A stretch of 64,000 bases of DNA from assembly GCA_020853775.1 (NCBI GenBank), contig JADYYH010000021.1:1-64000 (forward strand), given 5' to 3'. Source of the stretch: Nitrospira sp. (GTDB lineage Bacteria; Nitrospirota; Nitrospiria; Nitrospirales; Nitrospiraceae). Each line of letters starts with the position of its first letter. The stretch's first letter is position 1. Positions 1 through 64,000 of this stretch are shown here, piece after piece. Position numbers and translations under genes: made by a program. Under the pieces are notes generated by a model that saw nothing but the letters and a program-made list of their open reading frames with translations, had not been told where the DNA came from and did no database searches.

Positions 1-1
1 C

Positions 2-112
2 ATGTACAACGATACCGTGTTGGGCTTCAACAAGTCGGGCAAGGAAGTGGCGCGGATTCAGGTCGAAGAGCCGATCTACATTCGGCCGGCCGAGCGCGTG
101 AACTGGCTGTAA
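2..112 (+). CDS. C-terminal end of an unidentified protein
   Basis: An open frame enters from the left edge and ends at a TAA at 110-112. The 36 visible residues start MYNDTVLGFN and end ERVNWL. The start codon lies outside the window or could be the ATG at position 2. No domain can be named from so short a tail. The frame is clean, and the next gene follows about 100 bases later. Confidence 0.6.
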   Translation: MYNDTVLGFNKSGKEVARIQVEEPIYIRPAERVNWL

Positions 113-214
113 GACTCACACGGGCGAGTGGGAGGAGAGCCCCGTGCTCCTCCCACCCTTGCTATGCATTCTACCGGTCACTCATCCCTAGGGTAGAAGG
201 ACTCGCACCGATTC

Positions 215-871
215 ATGGACATACGTGGCCGGTTTATTGGACTTGTTTTCGTCGCCACAGCGGCTCTAGCCTTGTCATTTCTCGGACATGTATGGCTGTT
301 CGAGCAATGGCGCATCCAGCAGGAGCGCCAACTCCATCGTTCGACCATTCTCACGGAGGTGTTGCGCCTGCAACGACTGGTCATGGACGTGGAAACGAAT
401 TTTCGCGGATATCTCCTCACGGAACAGCCATCGTTTCTTGAACCGATCAATCAGGCCGAAAGCCGGCTGGAAGCCGGCATGGCAACGTTGACCGAGCTCA
501 CCGCCGATGTGCCGGGCTTGCAGGCCGGAAGAGGGGTGCTGTTCCCGCGTCTTAGGGAATTCATTGAGAGTAAAAAGGCGCTCATCGCCGTGGTCGGCAC
601 AGATAAGCAGGAGCAGGTCAGGTTTTATGTGCGAGGGGGCAGCGGTCGAGCGATGTTTTTGACTATTGAAAAGGCCATCGGCGATTTCGAGATGCGGATC
701 GAGCGAGAAATTCCTTCGGCGTCTCTCACCTATGAATCATGGCTTCAACGGACCAGATGGCAGCTGCTGTTTCTGGAGAGCCTGGGTGTAATGGTCTGCA
801 TCTACCTCACGAGAATCCTCGGTCTCCCGAAGAAATCCTATCTGGAACGACCCGCGCGCATTCCTTTGTGA
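215..871 (+). CDS. Membrane-anchored CHASE3-type sensor protein without output domain
   Basis: The 218-residue protein has a membrane segment at about residues 7-29, a predicted helical extracytoplasmic region at about 30-180, and a second membrane segment at about 183-203. The stretch with VMDVETNFRGYLLT resembles the CHASE3 sensory domain that usually precedes histidine kinases or chemoreceptors. The protein stops about 15 residues after the second membrane segment, so no HAMP, kinase, GGDEF or methyl-accepting domain is present. It could be a truncated kinase or a partner subunit. The CHASE3 assignment rests on pattern reading only. Confidence 0.7.
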   Translation: MDIRGRFIGLVFVATAALALSFLGHVWLFEQWRIQQERQLHRSTILTEVLRLQRLVMDVETNFRGYLLTEQPSFLEPINQAESRLEAGMATLTELTADVPGLQAGRGVLFPRLREFIESKKALIAVVGTDKQEQVRFYVRGGSGRAMFLTIEKAIGDFEMRIEREIPSASLTYESWLQRTRWQLLFLESLGVMVCIYLTRILGLPKKSYLERPARIPL

Positions 872-1086
872 GCAGTCCTCATCTTCCTCCTGGTTCCTTC
901 CACAATTATCCGAGCTGAGGTTCCGGTCCATCGTAACCGCACAGTGCGACCTGTGCGAATCCGCTCATTTTTTGATCTTGAAACAGCAAAAAGCCGTGAA
1001 TTCTGTTTATGCCATGGTGGCATGTGCCTTGCTTTAGTGGCTGGTATCACGGTGAGCATGATCAGAACAGAGAAAGGAATGAAGCC

Positions 1087-1188
1087 ATGGTGAAGATCAT
1101 CAAGAAAGTGGGAGATCGGGAGTTGGCCTGGGTGATGTTGGCCGTCGCGGCAGTCGCGCTGTGGAGCACCTGGGGGCTTGCCAGCTAA
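1087..1188 (+). CDS. Small single-span membrane peptide (33 aa)
   Basis: A short frame starts at ATG 1087 after a purine-rich site (AAAGGA) 8-10 bases upstream and ends at TAA 1186-1188. The peptide has a basic start (MVKIIKKVGDRE) and then one hydrophobic helix ending in Ala-Ser, typical of a small inner-membrane protein. Function is unknown. It stands alone between the CHASE3 gene and the DUF488 gene. The call depends on the ribosome site and the amphipathic layout. Confidence 0.45.
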   Translation: MVKIIKKVGDRELAWVMLAVAAVALWSTWGLAS

Positions 1189-1282
1189 GGTCACTAAGGT
1201 TGATCCGTTTTTCAATTTGAGCGGACCTCTGTATCCGCCAGATGTGCGTGAACATGTGCTCCGTGTCGACTGCCCCATAGAG

Positions 1283-1642
1283 TCATTTTCTCTCCTCACG
1301 GTCTATCAGTTCCTTCAATACCACCGCCTGATTGTGTTTCACGTCTGACGCGCCGAACAACAGCGTGAGCGTTTGCGAGCGAGCAACCTGGGCGAGCTCC
1401 TCGAGAGCCTTGCGTTGGTCCGGTTGTGCTAATTCGGCGAGGTAGCGCGAGCGGAACTCATTCCATTTCCGTGGATCATGACCGAACCATGTGCGAAGCG
1501 CGGTGCTGGGGGCCAATTCCTTCCGCCACCCATCGAGCCGTGCCCGCGCTTTCGTACAACCCCGCGGCCATACCCGGTCGACCAGAATTCGAAGCCCGTC
1601 TTGCGAACTGGCCTCGGTATAGATGCGTTTGATTCGAACCAC
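1283..1642 (-). CDS. DUF488 family protein
   Basis: The 119-residue protein carries the family landmarks: an early RIKRIYTEA stretch, the LVDRVWPRG motif at about residues 20-28, and WFGHDPRKW in the middle. DUF488 proteins are small, mostly uncharacterised, and often stand beside stress or regulatory genes. The length fits the short family form. The neighbouring CBS protein is on the same strand, about 30 bases upstream of this gene's start. Confidence 0.85.
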   Translation of the reverse strand: MVRIKRIYTEASSQDGLRILVDRVWPRGCTKARARLDGWRKELAPSTALRTWFGHDPRKWNEFRSRYLAELAQPDQRKALEELAQVARSQTLTLLFGASDVKHNQAVVLKELIDREERK

Positions 1643-1674
1643 GGCGATTCCGGATCCCGCCAGGACCTCTGCGG

Positions 1675-2100
1675 CTAGTCTTCAATGGCTACGGCAAGCC
1701 CGACAGAGGCCCGTAGCAGATCGTGTCTCGTGACCGAATAGGTCACCGTTCCGTCTTCCTCGACAGGGAGGTTCAGCAGATGCTTGTCTGCCATAATTTT
1801 GATCGCTTCCGCAATGGGCGTGGATCGGTGAACGGCAATGGGGTTGTGCACCATAAGCTGTTCGGCGGTGAGCGCAGTCAAGTCTTTTCCTGCAGCGAGT
1901 GCCCTGAGGATATCGACCTCGCTGATAAAGCCGATATAGGCGCCGTCCTGATCGACCACCGGCGCGCCGGAGATGTGCGCCGACAGCAACTCGATCGTCA
2001 CGGCCATGCCGTCCTGCTTGGAATGGAGGCGTACCGGATTCGTGCCCACGATTTGCCCGACGGTGTTGAAGCCCTCGGATGGAATGCCTGCAGTGGTCAT
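1675..2100 (-). CDS. CBS-pair domain protein
   Basis: The 141-residue protein consists of two tandem CBS motifs (about residues 10-65 and 75-135) and nothing else. Such pairs bind adenosine nucleotides and act as regulatory modules. The typical GAPVVDQDGAYIGFISEVDI pattern is in the first motif and a matching NLPVEEDG pattern in the second. The start at 2100 was chosen because an AAAGGAG site lies seven bases upstream; the frame is open further upstream but without coding character. The target is unknown; the DUF488 gene follows on the same strand. Confidence 0.85.
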   Translation of the reverse strand: MTTAGIPSEGFNTVGQIVGTNPVRLHSKQDGMAVTIELLSAHISGAPVVDQDGAYIGFISEVDILRALAAGKDLTALTAEQLMVHNPIAVHRSTPIAEAIKIMADKHLLNLPVEEDGTVTYSVTRHDLLRASVGLAVAIED

Positions 2101-2490
2101 GATGACTCCTTTCGCTATGGCGTCGTCGACTCGGAGCATGGAAGAGGGGGAGTGACACGCCGCCGTTCCGGCGAATCGCCTCTCGATTCCGACGATGGAG
2201 TGAGCAAGCGGAATGCCAAGACGAGTGTGACATCCAACTCTGCAATTCTTTTGTCCGCACAAGTGGCATCGCTGCGGAGTCTGAGCGGTTTCGCACAAGG
2301 TGCGCAGTGCGAAATGATATGGCGTGTCATCCGTGACTCAATAATGACCGTTGCAGAGCCTTGCTGCACGCTGAGACTGTCGATGTCATGGAGTACTTAT
2401 GGCGGGACCATATATTGCAACGCCTGGAGATCATGGATGGTGACTCAGAAGGAATAAAGGATCCGCTTCTTGAGGGAGAGGAGGTGCGTA
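2101..2490. other. Divergent intergenic region without a convincing gene
   Basis: This gap separates the minus-strand CBS gene from the plus-strand gene at 2491 and should hold both promoters. A 47-codon frame from ATG 2388 runs into the next gene in another phase but has no ribosome site. No RNA gene or strong hairpin is evident. Confidence 0.4.
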
Positions 2491-2745
2491 ATGGGACCCC
2501 AGTCTATGTCGGCGGTCGAGGACGTGCTTGATAATCAGATCCTGGTCTTGTTGCAGCATCAGCGGCGAGTGACCTTTCTCACGTTGGCGGACTCGTTTCC
2601 GTTGTATACCTGGCAATCGCTCTTTACGGCGCTGAACCGGCTTCGCGGTCAACACCATGTCGAATTGTTGCCTCTCCCTGCGGACTATGAGGTGGTATGG
2701 CGGCATGGACATGAGCGGTCGTCGCTGTCGCCGGGAGGGGGCTAG
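2491..2745 (+). CDS. Small winged-helix-like protein
   Basis: The 84-residue protein (MGPQSMSAVEDVLDNQ...) has a helical N-terminal half and a hydrophobic C-terminal half with the pattern of a small winged helix. Its start was placed at ATG 2491 because a GGAGAGGAGG site lies just upstream. It is clearly related to the product of 5728-6003: both show an acidic VED/VES start, a leucine-rich helix, a central Pro-x-x-(T/Y)-x-x-x-LF-x-x-x-(N/D)-RL core and a Tyr-containing end. Function is unknown; DNA binding is an inference from shape. Confidence 0.6.
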   Translation: MGPQSMSAVEDVLDNQILVLLQHQRRVTFLTLADSFPLYTWQSLFTALNRLRGQHHVELLPLPADYEVVWRHGHERSSLSPGGG

Positions 2746-2760
2746 CCCCGGGGAGGAATC

Positions 2761-3129
2761 ATGCGATCATCGTGGCGGGGTGTGATCGGATGGGTGGTGC
2801 TCGTTGAACTCTGCATGTTGTCCGGCTGTGGAACTCGCGTGACCGAACTCGATCTGAGGACCAATGATCCGAGGCAAGATCAGGGGAAAATTGCGGCATT
2901 TCATGCCCACGAGGCCGCGAGGCTGAGGCAAATGGCCCACGATCAGCAGCATCGTGCGGTGGTGTACGAACGTTTGTTCGGTCAGGATTCAGATTGGGTG
3001 AAGGGGGCGCGCTTGCTGGCCCAGTCCTATGCAGATGCGGCTGACGAGCAGGAACGGACGGCGGAGCGACATCAGGGGGTGGCTCGTGACGGACGGCTCT
3101 CGCAGGCAGTCCGCCCGGCAGTCCCGTGA
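2761..3129 (+). CDS. Predicted lipoprotein
   Basis: The 122-residue product has a short basic start, a hydrophobic segment and a lipobox LSGC with Cys23, so it is probably a lipoprotein processed by signal peptidase II. The mature part is helical and rich in Ala, Glu, Arg and His, with no recognised domain. The gene lies 15 bases after the preceding gene behind a GGGGAGGA site and 30 bases before the SPFH lipoprotein gene, so the three may be co-transcribed. Confidence 0.75.
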   Translation: MRSSWRGVIGWVVLVELCMLSGCGTRVTELDLRTNDPRQDQGKIAAFHAHEAARLRQMAHDQQHRAVVYERLFGQDSDWVKGARLLAQSYADAADEQERTAERHQGVARDGRLSQAVRPAVP

Positions 3130-3159
3130 GTACGACTTCGGGCAGGAAAGGGGGAGACC

Positions 3160-4065
3160 ATGTGGCGATCTGCGACGATCTGTGTGGTCATCGTGATGCT
3201 GTGCGGTCTGCAGGGTTGCGGGACGACCGTGAGTCCGGGACAGCGGGGACTCCGATGGTATCCGCTGACGGAAGGCCTGACGACCGAGACGTTGAAGTCG
3301 GGCTTTTATTGGCGGGCGCCGTGGAACGACATTTATGTCTATGACGTGCGGTTGCAAAGTTATACGGAGATGGTCGATGCGCTCAGTTCGGACGATCTCC
3401 TGGTCAAGTTGAAGGCGGCCATCATCATGCGCCCGATCGCCGAGGAAGTGTATTTCCTTGCGCAGGAGATCGGAGCGGACTTTTATCCGAGGGTCGTCCG
3501 ACCGGAGCTGCTCGCGGCGGTGCGGAGCGTCGTGTCGAACTATCCGATGGTGGTCGTTCCAGAAAAGAGCGCTGAAATCGCCAGCAAGGTGCAGGCGGTG
3601 GTGGTGGAAAAATTGAAAGGGCGCCATTTGGATGTGCACAGCGTCGCATTGGCCGATATCGAATTGGCCAGGATTGTTCTGGAGGCGGTCGAGCGCAAAC
3701 AGTCCAAGGAGCAGGAAAAGGAGCAAAAGGAGTTCGAACTCACGATTGCGGAAAAAAACGCAGAGATCATGCGACGATTGGCGCGTGGCGAGGGCGATGC
3801 CGTCAGGATTCGGTCGGAAGGCGAAGCCGAGGGGTTGAAGATCCGGGCGCTCGGGCAGGCCAAGGCGCAGGAGACGATCACCAAGACATTGACCCCGGAG
3901 TATCTCCGCTACAAGTTGTATGACAGCCCGAATGCCAAAATGGTGTTGTTGCCCGATAACCTGCGTGTGCCGATTCTGATCAACCCCGATCAGGACCGCG
4001 GAACGAAGCCGACTCCGGAAAGTCTGATGCGTGCAGACCAGGACCTGATGGGGCGGGGACGCTAA
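3160..4065 (+). CDS. SPFH/band-7 (prohibitin-like) lipoprotein
   Basis: The 301-residue protein begins with a signal ending in the lipobox LQGC (Cys20). Residues about 25-185 form an SPFH/band-7 domain, seen in the GLRWYPLTEGL start, the DVRLQSYTEMVDALSSDDL strand and the YPRVVRPELLAAVRSV segment. A charged coiled coil with ERKQSKEQEKEQKEFE and an Ala/Glu/Gly-rich helix follow, as in prohibitins. Most SPFH proteins sit at the inner membrane through a helix; the lipobox here points to a periplasmic or outer-membrane scaffold instead. It follows a second lipoprotein gene and probably shares its transcript. Confidence 0.85.
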   Translation: MWRSATICVVIVMLCGLQGCGTTVSPGQRGLRWYPLTEGLTTETLKSGFYWRAPWNDIYVYDVRLQSYTEMVDALSSDDLLVKLKAAIIMRPIAEEVYFLAQEIGADFYPRVVRPELLAAVRSVVSNYPMVVVPEKSAEIASKVQAVVVEKLKGRHLDVHSVALADIELARIVLEAVERKQSKEQEKEQKEFELTIAEKNAEIMRRLARGEGDAVRIRSEGEAEGLKIRALGQAKAQETITKTLTPEYLRYKLYDSPNAKMVLLPDNLRVPILINPDQDRGTKPTPESLMRADQDLMGRGR

Positions 4066-4072
4066 TAGACTG

Positions 4073-4097
4073 GTGAAGAGCTAATGAGACTCTTCAC
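4073..4097 (+). terminator. Hairpin after the SPFH gene
   Basis: An eight-base inverted repeat (GTGAAGAG / CTCTTCAC) with a nine-base loop starts eight bases after the stop codon. It lacks a T-run, so it is a weak terminator candidate or an mRNA 3' stabiliser. Confidence 0.35.
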
Positions 4098-4257
4098 ACT
4101 CACAGGGCGTACGAAAGATATGACGACAACCATAAGGCCTGCAGGATGGTCAAAGCGGCTGTCCAGCGCGTCCGTAGCGAGCTCAACGTTGGCGGTCTTT
4201 TCCCCACATCCTGCTGGATCGCATTGAGACGCGGTGACCAATCGAAGGAGGCCACGG

Positions 4258-4491
4258 ATGGCATGCAGTCGATGTCAAGGCTTGATGGTAGACGAGATGC
4301 TGTTCAATCCGAGTGAAGGGGTGAGCCACACGTGGGTGCCCGCCCTCCGCTGTCTCAATTGCGGCAATCTGGAAGATGCGTTGATCCGATTGGCCCGAGG
4401 CATCTCCGGACGTCTGGGGCAGCGCACCAGACCCGGCCCGCAGCGGAGGGGCGTGTGGAGTGGGGAGCTCCGCGGACGGCGGAGGGCATGA
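4258..4491 (+). CDS. Small zinc-ribbon-like protein
   Basis: The 77-residue protein has two CxxC pairs (CSRC near residue 3 and CLNC near residue 35) spaced as in a zinc ribbon, followed by an Arg-rich tail. The ATG at 4258 is preceded by GAAGGAGG at good spacing and was preferred to an upstream alternative. Function is not known; it could bind nucleic acid or serve as a metal-dependent regulator. It lies just before the receiver-domain gene. Confidence 0.65.
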   Translation: MACSRCQGLMVDEMLFNPSEGVSHTWVPALRCLNCGNLEDALIRLARGISGRLGQRTRPGPQRRGVWSGELRGRRRA

Positions 4492-4565
4492 ATCGTCTGT
4501 CTGTGAAGGGTGCGGCAGGGTGGTGGATATAGACTGATGCGATGCACCAGAAGGAAGGGGGCGCC

Positions 4566-4979
4566 ATGGAGGGCTATGGGAAGCGCGTATTAATCGCTGA
4601 TGATGAAGAAAGTGTGCGACGGTTGGTTGCGGCCGTGTTGGAGCAAGCCGGGTATATCGTCCATGCGGCAGTTGATGGCGTCGAGGCGTTGGGCGAGATG
4701 AAGAAACGGCGTTTCGATGCCGTCATTTCTGATTTCCACATGCCGCGGTTGGATGGAGAACAATTCCTCCTGCTCTGTCGCCTCATGTGGCCCGACATAC
4801 CGGTCGTGTTGCTCTCGGCTGACTTACGTGAACTCCCTCCGTCCCTCAAGCAGCAGGGCGCGTGCATCCTGGTCTCGAAACCGTTTTCTCCGCACATGTT
4901 GTTGCAGGCCTTGCAGGATGCCGTCTCATTGCCTCACAGCGATCAGGCATCGGAGCGGCTCGTTTCCAAAGCGTCATAA
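4566..4979 (+). CDS. Stand-alone response-regulator receiver protein
   Basis: The 137-residue product is a CheY-like receiver: acidic pair in LIADDEES near residue 13, phospho-acceptor Asp in VISDFHMPRLDG near residue 57, Ser in VVLLSADLR, and the conserved Lys in LVSKPFSP. No DNA-binding or enzymatic output domain follows, so it should act through protein partners. The start has an AAGGAAGGGG site. No histidine kinase is adjacent; the CHASE3 stub about 4 kb away lacks a kinase, so a pairing is not supported. Confidence 0.9.
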   Translation: MEGYGKRVLIADDEESVRRLVAAVLEQAGYIVHAAVDGVEALGEMKKRRFDAVISDFHMPRLDGEQFLLLCRLMWPDIPVVLLSADLRELPPSLKQQGACILVSKPFSPHMLLQALQDAVSLPHSDQASERLVSKAS

Positions 4980-5297
4980 ATCTCAGCTTTCCACAATCCA
5001 CGGATACCGTTGCGCCGGCGCGCAGGTTTCCTTGCGTGCCTGGCGCATCTCGATGCGTTGATCCTGATAGTCACTCCGCCAATCCGACCCGCAGACGGCG
5101 CGATTCCGCACGGGCCGAGCGGTGCGGATCCGCAGTGCGCTGGTTGTGCTCCGTTATGCGCGCATTCCTCCATACCGATCTGAGAGCAGGGCACACGGTT
5201 TGTCCGCCCCTCTCTTGCCCTCGACCGGCAGGATCATATCTTGCTTCGGTCAATCGTGCCGAGACCCGATGGACCGACGGGAAAGAGGAGGCTCATC
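4980..5297. other. Intergenic region, no gene seen
   Basis: The stretch between the receiver gene and the lipoprotein gene holds no frame with a ribosome site and coding character. It probably contains the promoter of the downstream gene, but no clear -35/-10 pair stands out. Confidence 0.35.
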
Positions 5298-5627
5298 ATG
5301 AACGCTCTGTTGTCACACGCATGTGCCATTCTTGTCGTGAGTGGACTCGCCGGGTGCGTGGCCATGTCGGCTCAGGAGCCGTCTCCCGCCGTATCCGATG
5401 TTTCGGGGGCAGGGCCCGCGCGAGGGCCATCCGAAAGCCGGCTTCAATGGCATGAAGACGCGCAGGAGCTGCGGACATTCGCAGCTCGCCATGAGGTGGA
5501 GGCTGAAATGTTGCTTCAGCACCCGGTGCCGACGGATGCGCGGTTGATCCAGCAGCGGCGGGCCCTCGCGCGGCAGCTGCGGGTGGCTGCGGATCAAGTC
5601 GAACAACGCGCTGATGACATGCCATAG
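5298..5627 (+). CDS. Small predicted lipoprotein
   Basis: The 109-residue protein starts at ATG 5298 after AAGAGGAGG. A hydrophobic segment ends in the lipobox LAGC (Cys20). The mature region is helical, with many Glu, Arg and Gln (RTFAARHEVEAEMLL), and resembles the mature part of the lipoprotein at 2761-3129 in composition. No domain is recognised. Confidence 0.65.
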   Translation: MNALLSHACAILVVSGLAGCVAMSAQEPSPAVSDVSGAGPARGPSESRLQWHEDAQELRTFAARHEVEAEMLLQHPVPTDARLIQQRRALARQLRVAADQVEQRADDMP

Positions 5628-5727
5628 CGCCGGCCTGGATCCTGATTATGCTCACACAATCGGCCACGTGGGAGGGCCGGCCTGGCCTGTGGGGAATCTG
5701 AACGATGCGAGGGGAGGAGGGACGACG

Positions 5728-6003
5728 ATGAATGATGGAAGCTTCCAGCATGACGCAGACGACGTGGAATCTGCGGTGTGGGCCTATTTGCAGCGCTGTC
5801 GAATTTGTTCGATGGAGGAATTATTCCGCCATGTGCCGGCGTTCACGGCGAATCAACTGTTCCTCACCGTGGATCGCCTAAGTCGGGAAGGCAAGGTGGT
5901 CCTCCGATACAGGAACCGCGCTGAATATGTTATGGTGCGAACAGGCATTACACACGAGTGGTCGTACGAAATGTCGAGCGCACCGTTTGGAGACAGACCA
6001 TGA
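5728..6003 (+). CDS. Small winged-helix-like protein, paralogue of 2491-2745
   Basis: The 91-residue protein starts at ATG 5728 behind GGGGAGGAGG. The segment from VESAVWAYLQ to AEYVMVR matches the layout of the protein at 2491-2745: helix, helix with Pro-x-x-T-x-x-x-LF, VDRLSREGKVVL as the recognition helix and wing, then a Tyr strand. This is the shape of a small winged helix. The stop overlaps a possible ATG of the next gene, which suggests translational coupling. Confidence 0.65.
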   Translation: MNDGSFQHDADDVESAVWAYLQRCRICSMEELFRHVPAFTANQLFLTVDRLSREGKVVLRYRNRAEYVMVRTGITHEWSYEMSSAPFGDRP

Positions 6004-6014
6004 GGGAACCGGGG

Positions 6015-6260
6015 ATGAAAAAGAAGACCGCGCCGAAAAAAGCTGCCACACGCCCGGCGAAGAAGACCGCCACACCATCTGCGCCGGAGCGGCGGCCGGG
6101 GCCTGCGCAGGATATTCACGTGCGGATCGCCGCCAGGGCGCATGAGCTGTATGAACAACGAGGTTGCCTGGACGGCTATCATCTGCGCGATTGGCTCGAG
6201 GCGGAACGGGAAATTCTGGGTCATCCGGTTGAGATGGACAAATCTTCCGAACGTATTTGA
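6015..6260 (+). CDS. DUF2934 domain protein
   Basis: The 81-residue product has a Lys/Ala/Pro-rich start (MKKKTAPKKAATRPAKK), as in histone-like tails, and then the DUF2934 signature: a helix with IAARAHELYEQRG followed by DWLEAEREI. DUF2934 proteins are short and of unknown role. ATG 6015 has a GAGGG site eight bases upstream; the ATG at 6000, which overlaps the previous stop, is a possible alternative. The basic tail may bind nucleic acid, which is inference. Confidence 0.8.
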   Translation: MKKKTAPKKAATRPAKKTATPSAPERRPGPAQDIHVRIAARAHELYEQRGCLDGYHLRDWLEAEREILGHPVEMDKSSERI

Positions 6261-6346
6261 TTCCCCGTGCCGACCGCTTGCGGCGGCGGCCTCTCCGATG
6301 TAATCCCGGTCGCTCGGTGTCAGCCCTGCCGTGTCTCGTCTTTCGG

Positions 6347-8164
6347 TCAGCTCATGGTCTCTTCAAGCTGATCGACCATTCCTGAAATCGCATCGAAGCC
6401 GGATTGCCAAAACGCCTGGGAATTCATGTCCACGCCCACCTGGGCCAGGATGGCCTGCGGGGCCTTCGACCCGCCGGCCGCCAGGAGGTCCAGATATTTC
6501 GGCACGAACGAGCTCCCCTGCTCCTGATACATGCGATAGAGCGCCAGTACGAGCAGGTTGCCGAAGCTGTAGGCATAACAATAGAACGGGCTGGCATACA
6601 GATGCGGAATGGTGAGCCATTCCCATTGGAACTCCTGCGGCACGCGCAATGACTTCCCGAATTGCTGGTTGAGCAAGCTCATATAGGTGCTCGCCAAATC
6701 AGTCGTCGTGGCGCCCTGGGCCACCATATTGTGGGCCGTCCGCTCGAAGGCGACGAAGTACGCCTGGCGCATGACCGTGGCGTAGACGTCGTCCAATTGA
6801 TTGACGAGCAGGCTCTGCTTCACGGACTTGCTCGACTCCGAGGCCATCAAGGCATCGGACAGGATGCGCTCGCCGAACACGGATGCCGTTTCCGCGAGCG
6901 GCAGCGTCGAGTGAAAGGTAAACACGTTGTGCTGCTCCGCCATCATGGCGTGCACGGCATGACCTAATTCGTGGGCCATGGTGGCAATGTCGCGCGCCTC
7001 GCCGGTGAAATTCAGCATGACATAGGGCGTGACGTTGGGCGTCACGCTGTAGCAATAGGCGCCGCCCATTTTCCCCGGTTTCGTGCGCGCGTCGATATGG
7101 CGGTCGGCGAAGACGCGCTGCGCGAGTTCAGCCAGGCGCGGCGAGAACCCGTAATAGGCGTCTAACACCATGCGCACCGCGTCCGGATAGCGGTACGTCT
7201 TCTGCTCGGCCCGGTGCGGCGCATAGATATGGTAGCGGTTCATCGTCCTGATCTTGCAGAGCTTGGCCTTGAGCTTGAAATAACGCTGGAAGATGGGGGC
7301 GTTCTTCATGCAGACGGCCAGGAGGGCTTCCACCGCGGAGTCGGGAATATCGTTACTCAGGTTCCGGGAGGCCAGCGGCGTCTTGAAGTGGCGGAGCTGA
7401 AGGTTTTCCGCCTTCCAATCATTAATCAATGTCTTGTAGATCTCTCCGAGCAGATCCTGCTGGGATTCGTACACGCGATACATTTCCCGGTAGGCCGCCT
7501 CCCGCATCGAGGCCTTCGGGCTTCGCAGATAGGCCGTCAAGGCTTCGCGGTTCATGGTCTTCTTCGTGCCGCCCACGCGCAGCGTGAAGGTGAAGCCGTT
7601 GGTGACCACGTCGTAGAGCTGGTGCACGGCGTTTTGTCCGGTGATGTTCTTGATGTTGATGATTTTCTCTTCCGGCTCCGAGAGTGTGTGCGGTTTGAAG
7701 CGCCGGATCGTTTCCAGGTGATACCGGAAGTCCCCGCTGTTCGCCATCAAACGTTCCGCATTTTTTTCATCGACGCTTTGCCACCACAGGTCGAAGAACA
7801 GCAGGTGGTTCTGGAGGGTGGTGAGATGTTCTTCCACTTTGGTCTTGAAGGAGCGGGCCTGCAGTTGCTTGGTATCTTCAGAAAACCACAGGTACGAGTA
7901 GGCTCCGAGCCGCCCGGAATCCCTGGCGATCTGTTCCGACAGGGTGAGGAGATGCAAAAAGGCCTGTTCGGGCATCGTGGCGGTCAGCTCAGCGCGCGCG
8001 GATTCGAAGCGGCTGACTTTCGCGCTCAGGTCTTTCAGATAACGGTCGAATTGTTTCACCGGGTCGGTGACCAGGTCGGAGAGTTCCCAATGATCGGCAA
8101 ACTCACGGGAGGCGGATGAACGACGTGATGACGTAGCAGCGGCGGTATTGCGTGAAACGGCCAT
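6347..8164 (-). CDS. pepF: M3-family oligoendopeptidase F-like metallopeptidase
   Basis: The 605-residue protein has the zinc motif HELGH in MAHELGHAVHAMM and the downstream Glu-containing helix (ETASVFGE) of the thimet-oligopeptidase (M3) family. The N-terminal half is the all-helical cap typical of PepF. Such enzymes degrade short peptides in the cytoplasm. The start at 8164 has a TAGGAG site; upstream in-frame codons lack one. It is transcribed away from the gene at 8317. The exact subfamily (M3B) is inferred from length and motif context. Confidence 0.9.
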   Translation of the reverse strand: MAVSRNTAAATSSRRSSASREFADHWELSDLVTDPVKQFDRYLKDLSAKVSRFESARAELTATMPEQAFLHLLTLSEQIARDSGRLGAYSYLWFSEDTKQLQARSFKTKVEEHLTTLQNHLLFFDLWWQSVDEKNAERLMANSGDFRYHLETIRRFKPHTLSEPEEKIINIKNITGQNAVHQLYDVVTNGFTFTLRVGGTKKTMNREALTAYLRSPKASMREAAYREMYRVYESQQDLLGEIYKTLINDWKAENLQLRHFKTPLASRNLSNDIPDSAVEALLAVCMKNAPIFQRYFKLKAKLCKIRTMNRYHIYAPHRAEQKTYRYPDAVRMVLDAYYGFSPRLAELAQRVFADRHIDARTKPGKMGGAYCYSVTPNVTPYVMLNFTGEARDIATMAHELGHAVHAMMAEQHNVFTFHSTLPLAETASVFGERILSDALMASESSKSVKQSLLVNQLDDVYATVMRQAYFVAFERTAHNMVAQGATTTDLASTYMSLLNQQFGKSLRVPQEFQWEWLTIPHLYASPFYCYAYSFGNLLVLALYRMYQEQGSSFVPKYLDLLAAGGSKAPQAILAQVGVDMNSQAFWQSGFDAISGMVDQLEETMS

Positions 8165-8270
8165 GGTCGAGGCTCCTAGAAAATAAATGATAGAAGGAAT
8201 CATACCATCGTCGGAGACCAAGGGCGTGGAGATTCTTCGAAGGCACGCGTCTCCGGAGGCAGAGGCCCCG

Positions 8271-8298
8271 TTGACAGGTCCCGCTTGAATGTTACAAT
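8271..8298 (+). promoter_or_regulatory. Sigma70-like promoter for 8317-8646
   Basis: A perfect -35 TTGACA (8271-8276) and a good -10 TACAAT (8293-8298) are 16 bases apart and 18 bases upstream of the start codon at 8317. Confidence 0.65.
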
Positions 8299-8316
8299 CC
8301 GCCGGAAGGTGAGGAC

Positions 8317-8646
8317 ATGACCGAGCAGGAAATCAACCGCGCGATTCAATATGTGACAGCCGCCACATCGTACGGACGGGACACGGTGGCGGAGATTCTC
8401 CGGACCGGCCTATCGGAGCTGGCGCAGTTATCGACACAATCGACCCGGCGATTCGAGCGCGAAGACTTGATGGGCTATCTCTGCCAGTGGACGATGAAAC
8501 GGACCGGCCATCCGGAGCCGCTGGTGCGTGAAGTGCTGGATGGGGCCGGTCGCTGGCTGGATGACGTGGCGACCACATTAGCCGAGCGGCGCGAAGCAGA
8601 GGCCAACGCCGGAGATGACGATGAAACCGGCGCGGCCTCGGCATAG
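8317..8646 (+). CDS. Unrecognised helical protein (109 aa)
   Basis: The product (MTEQEINRAIQYVTAAT...) is predicted all-helical and ends in an acidic tail (AGDDDETGAAS). A GGTGAGG site precedes the start and a strong promoter lies upstream. No family is recognised. The gene stands alone between genes on the other strand. Confidence 0.65.
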   Translation: MTEQEINRAIQYVTAATSYGRDTVAEILRTGLSELAQLSTQSTRRFEREDLMGYLCQWTMKRTGHPEPLVREVLDGAGRWLDDVATTLAERREAEANAGDDDETGAASA

Positions 8647-8715
8647 GCGTCGCCCGGGCGAAGCCTGTTGTTCGTGAAACGTCTCTCGTGAAGCGCGCGG
8701 GGAGGCGGCAAGGCG

Positions 8716-9033
8716 TCAGGCCGGGAGGCTGCTCTTCAACGCTTCGAGATTCTTGGTCACCATCGCGTCTCCGTTCTTGGTCGACACGTCGATCCCCTGG
8801 TCCGACACCTGGCGGCATTCATCCACACGGTTCAGTTTCAACAGTGACTGCGCCAGCGCGTAGTATGCGGCGGAATAGGTCGGTTTCACCGCGATGCACT
8901 GCCTCAAGGCCTTGGCGGCCTCCTCGAAGTTGGCATCTTCCATATAGGCTTTTCCCAGTCCGAACCAGGCGACATCGTCGTCTGGTTCGATCGCCAGCAC
9001 TCGTTTCAGGGGTTCAATTCTTGGATTCGGCAT
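8716..9033 (-). CDS. Tetratricopeptide-repeat protein
   Basis: The 105-residue product contains two TPR units: AWFGLGKAYMEDANFEEAAK and AYYALAQSLLKLNRVDECRQ, each with the A/G-Y-A spacing of the repeat. It starts at 9033 behind an AGGGAGG site. TPR proteins of this size act as adaptors. The partner is unknown; the deacetylase gene is divergent. Confidence 0.85.
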   Translation of the reverse strand: MPNPRIEPLKRVLAIEPDDDVAWFGLGKAYMEDANFEEAAKALRQCIAVKPTYSAAYYALAQSLLKLNRVDECRQVSDQGIDVSTKNGDAMVTKNLEALKSSLPA

Positions 9034-9159
9034 CGTGTCCTCCCTTGAGACGACGATAGCAGCGTTCTCTGCGCGTTGTCTACGCAGTTTGACGCGTGTT
9101 AAGGTCAAATGATCTGTCGTCGGCAATGGCGCTGACGGCGTCCCGATCACGAGTACAGC

Positions 9160-10104
9160 ATGGGAAGCACCGGTCTCGTTTACGATCCTCGTTATCTCGA
9201 CCACGAGATGGGCGCCGGACATCCGGAGTCGCCCAACCGGCTCCGTGCGATTATGCAACGGCTCGAACAGAGCGGCCTGGCCGCCGAGCTGGCGCGCATC
9301 GAACCGAGACCGGCCGAGGATGAATGGATCACGTTGGTTCATCGACCAGAGTATGTCGAACAGCTCAATCGGGAAGCGCCCAGCAGCGGCCGGGTCTCCC
9401 TGGATGCCGATACCTCCATGTCGCCGGGATCGTTGACTGCTGCTTATCTGGCCGCCGGCGGGGTCTTGGCCGGGGTGGATGCCATCATGGCCGGCCAGGT
9501 GGAGCATGTCTTTTGCGCCGTGCGGCCCCCGGGCCACCATGCCGAGGCTGGGCGGGCCATGGGCTTTTGTCTCTTCAACAATGTCGCCATTGCAGCACGC
9601 TACGCGCAGAAACGCTACGGGTTGCAGCGGGTGCTCATCGTCGATTGGGATGTCCACCATGGGAACGGCACGCAGCACAGTTTTGAGGCTGACCCGTCCA
9701 TCCTATTTTTCAGCACGCATCAGTATCCCCATTACCCCGGCACCGGTCGCGCGACGGAATCCGGCACCGGCGCGGGGGAAAGCTTCACCGTCAACGTGCC
9801 GATGGAAGCGGGGGAGGGCGACGACGAGTACCGGGCGGTATTTCAGAAAGTGCTGGTTCCCGCCGCGGATGCGTTCAAGCCGGAGTTGGTCATCATTTCC
9901 GCCGGCTTCGATGCACATCGGGATGACCCTCTGGCCAGCATGGGCCTCACGGAAGACGGGTATGCCGAGTTGACCTCGATTGTGGCCGGCATCGCCAGGC
10001 AGCATTGCCGCGGGAAACTGCTGTCCTCCCTGGAGGGCGGGTATAACCTGACGGCCTTGGCGGCTTCGGTGGAGCGGCACATTCGGGCGCTGGTGGCGTC
10101 ATGA
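9160..10104 (+). CDS. Histone deacetylase/AcuC/AphA family protein
   Basis: The 314-residue protein shows the zinc-dependent deacetylase motifs: His-His at 126-127 in RPPGHHAEAG, the metal site Asp164-x-His166 in VDWDVHHGNG, and a later Asp in SAGFDAHRDDPL. Bacterial members remove acetyl groups from lysine or polyamines. The length matches the class II-like bacterial group. Its stop codon overlaps the start of the multihaem cytochrome gene by four bases (ATGA), so the two are translationally coupled. Confidence 0.92.
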   Translation: MGSTGLVYDPRYLDHEMGAGHPESPNRLRAIMQRLEQSGLAAELARIEPRPAEDEWITLVHRPEYVEQLNREAPSSGRVSLDADTSMSPGSLTAAYLAAGGVLAGVDAIMAGQVEHVFCAVRPPGHHAEAGRAMGFCLFNNVAIAARYAQKRYGLQRVLIVDWDVHHGNGTQHSFEADPSILFFSTHQYPHYPGTGRATESGTGAGESFTVNVPMEAGEGDDEYRAVFQKVLVPAADAFKPELVIISAGFDAHRDDPLASMGLTEDGYAELTSIVAGIARQHCRGKLLSSLEGGYNLTALAASVERHIRALVAS

Positions 10105-11375
10105 CATGGTGGCTGAAATTCCTGGTCGGTCTCGCGGTGATCTCGGGAGCGGTCTACCTCTATTACACGGAAGTGAAACCGGTCGTCATTTTCGGGCTCC
10201 GGTCCGAGTATGCGCATGCGATTCCGTTCCAGAAGATCCCCGAGGGATTGACCAGTTTGAAGGCCGAATCCTGCGGGCAATGCCACCGGGAGATTTATGA
10301 GGAGTGGAAGACCAGCATCCATGCGCATGCCTATGAGGACCCGTTTTTTCAGGCGTACTGGAAGAAGGACAAGCACATCTGGGTCTGTTTGAATTGCCAT
10401 ACGCCGTTGGAGAATCAACAGCCGACACTGGTGAAGGATATTCCGAGGGGGCGTGTAGAAAAGGCCACGCAGGAACCGAATCCCCATTTCGACGCCGATC
10501 TGCAAAAGGAGTCGATCACCTGCGCGGCCTGCCATGTACGCGACGGGGTGATTCTCGGCCCCTTTGATGATTCGGCTGCGCCCCATCCGACACAATTCGA
10601 TCCCACGTTCCGCACGGCGCAGTTTTGCTCGCGCTGCCACAATGTCGTTTCAGGCCCCGCGCAGTTCTACAATGTGGGGCCCTGCGGCACCTATGCCGAA
10701 TATGAAGGCAAATATTTCATGCAAGAGCGGGGGTTTATCTGCCAAAGCTGCCACATGCCGGAGGTCGATCGCCCGGTAGCGGAGAACGGGCCGATCCGGC
10801 GGGGGCGGCGGCATTTGTGGCGCGGTGGGCATGATCCCGACATGGTGAAGCGGGCCGCGGCGATCCAGGTGAAGGTCGATCCCCCCAGGCCTAAGCCGGG
10901 CGAGCAGGTCACGGTGGCCCTCACTCTGACAAATGCCGGGGCGGGACACAAACTTCCCACGGGCGATCCGGACCGGCACTTTACGGTCGAATTTACGGTG
11001 AAAGACAGCAATCAGCAGATTCTGGCTGAAAAAAGTCATACCATGGGGCGCTGGATTATGTGGCAACCGGCCATTGTGGAGTTGTACGATAACCGCTTGC
11101 TCCCCCTGGCCAGCCGGGACTATCAATTCACCTACCGGATGCCGGAGAGGTCGAAGGGGTTGACGTTGAAGGCCCGTGTTCGGTACCACATTCTGACCGA
11201 CGGCCAGCATGACATGTTGAAGAAGAAATACGGCCTCATGGCGGATGATCCATATGCCTTCACGGTGTATGAGCGCGAGGTGCCGCTGAACGAAGAGTTG
11301 GCGGCGGCTTTGGCCGATCCGTTGCCTGAACCGCCGCCGATGGCCTGTGCGAATCCATCAGTTCCACAAGGGTAA
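10101..11375 (+). CDS. Membrane-anchored five-haem cytochrome c
   Basis: The 424-residue protein has an N-terminal membrane helix (residues about 5-21) and five CxxCH haem sites at about residues 58, 96, 141, 176 and 214, all in the first half. The C-terminal half looks like a beta-sandwich (KVDPPRPKPGEQVTVALTLT) and has no haem. The early haem layout resembles the cytochrome c554 type, but an exact family cannot be assigned. It probably carries electrons in the periplasm. It is coupled to the deacetylase gene and followed closely by the sulfurtransferase gene. Confidence 0.88.
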   Translation: MTWWLKFLVGLAVISGAVYLYYTEVKPVVIFGLRSEYAHAIPFQKIPEGLTSLKAESCGQCHREIYEEWKTSIHAHAYEDPFFQAYWKKDKHIWVCLNCHTPLENQQPTLVKDIPRGRVEKATQEPNPHFDADLQKESITCAACHVRDGVILGPFDDSAAPHPTQFDPTFRTAQFCSRCHNVVSGPAQFYNVGPCGTYAEYEGKYFMQERGFICQSCHMPEVDRPVAENGPIRRGRRHLWRGGHDPDMVKRAAAIQVKVDPPRPKPGEQVTVALTLTNAGAGHKLPTGDPDRHFTVEFTVKDSNQQILAEKSHTMGRWIMWQPAIVELYDNRLLPLASRDYQFTYRMPERSKGLTLKARVRYHILTDGQHDMLKKKYGLMADDPYAFTVYEREVPLNEELAAALADPLPEPPPMACANPSVPQG

Positions 11376-11403
11376 GTATTCACCGACCGAGATCGAGGAA
11401 TCC

Positions 11404-12297
11404 ATGCAACATCCACTACTCATCGATTGTGAGACGCTTCAAACACGCTTAGGGCAGCCGGGCCTGGTAGTCCTCGATGTGCGGGGACGGTCCACGTACG
11501 AGTTCGGTGGCCATATTCCCGGCGCCGTCCATTCTACCTGGCACGAATATAGCGATCCTGAGGCGATCGCCAAAGGATTGCTCGATCCGGACCTGAAACG
11601 GATCGAAAAACGGGTGCAATCGCTCGGCATCAACCGGGACAGCGAGGTCGTCATCTATTCCAATCCATTCGATAACTGGGGCGATGAAGGCCGTATGTTT
11701 TGGATGTTGGAATACCTGGGCCACAAGAATCTCAAGGTGCTGGACGGCGGATGGGTCAAGTGGATCCACGAGCGCCGGCCGTTCGAGCATGGCGCGGTCA
11801 GGCCCGCGCCCGGCAACTTTACGGTGTCGCCCGTGGCCTCGGCGATCGTCATGAAGGATGAGTTGAAAGGCATCGTGCGGAAACCCCACCCGACGACTAC
11901 CCTCGTCGATGCGCGAAGCCTGGAAGAATATCTCGGCAAGGAAGTGTCAGGCATTCCGCGACCCGGCCATATCCCCGGTGCGGTGCATGTGGCATGGAGC
12001 GGGTTCCTCAACGCGGATGCCACGGTGAAAGACCTGGACGCTATTCGGGCTCAGTTGGAACTCAAGGGGTTGAACCCGGCCCATGAAACGGTCTGTTACT
12101 GCACGGGCGGGGTGCGTTCGGGATGGCTCTATTTTGTCCTGCGCGTCGCGGGGTATGAGCGGTTGCGCAACTATCCGGGGTCCTGGTGGGAGTGGAGCCG
12201 TGATTTCGCCTGCCCGGTAGAAAAGGATCTGCTCGCGTTGCAGAAACTCCTCGGCCTGTCGGAGTCGCAGGTGCCGACCGGCATGCGTCCGTCTTGA
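11404..12297 (+). CDS. Two-domain thiosulfate sulfurtransferase (rhodanese)
   Basis: The 297-residue protein contains two rhodanese domains, about residues 1-130 and 150-285. The N-terminal domain lacks the catalytic Cys, as usual; the C-terminal domain has Cys233 in the loop CTGGVRSG. It transfers sulfane sulfur from thiosulfate or 3-mercaptopyruvate to an acceptor. The start at 11404 has a CGAGGA site. No signal peptide is present, so it is cytoplasmic. It begins 29 bases after the cytochrome gene. Confidence 0.92.
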   Translation: MQHPLLIDCETLQTRLGQPGLVVLDVRGRSTYEFGGHIPGAVHSTWHEYSDPEAIAKGLLDPDLKRIEKRVQSLGINRDSEVVIYSNPFDNWGDEGRMFWMLEYLGHKNLKVLDGGWVKWIHERRPFEHGAVRPAPGNFTVSPVASAIVMKDELKGIVRKPHPTTTLVDARSLEEYLGKEVSGIPRPGHIPGAVHVAWSGFLNADATVKDLDAIRAQLELKGLNPAHETVCYCTGGVRSGWLYFVLRVAGYERLRNYPGSWWEWSRDFACPVEKDLLALQKLLGLSESQVPTGMRPS

Positions 12298-12322
12298 CAG
12301 GATAGAGGGCCGTCTTTATGCT
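12294..12322 (+). promoter_or_regulatory. Sigma70-like promoter for smbP
   Basis: TTGACA (12294-12299) and TATGCT (12317-12322) are 17 bases apart. The -35 hexamer contains the TGA stop of the sulfurtransferase gene. The start codon of smbP is about 55 bases downstream. Confidence 0.6.
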
Positions 12323-12377
12323 GAAATATAGCGGGCTCGGATTCATGCGGTGCACATACTTACAGAGGAGGCGTTTC

Positions 12378-12734
12378 ATGCAGACTGCTATGTGGCGGGG
12401 AGTCGTGGTGGCCGGAGTCATGATGGCGCTCGTGGGAGCGCCGATGGTATCCAGCGTGGCTTTCGCGGCAGGAAATAAACATCAGGCGGAAGCTGTGGAG
12501 CATGCCAAGGAAGCGGTCGCTCATGGAAAACAAGGCCATGCGGATGCGTTGGTGAAACATGCCGAAGCGGCGCTCAAACATGCCGAAGGTGCCATGGCTG
12601 AAACCAAGAATCCCCATGTCGCCGAAGGCATCAAGGGGCTGAAGGACGGGATCGAGCACGGCAAGGCCGGTCACGCGGATGTGGCGACCAAAGCAGTGGA
12701 GAACGCCGTTCCTCACTTGTCCGAGGGTATGTAA
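12378..12734 (+). CDS. smbP: SmbP-like small periplasmic metal-binding protein
   Basis: The 118-residue precursor has a signal peptide ending in VAFAAG and a mature helical part built from repeats with regularly spaced His (EHAKEAVAHGKQGHADALVKH). This layout matches SmbP, a small copper- and metal-binding protein first described in Nitrosomonas. It should buffer copper or other divalent metals in the periplasm. ATG 12378 has a GAGGAGG site. It has its own promoter and its own terminator, so it is probably a single-gene transcript. Confidence 0.85.
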   Translation: MQTAMWRGVVVAGVMMALVGAPMVSSVAFAAGNKHQAEAVEHAKEAVAHGKQGHADALVKHAEAALKHAEGAMAETKNPHVAEGIKGLKDGIEHGKAGHADVATKAVENAVPHLSEGM

Positions 12735-12766
12735 GCAGTTCTTGCGCATAGACCGTGCGTACGATA

Positions 12767-12797
12767 AAACGGGCAGGGGTATCCCTGCCCGTTTTTT
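12767..12797 (+). terminator. Rho-independent terminator after smbP
   Basis: A nine-base GC-rich stem (CGGGCAGGG / CCCTGCCCG) with a GTAT loop is followed by six T residues and preceded by matching A residues. Confidence 0.9.
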
Positions 12798-12819
12798 CTT
12801 TGTGTAGAAAGGCGATGTG

Positions 12820-13611
12820 ATGCGAGTCGGCTATTTCCAATTCGATCCGGTGTTCGGCGAGGTGGCGACCAACCTCGATGTCGTGACGGCTCGGCTTGAG
12901 CAGGCCGAGGCCGATCTGATGGTACTGCCGGAATTGTTTGCGACCGGCTATCAATTTGTGTCGCAGGACGAGGTGCTCCGACTAGCGGAAGCGGTGCCGG
13001 ATGGGCCGACGACCAGCAGGCTTGCGGAAATTGCCGCACGTCGCGGGATGACTATCGTAGCCGGCTTGCCGGAGCGGGCCGGCACGCGCTGTTTTAACTC
13101 GGCGGTCGTGGTCGGGCCGAAGGGATTCATCGGCTGCTATCGCAAAACGCATCTCTTTTTCGAGGAGACCCTGTTCTTCAGTCCCGGCGATACCGGCTTT
13201 CAGGTGTGGGATATCGGTCTTGCGAAAATCGGTGTGATGATCTGTTTCGACTGGTATTACCCGGAGGCGGCCCGCACCCTGGCGCTGCTGGGCGCCGAGA
13301 TTATTGCCCATCCCTCCAACCTCGTGTTGCCGAACTGTCCGGACTCCATGGTGACACGCTGTTTGGAAAATCGCGTCTTCAGCGTGACGGCAAACCGGAT
13401 CGGCAGCGAGGCCCGCGGCGGAAAAGACCGGTTGACGTTCATCGGCCTGAGCGAAGTCGTCAGCCCGCGCGGCCGGATTCTGCATCGCGCACCGCGTGAA
13501 ACCGAGGACCTGACTATCGTCGAAATCGATCCCGGGGAGGCCCGGGACAAAGCGCTCAATACGTATAACGATCTGTTGCGCGATCGCCGTCCGGCCTTGT
13601 ATGACGCCTGA
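12820..13611 (+). CDS. Carbon-nitrogen hydrolase (nitrilase-like amidase)
   Basis: The 263-residue protein has the Glu-Lys-Cys triad of the nitrilase superfamily: Glu in LPELFATGY, Lys in CYRKTHLFFEE and Cys in VMICFDWYYPE. Such enzymes cleave amides or omega-amidated metabolites. ATG 12820 has AAAGG seven bases upstream; the GTG three bases earlier is an alternative. The gene starts right after the smbP terminator, so it needs its own promoter or read-through. Substrate is unknown. Confidence 0.9.
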   Translation: MRVGYFQFDPVFGEVATNLDVVTARLEQAEADLMVLPELFATGYQFVSQDEVLRLAEAVPDGPTTSRLAEIAARRGMTIVAGLPERAGTRCFNSAVVVGPKGFIGCYRKTHLFFEETLFFSPGDTGFQVWDIGLAKIGVMICFDWYYPEAARTLALLGAEIIAHPSNLVLPNCPDSMVTRCLENRVFSVTANRIGSEARGGKDRLTFIGLSEVVSPRGRILHRAPRETEDLTIVEIDPGEARDKALNTYNDLLRDRRPALYDA

Positions 13612-13641
13612 TCACACGCCATCTGTTTTTCATGACTCAAC

Positions 13642-13670
13642 TTGCGTCACCCGCAGTCGCACGGTAGTAT
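13642..13670 (+). promoter_or_regulatory. Possible promoter giving a leaderless yqgE transcript
   Basis: TTGCGT (13642-13647) and TAGTAT (13665-13670) are 17 bases apart. The start codon at 13676 is only five bases after the -10 box, so transcription would begin at or next to the ATG. No ribosome site is seen. Confidence 0.4.
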
Positions 13671-13675
13671 GAACC

Positions 13676-14236
13676 ATGACTACTCCACTCGGTAAAGGCG
13701 TTCTGCTCGTCGCAGCCCCGGCGTTGAACGATCCGAATTTCAGGCAGGCGGTCGTGCTCCTCTGTGAGCATGGGCCTGAAGGGGCGCTAGGAGTGATCGT
13801 CAACCGGCCGACGGCCATGTCCATCTCCGAAGCGCTTCCCCAGGTGCCGATTCTGGAAGGCCAACCGCATGTGTTGTACTCGGGCGGGCCTGTTCAGACC
13901 AATCAGGTGATGATGCTCTATCGTATCAGTCAGACCCCCGAAAATTCGCACCAGGTGTTCGACGGTGTCTGTCTGGGCGGCGATTTGGAGATTATGGAAC
14001 GAATCCTCATGGAGCAGCCGGGAAAGGAATCGTTCCGGGCTTATCTGGGATATTCAGGCTGGGGGCCGGGCCAACTGGAATCGGAAATGCAGGTTGGTTC
14101 CTGGATCACGCTGCCTGCCGATCCCTCGTTGGTCTTTGATAAGGAACCGACACGCATCTGGTCGGACATCTTCCTGTCGCTCGATGAGACCTCCCGCCAC
14201 TATGCGGACATGCCGTTCGATCCCTCCTCGAATTAG
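13676..14236 (+). CDS. YqgE/AlgH family protein (UPF0301)
   Basis: The 186-residue protein has the family landmarks: GVLLVAAPALNDPNFRQAVVLL at the start, GALGVIVNRP, VLYSGGPV in the middle, and FRAYLGYSGWGPGQLESE. Members are widespread and poorly understood, with links to alginate regulation in Pseudomonas. It lies convergent to uvrA. Length and motifs fit the family well. Confidence 0.93.
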   Translation: MTTPLGKGVLLVAAPALNDPNFRQAVVLLCEHGPEGALGVIVNRPTAMSISEALPQVPILEGQPHVLYSGGPVQTNQVMMLYRISQTPENSHQVFDGVCLGGDLEIMERILMEQPGKESFRAYLGYSGWGPGQLESEMQVGSWITLPADPSLVFDKEPTRIWSDIFLSLDETSRHYADMPFDPSSN

Positions 14237-14330
14237 CCGCGACCGGCGACGCGCATCACTACGGTCGATTTTCCTGCGCACATCTCGCGTATCGTCACAC
14301 TCTCAACTCGTTGCAGGCATGAGCTGCGTG

Positions 14331-17135
14331 TCAGGTTGGACGTGCAGCGGAACTCTCCAGCACCTTGGCCAGGAAACGGCCCGTGTGCGACTGGGCTACC
14401 TTGGCAACCTGTTCCGGGCGTCCTTCGGCCACAATCTGTCCGCCGGCCTCGCCTCCTTCCGGGCCCAGATCGATGACCCAATCTGCAGTTTTGATGACAT
14501 CGAGATTGTGCTCCACGACGACGAGCGTGTTGCCCGCATCCACGAGTTTGTGCAGCACCGTCAGCAGCTTCTTGATGTCGTCGAGATGCAGGCCCGTCGT
14601 CGGCTCGTCGAGGATGTAGAGCAGATTATGCGCCGACGGATCTTTGAGCTCTGCGGCAATCTTCAGCCGTTGGGCTTCTCCGCCCGACAACGTGTTCGCC
14701 GCTTGTCCAAGCCGCAGGTACCCTAATCCGATCGACGAGAGCAAATAGAGCTTTTCTGTCAGCTTGGGGGAACCGGAAAAAAACGCCTGCGCTTCTGCCA
14801 CTGTCAGATTCAACACGTCGTGAATGGTTTTCCCGCGATACCTGATGGCAAGAATGTGCGGTTTGAATCGCCGTCCGTTGCATTGCTCGCAGGTCGCATA
14901 GATGTCTTCGAAGAAGTACATCTCCAGCTTCTCATACCCGTTCCCTTCGCAGCGCTCGCAACGCCCGCCGGCCGCATTGAAGGAGAAGTGTCCCGGCGTG
15001 AGGCCTTGGCGCAGGGCATCCCGTTCGGAGGCGAAGAGTTGTCGGATCTCATCGAATGCCTTGAGATAAGTGATCGGGTTCGAGCGGGGAGTGCGGCCGA
15101 TGGGTTGCTGGTCGATGAGGCGCACGCCTTTGAGATGTTCGAGTCCCTTGATGGCTTGAAACTTCCCCATCGGCAGCGATTCGAGACGGAAGGCGCGAGC
15201 GGCGGCGCGGTATAGCGTATCCTCGATAAGAGTACTTTTCCCTGAGCCGGACACGCCGGTGATGCAGACCAGCATGTGGAGAGGAATTCTCACCAGCAGG
15301 TTCTTGAGATTGTGTTCGGCGGCGCCGGCGATGCTCAGCACCTTGCCGTTCCCGGACCGGCGGGTTTTCGGAAGCGGGATACGTTCCTCACCTCGCAGGT
15401 AACGGGCGGTCAAAGAGTTCTGGTCGCGGATGAATTGCCCGCGCGGCGCCGCGCAGACCACCTGTCCGCCCTGTTCTCCCGAGGCTGGTCCCATTTCAAC
15501 GATATGATCGGCGGCCTGAATCATCAGCGGGTCGTGCTCGACGACCACGACGGTATTGCCCTCGTCGGCCAGGTCGCGGAGGATGCCGGCCAGGGTATCG
15601 GTGTCTCGCGCATGGAGTCCGATCGTCGGTTCATCCAGCACGTATAAGGTTCCCACCAACCGGGAGCCGAGCTGGTTGGCCAGCGCAATCCGCTGCGCTT
15701 CCCCCCCGGAGAGGGTTTTGGTCTGGCGGGACAACGTCAGGTAGCTCAATCCTACACGCAGCAGAAAATTCAGCTTGGCCTGCAATTGCCGCAGGATGTC
15801 CTTGGCAATCTCCGCATCGAATGCCGGTAACGCGAGTTGATGGAACCATTCGGCAGCGGCCTCAATCGTCAGGTCGTTCAGTCGAATGAAATCGTGCCCG
15901 GCCAGTTTGACGAAGCGAGCGGCCGGTTTCAGCCGGCTGCCCTGACAGGTCGGGCAGGTGGCGGGGCTGCGGTAGCGACTGAGCAGCACGCGCACGTGTA
16001 ATTTGTAGCGCTTGGTTTCCAGGTACTCGAAATATTGCCGGACGCCTTCCACCTGGTCGCTGCCTTCCCAGATCAACTGCTGCACCTCGCTTGGCAGTTC
16101 CTGAAACGGGGCCGTCAAATCCACATCTAGCTTCTTCATGGCGAGCAAGAGCTGTTTCTGCCACCAGTCCGATCCTGGCTTGCTCCAGGGTTCGATCACG
16201 CCGCCCGCCAGTGACTTACTGCGATCGGGAATCACCAGGTCCTGGTCGTAGCGCAAGATGTTGCCGAAGCCCTTGCATTCAGGGCAGGCGCCCAATGGAT
16301 GGTTGAATGAAAAGAGCAGGGGGCGCAACGGCTCGAACGTTCGTCCGCAACCCTGGCAACGGAAATGCGTGCTATAGGTCCGGAGTCCATGGCCGATGAC
16401 ATCGACTTGGCACATCCCTTCGGCTTCCTGGAACGCGACTTCGATGGCCTCGATCAAACGATGGCGATTATCGGGTCTCAGCACGAGGCGGTCCAGCACC
16501 ACCTGAAGGCCGGACTCGCGCGTTGCCGGGAGTGTGGCCTGGTCGTGAAGGTCCAGGATCTCGTCGCCGCAGCGGAGTCTGGTGAACCCTCGTTTGGTCA
16601 ACGAGTCGAGCAGCGAGCGGTCGTGGCCTGGTCCCAGGTCGTTCACGGGGAATAAAATCATCGCCCGGGCGTCGGGAAATTGCGCCAGTAGTTCTTCGGC
16701 AAGCGAGCCGGGATGGTACCCGCGAGCTTCCTGATTGCAGTCCGGGCAGACCGGTTTGCCGATTTTCGCGAAGAGCAAGCGCAGCAGATCGGCCACTTCG
16801 GTCGCCGTGCCGACGGTCGATCGCGCCGTGCGGATCGGATTTTTCTGTTCGATCGCGATCGCGGGGCGGATGTTGGTGATCCGATCGACGTCGGGCCGGT
16901 TCACCTTATCGAGAAACATCCGTGCGTAGGTCGAGAGCGATTCCACATAGCGCCACTGCCCTTCCGCAAACAACGTGTCGAACGCGAGGGAGGATTTGCC
17001 GGATCCCGACAGGCCGGTGATCGCCGTGACCTTGTTGTGAGGGATGCGCAGCGAGATATTTTTCAGATTGTTCTGACGTGCCCCTTCGATGATCAGTTCG
17101 TCGGTTGATCGAGTCGAAGGTGTACGGGATGCCAC
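14331..17135 (-). CDS. uvrA: Excinuclease ABC subunit A
   Basis: The 934-residue protein has two ABC ATPase modules with Walker A motifs (GLSGSGKSS and GVSGSGKST), two LSGGEAQR signatures and Cys-pair zinc fingers (for example CERCEGNG with CEQCNGR). It recognises DNA damage and loads UvrB in nucleotide excision repair. The GTG at 17135 has a GAGAGGAG site; an ATG 42 bases upstream is less likely. uvrB is also in this window, about 30 kb away. The length is normal for UvrA. Confidence 0.97.
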   Translation of the reverse strand: MASRTPSTRSTDELIIEGARQNNLKNISLRIPHNKVTAITGLSGSGKSSLAFDTLFAEGQWRYVESLSTYARMFLDKVNRPDVDRITNIRPAIAIEQKNPIRTARSTVGTATEVADLLRLLFAKIGKPVCPDCNQEARGYHPGSLAEELLAQFPDARAMILFPVNDLGPGHDRSLLDSLTKRGFTRLRCGDEILDLHDQATLPATRESGLQVVLDRLVLRPDNRHRLIEAIEVAFQEAEGMCQVDVIGHGLRTYSTHFRCQGCGRTFEPLRPLLFSFNHPLGACPECKGFGNILRYDQDLVIPDRSKSLAGGVIEPWSKPGSDWWQKQLLLAMKKLDVDLTAPFQELPSEVQQLIWEGSDQVEGVRQYFEYLETKRYKLHVRVLLSRYRSPATCPTCQGSRLKPAARFVKLAGHDFIRLNDLTIEAAAEWFHQLALPAFDAEIAKDILRQLQAKLNFLLRVGLSYLTLSRQTKTLSGGEAQRIALANQLGSRLVGTLYVLDEPTIGLHARDTDTLAGILRDLADEGNTVVVVEHDPLMIQAADHIVEMGPASGEQGGQVVCAAPRGQFIRDQNSLTARYLRGEERIPLPKTRRSGNGKVLSIAGAAEHNLKNLLVRIPLHMLVCITGVSGSGKSTLIEDTLYRAAARAFRLESLPMGKFQAIKGLEHLKGVRLIDQQPIGRTPRSNPITYLKAFDEIRQLFASERDALRQGLTPGHFSFNAAGGRCERCEGNGYEKLEMYFFEDIYATCEQCNGRRFKPHILAIRYRGKTIHDVLNLTVAEAQAFFSGSPKLTEKLYLLSSIGLGYLRLGQAANTLSGGEAQRLKIAAELKDPSAHNLLYILDEPTTGLHLDDIKKLLTVLHKLVDAGNTLVVVEHNLDVIKTADWVIDLGPEGGEAGGQIVAEGRPEQVAKVAQSHTGRFLAKVLESSAARPT

Positions 17136-17251
17136 GGCGGAATGCTCCTCTCGTAGGATGACCGACCATCGTAGCAAGCGCTGCGGTCGTCTGCAATGTC
17201 ATCGACTCGTGAGCCGGCGATGAAGCCCGTGCGATCAGCGGGATGGATTCG

Positions 17252-17257
17252 TATAAT
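17252..17257 (+). promoter_or_regulatory. -10 box upstream of the N-acetyltransferase gene
   Basis: A perfect TATAAT lies 32 bases upstream of the start codon at 17290. No good -35 hexamer is found at the expected distance, so the promoter call is tentative. Confidence 0.4.
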
Positions 17258-17289
17258 GGCGCCATCATCTGAACGGCTGAGAGGATCGT

Positions 17290-18063
17290 ATGATGGATCG
17301 TTCTGCGTATCTCGCGCGCATCGGATATGACGGTCGGGTGAGTCCGTCGGTCGAGACCTTGCACGCCGTACATCGCGCGCATGTCCTGACCGTGCCGTTC
17401 GAAAATCTGGATATTCACCTCGGGCGGCCGATCTCGCTGGACCCCGCCGACCTGTTTCGGAAGATCGTCGTGGATCGACGCGGCGGCTACTGTTTCGAAC
17501 TCAACGGCCTGTTCGCGTTGTTGTTGGAAGACCTCGGATTTGCCGTGACCAGGCTGGCTGCCCGGGTGGGGTCCGAGACGGAAGGCGTGCGGCCGCGAAG
17601 CCATCAATTGCTACTGGTTCAACTTGGCGAAGCCGCGTGGATCGCTGACGTTGGGTTCGGAGGTCATGGATTACTTGAACCTTTGAGAATGGCGGATGGG
17701 GAGGTGGCGCAGCAGGGGACCGATCGGTTCCGGCTCATCGCGCAGGGGGAAGGAGACTATCTGCTGCAATGCGAGAGTGAGCGGGTGTGGACGAATCTCT
17801 ATTCCTTCGCGCTGGATCCCTGGCTGCCCATCGACTATGCCTTCGCCAATTATTACCACTCCCATTCGCCGGATTCTCTCTTCATGCAGCGACGGATTTG
17901 TACTATACCGACGCCGGAGGGGAGAACGACGCTTCTTGATAACCTGCTGAAGGTCCGGGGGCGAGAGGGGATGCAGGAACTTCAGGTAACGAGTGAAGAT
18001 GAGGGGCAGCAGCTGCTCCAGAAGCACTTCGGCCTCACCATTAACGATCACTTGATGTTTTGA
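17290..18063 (+). CDS. nat: Arylamine N-acetyltransferase
   Basis: The 257-residue protein has the Cys-His-Asp triad of NAT enzymes: Cys68 in RRGGYCFELN, His105 in RSHQLLLV and Asp120 in IADVGFGG. It transfers acetyl groups from acetyl-CoA to arylamines and hydrazines. The C-terminal domain is present and the length is close to the usual 260-280. Two ATG codons in a row (17290 and 17293) follow a GAGAGG site. The WYL regulator downstream is on the same strand. Confidence 0.93.
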   Translation: MMDRSAYLARIGYDGRVSPSVETLHAVHRAHVLTVPFENLDIHLGRPISLDPADLFRKIVVDRRGGYCFELNGLFALLLEDLGFAVTRLAARVGSETEGVRPRSHQLLLVQLGEAAWIADVGFGGHGLLEPLRMADGEVAQQGTDRFRLIAQGEGDYLLQCESERVWTNLYSFALDPWLPIDYAFANYYHSHSPDSLFMQRRICTIPTPEGRTTLLDNLLKVRGREGMQELQVTSEDEGQQLLQKHFGLTINDHLMF

Positions 18064-18119
18064 GGGTTGGGCGTTGAGTCGCGTGCGGCGGGGAGATGTG
18101 CGGAAGAAAGGGGAGGCGC

Positions 18120-19115
18120 GTGAAGGCACGATTAGGTCGTCGGCCCAAAGCGTATAGTCAGGCAGGGCGGCTTGCCAGAATGATCCGGGCGCTTTCGAGC
18201 CGATCGATGTCCATCAACGATTTGTCCGGCGAGTTCGGGGTCTCACGGCGGCAGATCTATCGCGACCTCGATCGAATTCAGGAAGAAGGCCATCCCCTGG
18301 AGCAGTCTGATGGAGGTGGAGAAAAGTCGTGGCAATTGCCATTGGGCTACAAGGGGCTGCCGCCGATTACCGTCACTCCCTACGAACTCATGGCGCTCCA
18401 TCTTGCCAAAGGGCACGTCGCGTATCTGACAGGCACTCCGTTCGTGGAGAATTTCGACAGTCTCATTGCGAAAGTGCAGGCCGGCTTGCCCCAGAAGGTG
18501 GCGAATCATCTCGCCCGCATCAACGACGTGTTTGTACCCCGCCAGGCTCCTGTTCGTGACTATTCACGTCACGGGGAAGTCTTGGCCAAGCTGGAGAAGG
18601 CGTTGCTGCTCCAACGGACCGTGACGCTCCATCACGTCAGGCCGGATTATGAGGAATCGGCCGAGCACGGTGTGGATCCTTATCGGTTGGTGTTTCATCA
18701 GGGTGGTCTGTATGTGCTGGGCTTTTCGCATCGGGCCCAGGCTCTTCGCCTGTTTGCCGCCGAACGCATTGTTGGGATTGATGTGTCTGACCAGAGGTTC
18801 GAGATCCCAACAGACTTGAAGCTTGAGGCGGGCTATGCGCACCTCTTTGGGCTGATCGACGAACCGGCGGAAACGGTACGGATCCGTTTCAGGGCCGAGG
18901 TGGCGTATCTCATCAAGGAGCGTCGCTGGCATCCCAGCCAAACGCATACGGTCGAAAAAGATGGATCCATTGTCGTCACATTGTCCACCGGCGGCACAGA
19001 CGAATTGGCGACATGGATACTGTCCTGGGGGCCTGACGCGGTCGTGATCGAACCTCCGGTATTGGTTGAGCTTGTGAGGTTTCGCCTGGATCAAGCGCTG
19101 CGACAGTATTCCTAG
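18120..19115 (+). CDS. HTH/WYL-domain transcriptional regulator
   Basis: The product (331 residues from GTG 18120) has a DeoR-like helix-turn-helix at about residues 25-65 (ISRSM-type helix, then FGVSRRQIYRDLDRIQEEG) and a WYL domain in the middle (VDPYRLVFHQGGLYVLGF), followed by a C-terminal WCX extension. WYL regulators often sense nucleic acid ligands and are common near defence genes. The GTG has an AAGGGGAGG site; an ATG at 18096 is an alternative. The gene stands at the left edge of the variable island. Confidence 0.88.
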   Translation: MKARLGRRPKAYSQAGRLARMIRALSSRSMSINDLSGEFGVSRRQIYRDLDRIQEEGHPLEQSDGGGEKSWQLPLGYKGLPPITVTPYELMALHLAKGHVAYLTGTPFVENFDSLIAKVQAGLPQKVANHLARINDVFVPRQAPVRDYSRHGEVLAKLEKALLLQRTVTLHHVRPDYEESAEHGVDPYRLVFHQGGLYVLGFSHRAQALRLFAAERIVGIDVSDQRFEIPTDLKLEAGYAHLFGLIDEPAETVRIRFRAEVAYLIKERRWHPSQTHTVEKDGSIVVTLSTGGTDELATWILSWGPDAVVIEPPVLVELVRFRLDQALRQYS

Positions 19116-19410
19116 TCCTTCCAACGATCATTCAACGCCGGATGCCCGCAGTCTCGGGCTGCCACGTCCTCCCAGTCCAAAAAATGCCAGGTGGGCTCCT
19201 TGCTCTTCTGGCTCGCGCAATGCGGCCTGAGATTGTCCCCGTCGGACGTGTGCAGTTGGAAAGCCGGTAGCCCACCTATGACATTTTCTGTCACGGCCTC
19301 GTGAGAGGCTTCAGATCTGTTCTCGACCTATCCCTATAAGAACGCCGCCGTATCAACGGACGCGGTTGAATCACGGTGGGGGAATCAACGCTAAGACGCG
19401 GAGGCTCATC
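19116..19410. other. Intergenic region, left edge of the variable island
   Basis: The stretch contains a 60-codon minus-strand frame (19112-19294) that overlaps the end of the regulator gene and has no clear ribosome site. I see no RNA gene or strong hairpin. A sigma70 promoter for 19411 was not found. Confidence 0.35.
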
Positions 19411-19650
19411 ATGGAATGGGTGGTGTTGTTCATGTTGCAGGTTCTGGTTCCGGCCGATTCTCTGATGCAGCTCACGCTGAACAAATCTCTGGCGCAGGTC
19501 ATTCAAGAGCAGATCAGTTGCCGGAAAGAGTTCAGCGAGGCCAGGCAGGAATTCGAGCAGGCGAATCAGATCGACGACCCATTTCAGCGCCTGAACGCCA
19601 TCGACAGGTTACGGAGGACTGTGCTACTACGCTGCGGCGTGAGGGCCTGA
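19411..19650 (+). CDS. Small unrecognised protein with hydrophobic N terminus
   Basis: The 79-residue product starts at ATG 19411 after GCGGAGG. Residues 1-15 are hydrophobic (EWVVLFMLQVLV), and the rest is a charged helix with coiled-coil character (CRKEFSEARQEFEQANQ). It may be anchored to the membrane by its N terminus. No family is recognised. Confidence 0.5.
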   Translation: MEWVVLFMLQVLVPADSLMQLTLNKSLAQVIQEQISCRKEFSEARQEFEQANQIDDPFQRLNAIDRLRRTVLLRCGVRA

Positions 19651-19702
19651 ATTTTTGATGGCAACCGGTCATTCTTACAAAATAGGTTGATGGAGGCACC
19701 GA

Positions 19703-20404
19703 ATGGCGAAAGGTCCCAATCTCACATACTTATTCGAAGGAAATTCAGGAACAACGCCCAATGCGTTGCCACATTATTCTGAATCGTTTTGGACTGCCGT
19801 ATTGGGTTTGTTCTTTTGTCACCTTGGTGCTCAAACTCATGGGGAGAGTGCTTTGAGCGTTTACCAATGCCTGCCTGAGGCGAAGAAAGCGCCTTGGTAT
19901 GAATTACGAATGCTAAATTCGCACATCCACTTGGCCGGAGTTGGTCGGAATGACCTGTGCGTTGAACCTACCCGCCTAACCGGCTATTGCGGTGCGGATA
20001 CAACTATAGGCGGGATCCGGCCCGATATTGTTGTTAACCTGCCGCCAACGGAATGCGATGATCTTCCGACTCATTTAATTCTCGAATGTAAGACGGTTGG
20101 TGCTAGGGCAGGAAGTGTGCAACTGGAGAACTATATAAAGTTCTCGGATCATCTGGACGCAAGCGGGCATCGAACGCAAATTCTGTTGGTCATCTCCATT
20201 GGTTGTCATGACAATATTTATAATGCTGCCAAGCGGGCACAGCTAATGTGGCCCAATCGATTTGGATTGCTTCTCTGGGAGGATTTGTTGCGGAAGATGG
20301 TCAAGACAAACTTCGTATTGCCTGGCTTTGATTTTCCCGAGATCGTCAAAGATGGATATACGGCTGCCTTCGATTCGGAGGTGGCGAAGGATGGATCACT
20401 ATGA
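19703..20404 (+). CDS. Orphan protein with PD-(D/E)XK-like nuclease motif
   Basis: The 233-residue protein starts behind GGAGG. Residues 107-130 read RPDIV ... LILECK, that is Asp108, then Glu128-x-Lys130 on a predicted strand, the arrangement of the PD-(D/E)XK nuclease fold. Such folds occur in restriction and Holliday-junction enzymes and in defence systems. The gene is visibly richer in A+T than its neighbours, which suggests recent transfer. A second frame starts inside its last codons (20391) and is cut by a repeat. No methylase or helicase partner is adjacent, so the function is open. Confidence 0.6.
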   Translation: MAKGPNLTYLFEGNSGTTPNALPHYSESFWTAVLGLFFCHLGAQTHGESALSVYQCLPEAKKAPWYELRMLNSHIHLAGVGRNDLCVEPTRLTGYCGADTTIGGIRPDIVVNLPPTECDDLPTHLILECKTVGARAGSVQLENYIKFSDHLDASGHRTQILLVISIGCHDNIYNAAKRAQLMWPNRFGLLLWEDLLRKMVKTNFVLPGFDFPEIVKDGYTAAFDSEVAKDGSL

Positions 20405-20615
20405 TCTGAGCCAGGAAGGCGACAGTTTCATAAAGGAAGTATTGGAAAGCAAAACGAAAGAGCTGAATGGAAAAAAGGGGTCGGGAGTCTTTTCTGCGCA
20501 TGGCGGAGTTGCAGCCGCTGGCGGGGCTGACGGGGCTTGTCGAATTGACTGCCGAAAATACGAACGTCAAAGACGCCACTGTCTTGCAAGGCCTAACCAA
20601 CCTACACGACGTTAG
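20391..20615 (+). pseudogene. Truncated frame overlapping the nuclease-like gene
   Basis: A frame starts at ATG 20391, overlapping the last 14 bases of the nuclease-like gene, as in translationally coupled pairs. About 27 plausible residues (MDHYDLSQEGDSFIKEVLES...) follow, and then the frame runs into the repeat at 20471, after which it becomes Arg/Ala/Gly-rich noise. I read it as the 5' stump of a partner gene cut by the repeat. Confidence 0.4.
20471..20493 (+). repeat. Island repeat, copy 1
   Basis: The core GGGGTCGGGAGTCTTTT is preceded by an A-run. The same core occurs at 21881-21904 and, with one change, at 23084-23110, all in the same orientation. The A-run and T-run ends make the unit an imperfect palindrome. 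Confidence 0.7.
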
Positions 20616-20640
20616 AGTATCGAATTCTGCCGGTGCCCCG
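20500..20640 (+). pseudogene. Fragment of a leucine-rich-repeat protein
   Basis: From ATG 20500 the frame reads LQPLAGLTGLVELTAENTN and then VLQGLTNLHDVRV, which are two leucine-rich-repeat units of the L-x-x-L-x-x-L-x-x-L type. After about 45 residues the repeat character is lost. It begins directly after repeat copy 1. No complete LRR gene is present, so this is a remnant. Confidence 0.55.
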
Positions 20641-20713
20641 ATCAAAGGAATGGAGTTCTTTCGGAATCGCGCTCCGGTTCGCGAGAAAACTGCCCCCCGC
20701 GCTAGACCGTTCC

Positions 20714-20892
20714 TAACCCGGACTATTCATGAATACCTGCTCCGTCGTCCGGTTCTCTCGTCCGGCGAGGATTTTCTCGTTCGGCCTCCTCGACGGACTG
20801 CACGTACGCCTTCGGCGGCCTCACGTGCGAGAAGCCCCGGCGGACTTCGGCCTCGAACGCCTCGCGACGGTATTCATGAATAATCCGGGCTA
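20714..20892. mobile_element. MITE-like element with 24-base terminal inverted repeats
   Basis: The two ends, 20714-20737 and 20869-20892, are inverted copies that match at 22 of 24 positions. Each arm contains the perfect palindrome TATTCATGAATA (20724-20735 and 20871-20882) flanked outside by CCCGGA and inside by CC. The 179-base interior has no transposase. The element therefore looks like a miniature inverted-repeat element moved by an enzyme encoded elsewhere. A minus-strand frame crosses it, but without coding signs I trust. Confidence 0.65.
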
Positions 20893-21256
20893 AGGCCCTA
20901 AGGTAGCTGATGACATGCGGCATTGTGTTGTCGGGGAGAGCGGAGGGGGCGTCTTTCTTTGCGACCGCTTCGGTCTCCAGCGTGCCGACAAGGTCTATTC
21001 CATCCCAAAGCGTGTAGCCATTCGCTGGACTCAGGCTTCCTCGCCAAATGTGCAGCCGTGCTGCACGCTGACGCGCAAGGTCTCTAACTCGGTCGCCGTC
21101 GGGTTGTGGAAAATTCACAATCCGGGCCAGACCGTTCCTTGTGCTTCACCAAGCCACTACAACAGATGGCCACCGCACGCCGCCGAAGAATCTGGTAACA
21201 TGTTACGAAAACATGTGGTAACCTGCGATCAGGAGATAGCGGAAAGGGGAAATTCT
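20893..21256. other. Spacer before the toxin-antitoxin pair
   Basis: A minus-strand frame (20723-21118) with a GTG start runs through part of this region and the MITE-like element; it has no ribosome site and no recognised domain. The right end holds the operator-like palindrome described separately. Confidence 0.35.
21192..21223 (+). promoter_or_regulatory. Palindromic operator candidate of the toxin-antitoxin pair
   Basis: Two ACATGT half-sites, each next to GGTAAC/GTTACC sequence, face each other across a short spacer (GGTAACATGTT ... AACATGTGGTAACC). The site is about 35 bases upstream of the antitoxin start, where MazEF-type complexes commonly bind to repress their own promoter. Confidence 0.5.
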
Positions 21257-21478
21257 ATGCCCTCCGAGACGCACCTGACCCCGAAGGAAAAGCAAAGCCA
21301 GTACCGGAGCCGGTTGCGCCGCAAGGGTTTGCGGCCGGTGCAGATCTGGGTTCCGGACACCCGGGCCGCCGGATTTGCGGCTGAATGCCGCCGCCAGGCG
21401 CGCCTCGCGGCACGGTCCGCGCAGGAGAAGCCCGTTCTTGATTTCATCTCGGAGATTGCCGATTGGGACAACGGATGA
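21257..21478 (+). CDS. MazE-type antitoxin (DUF3018 family)
   Basis: The 73-residue protein starts at ATG 21257 after GGAAAGGGG. The stretch YRSRLRRKGLRPVQIWVPDT is the ribbon-helix-like DNA-binding start typical of the DUF3018 antitoxin family, and the acidic C-terminal end (FISEIADWDNG) should wrap the toxin. Its stop overlaps the toxin start (ATGA at 21475-21478), the usual layout of such pairs. It should neutralise the toxin and repress the operon. Confidence 0.87.
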   Translation: MPSETHLTPKEKQSQYRSRLRRKGLRPVQIWVPDTRAAGFAAECRRQARLAARSAQEKPVLDFISEIADWDNG

Positions 21479-21801
21479 AACGCGGCGATCTTGTCGCCGT
21501 CGCCGCCAAGGGCCACTATAGTGGAAAACCGCGGCCCGCCCTTGTCCTGCAATCCGATCTCTTCTCTGCGCTTGGAAGCGTCACGATTTGCCTCCTGACG
21601 ACCGAGCGTCTTGATGCGCCCCTTTTCCGCCTTTCCGTTGAGCCCTCGCCTGAAAATGGCCTCAAGCAGCCCTCGCAAATTATGATCGATAAGATCGTGA
21701 CCGTTCCCCATGACGCGATTGGCGCTCGCCTCGGTTCGCTTGATCACGAGGTGATGGTCCGTGTCGACCGCTCCCTGGCCGTGTTTCTCGGGATCGTCTG
21801 A
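21475..21801 (+). CDS. MazF/PemK-type toxin (endoribonuclease)
   Basis: The 108-residue protein has the PemK/MazF fold landmarks: MKRGDLVAV at the start, GKPRPALVLQSD, and the strand PSQIMIDKIVTVPHDAIGARLG. These toxins cut mRNA at short sequence motifs when the antitoxin is lost. The start ATG overlaps the antitoxin stop. Repeat copy 2 follows 80 bases downstream. Confidence 0.9.
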   Translation: MKRGDLVAVAAKGHYSGKPRPALVLQSDLFSALGSVTICLLTTERLDAPLFRLSVEPSPENGLKQPSQIMIDKIVTVPHDAIGARLGSLDHEVMVRVDRSLAVFLGIV

Positions 21802-21880
21802 CCTTCATGTCCTGGCAATTTGGGGTAGAGTCTCATTTCTGTGCGGCGATCCACAGACGGCAGTCGTGTCATCGGATAGA

Positions 21881-21904
21881 AAGAAAGGGGTCGGGAGTCT
21901 TTTC
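21881..21904 (+). repeat. Island repeat, copy 2
   Basis: The core GGGGTCGGGAGTCTTTT is identical to copy 1 and in the same orientation. It lies between the toxin gene and the 3' end of the broken ATPase gene. Confidence 0.7.
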
Positions 21905-21911
21905 TTGCCTG

Positions 21912-22967
21912 TCATGGAGAAGTGGTTACCGAACGAATCTCGGCCTTGGGATATTGATGGGCAAACGCTTTGAGGTTGACCAGGTCTACGTCATCGGCTG
22001 ACCATTTACACTCCAGCGCGAGCGGCGACTGCCCCTGGCGAGCCAGCACGAGATCGATTTCATGACCCCGCTTGTCTCTCCAGTACCCGATGCGTCTGGT
22101 TTGTAAGTGAGCTTGAAGTTCATTGAGAACCATATGCTCCCACAACAAGCCGAGGTCCTCCTGCCGTGGGCTGGTCCAGCCGCGGTAATAACACACGAAT
22201 CCCGTATCGAAGGCGTAAACCTTCGGCGCCGCCACGATCTCAGTCGCTCGATGGGTGGAGAAGGGCCGCAAGACATGAATGAGGTACGTGCTTTCCAGAA
22301 CGGCGAGATAATTGATGGTCTGGCGGCTGACCTCGCAGGCCCTCGTGAATCGAGTGGTCTCGAACAACCCTCCGCTTTGGGCGAACAGCAATTCGGCAAG
22401 CCGTTCGAAGGAATGTCGCCGTTCCAACCGAAACAGGGTTTGAATGTCTTTCGCCCAGTAGGCATCCATCCATTCCTGGAACGCCTGCTCTGGTATCGGC
22501 GGCCAGGCGAAAAAGGGAGGAAGCCCTCCATGCAGCAATCGGTGGCGAAGATCGGGCTTCCCGAACGCCGTAAGATCTTCCAACATCATCGGTGTCAGCC
22601 AGACCTCGGTTTTCCGTCCGGCCAGGGTGTCGCGGAACTTACTGGACGCTCCGAGGGGCGAGGAGCCGGTCGCAATCACTTTCGTGTCACGATAGTGATC
22701 GGCGGTGATCTTGAGTAGTTCGGACGGATTCGGAAGTCGGTGGATTTCATCCAGAATCAGCCGACGCCCGCGGTGCTGGTTGAGAAACGCTTCGGGATCT
22801 TCAACCTCCCGCCGGGTACGCGGGAGTTTGCAGTCAAAATACTCGACGTCATCGAGCGATTAGCAGAGCAGTGTTTTGCCGGCCCGTCTCACTCCCGATA
22901 GCCAGACCACTGACCGGTCGTTCCAGGCTTCCTCCAAGCGGTGTTTCCACCATGTTCGATGCACCAT
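21912..22967 (-). pseudogene. AAA ATPase with DUF4143 domain, interrupted by one stop codon
   Basis: From ATG 22967 one frame runs 351 codons to the stop at 21912, broken only by TAA at 22860-22862 (codon 36). The stop falls just after the Walker A motif GVRRAGKT (residues 25-32). Downstream of it the Walker B stretch RLILDEIHRL, the ATPase core and the DUF4143 nuclease-like domain (EIDLVLARQGQSPLALECKW) are intact. A single C-to-T change of a Gln codon (CAA) would explain the stop. Members of this family occur in mobile regions and their biology is poorly known. Two island repeats flank the gene. Confidence 0.8.
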
Positions 22968-22982
22968 ATGGTTGTTGCAATA

Positions 22983-23003
22983 GCGTTTGGTGCTACCAAA
23001 CGC
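22983..23003 (-). promoter_or_regulatory. Perfect palindrome upstream of the ATPase gene
   Basis: Nine-base arms GCGTTTGGT and ACCAAACGC are separated by three bases and end 16 bases from the ATPase start codon on the minus strand. It may be an operator or a leader hairpin that covers the ribosome site. Confidence 0.45.
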
Positions 23004-23083
23004 AAGCCGCTGGGACTCTGCGGATTGGGAATAGCCGCGTGATTGCGTGACAGCCGCAGAGATTTGGGTGAGGCGGGTGAGGG

Positions 23084-23110
23084 AAAAGAAGGAGGTCGGG
23101 AGTCTTTTTT
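23084..23110 (+). repeat. Island repeat, copy 3
   Basis: The unit reads GGAGGTCGGGAGTCTTTTTT after a short A-run and differs from copies 1 and 2 by one base in the core. The orientation is the same. Confidence 0.65.
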
Positions 23111-23275
23111 GTCGGCTTCACGCTGTTCCGTGAAGAATAAATAAGTACTTTGGCCCCGTACCAAGCATTACTCCACTTCTCTGCAGATCCTCTCATTCCG
23201 TTTCCGTCCGTGACCTTCTCTGGCACACCTCTATAGTACGCTCCCCTCGTTCATCCAACATGAAGGAGGGAAACC

Positions 23276-24562
23276 ATGTTCACCAGACGCACCTTGTTCA
23301 AACTCTTGGCGGCGGTTGGAGTGGGCTCGCTTTGGCCGACTCAGGGGCAAGCTGAAGAGGCCAGCCCAGCCACCCCAGGCCGCCGCCCATCGCATATATC
23401 GTACGACACTTCTTTGGATTTTCCGGCCACGATCAGTGACTCGTCATCGGCCCTCTCCGCCGTCGAACAGTGGGAAAACCTGCTGGACGATCTGGACGCG
23501 GTCGAATTGATCGGCCGCTACAGCCGGCTCACGCCGGTTGGTGATGGATCGCGCGACTACCGGGGACCGTGTCCATTCTGTCGTCAGGGCCCCGATTCGC
23601 TGATGGTCGGTAGCCGTGACGATTCCTATGTCTGCACCAACTGTCTCGCATGCGGCCACGCCCTGGATTTCTACATCAGGATGGAACGGTTGAGTCTGGA
23701 AGAGGCGATTCCCCGGCTGACCGGATTGCTGGTCTCCGGGGCTTTGACGGGGAAGCGCCTGAGGCTGGAGCGAATGGGTGTTGCGCTTGAGGAAACGCGC
23801 CGGTTGGCCTGCGAAGCGCTGCAGCATGGCTCTGCTGGACATGATACCCGTGAGTGGATGAAACGGGAAGGTGTGACTCAAGAGACAAGCGAACAGTTTT
23901 CACTTGGCTTCTTGTCTAAGGACGTCCGACAAGCACTCATCCCGCACCTTCGCGCTAACGGATTCGACCAAGCCGAGCTGGAGGAGGCCGGTATGACGGG
24001 ATGGCTTGCGCGCCATGGCGATGAATCAGATATGAGTGTGCTGATCTCGGTAAGGGATGTGGATGGGAGTTGCCGGGGGTTCTGTGAACAAGCCATGCAC
24101 GAGAATGCTGAGGTGATGTGGACCTTCTATTCCTTGCCGTACGGGTTCACGCTGCTTTCTCCCCATCGCGCTGATCGGTTGGTTTTATCTGCGAGGAACG
24201 GGCGAACGTCATCTGCATCGGTGATCTTGGCTGAACGGCCTTGGGATGTTGTCCTGCTTGCTGAGGCCGGAATCGAAGACGCCGTGTATGTGGCACCACT
24301 TGACCCGGCAGAATACCGCAGGCGTCTCAATCTGTATTTGCAGCGAGGGCACACTGCGATCTGGCCCATACGCCAGGCCGACATCACGGTGGAGTTTCTG
24401 CGTGGTCTGACTGACGGCTTTGGCCGGTCCGCCGGGCAGCTACATTTCGCGATCTTGCCTCCCGGGCTGAGGCTCCCTGAGGTGATCCGGCAGGAAGGGA
24501 TCGAGTCTGTCCGTGCGCGACTGGCTCGGGCGAAACCATTGAGGGACTTGCTGGGGGCCTGA
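23276..24562 (+). CDS. DnaG-like (CHC2 zinc finger) protein with a Tat-like export signal
   Basis: The 428-residue protein begins TRRTLFKLLAAVGVGSLW, close to a twin-arginine signal, ending near QGQAEEA. Residues about 70-150 form a CHC2-type primase zinc finger with four Cys ligands (99, 102, 123, 126) in place of the usual Cys-His-Cys-Cys, then DFYIRMERLSLEEAIPRL. Residues about 165-290 resemble the DnaG N-terminal core (FSLGFLSKDVRQALIPHL, VLISVRDVDGSCRGF). The Toprim Glu and DxD metal motifs of active primases are not evident. The start has GAAGGAGG. A DNA-synthesis fold behind an export signal is hard to explain; function is unknown. Confidence 0.75.
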   Translation: MFTRRTLFKLLAAVGVGSLWPTQGQAEEASPATPGRRPSHISYDTSLDFPATISDSSSALSAVEQWENLLDDLDAVELIGRYSRLTPVGDGSRDYRGPCPFCRQGPDSLMVGSRDDSYVCTNCLACGHALDFYIRMERLSLEEAIPRLTGLLVSGALTGKRLRLERMGVALEETRRLACEALQHGSAGHDTREWMKREGVTQETSEQFSLGFLSKDVRQALIPHLRANGFDQAELEEAGMTGWLARHGDESDMSVLISVRDVDGSCRGFCEQAMHENAEVMWTFYSLPYGFTLLSPHRADRLVLSARNGRTSSASVILAERPWDVVLLAEAGIEDAVYVAPLDPAEYRRRLNLYLQRGHTAIWPIRQADITVEFLRGLTDGFGRSAGQLHFAILPPGLRLPEVIRQEGIESVRARLARAKPLRDLLGA

Positions 24563-24617
24563 TCGGCCGATGGCAAGAAGAGGGTGGGAGTGGCCCTGCG
24601 CTCAAAACTCCAGCCGG

Positions 24618-25211
24618 TCAGCGTGAGGCGTCCGACCGGGGCCCGTACATGATATCGGTGCGAAGGACGTATTTTTGTCCGCTCTGCACGGCCGCGCCTT
24701 CGTGCCAAATCGCGTGCGCAAAGGCCAGCGCCATGCCTGTGTTCGGCTGCACGGACAGGTAGAGCACTGGCGGCTGCTGGAATGCCTGCTCAATGTCCGC
24801 AAAAAACCGCGTCTCTCCACCGACCATGCCTTCGTTGAGATAGATCAAAAATGTCAGCTGACTTTCTTCGAAGGTCTCCAGCCGCAGAAATGATCCGTCC
24901 CGATGAGGGTTGAAGATCTGGCCAGGGTGGTATCGATAGAAGCGCCACCGCTCGTTAAACCCGACCAGGCGACGGTCTTCAAGCAGAGGCGGCAGGAAGG
25001 GTTCTGCACGTTGAAAGATGTCTGAGGCGAGCACCGGATCGTCGACGATCACACGTTCGTTGTTTCGGACATTCTCGTTCACGACACCGGCGACGGTTCC
25101 TGGTTCGTAGGCCAGCGTTTCACTCCGCCGAATGAGCGCCTCGCATTCCTCGCGTGAGAAGAACTGGTGAATGACAAATACCCGGCCGGGGTCCAACACC
25201 TCCATGATCAC
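24618..25211 (-). CDS. 2OG-Fe(II) oxygenase (prolyl 4-hydroxylase-like)
   Basis: The 197-residue protein has the double-stranded beta-helix motifs: His-x-Asp in FNPHRDGSF, the distal His in AIWHEGA and the 2-oxoglutarate-binding Arg in YVLRTDIMYG. It should hydroxylate a protein or small molecule using iron, oxygen and 2-oxoglutarate. The start has two ATG codons (25211 and 25205). It neighbours the MBL protein on the same strand. Confidence 0.88.
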   Translation of the reverse strand: MIMEVLDPGRVFVIHQFFSREECEALIRRSETLAYEPGTVAGVVNENVRNNERVIVDDPVLASDIFQRAEPFLPPLLEDRRLVGFNERWRFYRYHPGQIFNPHRDGSFLRLETFEESQLTFLIYLNEGMVGGETRFFADIEQAFQQPPVLYLSVQPNTGMALAFAHAIWHEGAAVQSGQKYVLRTDIMYGPRSDASR

Positions 25212-25242
25212 GACGTACCCTCCGTTTCGCCTGCGCCTGCTC

Positions 25243-26061
25243 TTATGGGATGTCCCGATACAGATAGTCGGCGCCGACCGGCAAGTGGCTGAGCCAGGCG
25301 AAGTAGCGGGCCACCTCGGCTTGGCGGAAAATTGCGCCGTGTTGAGGCAGGAGCGCGGTGATTTGACGGCCGCGCAGGGTATTGATCATCCCGGCAACCG
25401 CCCGGTTGCAGGACATGTACCGCTGGTGAAATCCTCGCATCGCGTCGGTGTGGCTGTCCCAGTTATCGATGAGCAGATGGAAGGCGCGGTCTTTGAACAT
25501 CGATGCTCCGATATCGCCGCTGAACAAGAACCCGCTGGTGGTGTCGAACAGCAGGATATTGCCCGGTGAGTGGAGGTAGGGAGCGGAAATACATTCGAGC
25601 CGCCCCCCGCTTTTGAGCGGCAGCGTCGCGCCCTCGTCTCCCACCGGGATAAAGTTCAAACGATAGCGCTCCCCGCTGATGTCCCGCGATTCATAGTGCG
25701 GCATAAACCGTGTCCAGAGCGACGACACGATCATCTGAATGTTCTCGTTCCATTTGATCCAGCTCGGAAAGGACGCGCAAATGTCGGGGTCCTGGTGACT
25801 GAAGTACATGTGGGAGACCGCACTCGGCGAAATCAGGTAACAGACTTTCTTGAAGACCGGCCCGAACCGATCGAAGCCGCCGGGTTCCAGCAGGTAGCCC
25901 GCGCCGCCGTCGACGATCAGGTAGGAATTGCATTCGATTTCCTCTCCGGCGGAGTGGACGCCGACCCAGTATATTTTGTGGTCGTCTCCATCGTAGAGGA
26001 GGATCGGTTGGTCGGGATTGACGTTCGCACTGGTGAGATCAAACAAGGGACTGGTGGCCAA
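25243..26061 (-). CDS. Flavodiiron-like metallo-beta-lactamase-fold protein
   Basis: The 272-residue protein has the MBL fold without the flavodoxin domain of true flavodiiron proteins. Metal ligand candidates are His and Asp residues in YFSHQDPDICAS, His in YLHSPGN, Asp in FSGDIGAS and His in LLPQHGAI. The His-x-Asp-Pro-Asp order resembles the oxygen-binding diiron (ODP) subgroup, which senses or reduces oxygen. It starts at 26061 after GAGGTAG. It lies upstream of the 2OG oxygenase gene, 31 bases apart. Confidence 0.82.
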   Translation of the reverse strand: MATSPLFDLTSANVNPDQPILLYDGDDHKIYWVGVHSAGEEIECNSYLIVDGGAGYLLEPGGFDRFGPVFKKVCYLISPSAVSHMYFSHQDPDICASFPSWIKWNENIQMIVSSLWTRFMPHYESRDISGERYRLNFIPVGDEGATLPLKSGGRLECISAPYLHSPGNILLFDTTSGFLFSGDIGASMFKDRAFHLLIDNWDSHTDAMRGFHQRYMSCNRAVAGMINTLRGRQITALLPQHGAIFRQAEVARYFAWLSHLPVGADYLYRDIP

Positions 26062-26158
26062 TGGCTACCTCCTCTGTCTCTGTGGTGGCCGGCCTTTAAC
26101 TCTCATGCTAGCTCAGGACTCCGGGATCGCAAAGCAGAAGAGTGTTTGCGGCGAGGCG

Positions 26159-27205
26159 TCAGGTGATGGACGAGCGCTGTCGTTCGACACGCCAGATGGC
26201 TTCGGCCTTGGTCCCGAGGTACCAGAAGCTGACGCCCAGCAGGGCGAAGAACATGGCTTTGTGCAGGGTATTCCAGAACAGCTCAAAAAAGCGGGTATAC
26301 AGATTGATGCACAGAAACGTGAGCCCATACCCTTTGGTCATCTCGTCGCCATACGTTAAGCCATGATAGATCGCCCCGCAGGCGGCCAGGCCGAACAGGA
26401 GAGACCAGTGGAAGAGTTCGATTTGCTTCACCCGCTGCCATTGGTGCAGGTCTCCGTAGTTCCCGAAGATAGACATGATCCAGAGCGCAATGAAGAGGTA
26501 GAGCAAGCCCATGGCCAGCGTGCTGCGGGACAGCCGGCCCAGGACGGGGTGATGCTCGAGCGCCAGGGCCGTCGCTGTCAGGAGCCCGCCGAAGAGCACG
26601 AAGCGGAGCGGGTAGTTCATGCCGAGATAGTAAGCTCCCCAGCCCGAGAGATACCCGGTTTCCGTGCCCATCCATCCGCCCAGTGAGGCGAGCGAAAAGA
26701 TCCAAATCAGGTGTGATTCGAGGATATAGGCGAGCACGCCATAGACCAGCGTCGACAGGAGAATGAGCAATGAGAAATGCCCGCTGCCGGTGTCGATCGC
26801 CTTCCCCAGTTGTGCGATGGCGCCGGCTGTGGCGAGCACGCCCAAGAAGAAGATCGCCTCGTTGCGATACACATGGCCCGGGTCGGTCGTCCGGCGGTGG
26901 ATTCCCCACCGGTACAACCCGGCGGCGATGAGGGTCAGACCAAGGCATTTGACCAGAGCGGGTGCTTTAAACAGCGTGCCGATGAGCTGCATCAGGAATG
27001 CGTCGGACAGCGCCGCCGTCACGGAAGTCACGATGGAGATGGCGGCGATCCAGAACGAGTACTTGGCGAGGCGCCGCCAATCGAAGCTCTGGATCTCGAT
27101 CGATGCCGCGAGTTGCGCAGCGTGCGCGTCAGGCAACAGGCCTGCCTGGGTCCATGCCGTGATGGCGTCTTTGACGATGGCGGCCTGCTTGCGGCCTAAC
27201 TTCAT
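26159..27205 (-). CDS. Polytopic membrane protein, DUF2157-like
   Basis: The 348-residue protein has a soluble helical start (MKLGRKQAAIVKDAITAWTQ ... IQSFDWRRLAKYSFW) and then about 9-10 membrane helices. The soluble N-terminal helix bundle followed by many short helices resembles DUF2157 membrane proteins. The start at 27205 has a GCGAGGA site. Function is unknown. It reads in the same direction as the MBL protein. Confidence 0.65.
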   Translation of the reverse strand: MKLGRKQAAIVKDAITAWTQAGLLPDAHAAQLAASIEIQSFDWRRLAKYSFWIAAISIVTSVTAALSDAFLMQLIGTLFKAPALVKCLGLTLIAAGLYRWGIHRRTTDPGHVYRNEAIFFLGVLATAGAIAQLGKAIDTGSGHFSLLILLSTLVYGVLAYILESHLIWIFSLASLGGWMGTETGYLSGWGAYYLGMNYPLRFVLFGGLLTATALALEHHPVLGRLSRSTLAMGLLYLFIALWIMSIFGNYGDLHQWQRVKQIELFHWSLLFGLAACGAIYHGLTYGDEMTKGYGLTFLCINLYTRFFELFWNTLHKAMFFALLGVSFWYLGTKAEAIWRVERQRSSIT

Positions 27206-27439
27206 GGTGTCCTCGCGCGAGGCAGATGAGTTGGCTGAGGGATGCTGCTCGTAAGTCAGGCTACGGTGAGCCAGGTGGGGTGTCAACGAAATGGGGAAAT
27301 CGACGCCGGCCAATCAGGCGAGGTCGCGGAGCCGCTCTGCGGTCTGTTGTTCGAGCTTGCCGCCTACAGCATGGATTCGAGCGCAGGACGGCTCTCGCCG
27401 GGGAGAATCCAACGTGATGGGATGCCGGGCCCTGCCGTC

Positions 27440-27784
27440 CTACCGCGCCAGGAATTTCACCAGCCCCACGCAGCACATATAGAGGACCAAGGAGCCGGCC
27501 ATGGAGAGCCAGAAACCGATCCGTTCCACGCCGTAGATCATGCAGCCGACATAGACCAGCCAGGGGGGCACGAACCAGAGCAGATTTTTCGCATAGGTGA
27601 CGAGATGTTCATTGCCGCCGTTGAGATAGATGAGGACGAATGTCGCGCCGGTCATCGCGGGAAAGGTGCTGGCGAAAGCGGCCAGAAATGACCGGCCTTG
27701 CGAACCGAGATAGGTTGAGATACTGACGATTGTGCCGCCCAATAGGAAGTACAGCCCGTACTTCGCCCACTCACCCATCGACAC
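27440..27784 (-). CDS. DUF3147-like small membrane protein
   Basis: The 114-residue protein has four membrane helices. The segment with GGTIVSISTYLGSQGRSFL and FPAMTGATFVLIY matches the layout of the DUF3147/GlpM-like family of small inner-membrane proteins. It starts seven bases after the RNase Z-like gene, so the two are probably co-transcribed. Confidence 0.65.
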   Translation of the reverse strand: MSMGEWAKYGLYFLLGGTIVSISTYLGSQGRSFLAAFASTFPAMTGATFVLIYLNGGNEHLVTYAKNLLWFVPPWLVYVGCMIYGVERIGFWLSMAGSLVLYMCCVGLVKFLAR

Positions 27785-27790
27785 CCTCCT

Positions 27791-28810
27791 TTATTTCCCG
27801 CGAAAGGCTTCCCGCGCTTCCTTCTCGATCTCGTGCCCCAGGTCCGTATACCGGGGTGAAAAGTGAAACACGACCAGCTCGCGCACGCCGGCGTGCTTCG
27901 CCAGGATGCCGGCCTGCCTGGCCGTGAGATGGTACCGGTCCCGCGCCTTGTCCGCATCCCGGTCCAGATAGGGGGCCTCACAGTAAAAGATGTCGGCGCC
28001 CCGCGCAAGTGCCACGATCTTGCGTTCGTTGTCCGCATCGTAGCGCGCATCCACGACATAGGCGATTTTCTGGCCGCGCGTGATGGTGACGAATCGTTCG
28101 CGGATCTCGCCCAGGAGAAACTCGCGTTCTTCCTTGTGATGCTCATGGTACAGCGTGGCGATGAATCGAAAGTCATCCGGCTTGCCTTGCCAGAAATAGT
28201 GCTTCACCTCTTTCAACCAATAACCCACTGGAAGTCCGGCTGCGTGTAATCGCTCCTTGTTGAAGTTCATATGAAACTGTTCCTGCAGTGCATAGGCCAA
28301 TGAAGGGATGCGGTGGTTGAGTGCCGACGCCTGCACGGTGAACATCGGGTCACGGAGTACCGTAAAGGCGCCGTCGTCCGTGCAGCCGCTTAGGGGAGAA
28401 CTGGGTTCATCGTGACGCTGAAAGCCGTCCGTGGCAAGGAAGGTCGCGGTCTTGATGCCCTCAGCCTGGAACTCGTGCACGGTGATGGTGAGCGGGTATC
28501 CGTCCACCAGGTTCCACGTGTAGCCGTGAAGCTTTCCCTCGACATTGGCGATGAGGCCGGACGGCCCGTGGAGTCGCAGAGTTTTGCCGCGGCCGAGGGC
28601 GACGCGCAGCAGGGTATCGAATCCGATGAAGTGATCCATATGGGTGTGGGAGATGAAGATGTCGCTGGCACGCAACAGGCGGGTCGGTCCAAGGGCATCA
28701 TTGTGGCCGAGGTCGAACAAGAGGGCGCGTTTCGACCATCGAACTTCGACGAACAGACCCGGATCACCGAAGACGTCGTTGACGAGGAAGCTGGAGAAGG
28801 AGGGGTTCAT
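27791..28810 (-). CDS. Ribonuclease Z-like MBL-fold protein
   Basis: The 339-residue protein shows the metal motif HTHMDH in IFISHTHMDHFIGFD and the late RNase Z pattern HLTARQAGILAKHAGVRELVVFHFSPRY. Other ligands are seen in the NHRIPSLAY stretch and the VVDARYDAD stretch. RNase Z removes the 3' trailer of pre-tRNAs. Length is close to the family norm. Some relatives hydrolyse other substrates, so the tRNA role is likely but not proven. Confidence 0.87.
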   Translation of the reverse strand: MNPSFSSFLVNDVFGDPGLFVEVRWSKRALLFDLGHNDALGPTRLLRASDIFISHTHMDHFIGFDTLLRVALGRGKTLRLHGPSGLIANVEGKLHGYTWNLVDGYPLTITVHEFQAEGIKTATFLATDGFQRHDEPSSPLSGCTDDGAFTVLRDPMFTVQASALNHRIPSLAYALQEQFHMNFNKERLHAAGLPVGYWLKEVKHYFWQGKPDDFRFIATLYHEHHKEEREFLLGEIRERFVTITRGQKIAYVVDARYDADNERKIVALARGADIFYCEAPYLDRDADKARDRYHLTARQAGILAKHAGVRELVVFHFSPRYTDLGHEIEKEAREAFRGK

Positions 28811-28900
28811 GGAAAAAGTGGATCATGGCTTCATCGACACGGTGACGCGCATCGTTGTCTCCAACAATGTCCTGTCAAAGTCGAGCAAGGGGGTCAGCTC

Positions 28901-29584
28901 CTACCCCAGTACCACTCGCATGACACTGTAGAGCAGGATCACTTCCACGGCATGGGCGACAATCGTGGCATAGAGGTTTCTGCAGGCGATCCACAACCCT
29001 CCCCACACCAGGCCATCCCACACGGCAATCCAGTGGAGCTGTTGAAAGGTTGCCACCAAGAAGGGATCAAACGCAAACAGCAGCGCGCTCAACGGTACGG
29101 CGAGGGAAGCGGGCAGTCCGAGGGCCAGCAGCCGGCCTAACAGAAAACCGCGGAAGTTCAGTTCGACCATGATGGCGATGAAGAGAATGAACCAGGGCAC
29201 CATAATGAGCAGCGGGATTTTAGCGTGGGGCGTATCGGCGAGAAATCGATAGTCCGTTCCAAGCGAGGGCACGAGATAGAGGATCACCAGAAGATTGATC
29301 GTGCCGAGGGCAAGCCCGGTCGCGGTACCCCAGCGGAGTCCCTGTGGAATGAGGGAAGGTGTCAGGCCGAGCCGTTGAACTGGTGCGCCGTTGATGCGGC
29401 TCCAGGAGAACAGGGCGACATAGGCGCAGGCCTGAGGGATGAACTGATAGAGGGTCTCCTGCCGAAGTTCGCGAGGGGAGGCGTAATACAGGAGCGTGGC
29501 GGAGAGAGGGAGCAGCGCAAGGGCTGCTCCCCATTCGATGGTCTGAGTCGCACTGGTTGATGGCGCCTCTTCAGACCTGGTCAT
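28901..29584 (-). CDS. CPBP-like intramembrane protease homologue
   Basis: The 227-residue protein has about seven membrane helices. The stretch IMVELNFRGFLLG corresponds to motif 1 of the CPBP (Abi) family, usually EExxFRG; here the first Glu is Val. A His occurs late in the sequence (IVAHAVEV), as expected for motif 3. The changed motif leaves activity uncertain. The tolC-like gene begins upstream on the same strand. Confidence 0.72.
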   Translation of the reverse strand: MTRSEEAPSTSATQTIEWGAALALLPLSATLLYYASPRELRQETLYQFIPQACAYVALFSWSRINGAPVQRLGLTPSLIPQGLRWGTATGLALGTINLLVILYLVPSLGTDYRFLADTPHAKIPLLIMVPWFILFIAIMVELNFRGFLLGRLLALGLPASLAVPLSALLFAFDPFLVATFQQLHWIAVWDGLVWGGLWIACRNLYATIVAHAVEVILLYSVMRVVLG

Positions 29585-29591
29585 TGGCGGA

Positions 29592-31142
29592 TTATTCGAG
29601 TCGCAGGCTATACCGTTCGAGCGTGGTCGCCTTATTCCTGGCCAGATTCGACAAGGATTTGTTGTAGTCTACAGTGGCCCGGAGTTCGTTGCCTTGTGCC
29701 GTGGCCAGGTCGCGTTGGAAGTCGAGCACGAATCTGGTGGTGCTGAGACCGACCTTTAAGCGCTCCTGCTCGGCCTGCAACTGCTTTTCGGCCATGATGC
29801 GAGCCGAGCGCGTCGTTTCGATCCGTTTGAAATCAGTGTGCACACGGCGGACGGCTTCGCGGACACCGACGATCACTTGTTGGCGAACGCTTTGCAGCGA
29901 CGCCTGGGCGTTCCGGGACTCTAATTGCCGTTTGTTGTAGGTGCTATAGGCCGAGCGGTTGCCGATGGGGTAGCTAAGGACTAATCCGGCACCGTAATTG
30001 TAAAAGTCTCCCCCGAAATTCCGCCTGGTGGCATCTCCATAGTCGGCGCCAAGGCCGGAGAGTCCCATCGTCCCTTGCACCGACAGGGTGGGGAGCAATT
30101 GATTCTTGGCGAACTTCACATTCAGGTCGCTGCTCTCCACGTTCTTCCCGGCTTGTAGCACTTCAGGGCGGCGTTCCATGGCGATATCGATGGCTTCCTG
30201 AACACTGATGGCCTCCAGCGAGGTCGTCGGGGGATCGGTCGGCATCAGACGCAGGTCCTGCCGGAGTTCTTCTTCTGCCGGATTCAACAGCCGGCGCAAT
30301 TGATCTTCCTGGTCACGGATGGATTTTTCGGCCACGAGGATTTGCTCCACACGCGACGCGACGGCCGCTTCCGCCTGCAGGACGTCGACGATCGACATGA
30401 CGCCGGCCTTGGCTTTAGCCCGGTTGCTGGCGAGGAGTTCTTCTGCCGCCTTGAGCGCCGCCTGTGCGACCTTGAGATTTTCATTCGCAAAGACCATCTC
30501 CCAGAATGTCTGCTCGACGGTGGCAATGACGGTCAGGACGCGATCGAGAAACACATGTTGTTCGACGGTGGCGTTATTTTGGGCGATCGAGATGAAGGTC
30601 CGGTTGATATCCGTGCCGAAGTTTCTCAACAGGGGCTGCGTCACCGTCAGGGCAAGGCCGCCTGTCCAGGCCGGATTGAAGAGAAAGGTGTTGGGCCCGC
30701 TGACGTAGCTGCGTTGTGGACTGTAGTTCAGGTCGTAGTTCGCGCCGGTCGGGAGATTCTGGGTGATGTCGGCGGTGACGGTGGAGGTGTTCTGGTCGAA
30801 TTTGGTGATGTCCTGCAAGTTGGCGCCGGTAAATCCGAGGATCGGTCGATTCAGCGGCGCGACTTGCCGGTTGTATTGGCCGTTCAAGCTGATCGTCGGG
30901 TCGAATTTTGCTTGTTCAATGATGATGTCGGCCAAGCGGCTTTCTTTGGTTTGCCGGCCGATGTGGATATCGAGGTTATTCTGCAGCGCCTTCAGGACGG
31001 CGTCGGCGAGCGACATGGCTTCGCGCCGTTCGGTCGGGACAGGTTTGGTCACCTCCAGCCCGAAGGACGTGGAGGCCGTCCAAAGCCACAGCGCGGTCGC
31101 GCTTCCGAGGAATAGGCAGCCCCGGAGAATGGGATTCGTCAT
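29592..31142 (-). CDS. TolC-family outer membrane efflux protein
   Basis: The 516-residue precursor has a signal peptide (ILRGCLFLGSATALWLWTAS) and two outer-membrane-efflux repeats with long coiled-coil helices. Phrases such as AVLKALQNNLDIHIGRQT and AQNNATVEQHVFLDRVLTVIA are typical of TolC helices. It should form a trimeric outer-membrane channel for efflux or type I secretion. The start at 31142 has an AAGGAG site. No inner-membrane pump gene is next to it; the MFS carriers about 2-5 kb away are possible but unproven partners. Confidence 0.92.
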   Translation of the reverse strand: MTNPILRGCLFLGSATALWLWTASTSFGLEVTKPVPTERREAMSLADAVLKALQNNLDIHIGRQTKESRLADIIIEQAKFDPTISLNGQYNRQVAPLNRPILGFTGANLQDITKFDQNTSTVTADITQNLPTGANYDLNYSPQRSYVSGPNTFLFNPAWTGGLALTVTQPLLRNFGTDINRTFISIAQNNATVEQHVFLDRVLTVIATVEQTFWEMVFANENLKVAQAALKAAEELLASNRAKAKAGVMSIVDVLQAEAAVASRVEQILVAEKSIRDQEDQLRRLLNPAEEELRQDLRLMPTDPPTTSLEAISVQEAIDIAMERRPEVLQAGKNVESSDLNVKFAKNQLLPTLSVQGTMGLSGLGADYGDATRRNFGGDFYNYGAGLVLSYPIGNRSAYSTYNKRQLESRNAQASLQSVRQQVIVGVREAVRRVHTDFKRIETTRSARIMAEKQLQAEQERLKVGLSTTRFVLDFQRDLATAQGNELRATVDYNKSLSNLARNKATTLERYSLRLE

Positions 31143-31229
31143 AACAAACTCCTTGATGGGAGATGCGGGTTGAGCCATACTGAATTCATCATGATGGAGG
31201 CGTGGTATCACAAACGGAGAGCAGTGTCC

Positions 31230-31649
31230 ATGCTGGAGCGCAGGGGCAGCACCATCATGCGCTCAAGCGGAATCATGCTGCTTGCTGCGACGGCGGCACT
31301 GCTAGGGGTTTCGTCGGCGGCCGGGCAATCGGTCTCGGGTGTGCGAGGCTTTAATGGGGGCGTGGCGCCGTTATTCAATCTCGCGGGCCCCGGGAATTTG
31401 TACATCGATAACCAGGGCACGCAGGGGTTCATCTACAATTTCGGAAATAACTTCGAGTCGTACAATTTCCGCAATCCCACCACTGGCCAGGCCTGGAGCG
31501 GGGCCGTCATGACGCTTGGTCCGCAACTATCGGTCGGTCTCATTCAGGGAGCGAATCAATCAGGTTCTCCCGTGGTGTTTCCTCCCGTGCCGCGTGATGT
31601 CAGCCCCGTGCCTCCAATTCAATCGGGTCTGCTGGAGGATATTCCCTAG
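31230..31649 (+). CDS. Secreted protein of unknown family
   Basis: The 139-residue precursor has a signal peptide ending near VSSAAGQS and a mature part rich in Gly, Asn and aromatics (NLYIDNQGTQGFIYNFGNNF), which suggests a beta-rich or surface protein. ATG 31230 has GGAGAG upstream. It is divergent from the tolC-like gene; the two start codons are about 90 bases apart, so they may share control elements. No family is recognised. Confidence 0.6.
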   Translation: MLERRGSTIMRSSGIMLLAATAALLGVSSAAGQSVSGVRGFNGGVAPLFNLAGPGNLYIDNQGTQGFIYNFGNNFESYNFRNPTTGQAWSGAVMTLGPQLSVGLIQGANQSGSPVVFPPVPRDVSPVPPIQSGLLEDIP

Positions 31650-32201
31650 CCAGCCGGTATGCCCGTCGAGCGCATCACCTGCTGTTCAGCAGTGGAAACC
31701 CGTTCCTTGTGCTGCTCCTGCCCTTCGGTTCTTTTCCGTTCACTGTTCCTCTGCCGTTCGGAGATCAGAAACTTTTCGGGTTGATTCGATCTGTTTTGTG
31801 GCGGTTTGGTGTACGGGTGCAAGGTTGTCACAGCGGAAACCTCTTGGTCTCTTGATTGTCCACAGAATCCACAGCCTGTTGATGGGAAGCGTCTCCTCTG
31901 TACGTAGTGGCAATTCGTCGCATAATTAATTGAATATGCTGGATATTTTACGCATCGACGATCTCCGGTTTGCGTGCAGTGCGTCAGCGGTATGCCGTTT
32001 GCTTTGGCTCCTGGTCATGGCGATGTTTCTCCCATTTCGCAGCGAGACGACAAAAACAATGCGCTCATGTCAAAGATGTCAATTGAATCGCCTAGGGAGA
32101 ACGGAAAGAATGCCGACAGACGGTGCTAGGCGCGGAGCAGTACGAGCCGCCGGGTTCAAGCCCCTGTCATCGAGCGTTCACGATCAAAGGAGATTGTTTG
32201 T
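31650..32201. other. Long intergenic region, no gene supported
   Basis: This 550-base stretch is richer in A+T near 31910-31960. A 91-codon frame (31930-32205) overlaps the next gene and has no ribosome site. A pair of DnaA-box-like sequences (TTGTCCACA and AATCCACA) lies near 31855-31875 but without replication genes. I see nothing else. Confidence 0.4.
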
Positions 32202-33275
32202 ATGAGGATTGCCCAGGTATCGCCGCTTTGGGAGAGCGTCCCTCCGAAATTGTATGGAGGCACTGAACGCATCGTCTCCTACCTGACGGAAGAACTCGTC
32301 CGCCAGGGCCATGAGGTGACGTTGTTTGCCAGCGGTGATTCGGTGACCAAGGCGAAGCTGGAATCCCCGTGCCAGCAGGCGTTGCGTCTGAATACCGGCA
32401 TTTTCAACCGCGAAGCACCGCTCATTCAGATGATGGAGCAGGTATTCGCTGCCGCCGACCAGTTCGACCTCATCCACTCCCATCTCGACTTTTTAGCCTT
32501 TTCACTTTCCCGCCGCTGTCGCGTGCCGGTTGTGACAACGTTGCACGGTCGATTAGACCTGCCTGAGCTCGTGCCGGTGTTCCGTGACTTTGCGGAGCTG
32601 CCGCTGGTGTCCATTTCGGACTCGCAGCGCCGGCCGTTGCCCTGGTGTAACTGGGCCAACACCGTCTATCACGGGTTGCCGAAAGATTTGTATAAGTTCA
32701 ACGCGGAGCCGGGCAAGTACTTGGCCTTCCTCGGCCGCGTCTCTCCGGAAAAGTGTCCGGACCAAGCCATTGAGTTAGCAAAACGTGTCGGCCTGCCTCT
32801 GAAGATGGCGGCGAAGGTCGATCCGGCCGATCGCGCCTACTTTGAGCGAGTGGTGGAACCGCTGCTCGACCATCCTCTGATCGAATTTGTCGGGGAAATC
32901 ACCGATGCGGAAAAGAGCGACTTCATCGGGAACGCCATCGGGCTCATCTGTCCCTATGACTGGCCTGAACCCTTCGGCCTCGTGTTGATCGAAAGCCTCG
33001 CCTGCGGGACACCGGTCCTCGCCTATCGCCGGGGATCTATTCCGGAAATCATCGGTCATGGTGTGACGGGCTTCATCAGTGAAAACCTCGATGAAATGGT
33101 GAGCCAGGTCTCCAAGCTCGGCACGATCGATCGCCATCGGTGCCGCCAGGTCTTCGACGAGCGATTCACCGCCCAGCGCATGACCAATGACTATGTGAAA
33201 ATCTATCAACAACTCATCGCGGATGCCGCTGCGCTCCCGGGGAAAACCGGGCAGCAGCACGCTTCGAACCTCTAG
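32202..33275 (+). CDS. GT4-type glycosyltransferase
   Basis: The 357-residue protein has a Gly-rich N-terminal loop (PPKLYGGTERIVSYL) and the GT4 C-terminal signature PEPFGLVLIESLACGTPVLAYRRGSIPEII with its Glu-x7-Glu pattern. It should transfer a sugar from a nucleotide donor, probably in the cytoplasm. The start has AAAGGAG. The gene leads a plus-strand group with two MFS carriers and a glycogen-debranching-like enzyme, which suggests polysaccharide or trehalose/glycogen metabolism. Confidence 0.92.
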   Translation: MRIAQVSPLWESVPPKLYGGTERIVSYLTEELVRQGHEVTLFASGDSVTKAKLESPCQQALRLNTGIFNREAPLIQMMEQVFAAADQFDLIHSHLDFLAFSLSRRCRVPVVTTLHGRLDLPELVPVFRDFAELPLVSISDSQRRPLPWCNWANTVYHGLPKDLYKFNAEPGKYLAFLGRVSPEKCPDQAIELAKRVGLPLKMAAKVDPADRAYFERVVEPLLDHPLIEFVGEITDAEKSDFIGNAIGLICPYDWPEPFGLVLIESLACGTPVLAYRRGSIPEIIGHGVTGFISENLDEMVSQVSKLGTIDRHRCRQVFDERFTAQRMTNDYVKIYQQLIADAAALPGKTGQQHASNL

Positions 33276-33308
33276 TCAGCGCGACCTCAACCTCGCGGAA
33301 GGACCAGC

Positions 33309-34589
33309 ATGGCAGACGAGTCGCAGTCCACTCCTGAAACCAATGTCACCGGATGGCGGTTATTGGGGACCCGAGATTTCGGATGTCTCTGGGCCGGCCA
33401 GGTCGTCTCCCAGATCGGTGACGGTCTGAATAAGGTTGCCCTTCTGTGGTTTGTGTATGAAATGACCGGGTCGGCGCTCAAAATGACCGCCATCGGGTTG
33501 TTGCAGACGATTCCTCCTCTGGTGTTTGGCCCCCTCATCGGCGTCTATCTCGACTATCTCCCGAAGAAAACGGTCATGATCGTCGTCGATCTGTTACGAA
33601 CGTTGATGGTCTTATTGATACCACTCTTCTATACGTTCGATATGCTCACCCTCGAGCGGTTGTATGTACTGGTCTTCCTCATCTCGATCGTGTCGACGGT
33701 CTTCGGACCGGCGCTGGCCTCGGCTGTGCCTCTCATCGTCCAGCGGTCGCAACTGACGACGGCGAATGCGTTTCTGCAGAGCACCACCAACATCGGTGTC
33801 TTGTTGGGACCGGCTATGAGCGGCCTGGGTATCGCCCTCATCGGGGCACAAAATGTTCTGTACGTGGATGCCGCGACCTTCTTCGTGTCCGCCCTCTTCT
33901 TGTTTCCCATTCGTGTGAGAGAGACGAAGTCGGTCAAAGAACTGGATGTGCTGGGGACTCCCGTCATGCAGGATATGATGGTGGGATTCCGCTTCGTCTT
34001 CCTGCAACATCGGGTGGTCTTTTCGTTGATGATTACGGCCGTCCTCTACAATCTTGCGATCAGCGCGTTTGTCTTTCTTCTCCCTGTGGTGGCGAAGGAA
34101 CTGTTGCAAGTCGGACCGATGGAACTAGGGTGGTTATGGTCCGCTCTCGGCATCGGAATGTTGGCGGCGTCTATTTGGTTGGCTCGAATGCCGCAGGGCA
34201 CGTTCCAGGAGCGTATCGGGAAGATCGGTCGCTCGTTGACGATCGGGGGCCTTGCAGTCTGCGCGTTGGGATTGATTCAAACGCCGGTCTTGTTCAGCAC
34301 CTTCTTATTGATCATCATCATCGGGGGGAGTACCTCCTTGTTCTACCCGGTTGTGTGGGCCATGCTCCAGGAGGTGACTCCGGAGCATCTGCTCGGACGT
34401 GTGTTCACCACATTTAGTGTCGGCGGGATGGCTTCGGCCATGGTCGGGATGGCGGGATTCGGCTGGGCCGCCGACACCCTCGGCCCTGCCGTCAGTCTCA
34501 TCGGCATCGGACTGCTCCTCTTGCTCACTGCGATGGTCACGATGCAGGTTAGCCGTCGTGGCCTCGTGGTGAGTCCGGCTGTCGCGTAA
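33309..34589 (+). CDS. MFS transporter, paralogue A
   Basis: The 426-residue protein has 10-12 membrane helices, the early motif QVVSQIGDGLNKVALLWFVY and the loop YLDYLPKKTVMIVVDLLR, a form of the MFS loop 2-3 motif. The family looks like the MFS_3 (EntS-like) group of exporters. The product of 35957-37231 aligns along the whole length. Substrate is unknown. The start has a GGAAGGA site. Confidence 0.88.
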   Translation: MADESQSTPETNVTGWRLLGTRDFGCLWAGQVVSQIGDGLNKVALLWFVYEMTGSALKMTAIGLLQTIPPLVFGPLIGVYLDYLPKKTVMIVVDLLRTLMVLLIPLFYTFDMLTLERLYVLVFLISIVSTVFGPALASAVPLIVQRSQLTTANAFLQSTTNIGVLLGPAMSGLGIALIGAQNVLYVDAATFFVSALFLFPIRVRETKSVKELDVLGTPVMQDMMVGFRFVFLQHRVVFSLMITAVLYNLAISAFVFLLPVVAKELLQVGPMELGWLWSALGIGMLAASIWLARMPQGTFQERIGKIGRSLTIGGLAVCALGLIQTPVLFSTFLLIIIIGGSTSLFYPVVWAMLQEVTPEHLLGRVFTTFSVGGMASAMVGMAGFGWAADTLGPAVSLIGIGLLLLLTAMVTMQVSRRGLVVSPAVA

Positions 34590-34624
34590 CCTCCTTTCCC
34601 TCACGATCGTTCCAGTCTTTAAAA

Positions 34625-34652
34625 CGGCTCGCTGGCATGCACCCGCGAGCCG
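34625..34652. terminator. Hairpin after MFS gene A
   Basis: Eight-base arms CGGCTCGC and GCGAGCCG are separated by 12 bases. A run of A precedes the hairpin, so it has a T-run only when read on the minus strand. It could act as a bidirectional end of transcription. Confidence 0.35.
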
Positions 34653-34794
34653 ACGCTGCACGATCCATACGGGCGATGGGCGGAGTTGCTTTCTGCCCCT
34701 CTGTCGCGTATGTCTTTTCTCTCAGGCTGTTCGGGGACGAATCCGGGCCTGCCTTCCGGCTCGGCTTACTTTTACATATGAGGGGCATATGCCT

Positions 34795-35838
34795 ATGCGG
34801 ACTATTCAGACCGTGTGTGTGGCAGGGATCTTGTCGTTTGTGGTGGCGTTCGGGCTTGGGAGCGTTGGCTCATTGGCCTCGGAACAACAGCCGTCAGAGG
34901 CAAAACCGGACGGGGCACCACCTTCGGGATCCAAGGATGCCGAGGGGAAGATAAAAGAATCAGAGGCGAAACCGAAGGAGCCGGAATCCAAAGCCAAGGA
35001 GCCGGATTCAAAACCGAAGGAGCCGGACGCCAAGCCGCCCGACCAAAAACCCAAGGACAGCGACACGAAGCCGAAAGAGGCTGAGCCAAAAAATAAGGAG
35101 GGGGACAGTAAACCCAAAGTCTCGGAACCGAAAGCCAAGGAATCAACGACCAAGCCCAAGGAGCCGGAACATAAGGCGAAGGACGGGGAGTCCAAACCAG
35201 CTAAGGAGGCGGACCAAAAATCCAAGGAGCCGGAGTCGAAATCAAGAGATGCGGAGTTGCCCGCCGAGCATCCCTGTCCTTCGGTGCCGCAAGCGGCCGA
35301 CGCGAAGCCTCCAGTGGAAACGCCGGTCCCTCCCGGCGATTCAGGCACGGGAGAGCGCCAGAAACCGGAACCGGAACCCAAGAAGCCGGTTCGTTCGTCG
35401 ATGGTCACGGCCAAGTTGGCCCTCATGGCGGATCCGCATCTGTTTCCGTACGACATTGAAGTCGATGCCAAGGATAAAGACCTCGTCTTGTTGGGCAAGG
35501 TCGCGCAGGAATCGGATAAGCGCGTGGCCACCGATATCATACGGTGTCTCGAAGGCGTTCATGCCGTAGAAAACCGTCTGAAAGTCGAAGCGGACGCGGC
35601 CCACGGGTTGTTCTCGGAGCGCGACAAAATCATTACGCAATTGGTGAAGGAGCGGTTCGAGAAAAGCAAAACCTTGCAATCGGTCAAGTTCGATGTGAAA
35701 ACAGAAGACGGCATCGTCACCCTGAACGGGACCACGCGGTTTCAGATTATCGTGCTCGAGGCGGCCCAGGCGGCACGGCAGGTGCCGGGTGTCCGCGCGG
35801 TGAATACCGATGCGGTCCGTCTGGTGGCCGGAGAATGA
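34795..35838 (+). CDS. Secreted Lys/Pro/Glu-rich protein with two BON domains
   Basis: The 347-residue product has a signal peptide ending near SVGSLASEQ. Residues about 30-160 are a low-complexity region of KPKEPE-type repeats, highly charged and probably unstructured. Residues about 205-345 hold two BON domains (DIEVDAKDKDLVLLGKVAQ and VKFDVKTEDGIVTLNGTTRF), which bind phospholipid or attach to the cell envelope. The ATG at 34795 is nine bases after GAGGGG; an ATG six bases earlier is an alternative. It lies between the two MFS genes. Confidence 0.83.
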   Translation: MRTIQTVCVAGILSFVVAFGLGSVGSLASEQQPSEAKPDGAPPSGSKDAEGKIKESEAKPKEPESKAKEPDSKPKEPDAKPPDQKPKDSDTKPKEAEPKNKEGDSKPKVSEPKAKESTTKPKEPEHKAKDGESKPAKEADQKSKEPESKSRDAELPAEHPCPSVPQAADAKPPVETPVPPGDSGTGERQKPEPEPKKPVRSSMVTAKLALMADPHLFPYDIEVDAKDKDLVLLGKVAQESDKRVATDIIRCLEGVHAVENRLKVEADAAHGLFSERDKIITQLVKERFEKSKTLQSVKFDVKTEDGIVTLNGTTRFQIIVLEAAQAARQVPGVRAVNTDAVRLVAGE

Positions 35839-35956
35839 ACAGGCATGATACCGATGCCACAGGAGGTTCGACACGCAGTCTGCTGACGCTATAGAACCGG
35901 GGCGCGCAAGCGGCACCGGGCCGGGACGCCCGAACGTCAAGTGGTCGCCGCATCTG

Positions 35957-37231
35957 TTGACGCGCGATTTCACGCTGGTCTGGTGGGGCCAGATGGTCTC
36001 ACAGATCGGCGATGGCGTGTCGAAGCTCGCGTTGCTCTGGTTTGTCTACTCCATTACCGGCTCCCCCCTGAAGACCACGATGATCGGGCTGCTGCAAACG
36101 CTGCCGCCCATTCTGTTCGGTCCCTTCATCGGCGTGATCGTCGATCGTGTTCCGAAAAAACTCTTGCTGATCAGCAGCGATCTGATTCGAGCGTTGGTGT
36201 TAGGCGTGTTGCCCTGCTTGCTGCCGGTGGATTCGTTTAGTATTGAGCGCCTGTATCTCATGGTGTTCGTCCATGCCGTGGCGTCGGCCGTGTTTGGACC
36301 GGCCCTGACCGCCGCGATTCCTTCCCTGGTGTCCCGTCACGAATTTACGGCGGCCAACGCGTTGCTCCAGACGACGACCAGTATCGGCATCATCGTCGGT
36401 CCGGCGTTGAGCGGGGTCGGCATCGCGACGATGAGTTCTCAAGAAGTGCTTTGCGTGAATGCCGTGAGTTACGTGATTTCAGCGCTCTGCTTTTTGTTCA
36501 TTCGGTTTCCGCGTATGGAAATGGCGCCGGCGGCAGGGGGATCCCTGGCCGGCACGTTGCGGGATGTGATGGAGGGGTTTCAGTATGTGCTCCACCGGCA
36601 ACGGGTCATCCTCATGTTGATCGGCGCGGCCTCCATGTACACTTTTGCCACCAGTGCGTTCAGCACCCTCTTTCCGGTGTTCGGCAAGAAGCTGCTCGAT
36701 CTGGGACCGATCGAAGTCGGGTACTTGTGGTCGGCGTTCGGTGTCGGGCTGCTGTTGGTGTCGCTGGGGCTGGTGTCCCTGTCGTCCTGGTCGCTGCCGA
36801 AGCGGATTCAGTTGATGGCGCTGTCGAGTTTCATCAGCGGCCTGACGCTTCTGGGCTTGCTCTTCACGTCGAACCGGTTGGTGGCCGCTGCGCTCATGGT
36901 CATCATCGGCATGGGCGCCGGCACGCTCACGCCGGTGGCCTGGGGCGTCCTGCAAGAGATCGCGCCAACGACGTTATTGGGGCGGGTGTTGGCAATTTAC
37001 AATCTCGGGGCGATGACCTCGGCCATTGCGGGTATGACGATCTTCGGTTGGGTAACGCAGGACTTCGGCGAGCGCCCCAGCGTCTTTGGCATCGGGGTCG
37101 GTCTGTTTTTATCGGCGTTGGTGTCCATGCGAGTCGCGCGATGGGTGCAGGTCCATTGGGCAGAGACGAGCCTCCCTGCCGAAGAGGCGGCCCGGCCCGT
37201 CGTCATGGTGACGCAGCCGACCAGTCATTGA
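35957..37231 (+). CDS. MFS transporter, paralogue B
   Basis: The 424-residue product (from TTG 35957) matches paralogue A along its whole length, including GQMVSQIGDGVSKLALLWFVY and the loop VDRVPKKLLLISSDLIR. The start is unclear: no ATG or GTG is in frame. A strong AGGAGG at 35861-35866 points to an ACG codon at 35873, which would add 28 residues and give an N terminus of the length seen in paralogue A. An ATG at 35835 that overlaps the stop of the BON gene is in another frame, so a frameshift is also possible. Confidence 0.87.
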   Translation: MTRDFTLVWWGQMVSQIGDGVSKLALLWFVYSITGSPLKTTMIGLLQTLPPILFGPFIGVIVDRVPKKLLLISSDLIRALVLGVLPCLLPVDSFSIERLYLMVFVHAVASAVFGPALTAAIPSLVSRHEFTAANALLQTTTSIGIIVGPALSGVGIATMSSQEVLCVNAVSYVISALCFLFIRFPRMEMAPAAGGSLAGTLRDVMEGFQYVLHRQRVILMLIGAASMYTFATSAFSTLFPVFGKKLLDLGPIEVGYLWSAFGVGLLLVSLGLVSLSSWSLPKRIQLMALSSFISGLTLLGLLFTSNRLVAAALMVIIGMGAGTLTPVAWGVLQEIAPTTLLGRVLAIYNLGAMTSAIAGMTIFGWVTQDFGERPSVFGIGVGLFLSALVSMRVARWVQVHWAETSLPAEEAARPVVMVTQPTSH

Positions 37232-37371
37232 GTCCATGTCCGGACCCGGTTCCTCGTAGGGGCCCGGAGACGGTCTCCAGCAACGAAGCGAGCAGAATGC
37301 AGGACTGGTGAGATGTGGTGGCGAAGGCCGCGCGCATCGCATCGATCGATCAGGGATGACGGGAGGAAAAC

Positions 37372-39537
37372 GTGGAAGAAATCATTAGCGTGAATGATCA
37401 ATTTTATATCCTGGCCAGCTCATCGATGGCGGATGACAGGACGCGTGTGCTCAAGCATGGAGAAACGTTCGGCGTGTTCGATCGGTATGGCGACATTCAG
37501 CCGGTGGGCCGGGGGACGCAAGGCGTGTTCCATCAAGGAACCCGGTTTCTCTCGCGGCAGGAAATCTTTCTGAACAACGATCGACCGATGCTGTTGAGCT
37601 CGACGGTGAAGGAAGACAATGCCTTGCTCGCCGTAGATCTGACGAATCCAGACCTGTATCGGGACGGACGCATCGCGATCCCGCGCGGAAGCGTGCATGT
37701 TTTTCGCTCGCGTTTTCTCTGGAACGGCGTGAGTTATGAGCGGTTTCGTCTGTCGAACTACAGCCTGGCCCCCGTGAAGATGACCCTTTCGATCCGATTC
37801 GAGGCCGACTTCGCCGACATCTTCGAGGTGCGCGGAAAAAAGCGCGAGCGCAAAGGCCGCATGTTGCCGAATGTGTTACGGAAAGATCTCCTGGTGCTGC
37901 GGTACGAAGGTCTGGACGAAGTGACGCGCGAGGCGCGGATTCAGTTTTCGCCGGAGCCGCTGGAAATTACCGCCTCACAAGCGACCTTCGGCATCGAGCT
38001 GGAGCCGAAAGGAGAAATTGCCGTCGCGGTGATGGTGGCCTGCGATGAGGCGGACAGCCACAGGACGCTCTTGTCCTATGACGCAGCGATGGCGGAAGCC
38101 GGTCTGGCCTTCGGCGCTGAGCAGACGGAAGACTGTACCATTCAGACCTCCAACGCCCAGTTCAATGAGTGGTGGAATCGTTCTGTGTTGGATGTTCGCA
38201 TGATGGTGACCGATACGAGCGAAGGTCCGTATCCCTATGCCGGCGTGCCCTGGTTCAGCACGCCCTTCGGGCGGGATGGGGTGATTACGGCGCTGGAGTG
38301 TTTGTGGATCAAGCCGGAATTGGCGCGTGGGGTGTTGGCCTACCTGGCTTCAACTCAGGCCAAGGAGGTCAATCCCGCTCAGGACGCGGAGCCGGGAAAG
38401 ATCCTGCACGAGACCCGCAAAGGTGAAATGGCGGCGCTCCACGAAATTCCCTTCGGACTGTATTATGGCAGCGTCGATTCCACCCCGTTGTTCGTCATGC
38501 TGGCGGGGGCCTATTACGAGCGCACGGCAGACCTCGCCTTTATTCAATCCATCTGGTCCAATCTCGAAGCGGCATTGACCTGGATGGATACGTACGGGGA
38601 TATCGATCGGGACGGATTCGTCGAGTATGTGCGGAAATCGCCCACGGGCTTGGATAATCAAGGGTGGAAAGATTCCCATGATTCCATCTCGCATGCGGAC
38701 GGCTCGCTGGCCGAAGGGCCGATCGCGTTATGCGAAGTGCAAGGCTATGTGTATGACGCCAAAGTGCAAGCCTCGAAACTTGCGGAAGCGCTGGGGTACG
38801 TCGACCGCGCCAGCCAGCTTCGACGGCAGGCCCGGTCACTCAAGGAGCGCTTCGATGCCGCGTTCTGGTGTGAGGAATCGTCCACGTATGCCCTGGCGTT
38901 GGACGGCCACAAGCGGCCTTGTCAGGTGAAAACGTCTAACGCGGGCCATTGTTTGTACACGGGGATCGCCACCGACGAACATGCACGGCGTGTGGCCGAC
39001 ACGCTGATGTCGAATGAATTGTTCAGCGGGTGGGGAGTCAGGACGTTGGCCGACTCGGAGCGACGGTACAATCCGATGTCCTACCACAACGGGTCGATCT
39101 GGCCGCATGATAATGCGATGATCGCGGTGGGCCTCGCGCGTTACGGACTCATGTCGGGCGTGGAAAAAATCATGACCGGGATGTTCGAGGTGAGTTTGGT
39201 CCTCGATTTTCATCGACTGCCGGAACTGTTCTGCGGGTTTGTCCGCCGACCCGGCCAGGGCCTCACACGCTATCCGGTTGCGTGTAATCCGCAGGCCTGG
39301 GCGGCCGGATCGGCGTTCATGGTGCTCCAGGCTTGCCTTGGCCTGTCGATTGTCGCGTCGGAACAGAAAGTGATCTTCAATCATCCGATCCTTCCCGATT
39401 TTATCGACAAGATGCAGATCAAAAATTTGACCGTCGGCACCGCGTCGGTGGACCTGTTGCTTCGGCGGCATGATCTGGATGTCGGGATCACGGTCATCCG
39501 GCGGGTCGGTAGAGTCGAGGTGGTCTCGGTGAAATAG
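37372..39537 (+). CDS. Glycogen-debranching-like glycoside hydrolase
   Basis: The 721-residue protein starts at GTG 37372 after GGGAGG. An N-terminal beta-sandwich (about residues 20-260) precedes an (alpha/alpha)6 catalytic domain with the markers PWFSTPFGRDGVITALE, SPTGLDNQGWKDSHDS and YHNGSIWPHDNAMIAVGL. These match amylo-alpha-1,6-glucosidase/GH15-like proteins, which act on branched glucans. Adjacent glycosyltransferase and transporter genes suggest one glucan pathway. Confidence 0.9.
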   Translation: MEEIISVNDQFYILASSSMADDRTRVLKHGETFGVFDRYGDIQPVGRGTQGVFHQGTRFLSRQEIFLNNDRPMLLSSTVKEDNALLAVDLTNPDLYRDGRIAIPRGSVHVFRSRFLWNGVSYERFRLSNYSLAPVKMTLSIRFEADFADIFEVRGKKRERKGRMLPNVLRKDLLVLRYEGLDEVTREARIQFSPEPLEITASQATFGIELEPKGEIAVAVMVACDEADSHRTLLSYDAAMAEAGLAFGAEQTEDCTIQTSNAQFNEWWNRSVLDVRMMVTDTSEGPYPYAGVPWFSTPFGRDGVITALECLWIKPELARGVLAYLASTQAKEVNPAQDAEPGKILHETRKGEMAALHEIPFGLYYGSVDSTPLFVMLAGAYYERTADLAFIQSIWSNLEAALTWMDTYGDIDRDGFVEYVRKSPTGLDNQGWKDSHDSISHADGSLAEGPIALCEVQGYVYDAKVQASKLAEALGYVDRASQLRRQARSLKERFDAAFWCEESSTYALALDGHKRPCQVKTSNAGHCLYTGIATDEHARRVADTLMSNELFSGWGVRTLADSERRYNPMSYHNGSIWPHDNAMIAVGLARYGLMSGVEKIMTGMFEVSLVLDFHRLPELFCGFVRRPGQGLTRYPVACNPQAWAAGSAFMVLQACLGLSIVASEQKVIFNHPILPDFIDKMQIKNLTVGTASVDLLLRRHDLDVGITVIRRVGRVEVVSVK

Positions 39538-39566
39538 CGCAGGAATACGTGGGCCGCTAGGCCGAG

Positions 39567-41150
39567 TTATGGCGCGTCAGCCAGCTGCCAGAGCATCGCG
39601 AGGACATAGCGGGCGGCCGCTACAAGAATGTCCGGATTGACTGTCTCGGCGGTGTCCGTCGGTTGGTGGAAATGGGGATGAACGCCGCCGCTCACGACCG
39701 TGACCGTGGGAATTCCCGCCTCCTTGAAGGGCACATGATCGCCGCCGGGGAAAAAGCCGAAGACATCGAGACGGTCTGCTAATCCCGCCGCCTGCCCGGC
39801 CTGCTGTGCGGCCGCTTTTTCCGTGCCGGTGACGCCGATGGTCAGGCGTCCATTTCCAGCCGCTGCGTGGTCGACGTTGATCATCGCCAGGGTGGAGCGC
39901 AAAGGCACGGCCGGCTGGCTGATATAGAATTTCGATCCTAACAGCCCCTGTTCTTCCCCGCTGAACGAGATCAGAACAATCGACCGTTTCGGTTTGACCG
40001 GTACGGCGTGGAGTACGCGAGCCACTTCCAGCAATACCGCTGTTCCTGAGGCGTTATCGTCGGCTCCTGGGAACAGTAGTCCGCCTTGCTTCCCGAAATG
40101 ATCGCGATGTGCACCAACGACGATCGCTCCTTCTGCCTTTACCTGGTCGCTGCCCGGCACGATAAAGACCACGTTGTGAAGCATGCCGTCCTGCTCGGCG
40201 CTATGCCAGCGCATGGTAATGACCGTATCCGTCGCCGTCGATTGCGGAGGACGGCCCTCATTGAGGTTTTGTTGCAACGTCCGCAGCCGATCGTCGTTCG
40301 CCGCCTGGCCGGCGTCGAGAATGGCCCTTGCGCGGGTGGTACTGATCCAGGCGCCGGGAATCGTTCGACCCGGCTCCGTTAAGGCGTAAAAGGCGCTCGG
40401 TCGGCCCGTGACTCCGCGACGCGCTTCATAGGCATGAAGAATGGGGCCGGTTGCCGTGAGGTATGCAAGCGCCCCATGGGCGTGGGCGGCATGGACTTTA
40501 TCCGCATGGGAGAGTTGCTTGGAATACCGCTCCGGTTTGCCGCGGAGAAACAGCACCACCTTGTCGCGAACATCAAGGCCTGCATATTCGTCGAATCCAC
40601 CTTGCGGATCGGAGATGCCGTATCCGACAAACACCACTGGCGCATGCACGTCGGCCGAAGGGGAGTCGAGGACGGGAAGGTACTCAGACCCGATCTGTTC
40701 CGGAGGCGAGTCTGGGGTGGACGCGAGGCGCAGGATCGAATCTTCACCGATCATCGTTGGCCGGTGGGTAGTGGACTGGATGTGCATCGATTCATGGGTG
40801 CGAGTCGGTTCGGTAGGTGGTTCAGGCCAGGCTGGTTGTGATCTGTTCGATTCCACGAACCGTTGCCGTACGAATTCGGCTGAGGCAAGGTCGTCGGGGG
40901 TGCCGGTCTGACGGCCATTGAACGCTGGGCCGCTCAGTGTTCGGACATCCTCCAGCATGCGTTGACCGGATACGAGGTCCAATGAGTGTTTGAGTGGCTG
41001 AGGGAGTTCCTGTTGGTTTTCGGCCAGGACCGTGAACGGCGTCAGCGCAAGCCAAAGACTGATGATCAGTGGGCGGGCTGCATGGTGGCGGAGGAGATGG
41101 CTGAAGCAGGAAGTGTGACTTCTGCGATGCGTGGCGGCTTTGAATAGCAT
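39567..41150 (-). CDS. M28-family aminopeptidase with PA domain
   Basis: The 527-residue protein has a basic, hydrophobic N terminus (a likely signal near LIISLWLALTPFTVLAENQ), a PA domain (VGYGISDPQGGFDEYAGLDV) and an M28 catalytic domain: VGAHRDHFG, DDNASGTAV, FSGEEQG and a late HPHFHQPTD. These supply the two-zinc site of secreted aminopeptidases. The start ATG overlaps the stop of the preceding gene (TGATG), which indicates translational coupling. Confidence 0.9.
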   Translation of the reverse strand: MLFKAATHRRSHTSCFSHLLRHHAARPLIISLWLALTPFTVLAENQQELPQPLKHSLDLVSGQRMLEDVRTLSGPAFNGRQTGTPDDLASAEFVRQRFVESNRSQPAWPEPPTEPTRTHESMHIQSTTHRPTMIGEDSILRLASTPDSPPEQIGSEYLPVLDSPSADVHAPVVFVGYGISDPQGGFDEYAGLDVRDKVVLFLRGKPERYSKQLSHADKVHAAHAHGALAYLTATGPILHAYEARRGVTGRPSAFYALTEPGRTIPGAWISTTRARAILDAGQAANDDRLRTLQQNLNEGRPPQSTATDTVITMRWHSAEQDGMLHNVVFIVPGSDQVKAEGAIVVGAHRDHFGKQGGLLFPGADDNASGTAVLLEVARVLHAVPVKPKRSIVLISFSGEEQGLLGSKFYISQPAVPLRSTLAMINVDHAAAGNGRLTIGVTGTEKAAAQQAGQAAGLADRLDVFGFFPGGDHVPFKEAGIPTVTVVSGGVHPHFHQPTDTAETVNPDILVAAARYVLAMLWQLADAP

Positions 41151-41587
41151 CAGATCGAGGTGGCGTTCGCCTTCTGGGCCGACCAACGTTGATACCAGCG
41201 CCAGAGCGGTCGTTGCAGACATTGTGGAAGCGGATACCCGACGCCGCGAGTATACCCGTCGTCCCGATCGAGCACGGCGAACGCCCACTGATATTTGGCC
41301 TGAAAGGCTGCGCACCGCGCCTGGATTTCTTCCGTGGTGAGAGGAATGTGTTGCCGGAGGGCCGCGCCGATCGCCTCGTCGGAGGTCATCTCACGCACAA
41401 GCGACTCGATCTGGGCCGGCGTAATCCGGAGATGCCGCATGAAGGATTGATCCAACGCAGAAGGATAGGCATAGGCCCCGAGTGTCCCGGCCTGAAACGC
41501 CCGCACCTTATCGATCAGGCGTGGCAGCCAGATTAAGCCGGCCGCGGTATCGCTCCATCGCCGGGGTGGATGCTCTCCAAGGTCCAT
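41150..41587 (-). CDS. DUF5069 family protein
   Basis: The 145-residue protein shows the DUF5069 features: IWLPRLIDKVRAFQAGTLG near the start and LDQSFMRHLRITPAQIESLV in the middle. Function is unknown. The start at 41587 leaves the family's PPRRW-type beginning intact; a longer frame exists upstream but lies over a TATAGT -10-like box near 41635. Its stop overlaps the start of the peptidase gene. Confidence 0.8.
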   Translation of the reverse strand: MDLGEHPPRRWSDTAAGLIWLPRLIDKVRAFQAGTLGAYAYPSALDQSFMRHLRITPAQIESLVREMTSDEAIGAALRQHIPLTTEEIQARCAAFQAKYQWAFAVLDRDDGYTRGVGYPLPQCLQRPLWRWYQRWSAQKANATSI

Positions 41588-41782
41588 ACTGTATCCGTGA
41601 TTCGGCGCGACAACGCAGGCTTCGGGATGAGGCACTATAGCATAAGGGAAGGGCCCCGTTGCAGAGAGCGAAGGGCTCAAGGTACTATCGGTCCCCGGGC
41701 CGGCTCGGGAGCAGTCTTCCTGTGGAGAAGGCGGTTCCGGACCGCGAGAACAGCTCGACCGACAACGTAAAAGGAATCAGCT

Positions 41783-42028
41783 ATGGCAGAGCAGGGCAAA
41801 GGTCTCTACGACTATCAGTACGCACGGTTTCGGGACAATCAGGGGACGCATCAGGGCTATGAATTTCAGCACGGGCCGGTGGGCAGTGTTCCTCCGCCCG
41901 TGGTTACGTTCATGGATAAAATAAAATGGTGGACGTTACGCGGATGGCGACGGAAGAAGATCCTGGCTGAACGTGATCGGTATCAGCAGGACATCATCCA
42001 GATCAAAGCAGCGCATCCGAAATCGTGA
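41783..42028 (+). CDS. Small unrecognised protein
   Basis: The 81-residue protein (MAEQGKGLYDYQYARFRDNQ...) has an aromatic, Gly-rich start and a basic helix with WWTLRGWRRKKILAERD. A site with AAAGGA precedes the start. No family is recognised. The next gene begins 26 bases later, so they may form an operon. Confidence 0.6.
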   Translation: MAEQGKGLYDYQYARFRDNQGTHQGYEFQHGPVGSVPPPVVTFMDKIKWWTLRGWRRKKILAERDRYQQDIIQIKAAHPKS

Positions 42029-42053
42029 GGTCCGCTCGAGGAGGAGTACGTCC

Positions 42054-42884
42054 GTGCACTATGGATATAAGCGCGTCAGGCAGATACAGGTAGGTGGGGA
42101 TGGTCAGGGGCGTTGCGTCAGACCGTTCGTCAGGGCCATGTGGTGTGTCGGCATCGTCGCCGTTGCGAGTGTGCTGGCGGGTGGGATAGAGGCGGCATGG
42201 GCCGTGCCGAAAGAAACATCTAAAGAGAAGGCCGAGCATTTGCGGCAACAGGCCAATCCTCAGCTTTTCAACGATTGGACGTTTGACAAGGATGAAGTGG
42301 GGGCGATTCCAAAGGGGTTCGTTGCCGTTGCCTCGGGAGATCAACGGGCCGGTTCATGGAAGGTGGAGGCGCAAGCCGCCGTGCCTTCCGCTCCCAACGT
42401 CTTGCTCGGAACATCCGGTTGCGCAGGGTGTCACGAAATTCTTGTCGCGCAGGGTTTTCAGTATGAATATCCCGATCTGGTCGTTCGCATTCAGCAGGGA
42501 GCCAACGCTGCAGCCGGGCAGGTTGGTGTTGTGTTTGGGATGAAAGATGCCCAGAACTATTATGCGACCGTGGTGGATATCTCGCAGAAAATCATTCAGG
42601 TCGTACGTGTCATCGAGGGGAAGGAGTCGGTTCTCGGCCGGGCGGCGATCAAGGTCAAGCCGGTTGAATGGCACACCCTTCGAGTGCAGCGGAACACGAT
42701 TATCAGCAAGGATTTCGTCGAAACATTTTTTGACGGCAGTCTCGCCTTATCTGTGGAAGATCAGGCGCTTGGAGTGGGGGAGGTCGGGATATTGGTGCGG
42801 GGAGACGCGTCGGCGCGTTTCGATAATTTTAACGCCGCGCCCTTATATTCCAGCCGTCCGTTGTCCGCTCCAGCGGCCTACTAG
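42054..42884 (+). CDS. Secreted single-haem-motif protein with a concanavalin-like domain
   Basis: The 276-residue product starts at GTG 42054 behind GAGGAGGA. A signal peptide ends near GIEAAWAVPKE. One CxxCH motif (CAGCHE) lies at about residue 125. The region from FNDWTFDKDEVGAIPKGF to ARFDNFNAAP has the layout of a LamG/DUF1080-like beta-sandwich. The haem motif sits inside it, which is unusual; it could be a true haem site or a structural Cys pair. Confidence 0.65.
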   Translation: MHYGYKRVRQIQVGGDGQGRCVRPFVRAMWCVGIVAVASVLAGGIEAAWAVPKETSKEKAEHLRQQANPQLFNDWTFDKDEVGAIPKGFVAVASGDQRAGSWKVEAQAAVPSAPNVLLGTSGCAGCHEILVAQGFQYEYPDLVVRIQQGANAAAGQVGVVFGMKDAQNYYATVVDISQKIIQVVRVIEGKESVLGRAAIKVKPVEWHTLRVQRNTIISKDFVETFFDGSLALSVEDQALGVGEVGILVRGDASARFDNFNAAPLYSSRPLSAPAAY

Positions 42885-43175
42885 GCGCGTTCGAAGGAAC
42901 AATAGACACGTGATCGACATATTTTCCTCGAGACGATTTCACGCTTGCCTTTCCCATTTCGGTAAGATACAGTGAAGGTGCTTCATTGCGAAGAGCCTTG
43001 GCGATGAAGTAGACAAAGAATTACAGGGCTCGATTCGATGTTGTTTTGGGTTCTTCCCGGGAATTTCGGAAGCCAGAGCTAAGATTGCCGCTGTGTTTGC
43101 ATCTTCGCCCCATTCCTTCCTCGTTTCTTTCTCGAGTCCCAGACAACACCATTCTATTCTCAAAGGAGGAACCCG
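42885..43175 (+). promoter_or_regulatory. Long leader region of the RNA-binding protein gene
   Basis: This 291-base gap contains no gene. A motif CGGTAAGATAC near 42960 recurs at 45607 upstream of uvrB and may be part of a promoter. If transcription starts there, the leader of the RRM gene would be about 200 bases long, as in cold-shock genes. Confidence 0.35.
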
Positions 43176-43472
43176 ATGGGTTCGAAGATCTACGTTGGCG
43201 GCTTGCCATATTCAACCACCGAGCAACAGCTGAGTGACCTGTTCGCGGTGCATGGCGCGGTGACGTCTGCGCGTATCATCACGGACAAGTTTACCGGGCA
43301 ATCACGGGGCTTTGGCTTTGTGGAAATGTCGGGAGATTCTGAGGCGCAGGCGGCAATCAACGCCTTGAACGGGACACAATTCGGCGGCCGGACTTTGACG
43401 GTCAACGAAGCCCGCCCGCAGGAGCCCCGCTCCGGTGGCGGTGGACGTGGAATGGGCGGGGGCCGGCACTAA
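43176..43472 (+). CDS. RRM-type RNA-binding protein
   Basis: The 98-residue protein is one RNA recognition motif with RNP2 (KIYVGGLPYST) and RNP1 (RGFGFVEM) and a Gly/Arg-rich tail. Bacterial RRM proteins of this size are found in cyanobacteria and some other phyla and bind RNA, often under cold stress. A strong AAAGGAGGA precedes the start. A terminator follows directly, so the gene is probably monocistronic. Confidence 0.95.
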   Translation: MGSKIYVGGLPYSTTEQQLSDLFAVHGAVTSARIITDKFTGQSRGFGFVEMSGDSEAQAAINALNGTQFGGRTLTVNEARPQEPRSGGGGRGMGGGRH

Positions 43473-43498
43473 GCTGCGCCCGTTTCTATATACCTATT

Positions 43499-43532
43499 CA
43501 GGGGCTGCCGACAGGGTAGCCCCTGCGTTTTT
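43499..43532 (+). terminator. Rho-independent terminator after the RRM gene
   Basis: An eight-base stem (CAGGGGCT / AGCCCCTG) is followed by CG and a run of five T. Confidence 0.85.
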
Positions 43533-43619
43533 CTTACCGTGTTGTCCTCTCTTTGGTCTGCAGGGCCATCAGGTTGCCTGCCCCTGTTTCCCCAGATAGA
43601 GAATTAGGAGTGTCGTTGC

Positions 43620-44969
43620 ATGGTGTCGTTTGCCGAATTGTCTCTTACATCGTTTCTCGCTGACCGTTTACAGCAGGCCGGGTTTACCGCGCCGACTCCC
43701 ATTCAGGGCGCGGCAATTCCGCTGGCGCTACAGGGGCGCGATCTGTTGGCCCAGGCCAAAACGGGGAGCGGGAAAACGTTGGCGTTTCTCATTCCGTTGA
43801 TTGAACGGGCCGTCAAGGAAGGGTGGAAGCCCGCCGGCCATGCGTCCGCGCAGAACGGGCCGTCCCGATCGCCGCGCGCCCTGGTGTTGGCGCCGACCCG
43901 TGAGTTGGCCCTTCAGATTGAAATGGAACTGCGCAAGTATGCGCCACCGGCGGTGACGTCGCTGGCCGTGTACGGGGGTGTTCCGATCGAGCGGCATTAC
44001 CGCGCGCTTCGCCAGCCGCCGATGATTGTGATCGGGACGCCGGGACGTCTGCTGGACGTGGCCGGCACTCGTCATTTGGATTTGCGCGGCATCGAATATG
44101 TCGTGATGGACGAGGCCGATCAAATGCTTGATCGCGGCTTCCTGCGCGACATTCAACGCATTTTGCAACTGCTTCCCACGCAGCGGCAGACCATGCTGTT
44201 TTCGGCCACGTTCTCGCCGGACATTCTCACGCTGGCGGAGTCGATGCTGAAGAATCCTGCCCGTACCGCCGTGGATCCAGGCGTGAACACGCCGACCACC
44301 ATCACCCATGCCTATTACGTGGTGCCGAGCGAATCGTCGCGGGTGCAACTGATTCATACGCTGCTGCAATCGTCGGAAGCCGGTGATCAGTCGATGGTGT
44401 TTTGCGATCAGAAATACAAAGTGAAACGGTTGGCGGCCCGGTTGGGTGGTGAACCGGCCTCGGTGGGCGCCATTACCGGCAATCATTCGCAGGCTCAGCG
44501 TGAGCGGACGCTGACGGCGTTCCGTTCCGGGCGGTTGCGCTCGTTGGTGGCGACCGATGTCGCGGCGCGTGGCTTGGATGTGCCGACCGTCTCGCAGGTC
44601 ATTCATTATGAGTTGCCCGGCAACCCCACCTCGTATGTCCACCGGACCGGTCGGACAGGCCGCGCTGAACGATCCGGGGCCACGCTTTTGATTCTCTCTC
44701 CGCAAGAGGAACATGAATATCTCGCGATGGTGCGTCGGCTGCGCATCCAAACGAAGCGCCTGACGCTGCCGACTTTGGCGACGTTGCCGCCTCCTGCTCG
44801 TGAGACGGAGTCGAACGGACAAGCCCGACATGATGGACGTGGACGAGATGCTAGGCCGCGTCGTTCCGGAGAGCGTCCCAACTCTATGAGCCAAGACTCC
44901 CGAGGTGGGCAGGGCCGCCGGGGATGGCGTGCCGGTCGTCCTGCGGCTCCGCGCCGCGGCAATAGTTGA
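43620..44969 (+). CDS. DEAD-box RNA helicase (RhlE-like)
   Basis: The 449-residue protein has the DEAD-box motifs in order: the Q motif region (GFTAPTPIQ), AKTGSGKT, PTREL, TPGRLL, DEAD in VMDEADQMLD, SAT, and HRTGRTGR near the end. An Arg/Gly-rich tail follows, as in RhlE/CsdA proteins. It unwinds RNA during ribosome assembly or cold stress. It lies just after the RRM gene, a common pairing for RNA metabolism. The start has TAGGAG. Confidence 0.95.
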   Translation: MVSFAELSLTSFLADRLQQAGFTAPTPIQGAAIPLALQGRDLLAQAKTGSGKTLAFLIPLIERAVKEGWKPAGHASAQNGPSRSPRALVLAPTRELALQIEMELRKYAPPAVTSLAVYGGVPIERHYRALRQPPMIVIGTPGRLLDVAGTRHLDLRGIEYVVMDEADQMLDRGFLRDIQRILQLLPTQRQTMLFSATFSPDILTLAESMLKNPARTAVDPGVNTPTTITHAYYVVPSESSRVQLIHTLLQSSEAGDQSMVFCDQKYKVKRLAARLGGEPASVGAITGNHSQAQRERTLTAFRSGRLRSLVATDVAARGLDVPTVSQVIHYELPGNPTSYVHRTGRTGRAERSGATLLILSPQEEHEYLAMVRRLRIQTKRLTLPTLATLPPPARETESNGQARHDGRGRDARPRRSGERPNSMSQDSRGGQGRRGWRAGRPAAPRRGNS

Positions 44970-44980
44970 TGCATTGCACG

Positions 44981-45003
44981 GCCGGACAGAAAGGCTGTCC
45001 GGC
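44981..45003 (+). terminator. Hairpin between helicase and FKBP genes
   Basis: A perfect nine-base stem (GCCGGACAG / CTGTCCGGC) with loop AAAGG lies between the stop of the helicase and the ribosome site of the FKBP gene. There is no T-run, so it may be an attenuator or a processing site. Confidence 0.4.
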
Positions 45004-45023
45004 AGATTGAGGAGGAGGCCGCG

Positions 45024-45557
45024 ATGAGATCTGCACGGAATCTGTTGCTGAGCATGATAATCGCCGCCGGTTGCCTGGGAGCCGGCGAGTGCGCCTTCGC
45101 GCAAGGCGATCTTGTCGTTGCCGACGGGATGAAGGTGTCGTTGGAATATACGTTGTCGCTTCCCGACAAAAGCGTGGCCGATTCGAATGTCGGTCAGGAG
45201 CCGATTACCTTTGTGCAGGGAGCGCATGAAATCGTTCCCGGCCTCGAAAAGGCGCTCGACGGCATGAAGGCCGGACAGAAGCGGCGCATCGATGTGTCGG
45301 CGCAAGATGCCTACGGTCCCTATAACAATAAACTGCGGCAAAGTATCGATAAGGATAAACTTCCCAAAGACGTGAAGGTCGGAGATATTTTGCAAGCCTC
45401 GGACAACCGGTTGGTCAAAGTCTTGGAAGTGAATGAGAAGAAAGTCCTGATTGATCTCAATCATCCACTGGCGGGAAAGACGCTCACCTTCGACGTGAAT
45501 ATCCTCAAGGTGGAAAAAGGCGATGCCGCCGACGCTCCTGACAAGAAAACTCACTGA
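45024..45557 (+). CDS. Periplasmic FKBP-type peptidyl-prolyl isomerase (SlyD-like)
   Basis: The 177-residue precursor has a signal peptide ending near GECAFAQGD and one FKBP domain of the SlyD layout: VSLEYTLSLPDKSVAD, IVPGLEKALDGMKAGQ, the inserted chaperone loop and VLIDLNHPLAGKTLTFDV. It should speed proline isomerisation of exported proteins. It lacks the His-rich tail of SlyD. The start has GAGGAGG. Confidence 0.92.
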   Translation: MRSARNLLLSMIIAAGCLGAGECAFAQGDLVVADGMKVSLEYTLSLPDKSVADSNVGQEPITFVQGAHEIVPGLEKALDGMKAGQKRRIDVSAQDAYGPYNNKLRQSIDKDKLPKDVKVGDILQASDNRLVKVLEVNEKKVLIDLNHPLAGKTLTFDVNILKVEKGDAADAPDKKTH

Positions 45558-45624
45558 GTGATCGCTAGTCACCTCGTGGTAACCCAGGTCGGGTGTTTTC
45601 TCTCCCGGTAAGATACCTGCCGAA

Positions 45625-45651
45625 TCGCCGTGACGGTCAGCGTCACGGCGA
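45625..45651. other. Strong hairpin in the gap before uvrB
   Basis: A perfect 11-base inverted repeat (TCGCCGTGACG / CGTCACGGCGA) with a five-base loop. No T-run follows, so it is not a standard terminator. It may be an operator or an end of transcription for the FKBP gene. Confidence 0.4.
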
Positions 45652-45840
45652 CAAAGTCTGCTTCGACTCTTCCTTCAAGCGGTGTCGGTGCGAATCGTTC
45701 CGAGCAGGTGGCATGTCGTTCGAGACATGTTCGGGAAGATCGTCGCCTCGTCTGCCTCGGTCGCATCTTCAAAACCGGCGAACTTCACCGCTTTCAAGAG
45801 AGGGCGATTTAATTAGCGCGCATGCTATGATGAAACGATT

Positions 45841-47838
45841 ATGCCCCCATTTAAGCTCGATGCTCCCTTCAAGCCCTGCGGCGATCAGGGCCAGGCGATT
45901 GACAAGCTGACGTCCGGAATCCTGGCGGGCAAACAGCACCAGGCTCTGTTGGGCGTCACCGGATCCGGTAAGACGTTCACAATGGCCAACGTCATCGAGC
46001 GGGTTCAGAAGCCCACGCTCGTGCTCGTGCACAATAAGACGCTGGCGGGTCAGCTCTATCAGGAATTCAAACAGTTCTTTCCGCACAATGCGGTCGAATA
46101 CTTCATCAGTTATTACGATTACTACCAGCCGGAAGCCTACATTCCCCAGAGCGACATCTATATTGCGAAGGATGCCTCGATCAATGACGCGATCGATCAG
46201 ATGCGCCATGCCGCGACGACGTCCTTGCTGCAGCGGAATGATGTGCTGATCGTGTCGTCCGTCTCTTGCATCTACGGCCTCGGGTCGCCGGAGGTCTACC
46301 ATGACATGTTGGTGTATCTCGAAGAAGGTATGGAGACGCGGCGCGAGAAGATACTGGCCAAACTAGTCGATATTCAGTATGCGCGCAATGATGTGGATTT
46401 CCACCGGGGGACATTTCGCGCGCGCGGGGATGTCATCGAGATTTTTCCCGCTTCCTCAGAAGCCAAATCGGTGCGTATCGAACTGTTCGGCGATACGGTC
46501 GATGCCATTCATGAGATCGACCCGCTGACCGGCAAATCGTTGGGCAAGTTGCCGAAGATCGCCATCTACCCCAACACGCACTACCTCATTGCGCCGGACC
46601 GCTATGAACGGGCGATCACAGGCATTGAGGAGGAGCTGGACGCGAGAGTGGCGGCGTTCAGGAAAAACGGCCAGTTGTTGGAGGCGCAACGGATTGAGCA
46701 GCGGACCAAGTTCGATCTCGAAATGATCCGCGCCATGGGATATTGCCACGGGATTGAAAACTATTCGCGCCACTTGAGCGGGCGCGCCCCGGGAGATCCC
46801 CCGCCGACGTTGCTGGATTATTTCCCGAAAGACTTTCTCTTGATCATCGATGAATCGCACGCGACGGTGCCCCAAATCGGCGGCATGTACGAAGGCGATT
46901 TTTCCAGGAAGCGCACGCTCGTGGACTATGGATTCCGGCTGCCTTCTGCCGTCGACAATCGTCCGCTGAAATTTGCCGAGTTCGAGCGGATGCTCAAGCA
47001 GGTGATCTATGTGTCGGCGACGCCCGGCCCCTATGAGCTGGAGCATGCCAAGGGCGAGGTCATTGAGCAGATCATTCGCCCGACCGGCTTAATGGATCCC
47101 CTTATCGACGTGCGGTCGGCGAAGGGGCAGGTGGACAATCTTCTGGCGGAAGTACGCGCGGAGGCAGCGAAGGGCAATCGCGTGCTGGTCACCACTCTGA
47201 CTAAACGCATGGCCGAAGATCTCACGGAGTATTATCACGATCTCGGGGTGAAGGTGCGTTATCTCCACTCGGACATCAAGACGCTGGAGCGGGCAGAGAT
47301 TATTCGAGACCTCCGGCGCGGCGTGTTCGATGTGCTGGTCGGGATCAACCTCTTGCGGGAGGGGCTGGATCTTCCGGAAGTCGGATTGGTGGCGATTCTT
47401 GATGCGGATAAGGAAGGGTTTCTCCGGTCGCATCGGTCCCTGATTCAAACGGCAGGACGCGCGGCGAGAAATCTCGACGGCCGAGTCATTTTTTACGGGG
47501 ACACGGTGACTGACTCGATGCGGAGCGCCATAGACGAGACGGCGCGCCGGCGGCATATCCAGGAGGCCTACAATGTCGCCAATGGCATTACGCCCGAGAG
47601 CATCAAGAAGCTGATCCCAGTGCTCGACTATGCGTCCGGAGGAACGAATGCGGGGCAGCTCGAACTGGCGGCAGAATCGTCGGGGGACTATGCGCCGACA
47701 GGGGATACGGATCAGCTGATTCGCCGTCTGGAGGTCGAGATGAAGGCTGCCGCCAAGAAGTTGGAGTTCGAACGGGCGGCAGAGTTACGGAATCGGATCA
47801 GGTCCTTGAAGTTGAAAGCGTTGGAGTTAGCGCAGTAA
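45841..47838 (+). CDS. uvrB: Excinuclease ABC subunit B
   Basis: The 665-residue protein has Walker A (GVTGSGKT), the beta-hairpin stretch ([12 protein letters not shown]), the helicase motif YVSATPG, the motif near [11 protein letters not shown], and a C-terminal UVR motif ([17 protein letters not shown]). It verifies damage delivered by UvrA and recruits UvrC. A TATGAT box lies just upstream of the start. uvrA is about 30 kb away on the opposite strand. Confidence 0.97.
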
Positions 47839-47881
47839 CGGCTGAGCCGTACGACGACGCTACGGGTAGGATTCCCTCAAG

Positions 47882-48142
47882 TCACATCTGTTTGTACAGG
47901 TAGGCCCCCAGAAACATCCCCAACACGCTGAGCAGATTGACCTTGATGCTGAAGCCGAAGGTCAGTTTGAGGAGAACCAGGTCGACGGTGAGCGGCGGGT
48001 TGATCCCGGGAGAGAAATTGCTGGCAAAGATGTTTTGAATCGCGCCGTTCGGGGCCATCACTCGCAGAATTTCACCGAAAATCCCGCCCAGCATTCCGCC
48101 GATCAGGATAAAGATCAGCAGCACGCCGATCGATTTTCTCAT
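47882..48142 (-). CDS. DUF4321 family small membrane protein
   Basis: The 86-residue protein has an N-terminal membrane helix (IGVLLIFILIGGMLGGIFGEIL), a short extracytoplasmic loop, and a C-terminal helix ending in GMFLGAYLYKQM. This is the DUF4321 layout. The start at 48142 has a GGGAGAG site. Function is unknown. Confidence 0.8.
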   Translation of the reverse strand: MRKSIGVLLIFILIGGMLGGIFGEILRVMAPNGAIQNIFASNFSPGINPPLTVDLVLLKLTFGFSIKVNLLSVLGMFLGAYLYKQM

Positions 48143-48517
48143 CCGATGTCTCTCCCGGTTCACACTGTCGGCGGTATGTGCCGACTTTAGGCACCATATC
48201 GGAAGCGTAAAATGATGTCAACAAAATGCATGCCAGATGCCGGTCAGGTGCATGTTACTGAACGGGAAGGTTCGCTGGCGCGCGTCTGGGTAAAACTTTC
48301 CTTGCCGGCTGTCCACAGGCAAAAGACTGGGACTGCTTCTGAGAATGGCAAAGGCCGGCGGGGAATTTCGAACGCAGTGTGGCGTGACGGCTCTAGGGCA
48401 TCGTGAACGGCGGTGCTGAATATCTTGACTTCACGCGCCCCCCTTCTATAGACTGCCCGATGCTATTTTTTTGATGTTTTTCGAGGCGATCGGAGCTCTG
48501 GCTCGAGCCCGGCTTCG
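48143..48517. other. Intergenic region with ffh promoter
   Basis: The gap holds the promoter described for ffh. A 64-codon frame (48212-48406) lacks a ribosome site. Nothing else is seen. Confidence 0.4.
48425..48452 (+). promoter_or_regulatory. Sigma70-like promoter for ffh
   Basis: TTGACT (48425-48430) and TATAGA (48447-48452) are 16 bases apart. The leader to the start codon would be about 60 bases. Confidence 0.5.
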
Positions 48518-49891
48518 ATGGCCTTTTTCTTTGGTGATTTGGTGCTTGACGCGCTGAGCGAAAAATTTGAACGGATCCTCAAAAAGCTTCGTGGGCAAGG
48601 TGTGCTCACGGAGGACAATATTGCCGAAGCGCTGAAGGAAGTCCGTCTCGCGCTGCTCGAAGCCGACGTGAATTTCAAGGTCGTCAAGGATTTCCTGGAC
48701 CGCGTGCGTGAAAAAGCGATCGGTCAGGAAGTGCTGAAAAGCCTGACGCCGGGTCATCAGGTCGTCAAGGTTGTCTGGGACGAACTCCGCGGCATGATGG
48801 GCGGTGAGCGGTCGAGCATCAGTCTTGCCTCCAGGCCTCCGACGATTCTGATGATGGTCGGATTGCAGGGAGCCGGGAAAACGACGACCTCCGGAAAACT
48901 GGCCCGCTTATTCAAGAGCCAAGGGAAACGGGTGTTGCTTGTGGCGGCCGACCCGCGTCGCCCTGCCGCAGGCGATCAGCTGGCGAGCCTCGGACACGAC
49001 CTGGGGATCGATGTTCATCGGTTCGATCAAGTGGATGCTTCGCGGGCCGATGTCGTGCGTATTTGCCAGCGCGGAGTGGAGCGGGCCGAGGAGCAGGGCT
49101 ACGACCTCGTTGTGCTGGATACCGGCGGCCGGTTGCATGTTGATGACGAATTGATGGCCGAACTCGTGGCGGTCAAAGAAGCCGTGACTCCGCACGAGGT
49201 GCTGCTGGTTGCCGATGCGATGACCGGTCAGGATGCGGTCAATATGGCCGGGCAGTTCGACCGGCAGGTCGGTCTCACCGGGGTGATCCTGACCAAAGTT
49301 GAAGGCGACGCCCGTGGCGGCGCGGTCCTGTCTATCCGGGCCGTGACCGGGAAGCCGATCAAGTTTCTCGGAATGGGAGAAAAGCTCGACGCGTTGGAGC
49401 CCTTCCATCCGGATCGGATGGCCTCGCGGATCCTCGGAATGGGCGATGTCCTCTCATTGATCGAAAAGGCGCAGGAGACGTTTTCGCAGGAAGAGGCGGA
49501 AGCCGCGCAAAAGAAACTGACGAGCAGCACCTTTACGTTGGAAGACTTTCGCTCGCAACTGGGACAAATGAACCGGCTGGGATCCTTCGAACAGATCCTG
49601 GGTATGCTGCCGGGCGGACAAAAGTTGAAAGACCTCGCGAACAGCGGGTTGCCGGAAAAAGAAATGAAGCGGGTCGCGGCCATGATCGATTCCATGACCA
49701 GCCGTGAACGGCGCGATCACACGCTGATCAACGGCAGCAGGAAAAAACGAATCGCGCGCGGCAGCGGGACGAGCGTGCAAGAGGTCAACCGTCTGATCAA
49801 GCAGTTTTTGCAGGCTCGAAAGATCGCCAAGGTCATGTCGGGCGGCGCCGGCGGGCGGCGTCAGTTGGCCCAAATGCTTCGGGGAATGTGA
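48518..49891 (+). CDS. ffh: Signal recognition particle GTPase
   Basis: The 457-residue protein has the N domain (EALKEVRLALLEADVNFKV), the G domain with GLQGAGKTTT, DTGGR and TKVEGDARGGA, and a Met-rich M domain ending in QLAQMLRGM. It binds 4.5S RNA and signal sequences and delivers ribosomes to FtsY. The G3 (DTGGR instead of DTAGR) and G4 (Glu instead of Asp) residues differ from the E. coli protein. The first codons (MAFFFGDLV) precede the usual start of the family, so GTG 48542 is possible; neither has a clear ribosome site. Confidence 0.95.
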   Translation: MAFFFGDLVLDALSEKFERILKKLRGQGVLTEDNIAEALKEVRLALLEADVNFKVVKDFLDRVREKAIGQEVLKSLTPGHQVVKVVWDELRGMMGGERSSISLASRPPTILMMVGLQGAGKTTTSGKLARLFKSQGKRVLLVAADPRRPAAGDQLASLGHDLGIDVHRFDQVDASRADVVRICQRGVERAEEQGYDLVVLDTGGRLHVDDELMAELVAVKEAVTPHEVLLVADAMTGQDAVNMAGQFDRQVGLTGVILTKVEGDARGGAVLSIRAVTGKPIKFLGMGEKLDALEPFHPDRMASRILGMGDVLSLIEKAQETFSQEEAEAAQKKLTSSTFTLEDFRSQLGQMNRLGSFEQILGMLPGGQKLKDLANSGLPEKEMKRVAAMIDSMTSRERRDHTLINGSRKKRIARGSGTSVQEVNRLIKQFLQARKIAKVMSGGAGGRRQLAQMLRGM

Positions 49892-49992
49892 GCGGGCTAG
49901 CTCATGAGTGTACAGATAGTTTCGGTGGAGCAGAGCATGTTAACCGAGCAAACCCAGCGATGGCTGAGGGCTCATTATTGTAGGAGGTTCTA

Positions 49993-50301
49993 GTGGCGGT
50001 TCATTTACGATTGGCACGGACGGGACGACACAAGCGACCGATGTATCGGGTCATCGCAGCGGATTCACGCAAGCCGCGCGACGGCCGCTTTTTGGAAATT
50101 CTTGGCATTTTCGATCCGCTGAAGAATCCGGCGGTGCCGGTGCTGAAGTCGGAACGGGTGCTCTCGTGGTTGCGGCATGGCGCTCAGCCCACGATGACGG
50201 TGCGGACGCTGTTGAAGCGGCACGGAGTCTGGAAGGAATTCGAGACTGAGAAGAGTGCGAAGGCTGAGAAGCCGGGAAAAGACGAGAAGAGCAAAAAGTA
50301 G
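49993..50301 (+). CDS. rpsP: Ribosomal protein bS16
   Basis: The 102-residue protein starts at GTG 49993 after TAGGAGG and begins VHLRLARTGRHKRPMYRV, the bS16 signature. The C-terminal end is a Lys/Glu-rich extension (KSAKAEKPGKDEKSKK) beyond the usual 80-90 residues. It leads the conserved rpsP-rimM-trmD-rplS order. Confidence 0.97.
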   Translation: MAVHLRLARTGRHKRPMYRVIAADSRKPRDGRFLEILGIFDPLKNPAVPVLKSERVLSWLRHGAQPTMTVRTLLKRHGVWKEFETEKSAKAEKPGKDEKSKK

Positions 50302-50310
50302 TCGGATCTC

Positions 50311-50838
50311 ATGACGCCGCTCGATCAGGCAGAGCTTGTGACCATTGGAAGGATCGAGCGATCCTTTGGGGTGCGAGGCGAAGCGCGTGTGCGGTCGCTG
50401 AGCGATGTGCCAGGGCGATTTGAGGCCCTGCGCGAGGTGACGATTGTTGCGTCGAGCGGCAAAAGCCTCGTGACGCGGGTCACGCATGTTCGGTCCGGTG
50501 GGCCGACATTGATCGTGGGGTTCGAAGCATTCACGACGCCGGAGCAGGTCGCCGAGTTTCGCGGTGGACTTTTGCAGGTTCCGCGTGGGGACTCGCCGGC
50601 GCTGCCGACCGATCAGTACTATCAATGTGACTTGATCGGGATGGTTGTCCAGGATGAAGGCGGAACGGTATTGGGCCAGCTGGAAGACGTGCTGGCCATG
50701 TCTGATAATCAGGCCTTCGTCGTGCGGCAGGACGGAAAAGAATTGCTGATTCCTGCGGCCAAACAAATCGTGGTGTCGGTGAATGTCGCGAAGCGGGTGA
50801 TGACGGTTCGGCTACCTGAAGGGTTCGGAGATCTCTAA
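50311..50838 (+). CDS. rimM: 16S rRNA processing protein RimM
   Basis: The 175-residue protein has the RimM N-terminal beta-barrel (GRIERSFGVRGEARVRSLSD) and a C-terminal PRC-barrel (DLIGMVVQDEGGTVLGQLED). It helps mature the head of the 30S subunit. It begins nine bases after rpsP and ends one base before trmD. Confidence 0.96.
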   Translation: MTPLDQAELVTIGRIERSFGVRGEARVRSLSDVPGRFEALREVTIVASSGKSLVTRVTHVRSGGPTLIVGFEAFTTPEQVAEFRGGLLQVPRGDSPALPTDQYYQCDLIGMVVQDEGGTVLGQLEDVLAMSDNQAFVVRQDGKELLIPAAKQIVVSVNVAKRVMTVRLPEGFGDL

Positions 50839-50839
50839 G

Positions 50840-51613
50840 ATGCGGTGTGCCGTTCTGACATTGTTCCCCGATATGGTGGCCCCAGTGCTTGGCCAGAGTA
50901 TTCTCAAGCGGGCCCAGGAAAAGGGATTGCTGGAGGTCTCTGTTCAAAACCTGCGGGACCATACGTTCGACCGGCACAAAACGGCGGACGACGTGCCATA
51001 TGGCGGGGGCGCGGGCATGGTCATGAAAGCTGAACCAGTCCTGCAGGCCGTTGATGCGGTGCGCGCCCAATATCAGGCCTCTCATCCCGGGACGACCTTG
51101 CGGGTAATCATGCCGTCTCCCCAGGGACGGCCGTTTACGCAAGCACTTGCGCAGTCTCTGGCGAACGATGACCGTGTCCTGGTATTTGTCTGCGGGCATT
51201 ACGAGGGCATGGATGAGCGTGTGAATGTGGCGCTGTGTCCGGAGCAGATCTCCGTCGGCGACTATGTATTGACCGGAGGGGAATTGGCGGCGCTGGTCAT
51301 GATCGACGCCGCGGCCCGCTTAGTCCCCGGTGTGCTGGGTGATGCGGCGTCGGCGGCCGAGGAATCGTTTACTGAAGGTTTGTTGGAGTATCCGCATTAC
51401 ACCAGGCCTGCGGAGGTGCGCGGGATGGCGGTTCCTGAGGTGCTGGTATCGGGGCACCATGAGGTGATCCGCTTGTGGCGCCGGAAAGAAGCGTTGCGAA
51501 ACACCTATGTGAAGCGACCGGATCTCCTGCGGGATCGAGAGCTTGGAGTGGAAGATCGACGGTTATTGAGTGAAGTGATGCAAGAGAGTCTAGTACAGGT
51601 ACCTGTTCGTTGA
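50840..51613 (+). CDS. trmD: tRNA (guanine37-N1)-methyltransferase
   Basis: The 257-residue protein contains the TrmD trefoil-knot motifs [27 protein letters not shown] and [14 protein letters not shown]. It methylates G37 of tRNA with S-adenosylmethionine and prevents frameshifts. It is nearly contiguous with rimM, so the two are translated together. Confidence 0.97.
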
Positions 51614-51629
51614 GAGGAGGAGAGAGACT

Positions 51630-52034
51630 ATGAATCGGCTAGAGCGGATCCAACGATCCTTAACCAAAAAAACGGCGCCCAAATTCGAGATCGGGGATAC
51701 CGTTCGTGTTCACGTGAAGGTCGTTGAGGGTGAAAAGGAACGTATCCAGGTCTATGAAGGGACGGTTATCGCCAGAAAAGGAACCCTGAATAGCGAAACC
51801 TTCACTGTGCGGAAGCTGTCGTATAACGTCGGTGTGGAACGGACCTTTCCGATCCATTCACCCAGCGTGGCGAAAGTTGACGTCGTCCGGCAAGGGCGAG
51901 TCCGCCGCGCCAAGTTGTATTATTTGCGGACGAAGAAGGGCAAGTTCGCCAAGGTCGAAGACCGCGAGTTCAAAGTCGAGAGCAAGGCGCAGACTGCAGC
52001 GAAGGCCGAAGCGGCAGCTGCGGCAAAGGCCTAA
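51630..52034 (+). CDS. rplS: Ribosomal protein bL19
   Basis: The 134-residue protein shows the bL19 core: [30 protein letters not shown]-like strand ([10 protein letters not shown]) and [21 protein letters not shown]. An Ala-rich tail extends it past the usual 115-120 residues. The start has GGAGGAGAG. Confidence 0.97.
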
Positions 52035-52073
52035 CACCGGCCCTTCGTATACGCTCAGGACAGAGGCGCACGT

Positions 52074-52763
52074 TTGGTTGGTAGCCTGAACCCGACGACA
52101 GGGGGACCCACCGAGGAATTTGAGGTGGAGGCTCGGTCGCGCGGATACCGGCATATTGCCGGTCTGGATGAGGCCGGACGTGGGCCTCTCGCCGGTCCGG
52201 TGGTTGCTGCGGCTGTATTATTGCCGCGACGATGTCGCCTGCCGGGACTCAACGACTCCAAACAAATTGTCGAATCGGACCGTGTTCGGCTCTTTGCTGA
52301 AATTGTCCGCCGCGCCACCGGTGTGGGTATCGGTGTTGCGACGGAGGCGGAAATCGATCGCCTGAACATTCTTCAAGCCTCTTTGTTGGCGATGCGTCGG
52401 GCGTTAATGGCGCTCCCGGTGCAACCGGACTTTTTGCTTCTGGATGCGGTCACTCTCTCCGGCCTCTCAATTCCCCAGCGTCCTATCATCAAAGGCGATG
52501 GCTTGTCCTGTTCCATTGCGGCGGCCTCGATTGTTGCCAAGGTGACGCGAGACCGCCTGATGGTCGAATATCACCGGTGGTATCCCCAATACAATTTTGC
52601 AGAGCATAAAGGCTATGGAACGCCTGAGCATCTGCGTTTGCTGCGCGAGCATGGGCCCTGTGCGATTCACCGGCGAAGTTTCGCGCCTGTACAACATTGC
52701 TTAGCGGACGATGCGACGGTCGACCGTTCGTTGTCCGATGAGAGTGAGAGCCTGCTCGACTGA
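52074..52763 (+). CDS. rnhB: Ribonuclease HII
   Basis: The protein has the RNase HII motifs: GLDEAGRGPLAGPVV near the N terminus, LNDSKQI, LLDAV and the late HKGYGTPEH stretch. It removes ribonucleotides from DNA. The frame starts at TTG 52074 (229 residues); a GTG at 52125, with GAGGA upstream, is a good alternative. Its end overlaps the first base of the next gene. Confidence 0.95.
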   Translation: MVGSLNPTTGGPTEEFEVEARSRGYRHIAGLDEAGRGPLAGPVVAAAVLLPRRCRLPGLNDSKQIVESDRVRLFAEIVRRATGVGIGVATEAEIDRLNILQASLLAMRRALMALPVQPDFLLLDAVTLSGLSIPQRPIIKGDGLSCSIAAASIVAKVTRDRLMVEYHRWYPQYNFAEHKGYGTPEHLRLLREHGPCAIHRRSFAPVQHCLADDATVDRSLSDESESLLD

Positions 52764-53149
52764 TGCGTGATCGACGCCGCCTGCTCGGAGACGAAGGAGA
52801 AGGGCTAGCCGAAGCCTATCTTCGCCGGCAGGGGTTTCGAATCCTGGGGCGCAACGTCCGCTCCGCATTGGGCGAACTGGATCTGATCGCGGACGACGGG
52901 GGCGTGCTGGTGTTTGTCGAAGTCAAACGCCGGCGCTCAGGGGCCTATGGCGGCGCGATCGAGGCCGTGGATGCGCGCAAACGGGCCAAGCTCATTCAAC
53001 TGGCGGCTCACTATCTCGCACAGCATCGCCTTCACGACCATGCCTGCCGATTCGACGTCGTGCTGATTCAAGACGATGCCGGAACTGCTGCAGCCGTGCA
53101 ACATATTGCGAATGCATTCGACGTCGCCGGGGATGATCTGCGATGGTAG
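52763..53149 (+). CDS. YraN family protein (UPF0102)
   Basis: The 128-residue protein has the YraN nuclease-like pattern: GEGLAEAYLRRQGFRILGRN, GELDLIADDGGVLVFVEVKRR, and ALRHLA-like helix (AKLIQLAAHYL). The Asp, Glu-x-Lys arrangement fits a PD-(D/E)XK fold. Its role is not settled. Overlap with rnhB suggests coupling. Confidence 0.93.
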   Translation: MRDRRRLLGDEGEGLAEAYLRRQGFRILGRNVRSALGELDLIADDGGVLVFVEVKRRRSGAYGGAIEAVDARKRAKLIQLAAHYLAQHRLHDHACRFDVVLIQDDAGTAAAVQHIANAFDVAGDDLRW

Positions 53150-53259
53150 GATGCCATTGAGTCTTTGAGGTGTTGTGCCGGGCCGGGCCTCTGTCGTGCC
53201 ATGGCATGCGGAAAGGGTGACGTCGTGCTGCATTCTGACCGCTACCGTTGTCACCATTC

Positions 53260-53928
53260 ATGATTCAACTTTTTCACGTCTCAAAATACTACGATCGTCG
53301 CCCGGCCCTTTCCGATGTCACACTGGAAATCGAGAAAGGCGAATTCGTCCTGTTGATGGGGCCCAGCGGTGCGGGGAAATCGACTCTGCTCAAGCTGTTG
53401 ATCGGGGCGGAGCGTCCGGAAGAAGGCCAGATCCTCGTGCAGGGTCGAAGCCTGTCGAAACTCCGCCCCTCCGAAATCCCTGTCCTGCGTCGGAAGGTGG
53501 GCGTCGTTTTGCAGGACTTCCGGCTCCTCCCCAAGAAAACCGTGTTTGAAAACGTTTCGCTGCCCTTGTTGGTGCAGGGTGCGTCCACGACGGAGATCCG
53601 GCGCAAAGTCGCGGAGGCGTTGCGTGCGGTCGGCCTGGATCATAAGAAGGATCTGTTTCCGCCCGGCCTCTCGACGGGAGAGCAGCAGCGCATTTGCATT
53701 GCCCGCGCGATCGTCAACGGGCCGATTATGCTGCTGGCCGATGAGCCAACCGGGAATTTAGACCCCGATCTGACAAGCGAGATTATCGAGTTGTTCAAGT
53801 CGATCAATGCGCGGGGGACGACGATCATCGTCGCTACGCATGATCCCAATGTGTTGGCACAGGTCAATCGACGGGTGATCACTCTGGATCACGGAAAAGT
53901 GGTGTCGAGTGAGCAGGGGGCATCGTGA
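53260..53928 (+). CDS. ftsE: Cell division ATP-binding protein
   Basis: The 222-residue ABC ATPase has Walker A (GPSGAGKST), the signature STGEQQR in place of the usual SGGEQQR, and Walker B (LLADEPTGNLD). With FtsX it links division to peptidoglycan hydrolysis at the septum. The end overlaps ftsX. The start ATG 53260 lacks a strong ribosome site; a TTG 12 bases upstream is possible. Confidence 0.95.
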   Translation: MIQLFHVSKYYDRRPALSDVTLEIEKGEFVLLMGPSGAGKSTLLKLLIGAERPEEGQILVQGRSLSKLRPSEIPVLRRKVGVVLQDFRLLPKKTVFENVSLPLLVQGASTTEIRRKVAEALRAVGLDHKKDLFPPGLSTGEQQRICIARAIVNGPIMLLADEPTGNLDPDLTSEIIELFKSINARGTTIIVATHDPNVLAQVNRRVITLDHGKVVSSEQGAS

Positions 53929-54824
53929 GGCGCCTTCTGTATCTTTTGCGAGAGGCCGTGGCCAATGTCTTGACGAATCGGACCACCACGTTGGTCGCGG
54001 TGGCGACGACGGCCTTTACCTTCGCCTGTGTCGGCGTGTTTTTGTTGCTCTATGTGAATTTGAAGACCATGGCCTCCTCACTGGAGCAGGATATTCAGGT
54101 CATGGTGTATTTGCAGGACGACCTGACTGAGCAGTCCCGAATCGAAATCGAGCAACAGTTAAAGATCGATCGAGCGATCGCCTCGTTGACGTTTGTGTCC
54201 AAGGAGCGGGCGCTGGCTGATTTTCAGGCCCAATTCCCCTCGGAGTCGCGTCTGCTGCAGGGACTCGGGCAAAACCCGCTTCCTGCCTCATTCGTTATCA
54301 CGTTGGCCGCAGAGTCTCGCTCCTCCGACGCCATGCGACGCTGGGCCAATCGTACCCAACTGATTCCGGGCGTCAGTCAGGTTCAGTATAACCAGGAATG
54401 GGTGGAGGCCCTGGCCGGCATTGTTCGATACATTGAGGTAGCGGCCATCATTGTCGGCGTGATTTTGTCGGCCGCTTCGGTGACCATCATTGCGAATACC
54501 ATTCGCCTGGCTCTCTATTCCCGCCGCGAGGAAATTGAGATTCTGGGTCTCATTGGGGCGAGCACCACGTTTATCCGCGTGCCGTATTTGCTGGAGGGTG
54601 CGGCATTGGGGCTCTGTGGCAGTGCCCTTTCACTGGTGATCTTAAAAGGCGGGTTTGAGTTGTTCCGGCATCAAATTCACTCCGCCACACGATTTCTGGG
54701 TGTCGATGCGCTGTTGACATTTTTTTCGTTCGACATGTGCCTAGTGCTTATGCTGGTGGGACTCTTTCTGGGGTGCGCCGGGAGCTTCCTCTCGCTGTTG
54801 CGTTTTGGCGAGGGACGGGCATGA
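53925..54824 (+). CDS. ftsX: Cell division permease
   Basis: The 299-residue protein has the FtsX layout: one membrane helix near residues 20-45, a periplasmic domain with VMVYLQDDLTEQSR and ALAGIVRYI, and three membrane helices in the second half (IIVGVILSAASVTIIANTIRL). The GTG start overlaps the ftsE stop, and its stop overlaps the next start (ATGA). It couples ftsE to the EnvC-like protein below. Confidence 0.95.
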   Translation: MRRLLYLLREAVANVLTNRTTTLVAVATTAFTFACVGVFLLLYVNLKTMASSLEQDIQVMVYLQDDLTEQSRIEIEQQLKIDRAIASLTFVSKERALADFQAQFPSESRLLQGLGQNPLPASFVITLAAESRSSDAMRRWANRTQLIPGVSQVQYNQEWVEALAGIVRYIEVAAIIVGVILSAASVTIIANTIRLALYSRREEIEILGLIGASTTFIRVPYLLEGAALGLCGSALSLVILKGGFELFRHQIHSATRFLGVDALLTFFSFDMCLVLMLVGLFLGCAGSFLSLLRFGEGRA

Positions 54825-56017
54825 CAAGGCTTCAGTGGGCATGGGTGATAGTGAGCCTCCACGTAGCGGTGTCGATGGTCCCGATGCCGGCACATGCCGA
54901 ACGGAAAGACTCTTATACCGATAAGATCGAGCAGGAAAAGAAAACGCTGGAGAAATTACGCGGAACCATTGTTGAGAAGCGTAAGAAGGCGGACGAGGCC
55001 GAGAAAAAGCGCGAGTCGATACTACAGGGACTGCAGTCGCTGGATGAGCGCCTGGTGCGGTATCGGCAGGAGCACCAGGATACCGTCAGGAAGCTGAAGA
55101 AAAAGGACGTGGAAATCGAGCAAATGAGCGTGCAGCTGAGCCGTCTGTCCGAGCGTATCGATGAACGGCAGGATGCCATTGCCGCTCGGTTGCGGGTTCA
55201 GTATGTCGAAGGGCGGTTTTGGCAACTGAAGACCTTGCTCGCCGCTAGTTCGTCCGGCGACTTTCAGCGCCGGTTCCGGTATCTCTCCGCCGTGACGCAA
55301 CGGGAATACGAGATCATGGAGACCTATCGGAAGGATGCCGAGCGGATCGCCGAGGTGGAACGGAGCCGTGAGGAAGCACGCCAGGGCATTTTTGCCTATA
55401 AGGTCAGCACAGAGGAGAAACTGGCTCAAATTCAGGGACTCAAGAAGCAGAAACGCGTCTATCTTGCGAAAATTACGCAGGAAAAGGAGTCGCATGACCG
55501 GGCGGTAGAGGAACTGGAGCGTTCCGCGAGTCGAGTCGACAGTTTGTTGAAAGAACTTGAGACAAGACGACGGGCTGCCTTGGCGACCCGCCCGCCATCC
55601 GCCGGAGGAGGGCTACGGGCTCTACGAGGAACTCTCTTATGGCCGACAGACGGGCAGGTGGTTTCGTACTTTGGCCGACAAAAGCACCCCACTTTCAACA
55701 CGTACATTCAGCGAAAGGGGATTGAGATTCGCGCGGCGGAAGGGAGTAATATACGATCGGTGCTTGCCGGTCAGGTTGTCTATGCAGACTGGTTGAAAGG
55801 CTACGGACTCGTTATAATCATGGATCATGCCAATGGGGTGTTTTCGCTCTACGCCCACGCATCGAAAATTTTGACGTCTGTGGGCGCCCGAATTGAAGCC
55901 GGGGATGCGATCGGGGAAACGGGCGACACCGGCATGACAGGTGAAAATACGCTGTATTTTGAGCTGCGCGAGGGGGCGGAACCGGTAGATCCCCTGGTGT
56001 GGCTGTCAAAGCGGTAG
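54821..56017 (+). CDS. EnvC-like murein hydrolase activator with degenerate M23 domain
   Basis: The 398-residue precursor has a signal peptide (near PMPAHAERK), a long coiled coil (about residues 30-260), and a C-terminal LytM/M23 fold. The zinc ligands are lost: the HxGxD site reads RKGIEI and the last His site reads LYFEL, while the middle YAHAS remains. Such inactive M23 proteins, as EnvC, bind FtsX and switch on amidases. Overlap with ftsX supports this role. The start ATG 54821 is inside the ftsX stop. Confidence 0.9.
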   Translation: MTRLQWAWVIVSLHVAVSMVPMPAHAERKDSYTDKIEQEKKTLEKLRGTIVEKRKKADEAEKKRESILQGLQSLDERLVRYRQEHQDTVRKLKKKDVEIEQMSVQLSRLSERIDERQDAIAARLRVQYVEGRFWQLKTLLAASSSGDFQRRFRYLSAVTQREYEIMETYRKDAERIAEVERSREEARQGIFAYKVSTEEKLAQIQGLKKQKRVYLAKITQEKESHDRAVEELERSASRVDSLLKELETRRRAALATRPPSAGGGLRALRGTLLWPTDGQVVSYFGRQKHPTFNTYIQRKGIEIRAAEGSNIRSVLAGQVVYADWLKGYGLVIIMDHANGVFSLYAHASKILTSVGARIEAGDAIGETGDTGMTGENTLYFELREGAEPVDPLVWLSKR

Positions 56018-56041
56018 GCCTCGGAAGGAAGGAACCCACGT

Positions 56042-57388
56042 ATGGAACAGCGGCGGAGTCGGCGGTGGTTATATCTTTTGCTGATGGTGACAGTAGCGCT
56101 GGGTGTCGGGATCGTGCTGGAAAAGGGGTTGGAGCGGACCGGCCACGCTTCTGAAACCTATGAAGAGTTGCGCACCTTTTCCGAAGTGTTGACCCAGGTG
56201 CAAAAACACTATGTCGATGACACCAAGGTGAAAGACCTCGTGCAAGGGGCGATTCGGGGAATGTTGTCGACGCTCGATCCGCACTCCGCCTATATGACGC
56301 CCGAAATGTACAAGGAGATGCAAGTCGAGACGAAGGGCGAATTCGGCGGCGTCGGCATTCAGATTGGGGTGAAGGAGAACCGGTTGGCCGTGATTTCTCC
56401 GATCGAGGGCACTCCCGCGCACAGGGCCGGGATCAAGGCCGGTGATTTCATTACTAAGGTGAACGACGAACCCACCAAAGACCTGACGCTGATGGATGCG
56501 GTGCAGAAGATGCGCGGCCCGAAGGGCACCAAAGTGAACCTGACCATTCAACGGGACGGCACCGCGGATCCTCTCGCCTTTTCGTTGGTTCGCGATACCA
56601 TCAAGATTGAAAGTGTCAAGTTTAAGGTGCTCGATAACACGATCGGATACGTGCGATTGACCCAGTTCCAAGAGGCCACGGGAAGAGATCTCGCGCGGGC
56701 ATTGAAGCAATTTAAAGAACAAAAGGTCCAGGGGACCATTCTCGACTTGCGGAACAACCCCGGCGGGTTGCTGACGGCGGCGGTTGATGTCTCGGAGCAG
56801 TTTGTAGGGAACGGGAAACTCATCGTGTATACGAAGGGACGCGAGGGGAAAAAGGACGAGTGGTTCTCCAAGACCAAGGAGACGCTGGAAGATTCCCCGA
56901 TGATCATCCTCGTCAATGAAGGCTCTGCGAGCGCATCCGAGATTGTAGCCGGGGCCCTGCAGGATTGGGGGCGCGCGGTCATCGTCGGGACCACCTCGTT
57001 CGGCAAGGGGTCCGTGCAGACGATCCTGCCGCTGGGCGATGGTTCAGGGCTCCGCCTCACGACGGCCAAGTATTACACTCCCAAGGGACGTTCGATTCAA
57101 TCCACCGGCATCACCCCGGATATCGTCGTCAAACTGCAGGCGCAGACGGTGGCGAAAGCGGGGGACAAAGACGCGAAAGAAACCGAGCCGAAGACGGCGA
57201 AGGCACCGGCCTCCGGCAAAGATCCGGCTTCTTCCAAACCGGCGGATGAACCTGCGCATAAAAACGGGGCGGCGTCGCTGGGTGATGCGGGCGGGGATAT
57301 CTCCGTCGAGGACGATGTTCAGTTACAGAAGGCTGTTGAACTGCTGAAGACCTGGAAGATCTTCAAGGAGCTTCGACCGGCGGCCTAA
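56042..57388 (+). CDS. ctpA: S41 family C-terminal processing peptidase
   Basis: The 448-residue protein has an N-terminal membrane helix, a PDZ domain (GVGIQIGVKENRLAVISPI) and the S41 catalytic core with Ser in EGSASASEIVAGAL and Lys in SFGKGSVQT. It processes or degrades periplasmic proteins, including PG hydrolases. A Lys/Pro/Ala-rich linker is inserted before the final helix. The gene follows the EnvC-like gene 25 bases on. Confidence 0.95.
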   Translation: MEQRRSRRWLYLLLMVTVALGVGIVLEKGLERTGHASETYEELRTFSEVLTQVQKHYVDDTKVKDLVQGAIRGMLSTLDPHSAYMTPEMYKEMQVETKGEFGGVGIQIGVKENRLAVISPIEGTPAHRAGIKAGDFITKVNDEPTKDLTLMDAVQKMRGPKGTKVNLTIQRDGTADPLAFSLVRDTIKIESVKFKVLDNTIGYVRLTQFQEATGRDLARALKQFKEQKVQGTILDLRNNPGGLLTAAVDVSEQFVGNGKLIVYTKGREGKKDEWFSKTKETLEDSPMIILVNEGSASASEIVAGALQDWGRAVIVGTTSFGKGSVQTILPLGDGSGLRLTTAKYYTPKGRSIQSTGITPDIVVKLQAQTVAKAGDKDAKETEPKTAKAPASGKDPASSKPADEPAHKNGAASLGDAGGDISVEDDVQLQKAVELLKTWKIFKELRPAA

Positions 57389-57854
57389 TCGCAGCGGCTT
57401 CACGCTGCCGGTGGATTGCTGCCAGTAGTTCGTCTTCCGATCCTGAAAACCCTGGTTGTGTTCTTAAGAGATGGGACGCAACCAGGGATTCCAAATCCGC
57501 CAATGTGCGAATGTTCAGCCGAAAGTAGAGATAACTCACCAGCGCATCAGACAGCCCCGGCAATGAAGCCCATTCAGCGACTTCCTTCGGTAACGGAGTC
57601 TTGAGTTCTTCGTAGGCGCGAATCGTTCCTGTCGCGAGAAACTCTTCGATTTTTCCTGCCAGGTCCTTGCCGATCCCCGGAATCTCCTGCAGTTGACGAC
57701 GGGCCGCCAGATCGGTGAGGTCTTCGGTGATCGTCAGGACGGCGTCAGCCGCTTTTCGGTACGCGCGCACCCGGTACGGGTTGGCCCGTTGGGCCGCCAG
57801 CAGGTTGGCCATGGCGCGAAAGATCTGGGCAAGTTGATTGAGGCGGTCATCCAT
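57363..57854 (-). CDS. PolX N-terminal-like helix-hairpin-helix protein
   Basis: The 163-residue protein reads MDDRLNQLAQIFRAMANLLA, NPYRVRAYRKAADAV and LQEIPGIGKDLAGKIEEFL, which matches the 8-kDa/HhH part of family X DNA polymerases. The polymerase palm and the PHP domain are absent. It could bind gapped DNA or be a remnant. The 3' end overlaps ctpA by 26 bases on the opposite strand. The start at 57854 is uncertain, as no ribosome site is clear. Confidence 0.8.
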   Translation of the reverse strand: MDDRLNQLAQIFRAMANLLAAQRANPYRVRAYRKAADAVLTITEDLTDLAARRQLQEIPGIGKDLAGKIEEFLATGTIRAYEELKTPLPKEVAEWASLPGLSDALVSYLYFRLNIRTLADLESLVASHLLRTQPGFSGSEDELLAAIHRQREAAAIRPPVEAP

Positions 57855-57932
57855 GGGTAACGAGCGGCGTCGAGCGTGATGGCCCATTGTGGAGCGAATG
57901 CCTGTCAAACGGCAAGGCCCATCATGCCTTGG

Positions 57933-57962
57933 TTGACAACCGGTTTTCCCGTTTCATAGGAT
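57933..57962 (+). promoter_or_regulatory. Sigma70-like promoter of the thiSGE cluster
   Basis: TTGACA (57933-57938) and TAGGAT (57957-57962) are 18 bases apart, and the thiS start is 25 bases downstream. The leader is too short for a TPP riboswitch. Confidence 0.55.
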
Positions 57963-57986
57963 GATTCGACACATTCAGGAGTGGTT

Positions 57987-58193
57987 GTGACGATCCAGGT
58001 GAATGGTGAATCTCGCGGAATCGGTGATGGGCATACAGTCGCGGCCTTGCTGCGCGAGTTGGACATTCGCGCCGACCGGGTGGCGGTGGAGCTGAACCTG
58101 GAGATTCTGGATCGGAGGGATTTCGAAACTCGCAGTCTCCGCGAAGGGGACCGGGTGGAAATATTGAGCTTCATTGGCGGCGGAGCGGAATAA
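57987..58193 (+). CDS. thiS: Sulfur carrier protein ThiS
   Basis: The 68-residue protein starts at GTG 57987 after CAGGAG and has the ubiquitin-like pattern VTIQVNGESRGI and VEILSFIGGG. The usual C-terminal Gly-Gly is followed here by Ala-Glu (GGGAE). The extra residues would have to be trimmed before thiocarboxylation, unless an alternative end is used. thiG follows four bases later. Confidence 0.92.
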   Translation: MTIQVNGESRGIGDGHTVAALLRELDIRADRVAVELNLEILDRRDFETRSLREGDRVEILSFIGGGAE

Positions 58194-58196
58194 GGG

Positions 58197-58976
58197 ATGG
58201 ATACGATGAATGATCGGTTGGTGATCGCCGGCAGGGAATTTCAATCGCGCCTGTGGGTGGGGACGGGGAAATATCGAGATTTTGCGGAGACCAAAAAAGC
58301 CATCGACGCGTCCGGCGCCGATGTGGTGACCGTCGCGGTGCGCCGCGTGAATATTACGGATCGTTCCAAAGAAAACCTCCTCGACTATCTCGATCCGAAG
58401 AAATACATCATCCTGCCGAATACGGCCGGCTGTTACACCGTGGAGGATGCCGTGCGGTATGCCAGATTAGCACGCGCGGCCGGCGTCTCCGATCTGGTCA
58501 AGCTGGAAGTGATCGGCGACGAGAAGACCCTCTTCCCCGACACGGCGGGATTGATCGAAGCGGCGAAGATCCTTATCAAGGAGGGATTCATTGTGTTGCC
58601 GTATACCAATGATGATCCCATCGTGGCCAAGAAGCTTGTCGACATCGGTTGCCCGGCGGTCATGCCGCTGGCCGCTCCGATCGGCTCCGGCCTCGGCATC
58701 CGCAATCCCTACAATCTGAAGATCATCATGGAAACGGTCAAGGTGCCGATCATCGTTGATGCGGGGGTGGGAACGGCGTCGGATGCGGCACTTGCCATGG
58801 AGTATGGCGCTGACGCGGTCCTGATGAATACCGCCATTGCCGGCGCTCAGGATCCGATTGCGATGGCAGAAGCCATGAAATATGGCGTGTGGGCCGGCCG
58901 ACTGGCGTACAAGGCCGGCCGGATTCCGCGCAAACTCTACGCGACGGCCAGCAGCCCCATCGAAGGGATGCTCTGA
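58197..58976 (+). CDS. thiG: Thiazole synthase
   Basis: The 259-residue protein has the ThiG barrel: [11 protein letters not shown], the Schiff-base region around [16 protein letters not shown], and [14 protein letters not shown] with [12 protein letters not shown]. It builds the thiazole phosphate from DXP, ThiS thiocarboxylate and dehydroglycine. Two ATGs (58197 and 58206) are near the thiS stop. Confidence 0.97.
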
Positions 58977-59069
58977 GATTGTCAGGTGTGAGTGATGCGT
59001 TCAAAGTTCCACGTTTGATTCAATGCGCCAACTCAAGACTCATAATTCCGAACTCACCTCTTCCCGCTG

Positions 59070-59696
59070 ATGCCTCCTGTCGATTTCCGTCTCTACCTCG
59101 TCACTGATCGTCAGCAAACCGCCGGGCGTCCGCTTGTATCGGTATTGGCGCGGGCCGTTCGTGCGGGCGTGCGTGCAGTTCAGCTCCGCGAACGCGATCT
59201 GTCGGCTCGCGAACTACATGCATTGGCCATGGAAATCCAGCGAGAGTTGCCGGATGCGCGGTTGTTCATCAATGACCGTGTCGATGTGGCGCTGGCCCTG
59301 CGCGCCCAAGGCGTCCATTTGCGCGAGAGCAGTCTGCCAGCGGAAGTTGTGCGAGATCTGCTGTGGCCCTCGCAACTGCTGGGTCTTTCGGTCCATTCCC
59401 TCGACGGTGTGATGACCGCCGAACAGCACGGAGCCGACTTCGTGGTGCTGGGTCCCATCTACGATACTCCGTCGAAGCGCGCCTACGGACCGCCGATCGG
59501 GTTGCCGCTTCTCGAACAGGCGGCGAAGAAAGTGCGTATCCCGATCTTTGGGATCGGCGGAATCACGGCCACTCGCGCGCGCGCGGTACGACAGGCGGGG
59601 GCATTCGGTGTCGCCGCGGTATCATCGATTTTAAGCGCCGTGAATGTCGAACAGGCGACTGAGGATTTACTTGCTGCAGTCGACATCGAGTGGTGA
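59070..59696 (+). CDS. thiE: Thiamine phosphate synthase
   Basis: The 208-residue protein has the ThiE barrel motifs: DFRLYLVTDR, VRAVQLRERDLS, LFINDRVDVALA, VVLGPIYDTPSK and IPIFGIGGI. It joins the thiazole and pyrimidine phosphates. The gene follows thiG after a 93-base gap. ThiC/ThiD are not in the window. Confidence 0.95.
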   Translation: MPPVDFRLYLVTDRQQTAGRPLVSVLARAVRAGVRAVQLRERDLSARELHALAMEIQRELPDARLFINDRVDVALALRAQGVHLRESSLPAEVVRDLLWPSQLLGLSVHSLDGVMTAEQHGADFVVLGPIYDTPSKRAYGPPIGLPLLEQAAKKVRIPIFGIGGITATRARAVRQAGAFGVAAVSSILSAVNVEQATEDLLAAVDIEW

Positions 59697-59853
59697 TGCC
59701 GGGCCGGGACGCGCAAGGTTCATCGCGCGAGCAGTCGTGGCATCGGTCGCCGCTCCTGCTGCAGTTGACCACCCCATATGCGGATGATAGAATCCGGAAC
59801 AGTACTGATGACCGTCATGGACAAGGTTTTTCATCCATCCGACGAGTGGGGCG

Positions 59854-61623
59854 ATGGCCGAATCAAAAGGGAGTTCAGGCCGACTCCGGTCCTTCCGTGA
59901 TTCCGTCAAGCGCCTGACTCGATCACTTTCTGACGGAGATGGAGTCGTGACGCACAAGAACGACGAACATGCCCGCGAGGTCGAAAAACTTCGCACCCAA
60001 ATCCAGTCGATGGAGGAGGAGATTCGGCGGCTCTACCAGTCACGCTACCAACTCGAGCAAACGACGAAGCAAAACGAAAAGCTCGTCGCGACCCTCCAAG
60101 AAGCGAAATCCCAAATCGAAACCTTGCGAGCCGAAGTCGAGAAGCTGACGGCTCCTCCTTCCACCTACGGCATCTTTTCCAGCTTGGATACCGACGGGAC
60201 CGGGAATGTCTATGTCTCCGGGCGCAAGATGAAGGTGAGTCTCCATCCGTCCATCAAGGCGAAGGAACTGCGCAAAGGACAGGAAGTCATTCTCAACGAA
60301 GCGCTGAACGTCATCGCGGTACGCGGGTTTGACGTGCAGGGTGAAGTGGTTCGTTTAAAGGATGTACTCGAAGGCAACCGCGCGCTTGTGACCTTGCACT
60401 TCGACGAAGAGAAGGTCGCTGAGCTCGGCGAGCCGTTATTGAGTGAACGTCTGAGCGTGGGCGATCACCTTTTGTATGATCCGAGATCAGGTTGCGTCAT
60501 TGAAAAGCTGCCGAAGTCGGAAGCCGAGGAACTGGTGCTCGAAGAGGTGCCGGATGTGGACTATGAGCATATCGGCGGACTTCAGCGAGAAATCGAACAG
60601 GTACGCGATGCGGTGGAACTCCCGTTCCTGTACCCGCATATTTTCTCCAACTTTAAGTTGAGCGCGCCGAAAGGCGTCTTACTGTACGGCCCTCCCGGTT
60701 GCGGGAAGACGTTGATCGCAAAAGCCGTGGCCAGTTCCATCGCCAAGAAGCTCGGACATTTAAAAGACCGGCAGCTGCGTAGTTATTTCCTCCATGTGAA
60801 GGGCCCTGAGCTGTTGAATAAGTACGTCGGCGAGTCGGAACGGCAAGTGCGCGAAGTGTTCAAGAAGGCCAAAGAACGGGCCGACGACGGACATCCGGTG
60901 ATTGTGTTCTTCGACGAAATGGATGCGCTGTTCCGCACACGCGGCACCGGCATTTCGTCCGACATCGAGTCGACTATCGTGCCGCAGTTTTTGTCCGAGA
61001 TCGATGGCGTGGAGCGACTGACCAATGTCATCGTCATCGGGGCGAGTAATCGCCAGGATCTGATCGATCCCGCGGTGCTGCGTGCAGGCAGGCTGGACGT
61101 GAAGGTCAAGGTCGGCCGGCCCGATGCGACGGCAGCCCGGGATATTTTCTCGAAATACGTGACCACAGACCTGCCTTTTGCTGAGGAAGACCTTGCGCGG
61201 CACGGCGGGGATACTCGTGCGCTTGTCGATTCCCTGATGAATCTGACGGTCGATGCCATGTATGCGACGACCGACGAAAACAAATTTATCGAGGTCACTT
61301 ACGCGAACGGCGAAAAGGAAGTGCTGTATTTTAAGGATTTCGCCAGCGGCGCCCTCATTGAGGGCATCGTCTCGCGAGCGAAGAAATTTGCCGTCAAACG
61401 CGCGATCGCTCAAGAGGGAAGTGGTCTGCGGGCCGATGACCTGATCCGCGCGATTCGCGAAGAGTTCAAAGAGCACGAAGACTTGCCGAACACAACGAAC
61501 CCGGACGATTGGGCCAAGGTCGCCGGGAAAAAAGGCGAGAAGATCGTCCATCTCCGGACGATTAGCGGCGGGCCGTCAGAGGCGCGCCAAATCGAAACAG
61601 TCAGCACGGGCCACTACCTGTAG
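59854..61623 (+). CDS. arc: Proteasome-associated AAA ATPase (ARC/Mpa)
   Basis: The 589-residue protein has an N-terminal coiled coil (about residues 38-100), two OB folds (about 100-235), the AAA module with LLYGPPGCGKT and IVFFDEMDAL, and a C-terminal tail GHYL that resembles the QYL proteasome-activating end of Mpa. It unfolds Pup-type-tagged proteins and feeds them to the 20S core. The start ATG 59854 has a GTGGGG site. dop follows 14 bases later. Confidence 0.97.
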   Translation: MAESKGSSGRLRSFRDSVKRLTRSLSDGDGVVTHKNDEHAREVEKLRTQIQSMEEEIRRLYQSRYQLEQTTKQNEKLVATLQEAKSQIETLRAEVEKLTAPPSTYGIFSSLDTDGTGNVYVSGRKMKVSLHPSIKAKELRKGQEVILNEALNVIAVRGFDVQGEVVRLKDVLEGNRALVTLHFDEEKVAELGEPLLSERLSVGDHLLYDPRSGCVIEKLPKSEAEELVLEEVPDVDYEHIGGLQREIEQVRDAVELPFLYPHIFSNFKLSAPKGVLLYGPPGCGKTLIAKAVASSIAKKLGHLKDRQLRSYFLHVKGPELLNKYVGESERQVREVFKKAKERADDGHPVIVFFDEMDALFRTRGTGISSDIESTIVPQFLSEIDGVERLTNVIVIGASNRQDLIDPAVLRAGRLDVKVKVGRPDATAARDIFSKYVTTDLPFAEEDLARHGGDTRALVDSLMNLTVDAMYATTDENKFIEVTYANGEKEVLYFKDFASGALIEGIVSRAKKFAVKRAIAQEGSGLRADDLIRAIREEFKEHEDLPNTTNPDDWAKVAGKKGEKIVHLRTISGGPSEARQIETVSTGHYL

Positions 61624-61637
61624 GCGCGCGATATTCC

Positions 61638-63137
61638 ATGAACGAGACCCATTTGCACAGCCTGTCCCGTGTCATCGGCACGGAGACTGAATTTGGTATT
61701 GCCAGCCGGGATCCGAACGCAGCCGATCCGGTGGCGAACTCCATTCACGTGATCGGCTATTACCCGAATCTTCCCGCGCCGCAGGCCGTGTGGGACTACG
61801 AAAATGAAAACCCCCTACTGGATGCTCGGGGATTTGAAGTCGATGGAGAACGCGAGCGGCCCGGGCCTGATTACAATCGCCAACTCAATAAGGTGTTGGC
61901 CAACGGCGGCCGGTTGTATGTCGACGGCGCGCATCCGGAATATTCCACGCCTGAATGCTCCAATGCCCGGGAGGTCGTGGCGTTTGAGCGGGTGGGTGAG
62001 CGTATCATTGCACAGGCCCTGACGGGAATCACGGAGGCGCGCGGCCGGGATCAATTCGTTCTCTACAAGAATAATTCTGACGGGAAGGGCAACAGTTACG
62101 GCTATCACGAGGATTATCTGGTCTCGCGAACCGTATCCTTCGATCGAATCACCCAGGTGCTTACCCCGTTTCTCGTGACCCGACCCATCTATGCCGGGTC
62201 GGGCAAGGTCGGAGCCGAAAATCAGACGCCGGCCGTCGATTATCAGATCTCACAGCGGGCTGATTTTTTCGAAACCCTCGTCGATCTCAACACCATGGTC
62301 CGGCGGCCGATCATCAATACCCGTGATGAGCCGCATTCCGATGCGGCCAAATACCGGCGCCTGCACGTGATCGTCGGCGACGCCAATATGGCGGAGGTAT
62401 CCACTTATCTCAAAGTCGGCACGCTCTCGATTGTACTGGATTTGCTGGAGGCTGGCGCGGATCTTCCACGGATCAGTCTCGCCGATCCGGTGAACGCCAT
62501 CAAACAGGTGTCCCGGGATGTGCAGGTGAAGGAGAGCCTGAAGCTGACCGACGGAACTGCATCCACCGCGATTGCGGTGCAGCGCGCCTATCTCAAGGCC
62601 GCGCAGAATTACTATGCCTGTCATGAGCTCAATCAAGTCACGAAAGATATCCTGGTGCGGTGGGAGGACGTGCTCGACCGCCTGGAACGGGACCCGCGTT
62701 CGTTGGTGCGGGAGTTGGACTGGGTCGCCAAGCGATACCTGATTGAGTCCTACATGGACCGCAAATCCTGCGGGTGGGACGATCCGCGCGTGCGATTGAT
62801 GGATTTGCAATATCATGATGTCCGCCCGGAGCGGGGATTGTATTACACTCTCGAGCGCAGCCATATGATCGAACGGGTTGTGTTGGATCATGAGATTGTG
62901 CGAGCGGAGATGAACCCTCCGGTCGGAACAAGGGCCTATTTCCGGGGCCAGTGCGTCAAGAAATACCCGAATGCCGTCTACGGGGTGAGCTGGACGTCGG
63001 TGCTCTTTGATGTCGGGCAGAACAAGATCAAGCGGATTCCGTTGATGGACCCCCTCCGCGGCACTGAAGCGCTGACCGGGGAACTACTGGCTCAGGCGGA
63101 AACCGCAGCTGCGCTGCTCGAAAAACTGTCCACCTGA
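61638..63137 (+). CDS. dop: Depupylase/deamidase Dop
   Basis: The 499-residue protein has the glutamine-synthetase-like fold of Dop/PafA: GTETEFGI at the start, GGRLYVDGAHPEYSTPEC, and LHVIVGDANMAEVSTYLKVG. The insertion from about residue 35 to 75 (NSIHVIGYYP ... GPDYNRQL) is the Dop loop, so this is Dop rather than the ligase PafA. It prepares or removes the modifier. The ATG starts 15 bases after arc. Confidence 0.96.
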   Translation: MNETHLHSLSRVIGTETEFGIASRDPNAADPVANSIHVIGYYPNLPAPQAVWDYENENPLLDARGFEVDGERERPGPDYNRQLNKVLANGGRLYVDGAHPEYSTPECSNAREVVAFERVGERIIAQALTGITEARGRDQFVLYKNNSDGKGNSYGYHEDYLVSRTVSFDRITQVLTPFLVTRPIYAGSGKVGAENQTPAVDYQISQRADFFETLVDLNTMVRRPIINTRDEPHSDAAKYRRLHVIVGDANMAEVSTYLKVGTLSIVLDLLEAGADLPRISLADPVNAIKQVSRDVQVKESLKLTDGTASTAIAVQRAYLKAAQNYYACHELNQVTKDILVRWEDVLDRLERDPRSLVRELDWVAKRYLIESYMDRKSCGWDDPRVRLMDLQYHDVRPERGLYYTLERSHMIERVVLDHEIVRAEMNPPVGTRAYFRGQCVKKYPNAVYGVSWTSVLFDVGQNKIKRIPLMDPLRGTEALTGELLAQAETAAALLEKLST

Positions 63138-63150
63138 CTGCGACCACTAC

Positions 63151-63975
63151 ATGAACCCTATGTCCTTTCTGCCACATCACGACGGGTCCAGCTTCTTCGA
63201 TTTCCTCACCCAGCACCATCCCGAGTTACGGCCAGGATTACACGACATCCCAACGCAGCGCGCCGGGGTTCCGGTGGACCTTGGCCGACCGGGCACGCTC
63301 CCGGTGCCGCATGGAACGACGGTGCTGGCGTTGAAATATCGGGATGGGGCAATTATTGCGGGCGACCGACGTGCGACGGAAGGGTTTCAAATCGCCGATC
63401 GTCGGATTGAAAAGGTGTTCCGCATCGATGAGTATTCGGCCATGGCCATTGCCGGCGCAGCAGGACCCTGCATTGAGATGGCCAAGCTCTTTCAAACCGA
63501 GCTTGAACATTATGAAAAGCTGGAGGGCGTCCAGCTGTCGTGCGAAGGCAAGGCCAACAAGCTGGGACAAATGGTGAAAGCCAATCTGCCGATGGTGTTC
63601 CAGGGATTGGTCGTGATGCCGCTCTATGTCGGGTACGATCTGAAGCGAAAAGAGGGGCGTATTTTTAAATACGACATTACCGGCGGTCGGTATGAAGAGT
63701 CCGACCACCATTCCATCGGGTCCGGCGGCAAAGACGCGCGCAATACCATGCGCGAGCATTACCGGCTGGGGCTTGATGAAGAAGCCGCGCTCCGCGTCGG
63801 ACTGCTGGCCTTGTACAACGCCGCGGACGAGGACGTCGGCACGGGAGGGCCGGATCTGGTTCGAGGGATCTATCCGACGGCGAAGATCGTGAGCGAGGCC
63901 GGGATTGCCGATGTACAGGAATCGCGCGTCCGCGCCCTCTACGAAACCATGATTGCGGAACGAAGGAGATCGTAA
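63151..63975 (+). CDS. prcB: 20S proteasome beta subunit
   Basis: The 274-residue precursor has a 55-residue propeptide and a mature N-terminal Thr at residue 56 (HG/TTVLALKYRDGAIIAGDRRAT). Other active-site residues are the Asp and Lys of the RAT and FRID stretches. It is the proteolytic subunit. The gene begins 13 bases after dop, so no pup gene fits between. prcA starts three bases later. Confidence 0.97.
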   Translation: MNPMSFLPHHDGSSFFDFLTQHHPELRPGLHDIPTQRAGVPVDLGRPGTLPVPHGTTVLALKYRDGAIIAGDRRATEGFQIADRRIEKVFRIDEYSAMAIAGAAGPCIEMAKLFQTELEHYEKLEGVQLSCEGKANKLGQMVKANLPMVFQGLVVMPLYVGYDLKRKEGRIFKYDITGGRYEESDHHSIGSGGKDARNTMREHYRLGLDEEAALRVGLLALYNAADEDVGTGGPDLVRGIYPTAKIVSEAGIADVQESRVRALYETMIAERRRS

Positions 63976-63978
63976 TCG

Positions 63979-64000
63979 ATGCCGTTGCCCTACTACGTCT
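63979..64000 (+). CDS. prcA: Start of 20S proteasome alpha subunit (cut by window end)
   Basis: ATG 63979 opens MPLPYYV, which matches the start of PrcA proteins (M-x-x-PYY). The rest lies outside the window. An AAGGAGA site lies about ten bases upstream. The assignment rests on position and seven residues. Confidence 0.8.

Follow-up and report, generated by a model that had tools for sequence, protein, structure and literature searches.

A leader-bearing DnaG-like protein family of Nitrospirales, very probably without catalytic activity, linked to a WYL regulator and a conserved operator-promoter

Primases, like their inactive derivatives, are known as replication proteins of the cytoplasm. 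In a 64,000-nucleotide stretch of a Nitrospira genome (assembly GCA_020853775.1, contig JADYYH010000021.1, positions 1 to 64,000, here called the window), a DnaG-like reading frame begins with what resembles a twin-arginine (Tat) export signal. The question raised by this locus is whether the frame encodes an exported and probably inactive zinc protein, or a cytoplasmic protein hidden by a misread start, the two possibilities left by a sequence-only reading, and which genes and signals accompany it. The frame, named c0, and its parts are as follows.

23276..24562, + strand: c0 (A copy), probable pseudo-primase with a Tat-type leader, 428 aa (open reading frame, domain search, alignment, structure model)
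23264..23269, + strand: ribosome-binding site AGGAGG of c0 (sequence)
23276..23353, + strand: residues 1-26, twin-arginine leader MFTRRTLFKLLAAVGVGSLWPTQGQA (conserved RR, dN/dS)
23354..23455, + strand: residues 27-60, unconserved linker (pLDDT <50, dN/dS 0.45-1.0)
23570..23644, + strand: Cys4 zinc ribbon, C99 to C123 (four Cys invariant in 18 members; C-H-C-C in DnaG)
24206..24505, + strand: degenerate Toprim domain, residues ~311-410 (profile, structure and alignment comparison)

The c0 frame starts with an ATG, has an in-frame stop four codons upstream, and encodes the leader, a fast-evolving linker, a DnaG-type zinc ribbon and the DnaG catalytic-core fold. Pfam models detect the CHC2 zinc finger (37.7 bits, above cut-off) and DNAG_N (25.5 bits, slightly below the cut-off of 26), while the TIGR01391 dnaG model reaches 65.5 bits against a cut-off of 283.6. 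The primase likeness, which an empty profile search would have undone, is borne out by profile matches to solved DnaG down to 2.8e-30.

Relatives were collected by a profile search of 396 Nitrospirota genomes. Full-length members score 418-614 bits and match from residue 1 of the leader; DnaG scores at most 139 bits on the same profile, with a match mostly beginning after residue 40. By combining profile and nearest-relative searches, 18 full-length copies from 13 genomes were compared; they come from the window's genus, from further genera in its family and from a second family of the order Nitrospirales, with identities down to ~25%. Many Nitrospira carry two copies, which form an A clade, containing the copy of the window, and a B clade; broken copies are found in G012, G026, G217 and G333, and as extra copies in G018 and G023. 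A one-sequence contig scan, able to reveal close relatives only, returned named records from Nitrospira and Nitrospiraceae. In a tree with the DnaG proteins of the phylum, the c0 family is split from them by a fully supported branch, although the tree is arbitrarily rooted and contains some long branches. A recent copying of the host DnaG is not supported by this separation. A phage or plasmid gene was also considered and rejected, as no c0 relative was found in viral contigs and only true DnaG was found in plasmids. The data support well the view of c0 as a separate family, known from the order Nitrospirales, the sensitivity of the search being limited outside Nitrospirota. Literature searches for exported DnaG-like proteins, and for the combinations Tat and primase-like, Tat with DnaG and WYL, and Nitrospira and WYL, returned nothing on this family. 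As a separate observation, the host assembly (G000) contains two full-size DnaG frames of 641 and 633 aa (G000:C111:37536-38066 and G000:C34:1529-2059), perhaps a sign of its reported 4.6% contamination.

The Tat-like leader noticed earlier on this inactive DnaG-like zinc and core protein is a property of the family: the proposed search for relatives with the same leader found an MxxRR start, an RRx[FLM][FIL]-type motif and 11-26 uncharged residues in 20/20 members examined. Uncharged h-regions extend up to 26 residues in several members; in G007_A and G016_A the h-region contains a charged Arg, a point against export. In an alignment of 16 rows, M1, R4, R5 and G15 are the sole invariant positions before residue 60, with K9 and P21 nearly invariant. 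In the leader, dN/dS mostly lies between 0.2 and 0.4 (one pair reaches 0.72, over few sites), compared with 0.45-1.0 for the linker and 0.16-0.31 for the core. A misread start is ruled out by three observations: all relatives, which share 25-80% identity, have the same start and leader; purifying selection acts on the leader, the adjoining linker being near neutral; and a predicted -10 box is located ~35 bp upstream of the same ATG. The ribosome site before this ATG is mostly good among family members. The misread start allowed for earlier can thus be set aside, no relative having been seen to start later and lack the leader, and the observation of a primase-like protein with an export-type leader holds as real, not as an annotation artefact.

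The best library match of the leaders is TAT_signal (PF10518) or TIGR01409, yet under cut-off: PF10518 matches 3/16 members and TIGR01409 2/16, with a best E of ~0.009 and 0.083 for the window copy. The host genome contains two TatC genes above cut-off. A Tat signal peptide appears the best reading of the leader, and Tat would fit better than Sec because a Cys4 ribbon would have to take up its metal before meeting oxidising conditions. Export or membrane insertion is quite probable, and the leader suggests actual export as likely. Known Tat substrates (PF10518, TIGR01409) share with c0 the RR motif, the uncharged stretch and a linker before the folded part; no primase-like Tat substrate was found in the literature searched.

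The zinc ligands of c0 are C99, C102, C120 and C123. Within the zinc finger as first described, C99 and C102 were correctly placed, and Cys123 with Cys126 were not the second pair, since alignment gives C120 and C123 as ligands and Cys126 is unconserved. The Cys-His-Cys-Cys site of CHC2 is absent from the family, which has Cys4 in 18/18 members, versus Cys-His-Cys-Cys in 18/18 DnaG of the phylum in the same alignment. An AlphaFold2 model built from 16 relatives (mean pLDDT 74, residues 1-60 <50) was compared with solved DnaG domains, giving Z 11.1 over 95 residues for the zinc domain (1d0q) and Z 21.0 with rmsd 3.2 over 250 residues for the catalytic core (3b39). In the model, the Toprim domain, once hinted to be missing, is present and folded as Toprim, with its acids degraded; structure prediction, suggested as a check, found the fold, and alignment the replacement of its catalytic acids.

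All 18 aligned DnaG of the phylum keep E265, D269, D309, D311, D345, D347, R221, K229 and K241 (E. coli numbering). c0 retains E320 and D324, corresponding to E265 and D269; D309, D311, D345 and D347 are replaced by R366, A368, R399 and P401, and the DNA-contacting basic residues R221, K229 and K241 by Q272, V280 and H297. In the B clade and in G361 the first acid of the DxD pair is kept and the second lost. c0 ends where the core ends, so that the helicase-binding C-terminal domain is absent; the DnaG frames of its own genome reach 633-641 aa. Conservation of the family-specific positions E64, E67, D71, D74, E77, W323 and R301 points to re-use rather than drift. An active primase was rejected because of the catalytic residues lost relative to the 18 DnaG, and c0 is very probably, judging from these replacements, a catalytically dead pseudo-primase. 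It falls outside the DnaG primases, each of four defining features tested having been found lacking. In summary of the comparison with DnaG (TIGR01391; PDB 3b39, 1dd9, 2au3, 1d0q), c0 shares the order and fold of zinc ribbon and core, Toprim included, and differs by its Tat-type leader, Cys4 site and separate clade, and by lacking catalytic acids, basic groove residues and the C-terminal domain. The chances that it binds nucleic acid may be taken as evenly balanced, the loss of the R221, K229 and K241 equivalents in the window copy being a point against.

The search for conserved neighbors revealed a regulator, a small partner gene and a shared promoter element.

18096..19115, + strand: c1, HTH-WYL-WCX transcriptional regulator, 339 aa (Pfam HTH_11, WYL and WCX above cut-off; constant neighbor of c0)
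19278..19294, + strand: putative operator relic ATGACATTTTCTGTCAC of a missing B copy, the -10 position now being GAGGCT (pattern match)
19411..19650, + strand: c8, 79-aa protein with a hydrophobic N-terminus and invariant C37 and C75 (alignment)
23210..23226, + strand: predicted palindromic operator GTGACCTTCTCTGGCAC, its first base 66 bp before that of the ATG (upstream alignment, genome scans)
23237..23242, + strand: -10-like box TACGCT, at a conserved offset from the operator (25/28 sites have TAnnnT there)

c1 lies upstream of c0, on the same strand, in every locus with a full-length copy, and is found beside c0 also in the remote genera (G037, G040, G068, G277, G361). Within the genus it occurs in exactly the 10/29 genomes which have c0 or its remnants; c1 without c0 was seen in G036, a genome 70% complete. 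In its WYL domain, compared for the arginines that bind ssDNA, the R and ER of RxFxxER are conserved, and the Arg between them, present in a solved DriD-like chain, is absent; the closest solved chains found include PafC. c8 is present in most c0 loci, usually behind c0. In the window the B copy is missing between c1 and c8, and the A copy is located 3.6 kb further on; a tblastn search for a coding remnant of the B copy in the window gave nothing convincing, leaving the operator relic as its only trace.

The palindrome surfaced by aligning the regions upstream of A copies; it precedes copies of both clades as well as c15, a small cargo gene. The operator-promoter consensus GTGAC-N7-GTCAC-N10-TAnnnT precedes every full-length copy, with one arm mismatch in two of them. 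TAnnnT is found at one fixed offset in 25/28 sites (sense-strand rows), versus a background frequency of 0.5% for any one position. Three sites lack it, and two of these are relics, at 19278 in the window and in G016, each preceding c8 where the B copy has been lost. All exact matches to the palindrome in 26 whole genomes (17/17) fall within these loci, the host genome contains two matches with at most one mismatch, both at this locus, and the reversed pattern gave two matches in all genomes summed. A relaxed promoter pattern, run on 30 genomes, detected the element before c0 in G037, G040, G068, G217, G277 and G361. The spacing between TGTC and TAnnnT in the mycobacterial RecA-NDp motif may be similar. 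Six further matches to the relaxed pattern lie away from c0 loci, and may reflect other WYL regulons or chance:

G361:C121:13947, off-locus pattern match
G333:C43:11471, off-locus pattern match
G022:C7:41145, off-locus pattern match
G003:C94:74, off-locus pattern match
G004:C1:3092819, off-locus pattern match
G217:C13:1885, off-locus pattern match

c15 encodes an acidic protein of 67-86 aa (YIYTNWRGKxF...) with no Pfam match, often has its own operator copy, and recurs in loci L030, L031, L032, L033, L037, L038 and L084. In G026, c1 is far from a broken c0; sites occur behind c1 and ahead of both c8-c15 and an AAA cargo gene, so the site travels with c1. Regulation by c1 through the operator is considered very likely on these grounds, activation rather than repression being moderately probable.

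Known WYL regulators offer a close parallel. SiwR is a homodimeric WYL activator which recognizes a 19-bp imperfect palindrome between -35 and -10, and controls adjacent targets upon genotoxic stress (PMC10693628). c1 shares its HTH-WYL-WCX domains with SiwR, PafBC and DriD, and its predicted site resembles that of SiwR, both being palindromes that lie ahead of the -10 of a neighboring target gene (PMC10693628). It differs from both in other respects, as SiwR controls genes of the DinB superfamily and the heterodimeric PafBC recognizes a non-palindromic site (PMC6789036). The linkage of every full-length copy to a WYL regulator, and the conserved operator-promoter, are the new elements reported here; these two, together with c8 and the diverse defence-candidate cargo, had escaped the sequence-only reading.

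This cargo is contained in a variable island, delimited as follows.

17290..18063, + strand: left island boundary, arylamine N-acetyltransferase gene (domain search, locus comparison)
21463..21801, + strand: cargo, PemK/MazF-type toxin gene
21912..22679, - strand: cargo, open reading frame with a DUF4143 domain
27791..28810, - strand: right island boundary, conserved gene c3, 339 aa, metallo-beta-lactamase fold by eye

The arylamine N-acetyltransferase gene and c3 are 9.7 kb apart in the window. In G011 and G004, which have no c0, both boundary genes or their remains are ~460 bp apart, and in G001, G009, G022 and G024 the gap contains different cargo and no operator. The genes beside c1-c0 are variable, and candidate defence families of PADLOC were matched in nine or ten genomes: M15A/B in G013, G015, G018 and G361; S02 in G023 and, more weakly, in G040 and G016; HEC-05/GmrSD in G007 and G026; an IetA-like AAA gene in G026 and G333. 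A Cas4-like DUF2779 frame lies beside c1 in G036, and similar ones near c0 in G068 and G217. In G361, G026 and G040, c1, or c1 together with c0, is located elsewhere in the genome and still has defence-candidate neighbors. Compared with defence-protein models, c0 itself gave a single weak match, to RT_UG29 (E 0.004), while its neighbors match candidates. These families are candidate defence systems, as judged by similarity, and their variety agrees with the earlier suggestion of a variable island, possibly a defence module. The toxin gene and the repeats noticed beside c0 are likewise real. The latter include a 25-nt sequence, AAAAAAGGGGTCGGGAGTCTTTTCT, present in three copies in the island (20471-20495, 21881-21905, 23086-23110), the third ~100 bp before the c0 operator. 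Its core occurs at 11 genomic places, several of them clustered on another contig, and it is possibly a small mobile repeat. A 24-nt inverted repeat (20714-20737 and 20869-20892, 92% complementary, 131 nt between the arms) is perhaps a miniature element. An independent Tat-type leader, MPSRRSFLQRMGLGVGALG, was observed on a 478-aa protein of the same hotspot, with and without c0:

L029 4929-6365, 478-aa protein with Tat-type leader
L032 14456-15892, 478-aa protein with Tat-type leader
L034 4328-5764, 478-aa protein with Tat-type leader
L038 12541-13977, 478-aa protein with Tat-type leader
L107 2219-3655, 478-aa protein with Tat-type leader

The family, the dead site, the conservation of the leader and the linkage between regulator and operator are well supported by computation. 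These elements may be combined in a favored but tentative account, given somewhat less than an even chance as a whole, of a WYL-controlled, DNA-stress-inducible, Tat-exported protein with a dead primase fold, binding nucleic acid in defence. c0 would be made on demand and probably not constitutively. c1, a regulator of the SiwR/PafBC kind, would probably bind the palindrome just upstream of the -10 box and switch on the pseudo-primase, the second copy and some cargo genes, when its WYL domain senses single-stranded DNA or another mark of DNA damage or invasion. Single-stranded DNA is suggested as the signal by analogy with PafBC, which it activates through the WYL domains (PMC11804915). c0 would fold and take up zinc in the cytoplasm, and then be exported by Tat, so that zinc ribbon and primase core end outside the cytoplasmic membrane, tethered or free, perhaps acting together with the two-cysteine protein c8. 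At the envelope it would most likely serve to bind nucleic acid that is foreign or is entering the cell, and it would form the constant part of an island with changing defence-like genes. Tat export requires proton motive force; in a variant of this account, infection would collapse the membrane potential, and the precursor, retained inside the cell, could act there. A defence role of the c0 module has a probability just short of even, while the specific picture of an envelope interceptor or sensor of entering DNA, induced by the WYL regulator and common to exchangeable defence modules, must be regarded as doubtful. Further points speak against the account: a protein outside the membrane has no obvious route to signal c1, and the hotspot carries other cargo in species without c0. 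The module is moreover dispensable, since several copies are broken or lost.

Other explanations have to be weighed against this account. That c0 is an ordinary artefact, with a wrong start or a decaying, functionless DnaG copy, would agree with the broken copies in G012, G026, G217 and G333, but is hardly credible in view of the low dN/dS of the core, of a single clade apart from DnaG, and of the conserved promoter and start. The leader might also be no export signal, c0 remaining on the cytoplasmic side, membrane-attached or soluble, and acting on DNA or on the regulator. The Tat models below cut-off, the cytoplasmic location of the partner regulator and a four-cysteine ribbon, at home in the cytoplasm, favor this idea; the invariance of the RR pair, when the following 35 residues are free to vary, the long uncharged h-regions of several members, and the hydrophobic start and two invariant cysteines of the conserved c8 make it improbable.

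If c0 is exported, its zinc-bound primase fold could have been re-used, under stress induction, for an envelope function unrelated to nucleic acids, such as scaffold, metal or redox, the defence-like genes being mere co-guests. The loss of the basic groove residues of DnaG, the new conserved positions, such as E64 and W323, and the unrelated cargo of the hotspot in species without c0 all fit such a function. It is nevertheless held to be fairly unlikely, because regulator or pair keep defence-candidate neighbors outside the hotspot in G361, G026 and G040, and the literature ties this class of regulators to DNA damage and defence. The nature of c1 itself may be questioned, as it could be a repressor of the BrxR/CapW kind, relieved on infection, and not an activator of the SiwR/PafBC type. 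BrxR, a WYL regulator of defence islands, represses via inverted repeats (PMC9122601), and the c1 site overlaps the -35 region, where it would block RNA polymerase. SiwR-type activators, however, have the same HTH-WYL-WCX order and likewise a palindrome set at a constant distance ahead of the -10, and PafC is among the closest solved chains found, which leaves repression somewhat unlikely. The islands of BrxR and CapW (PMC9122601, PMC9122588) do resemble the present one in the association of a WYL regulator with variable defence genes; they differ in operator and regulator, and in that the constant partner of c1 is a leader-bearing pseudo-primase and defence is here putative.

Should the export leader work as predicted in the tentative account of an exported, WYL-controlled pseudo-primase, a nucleic-acid enzyme fold would be placed beyond the cytoplasm, at the site of DNA entry. 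For Nitrospira, a group of central importance in nitrification, the operator provides a WYL regulon that is compact and open to testing, and the module, together with its promoter, may serve as a search handle for islands of variable, mostly uncharacterised defence candidates.
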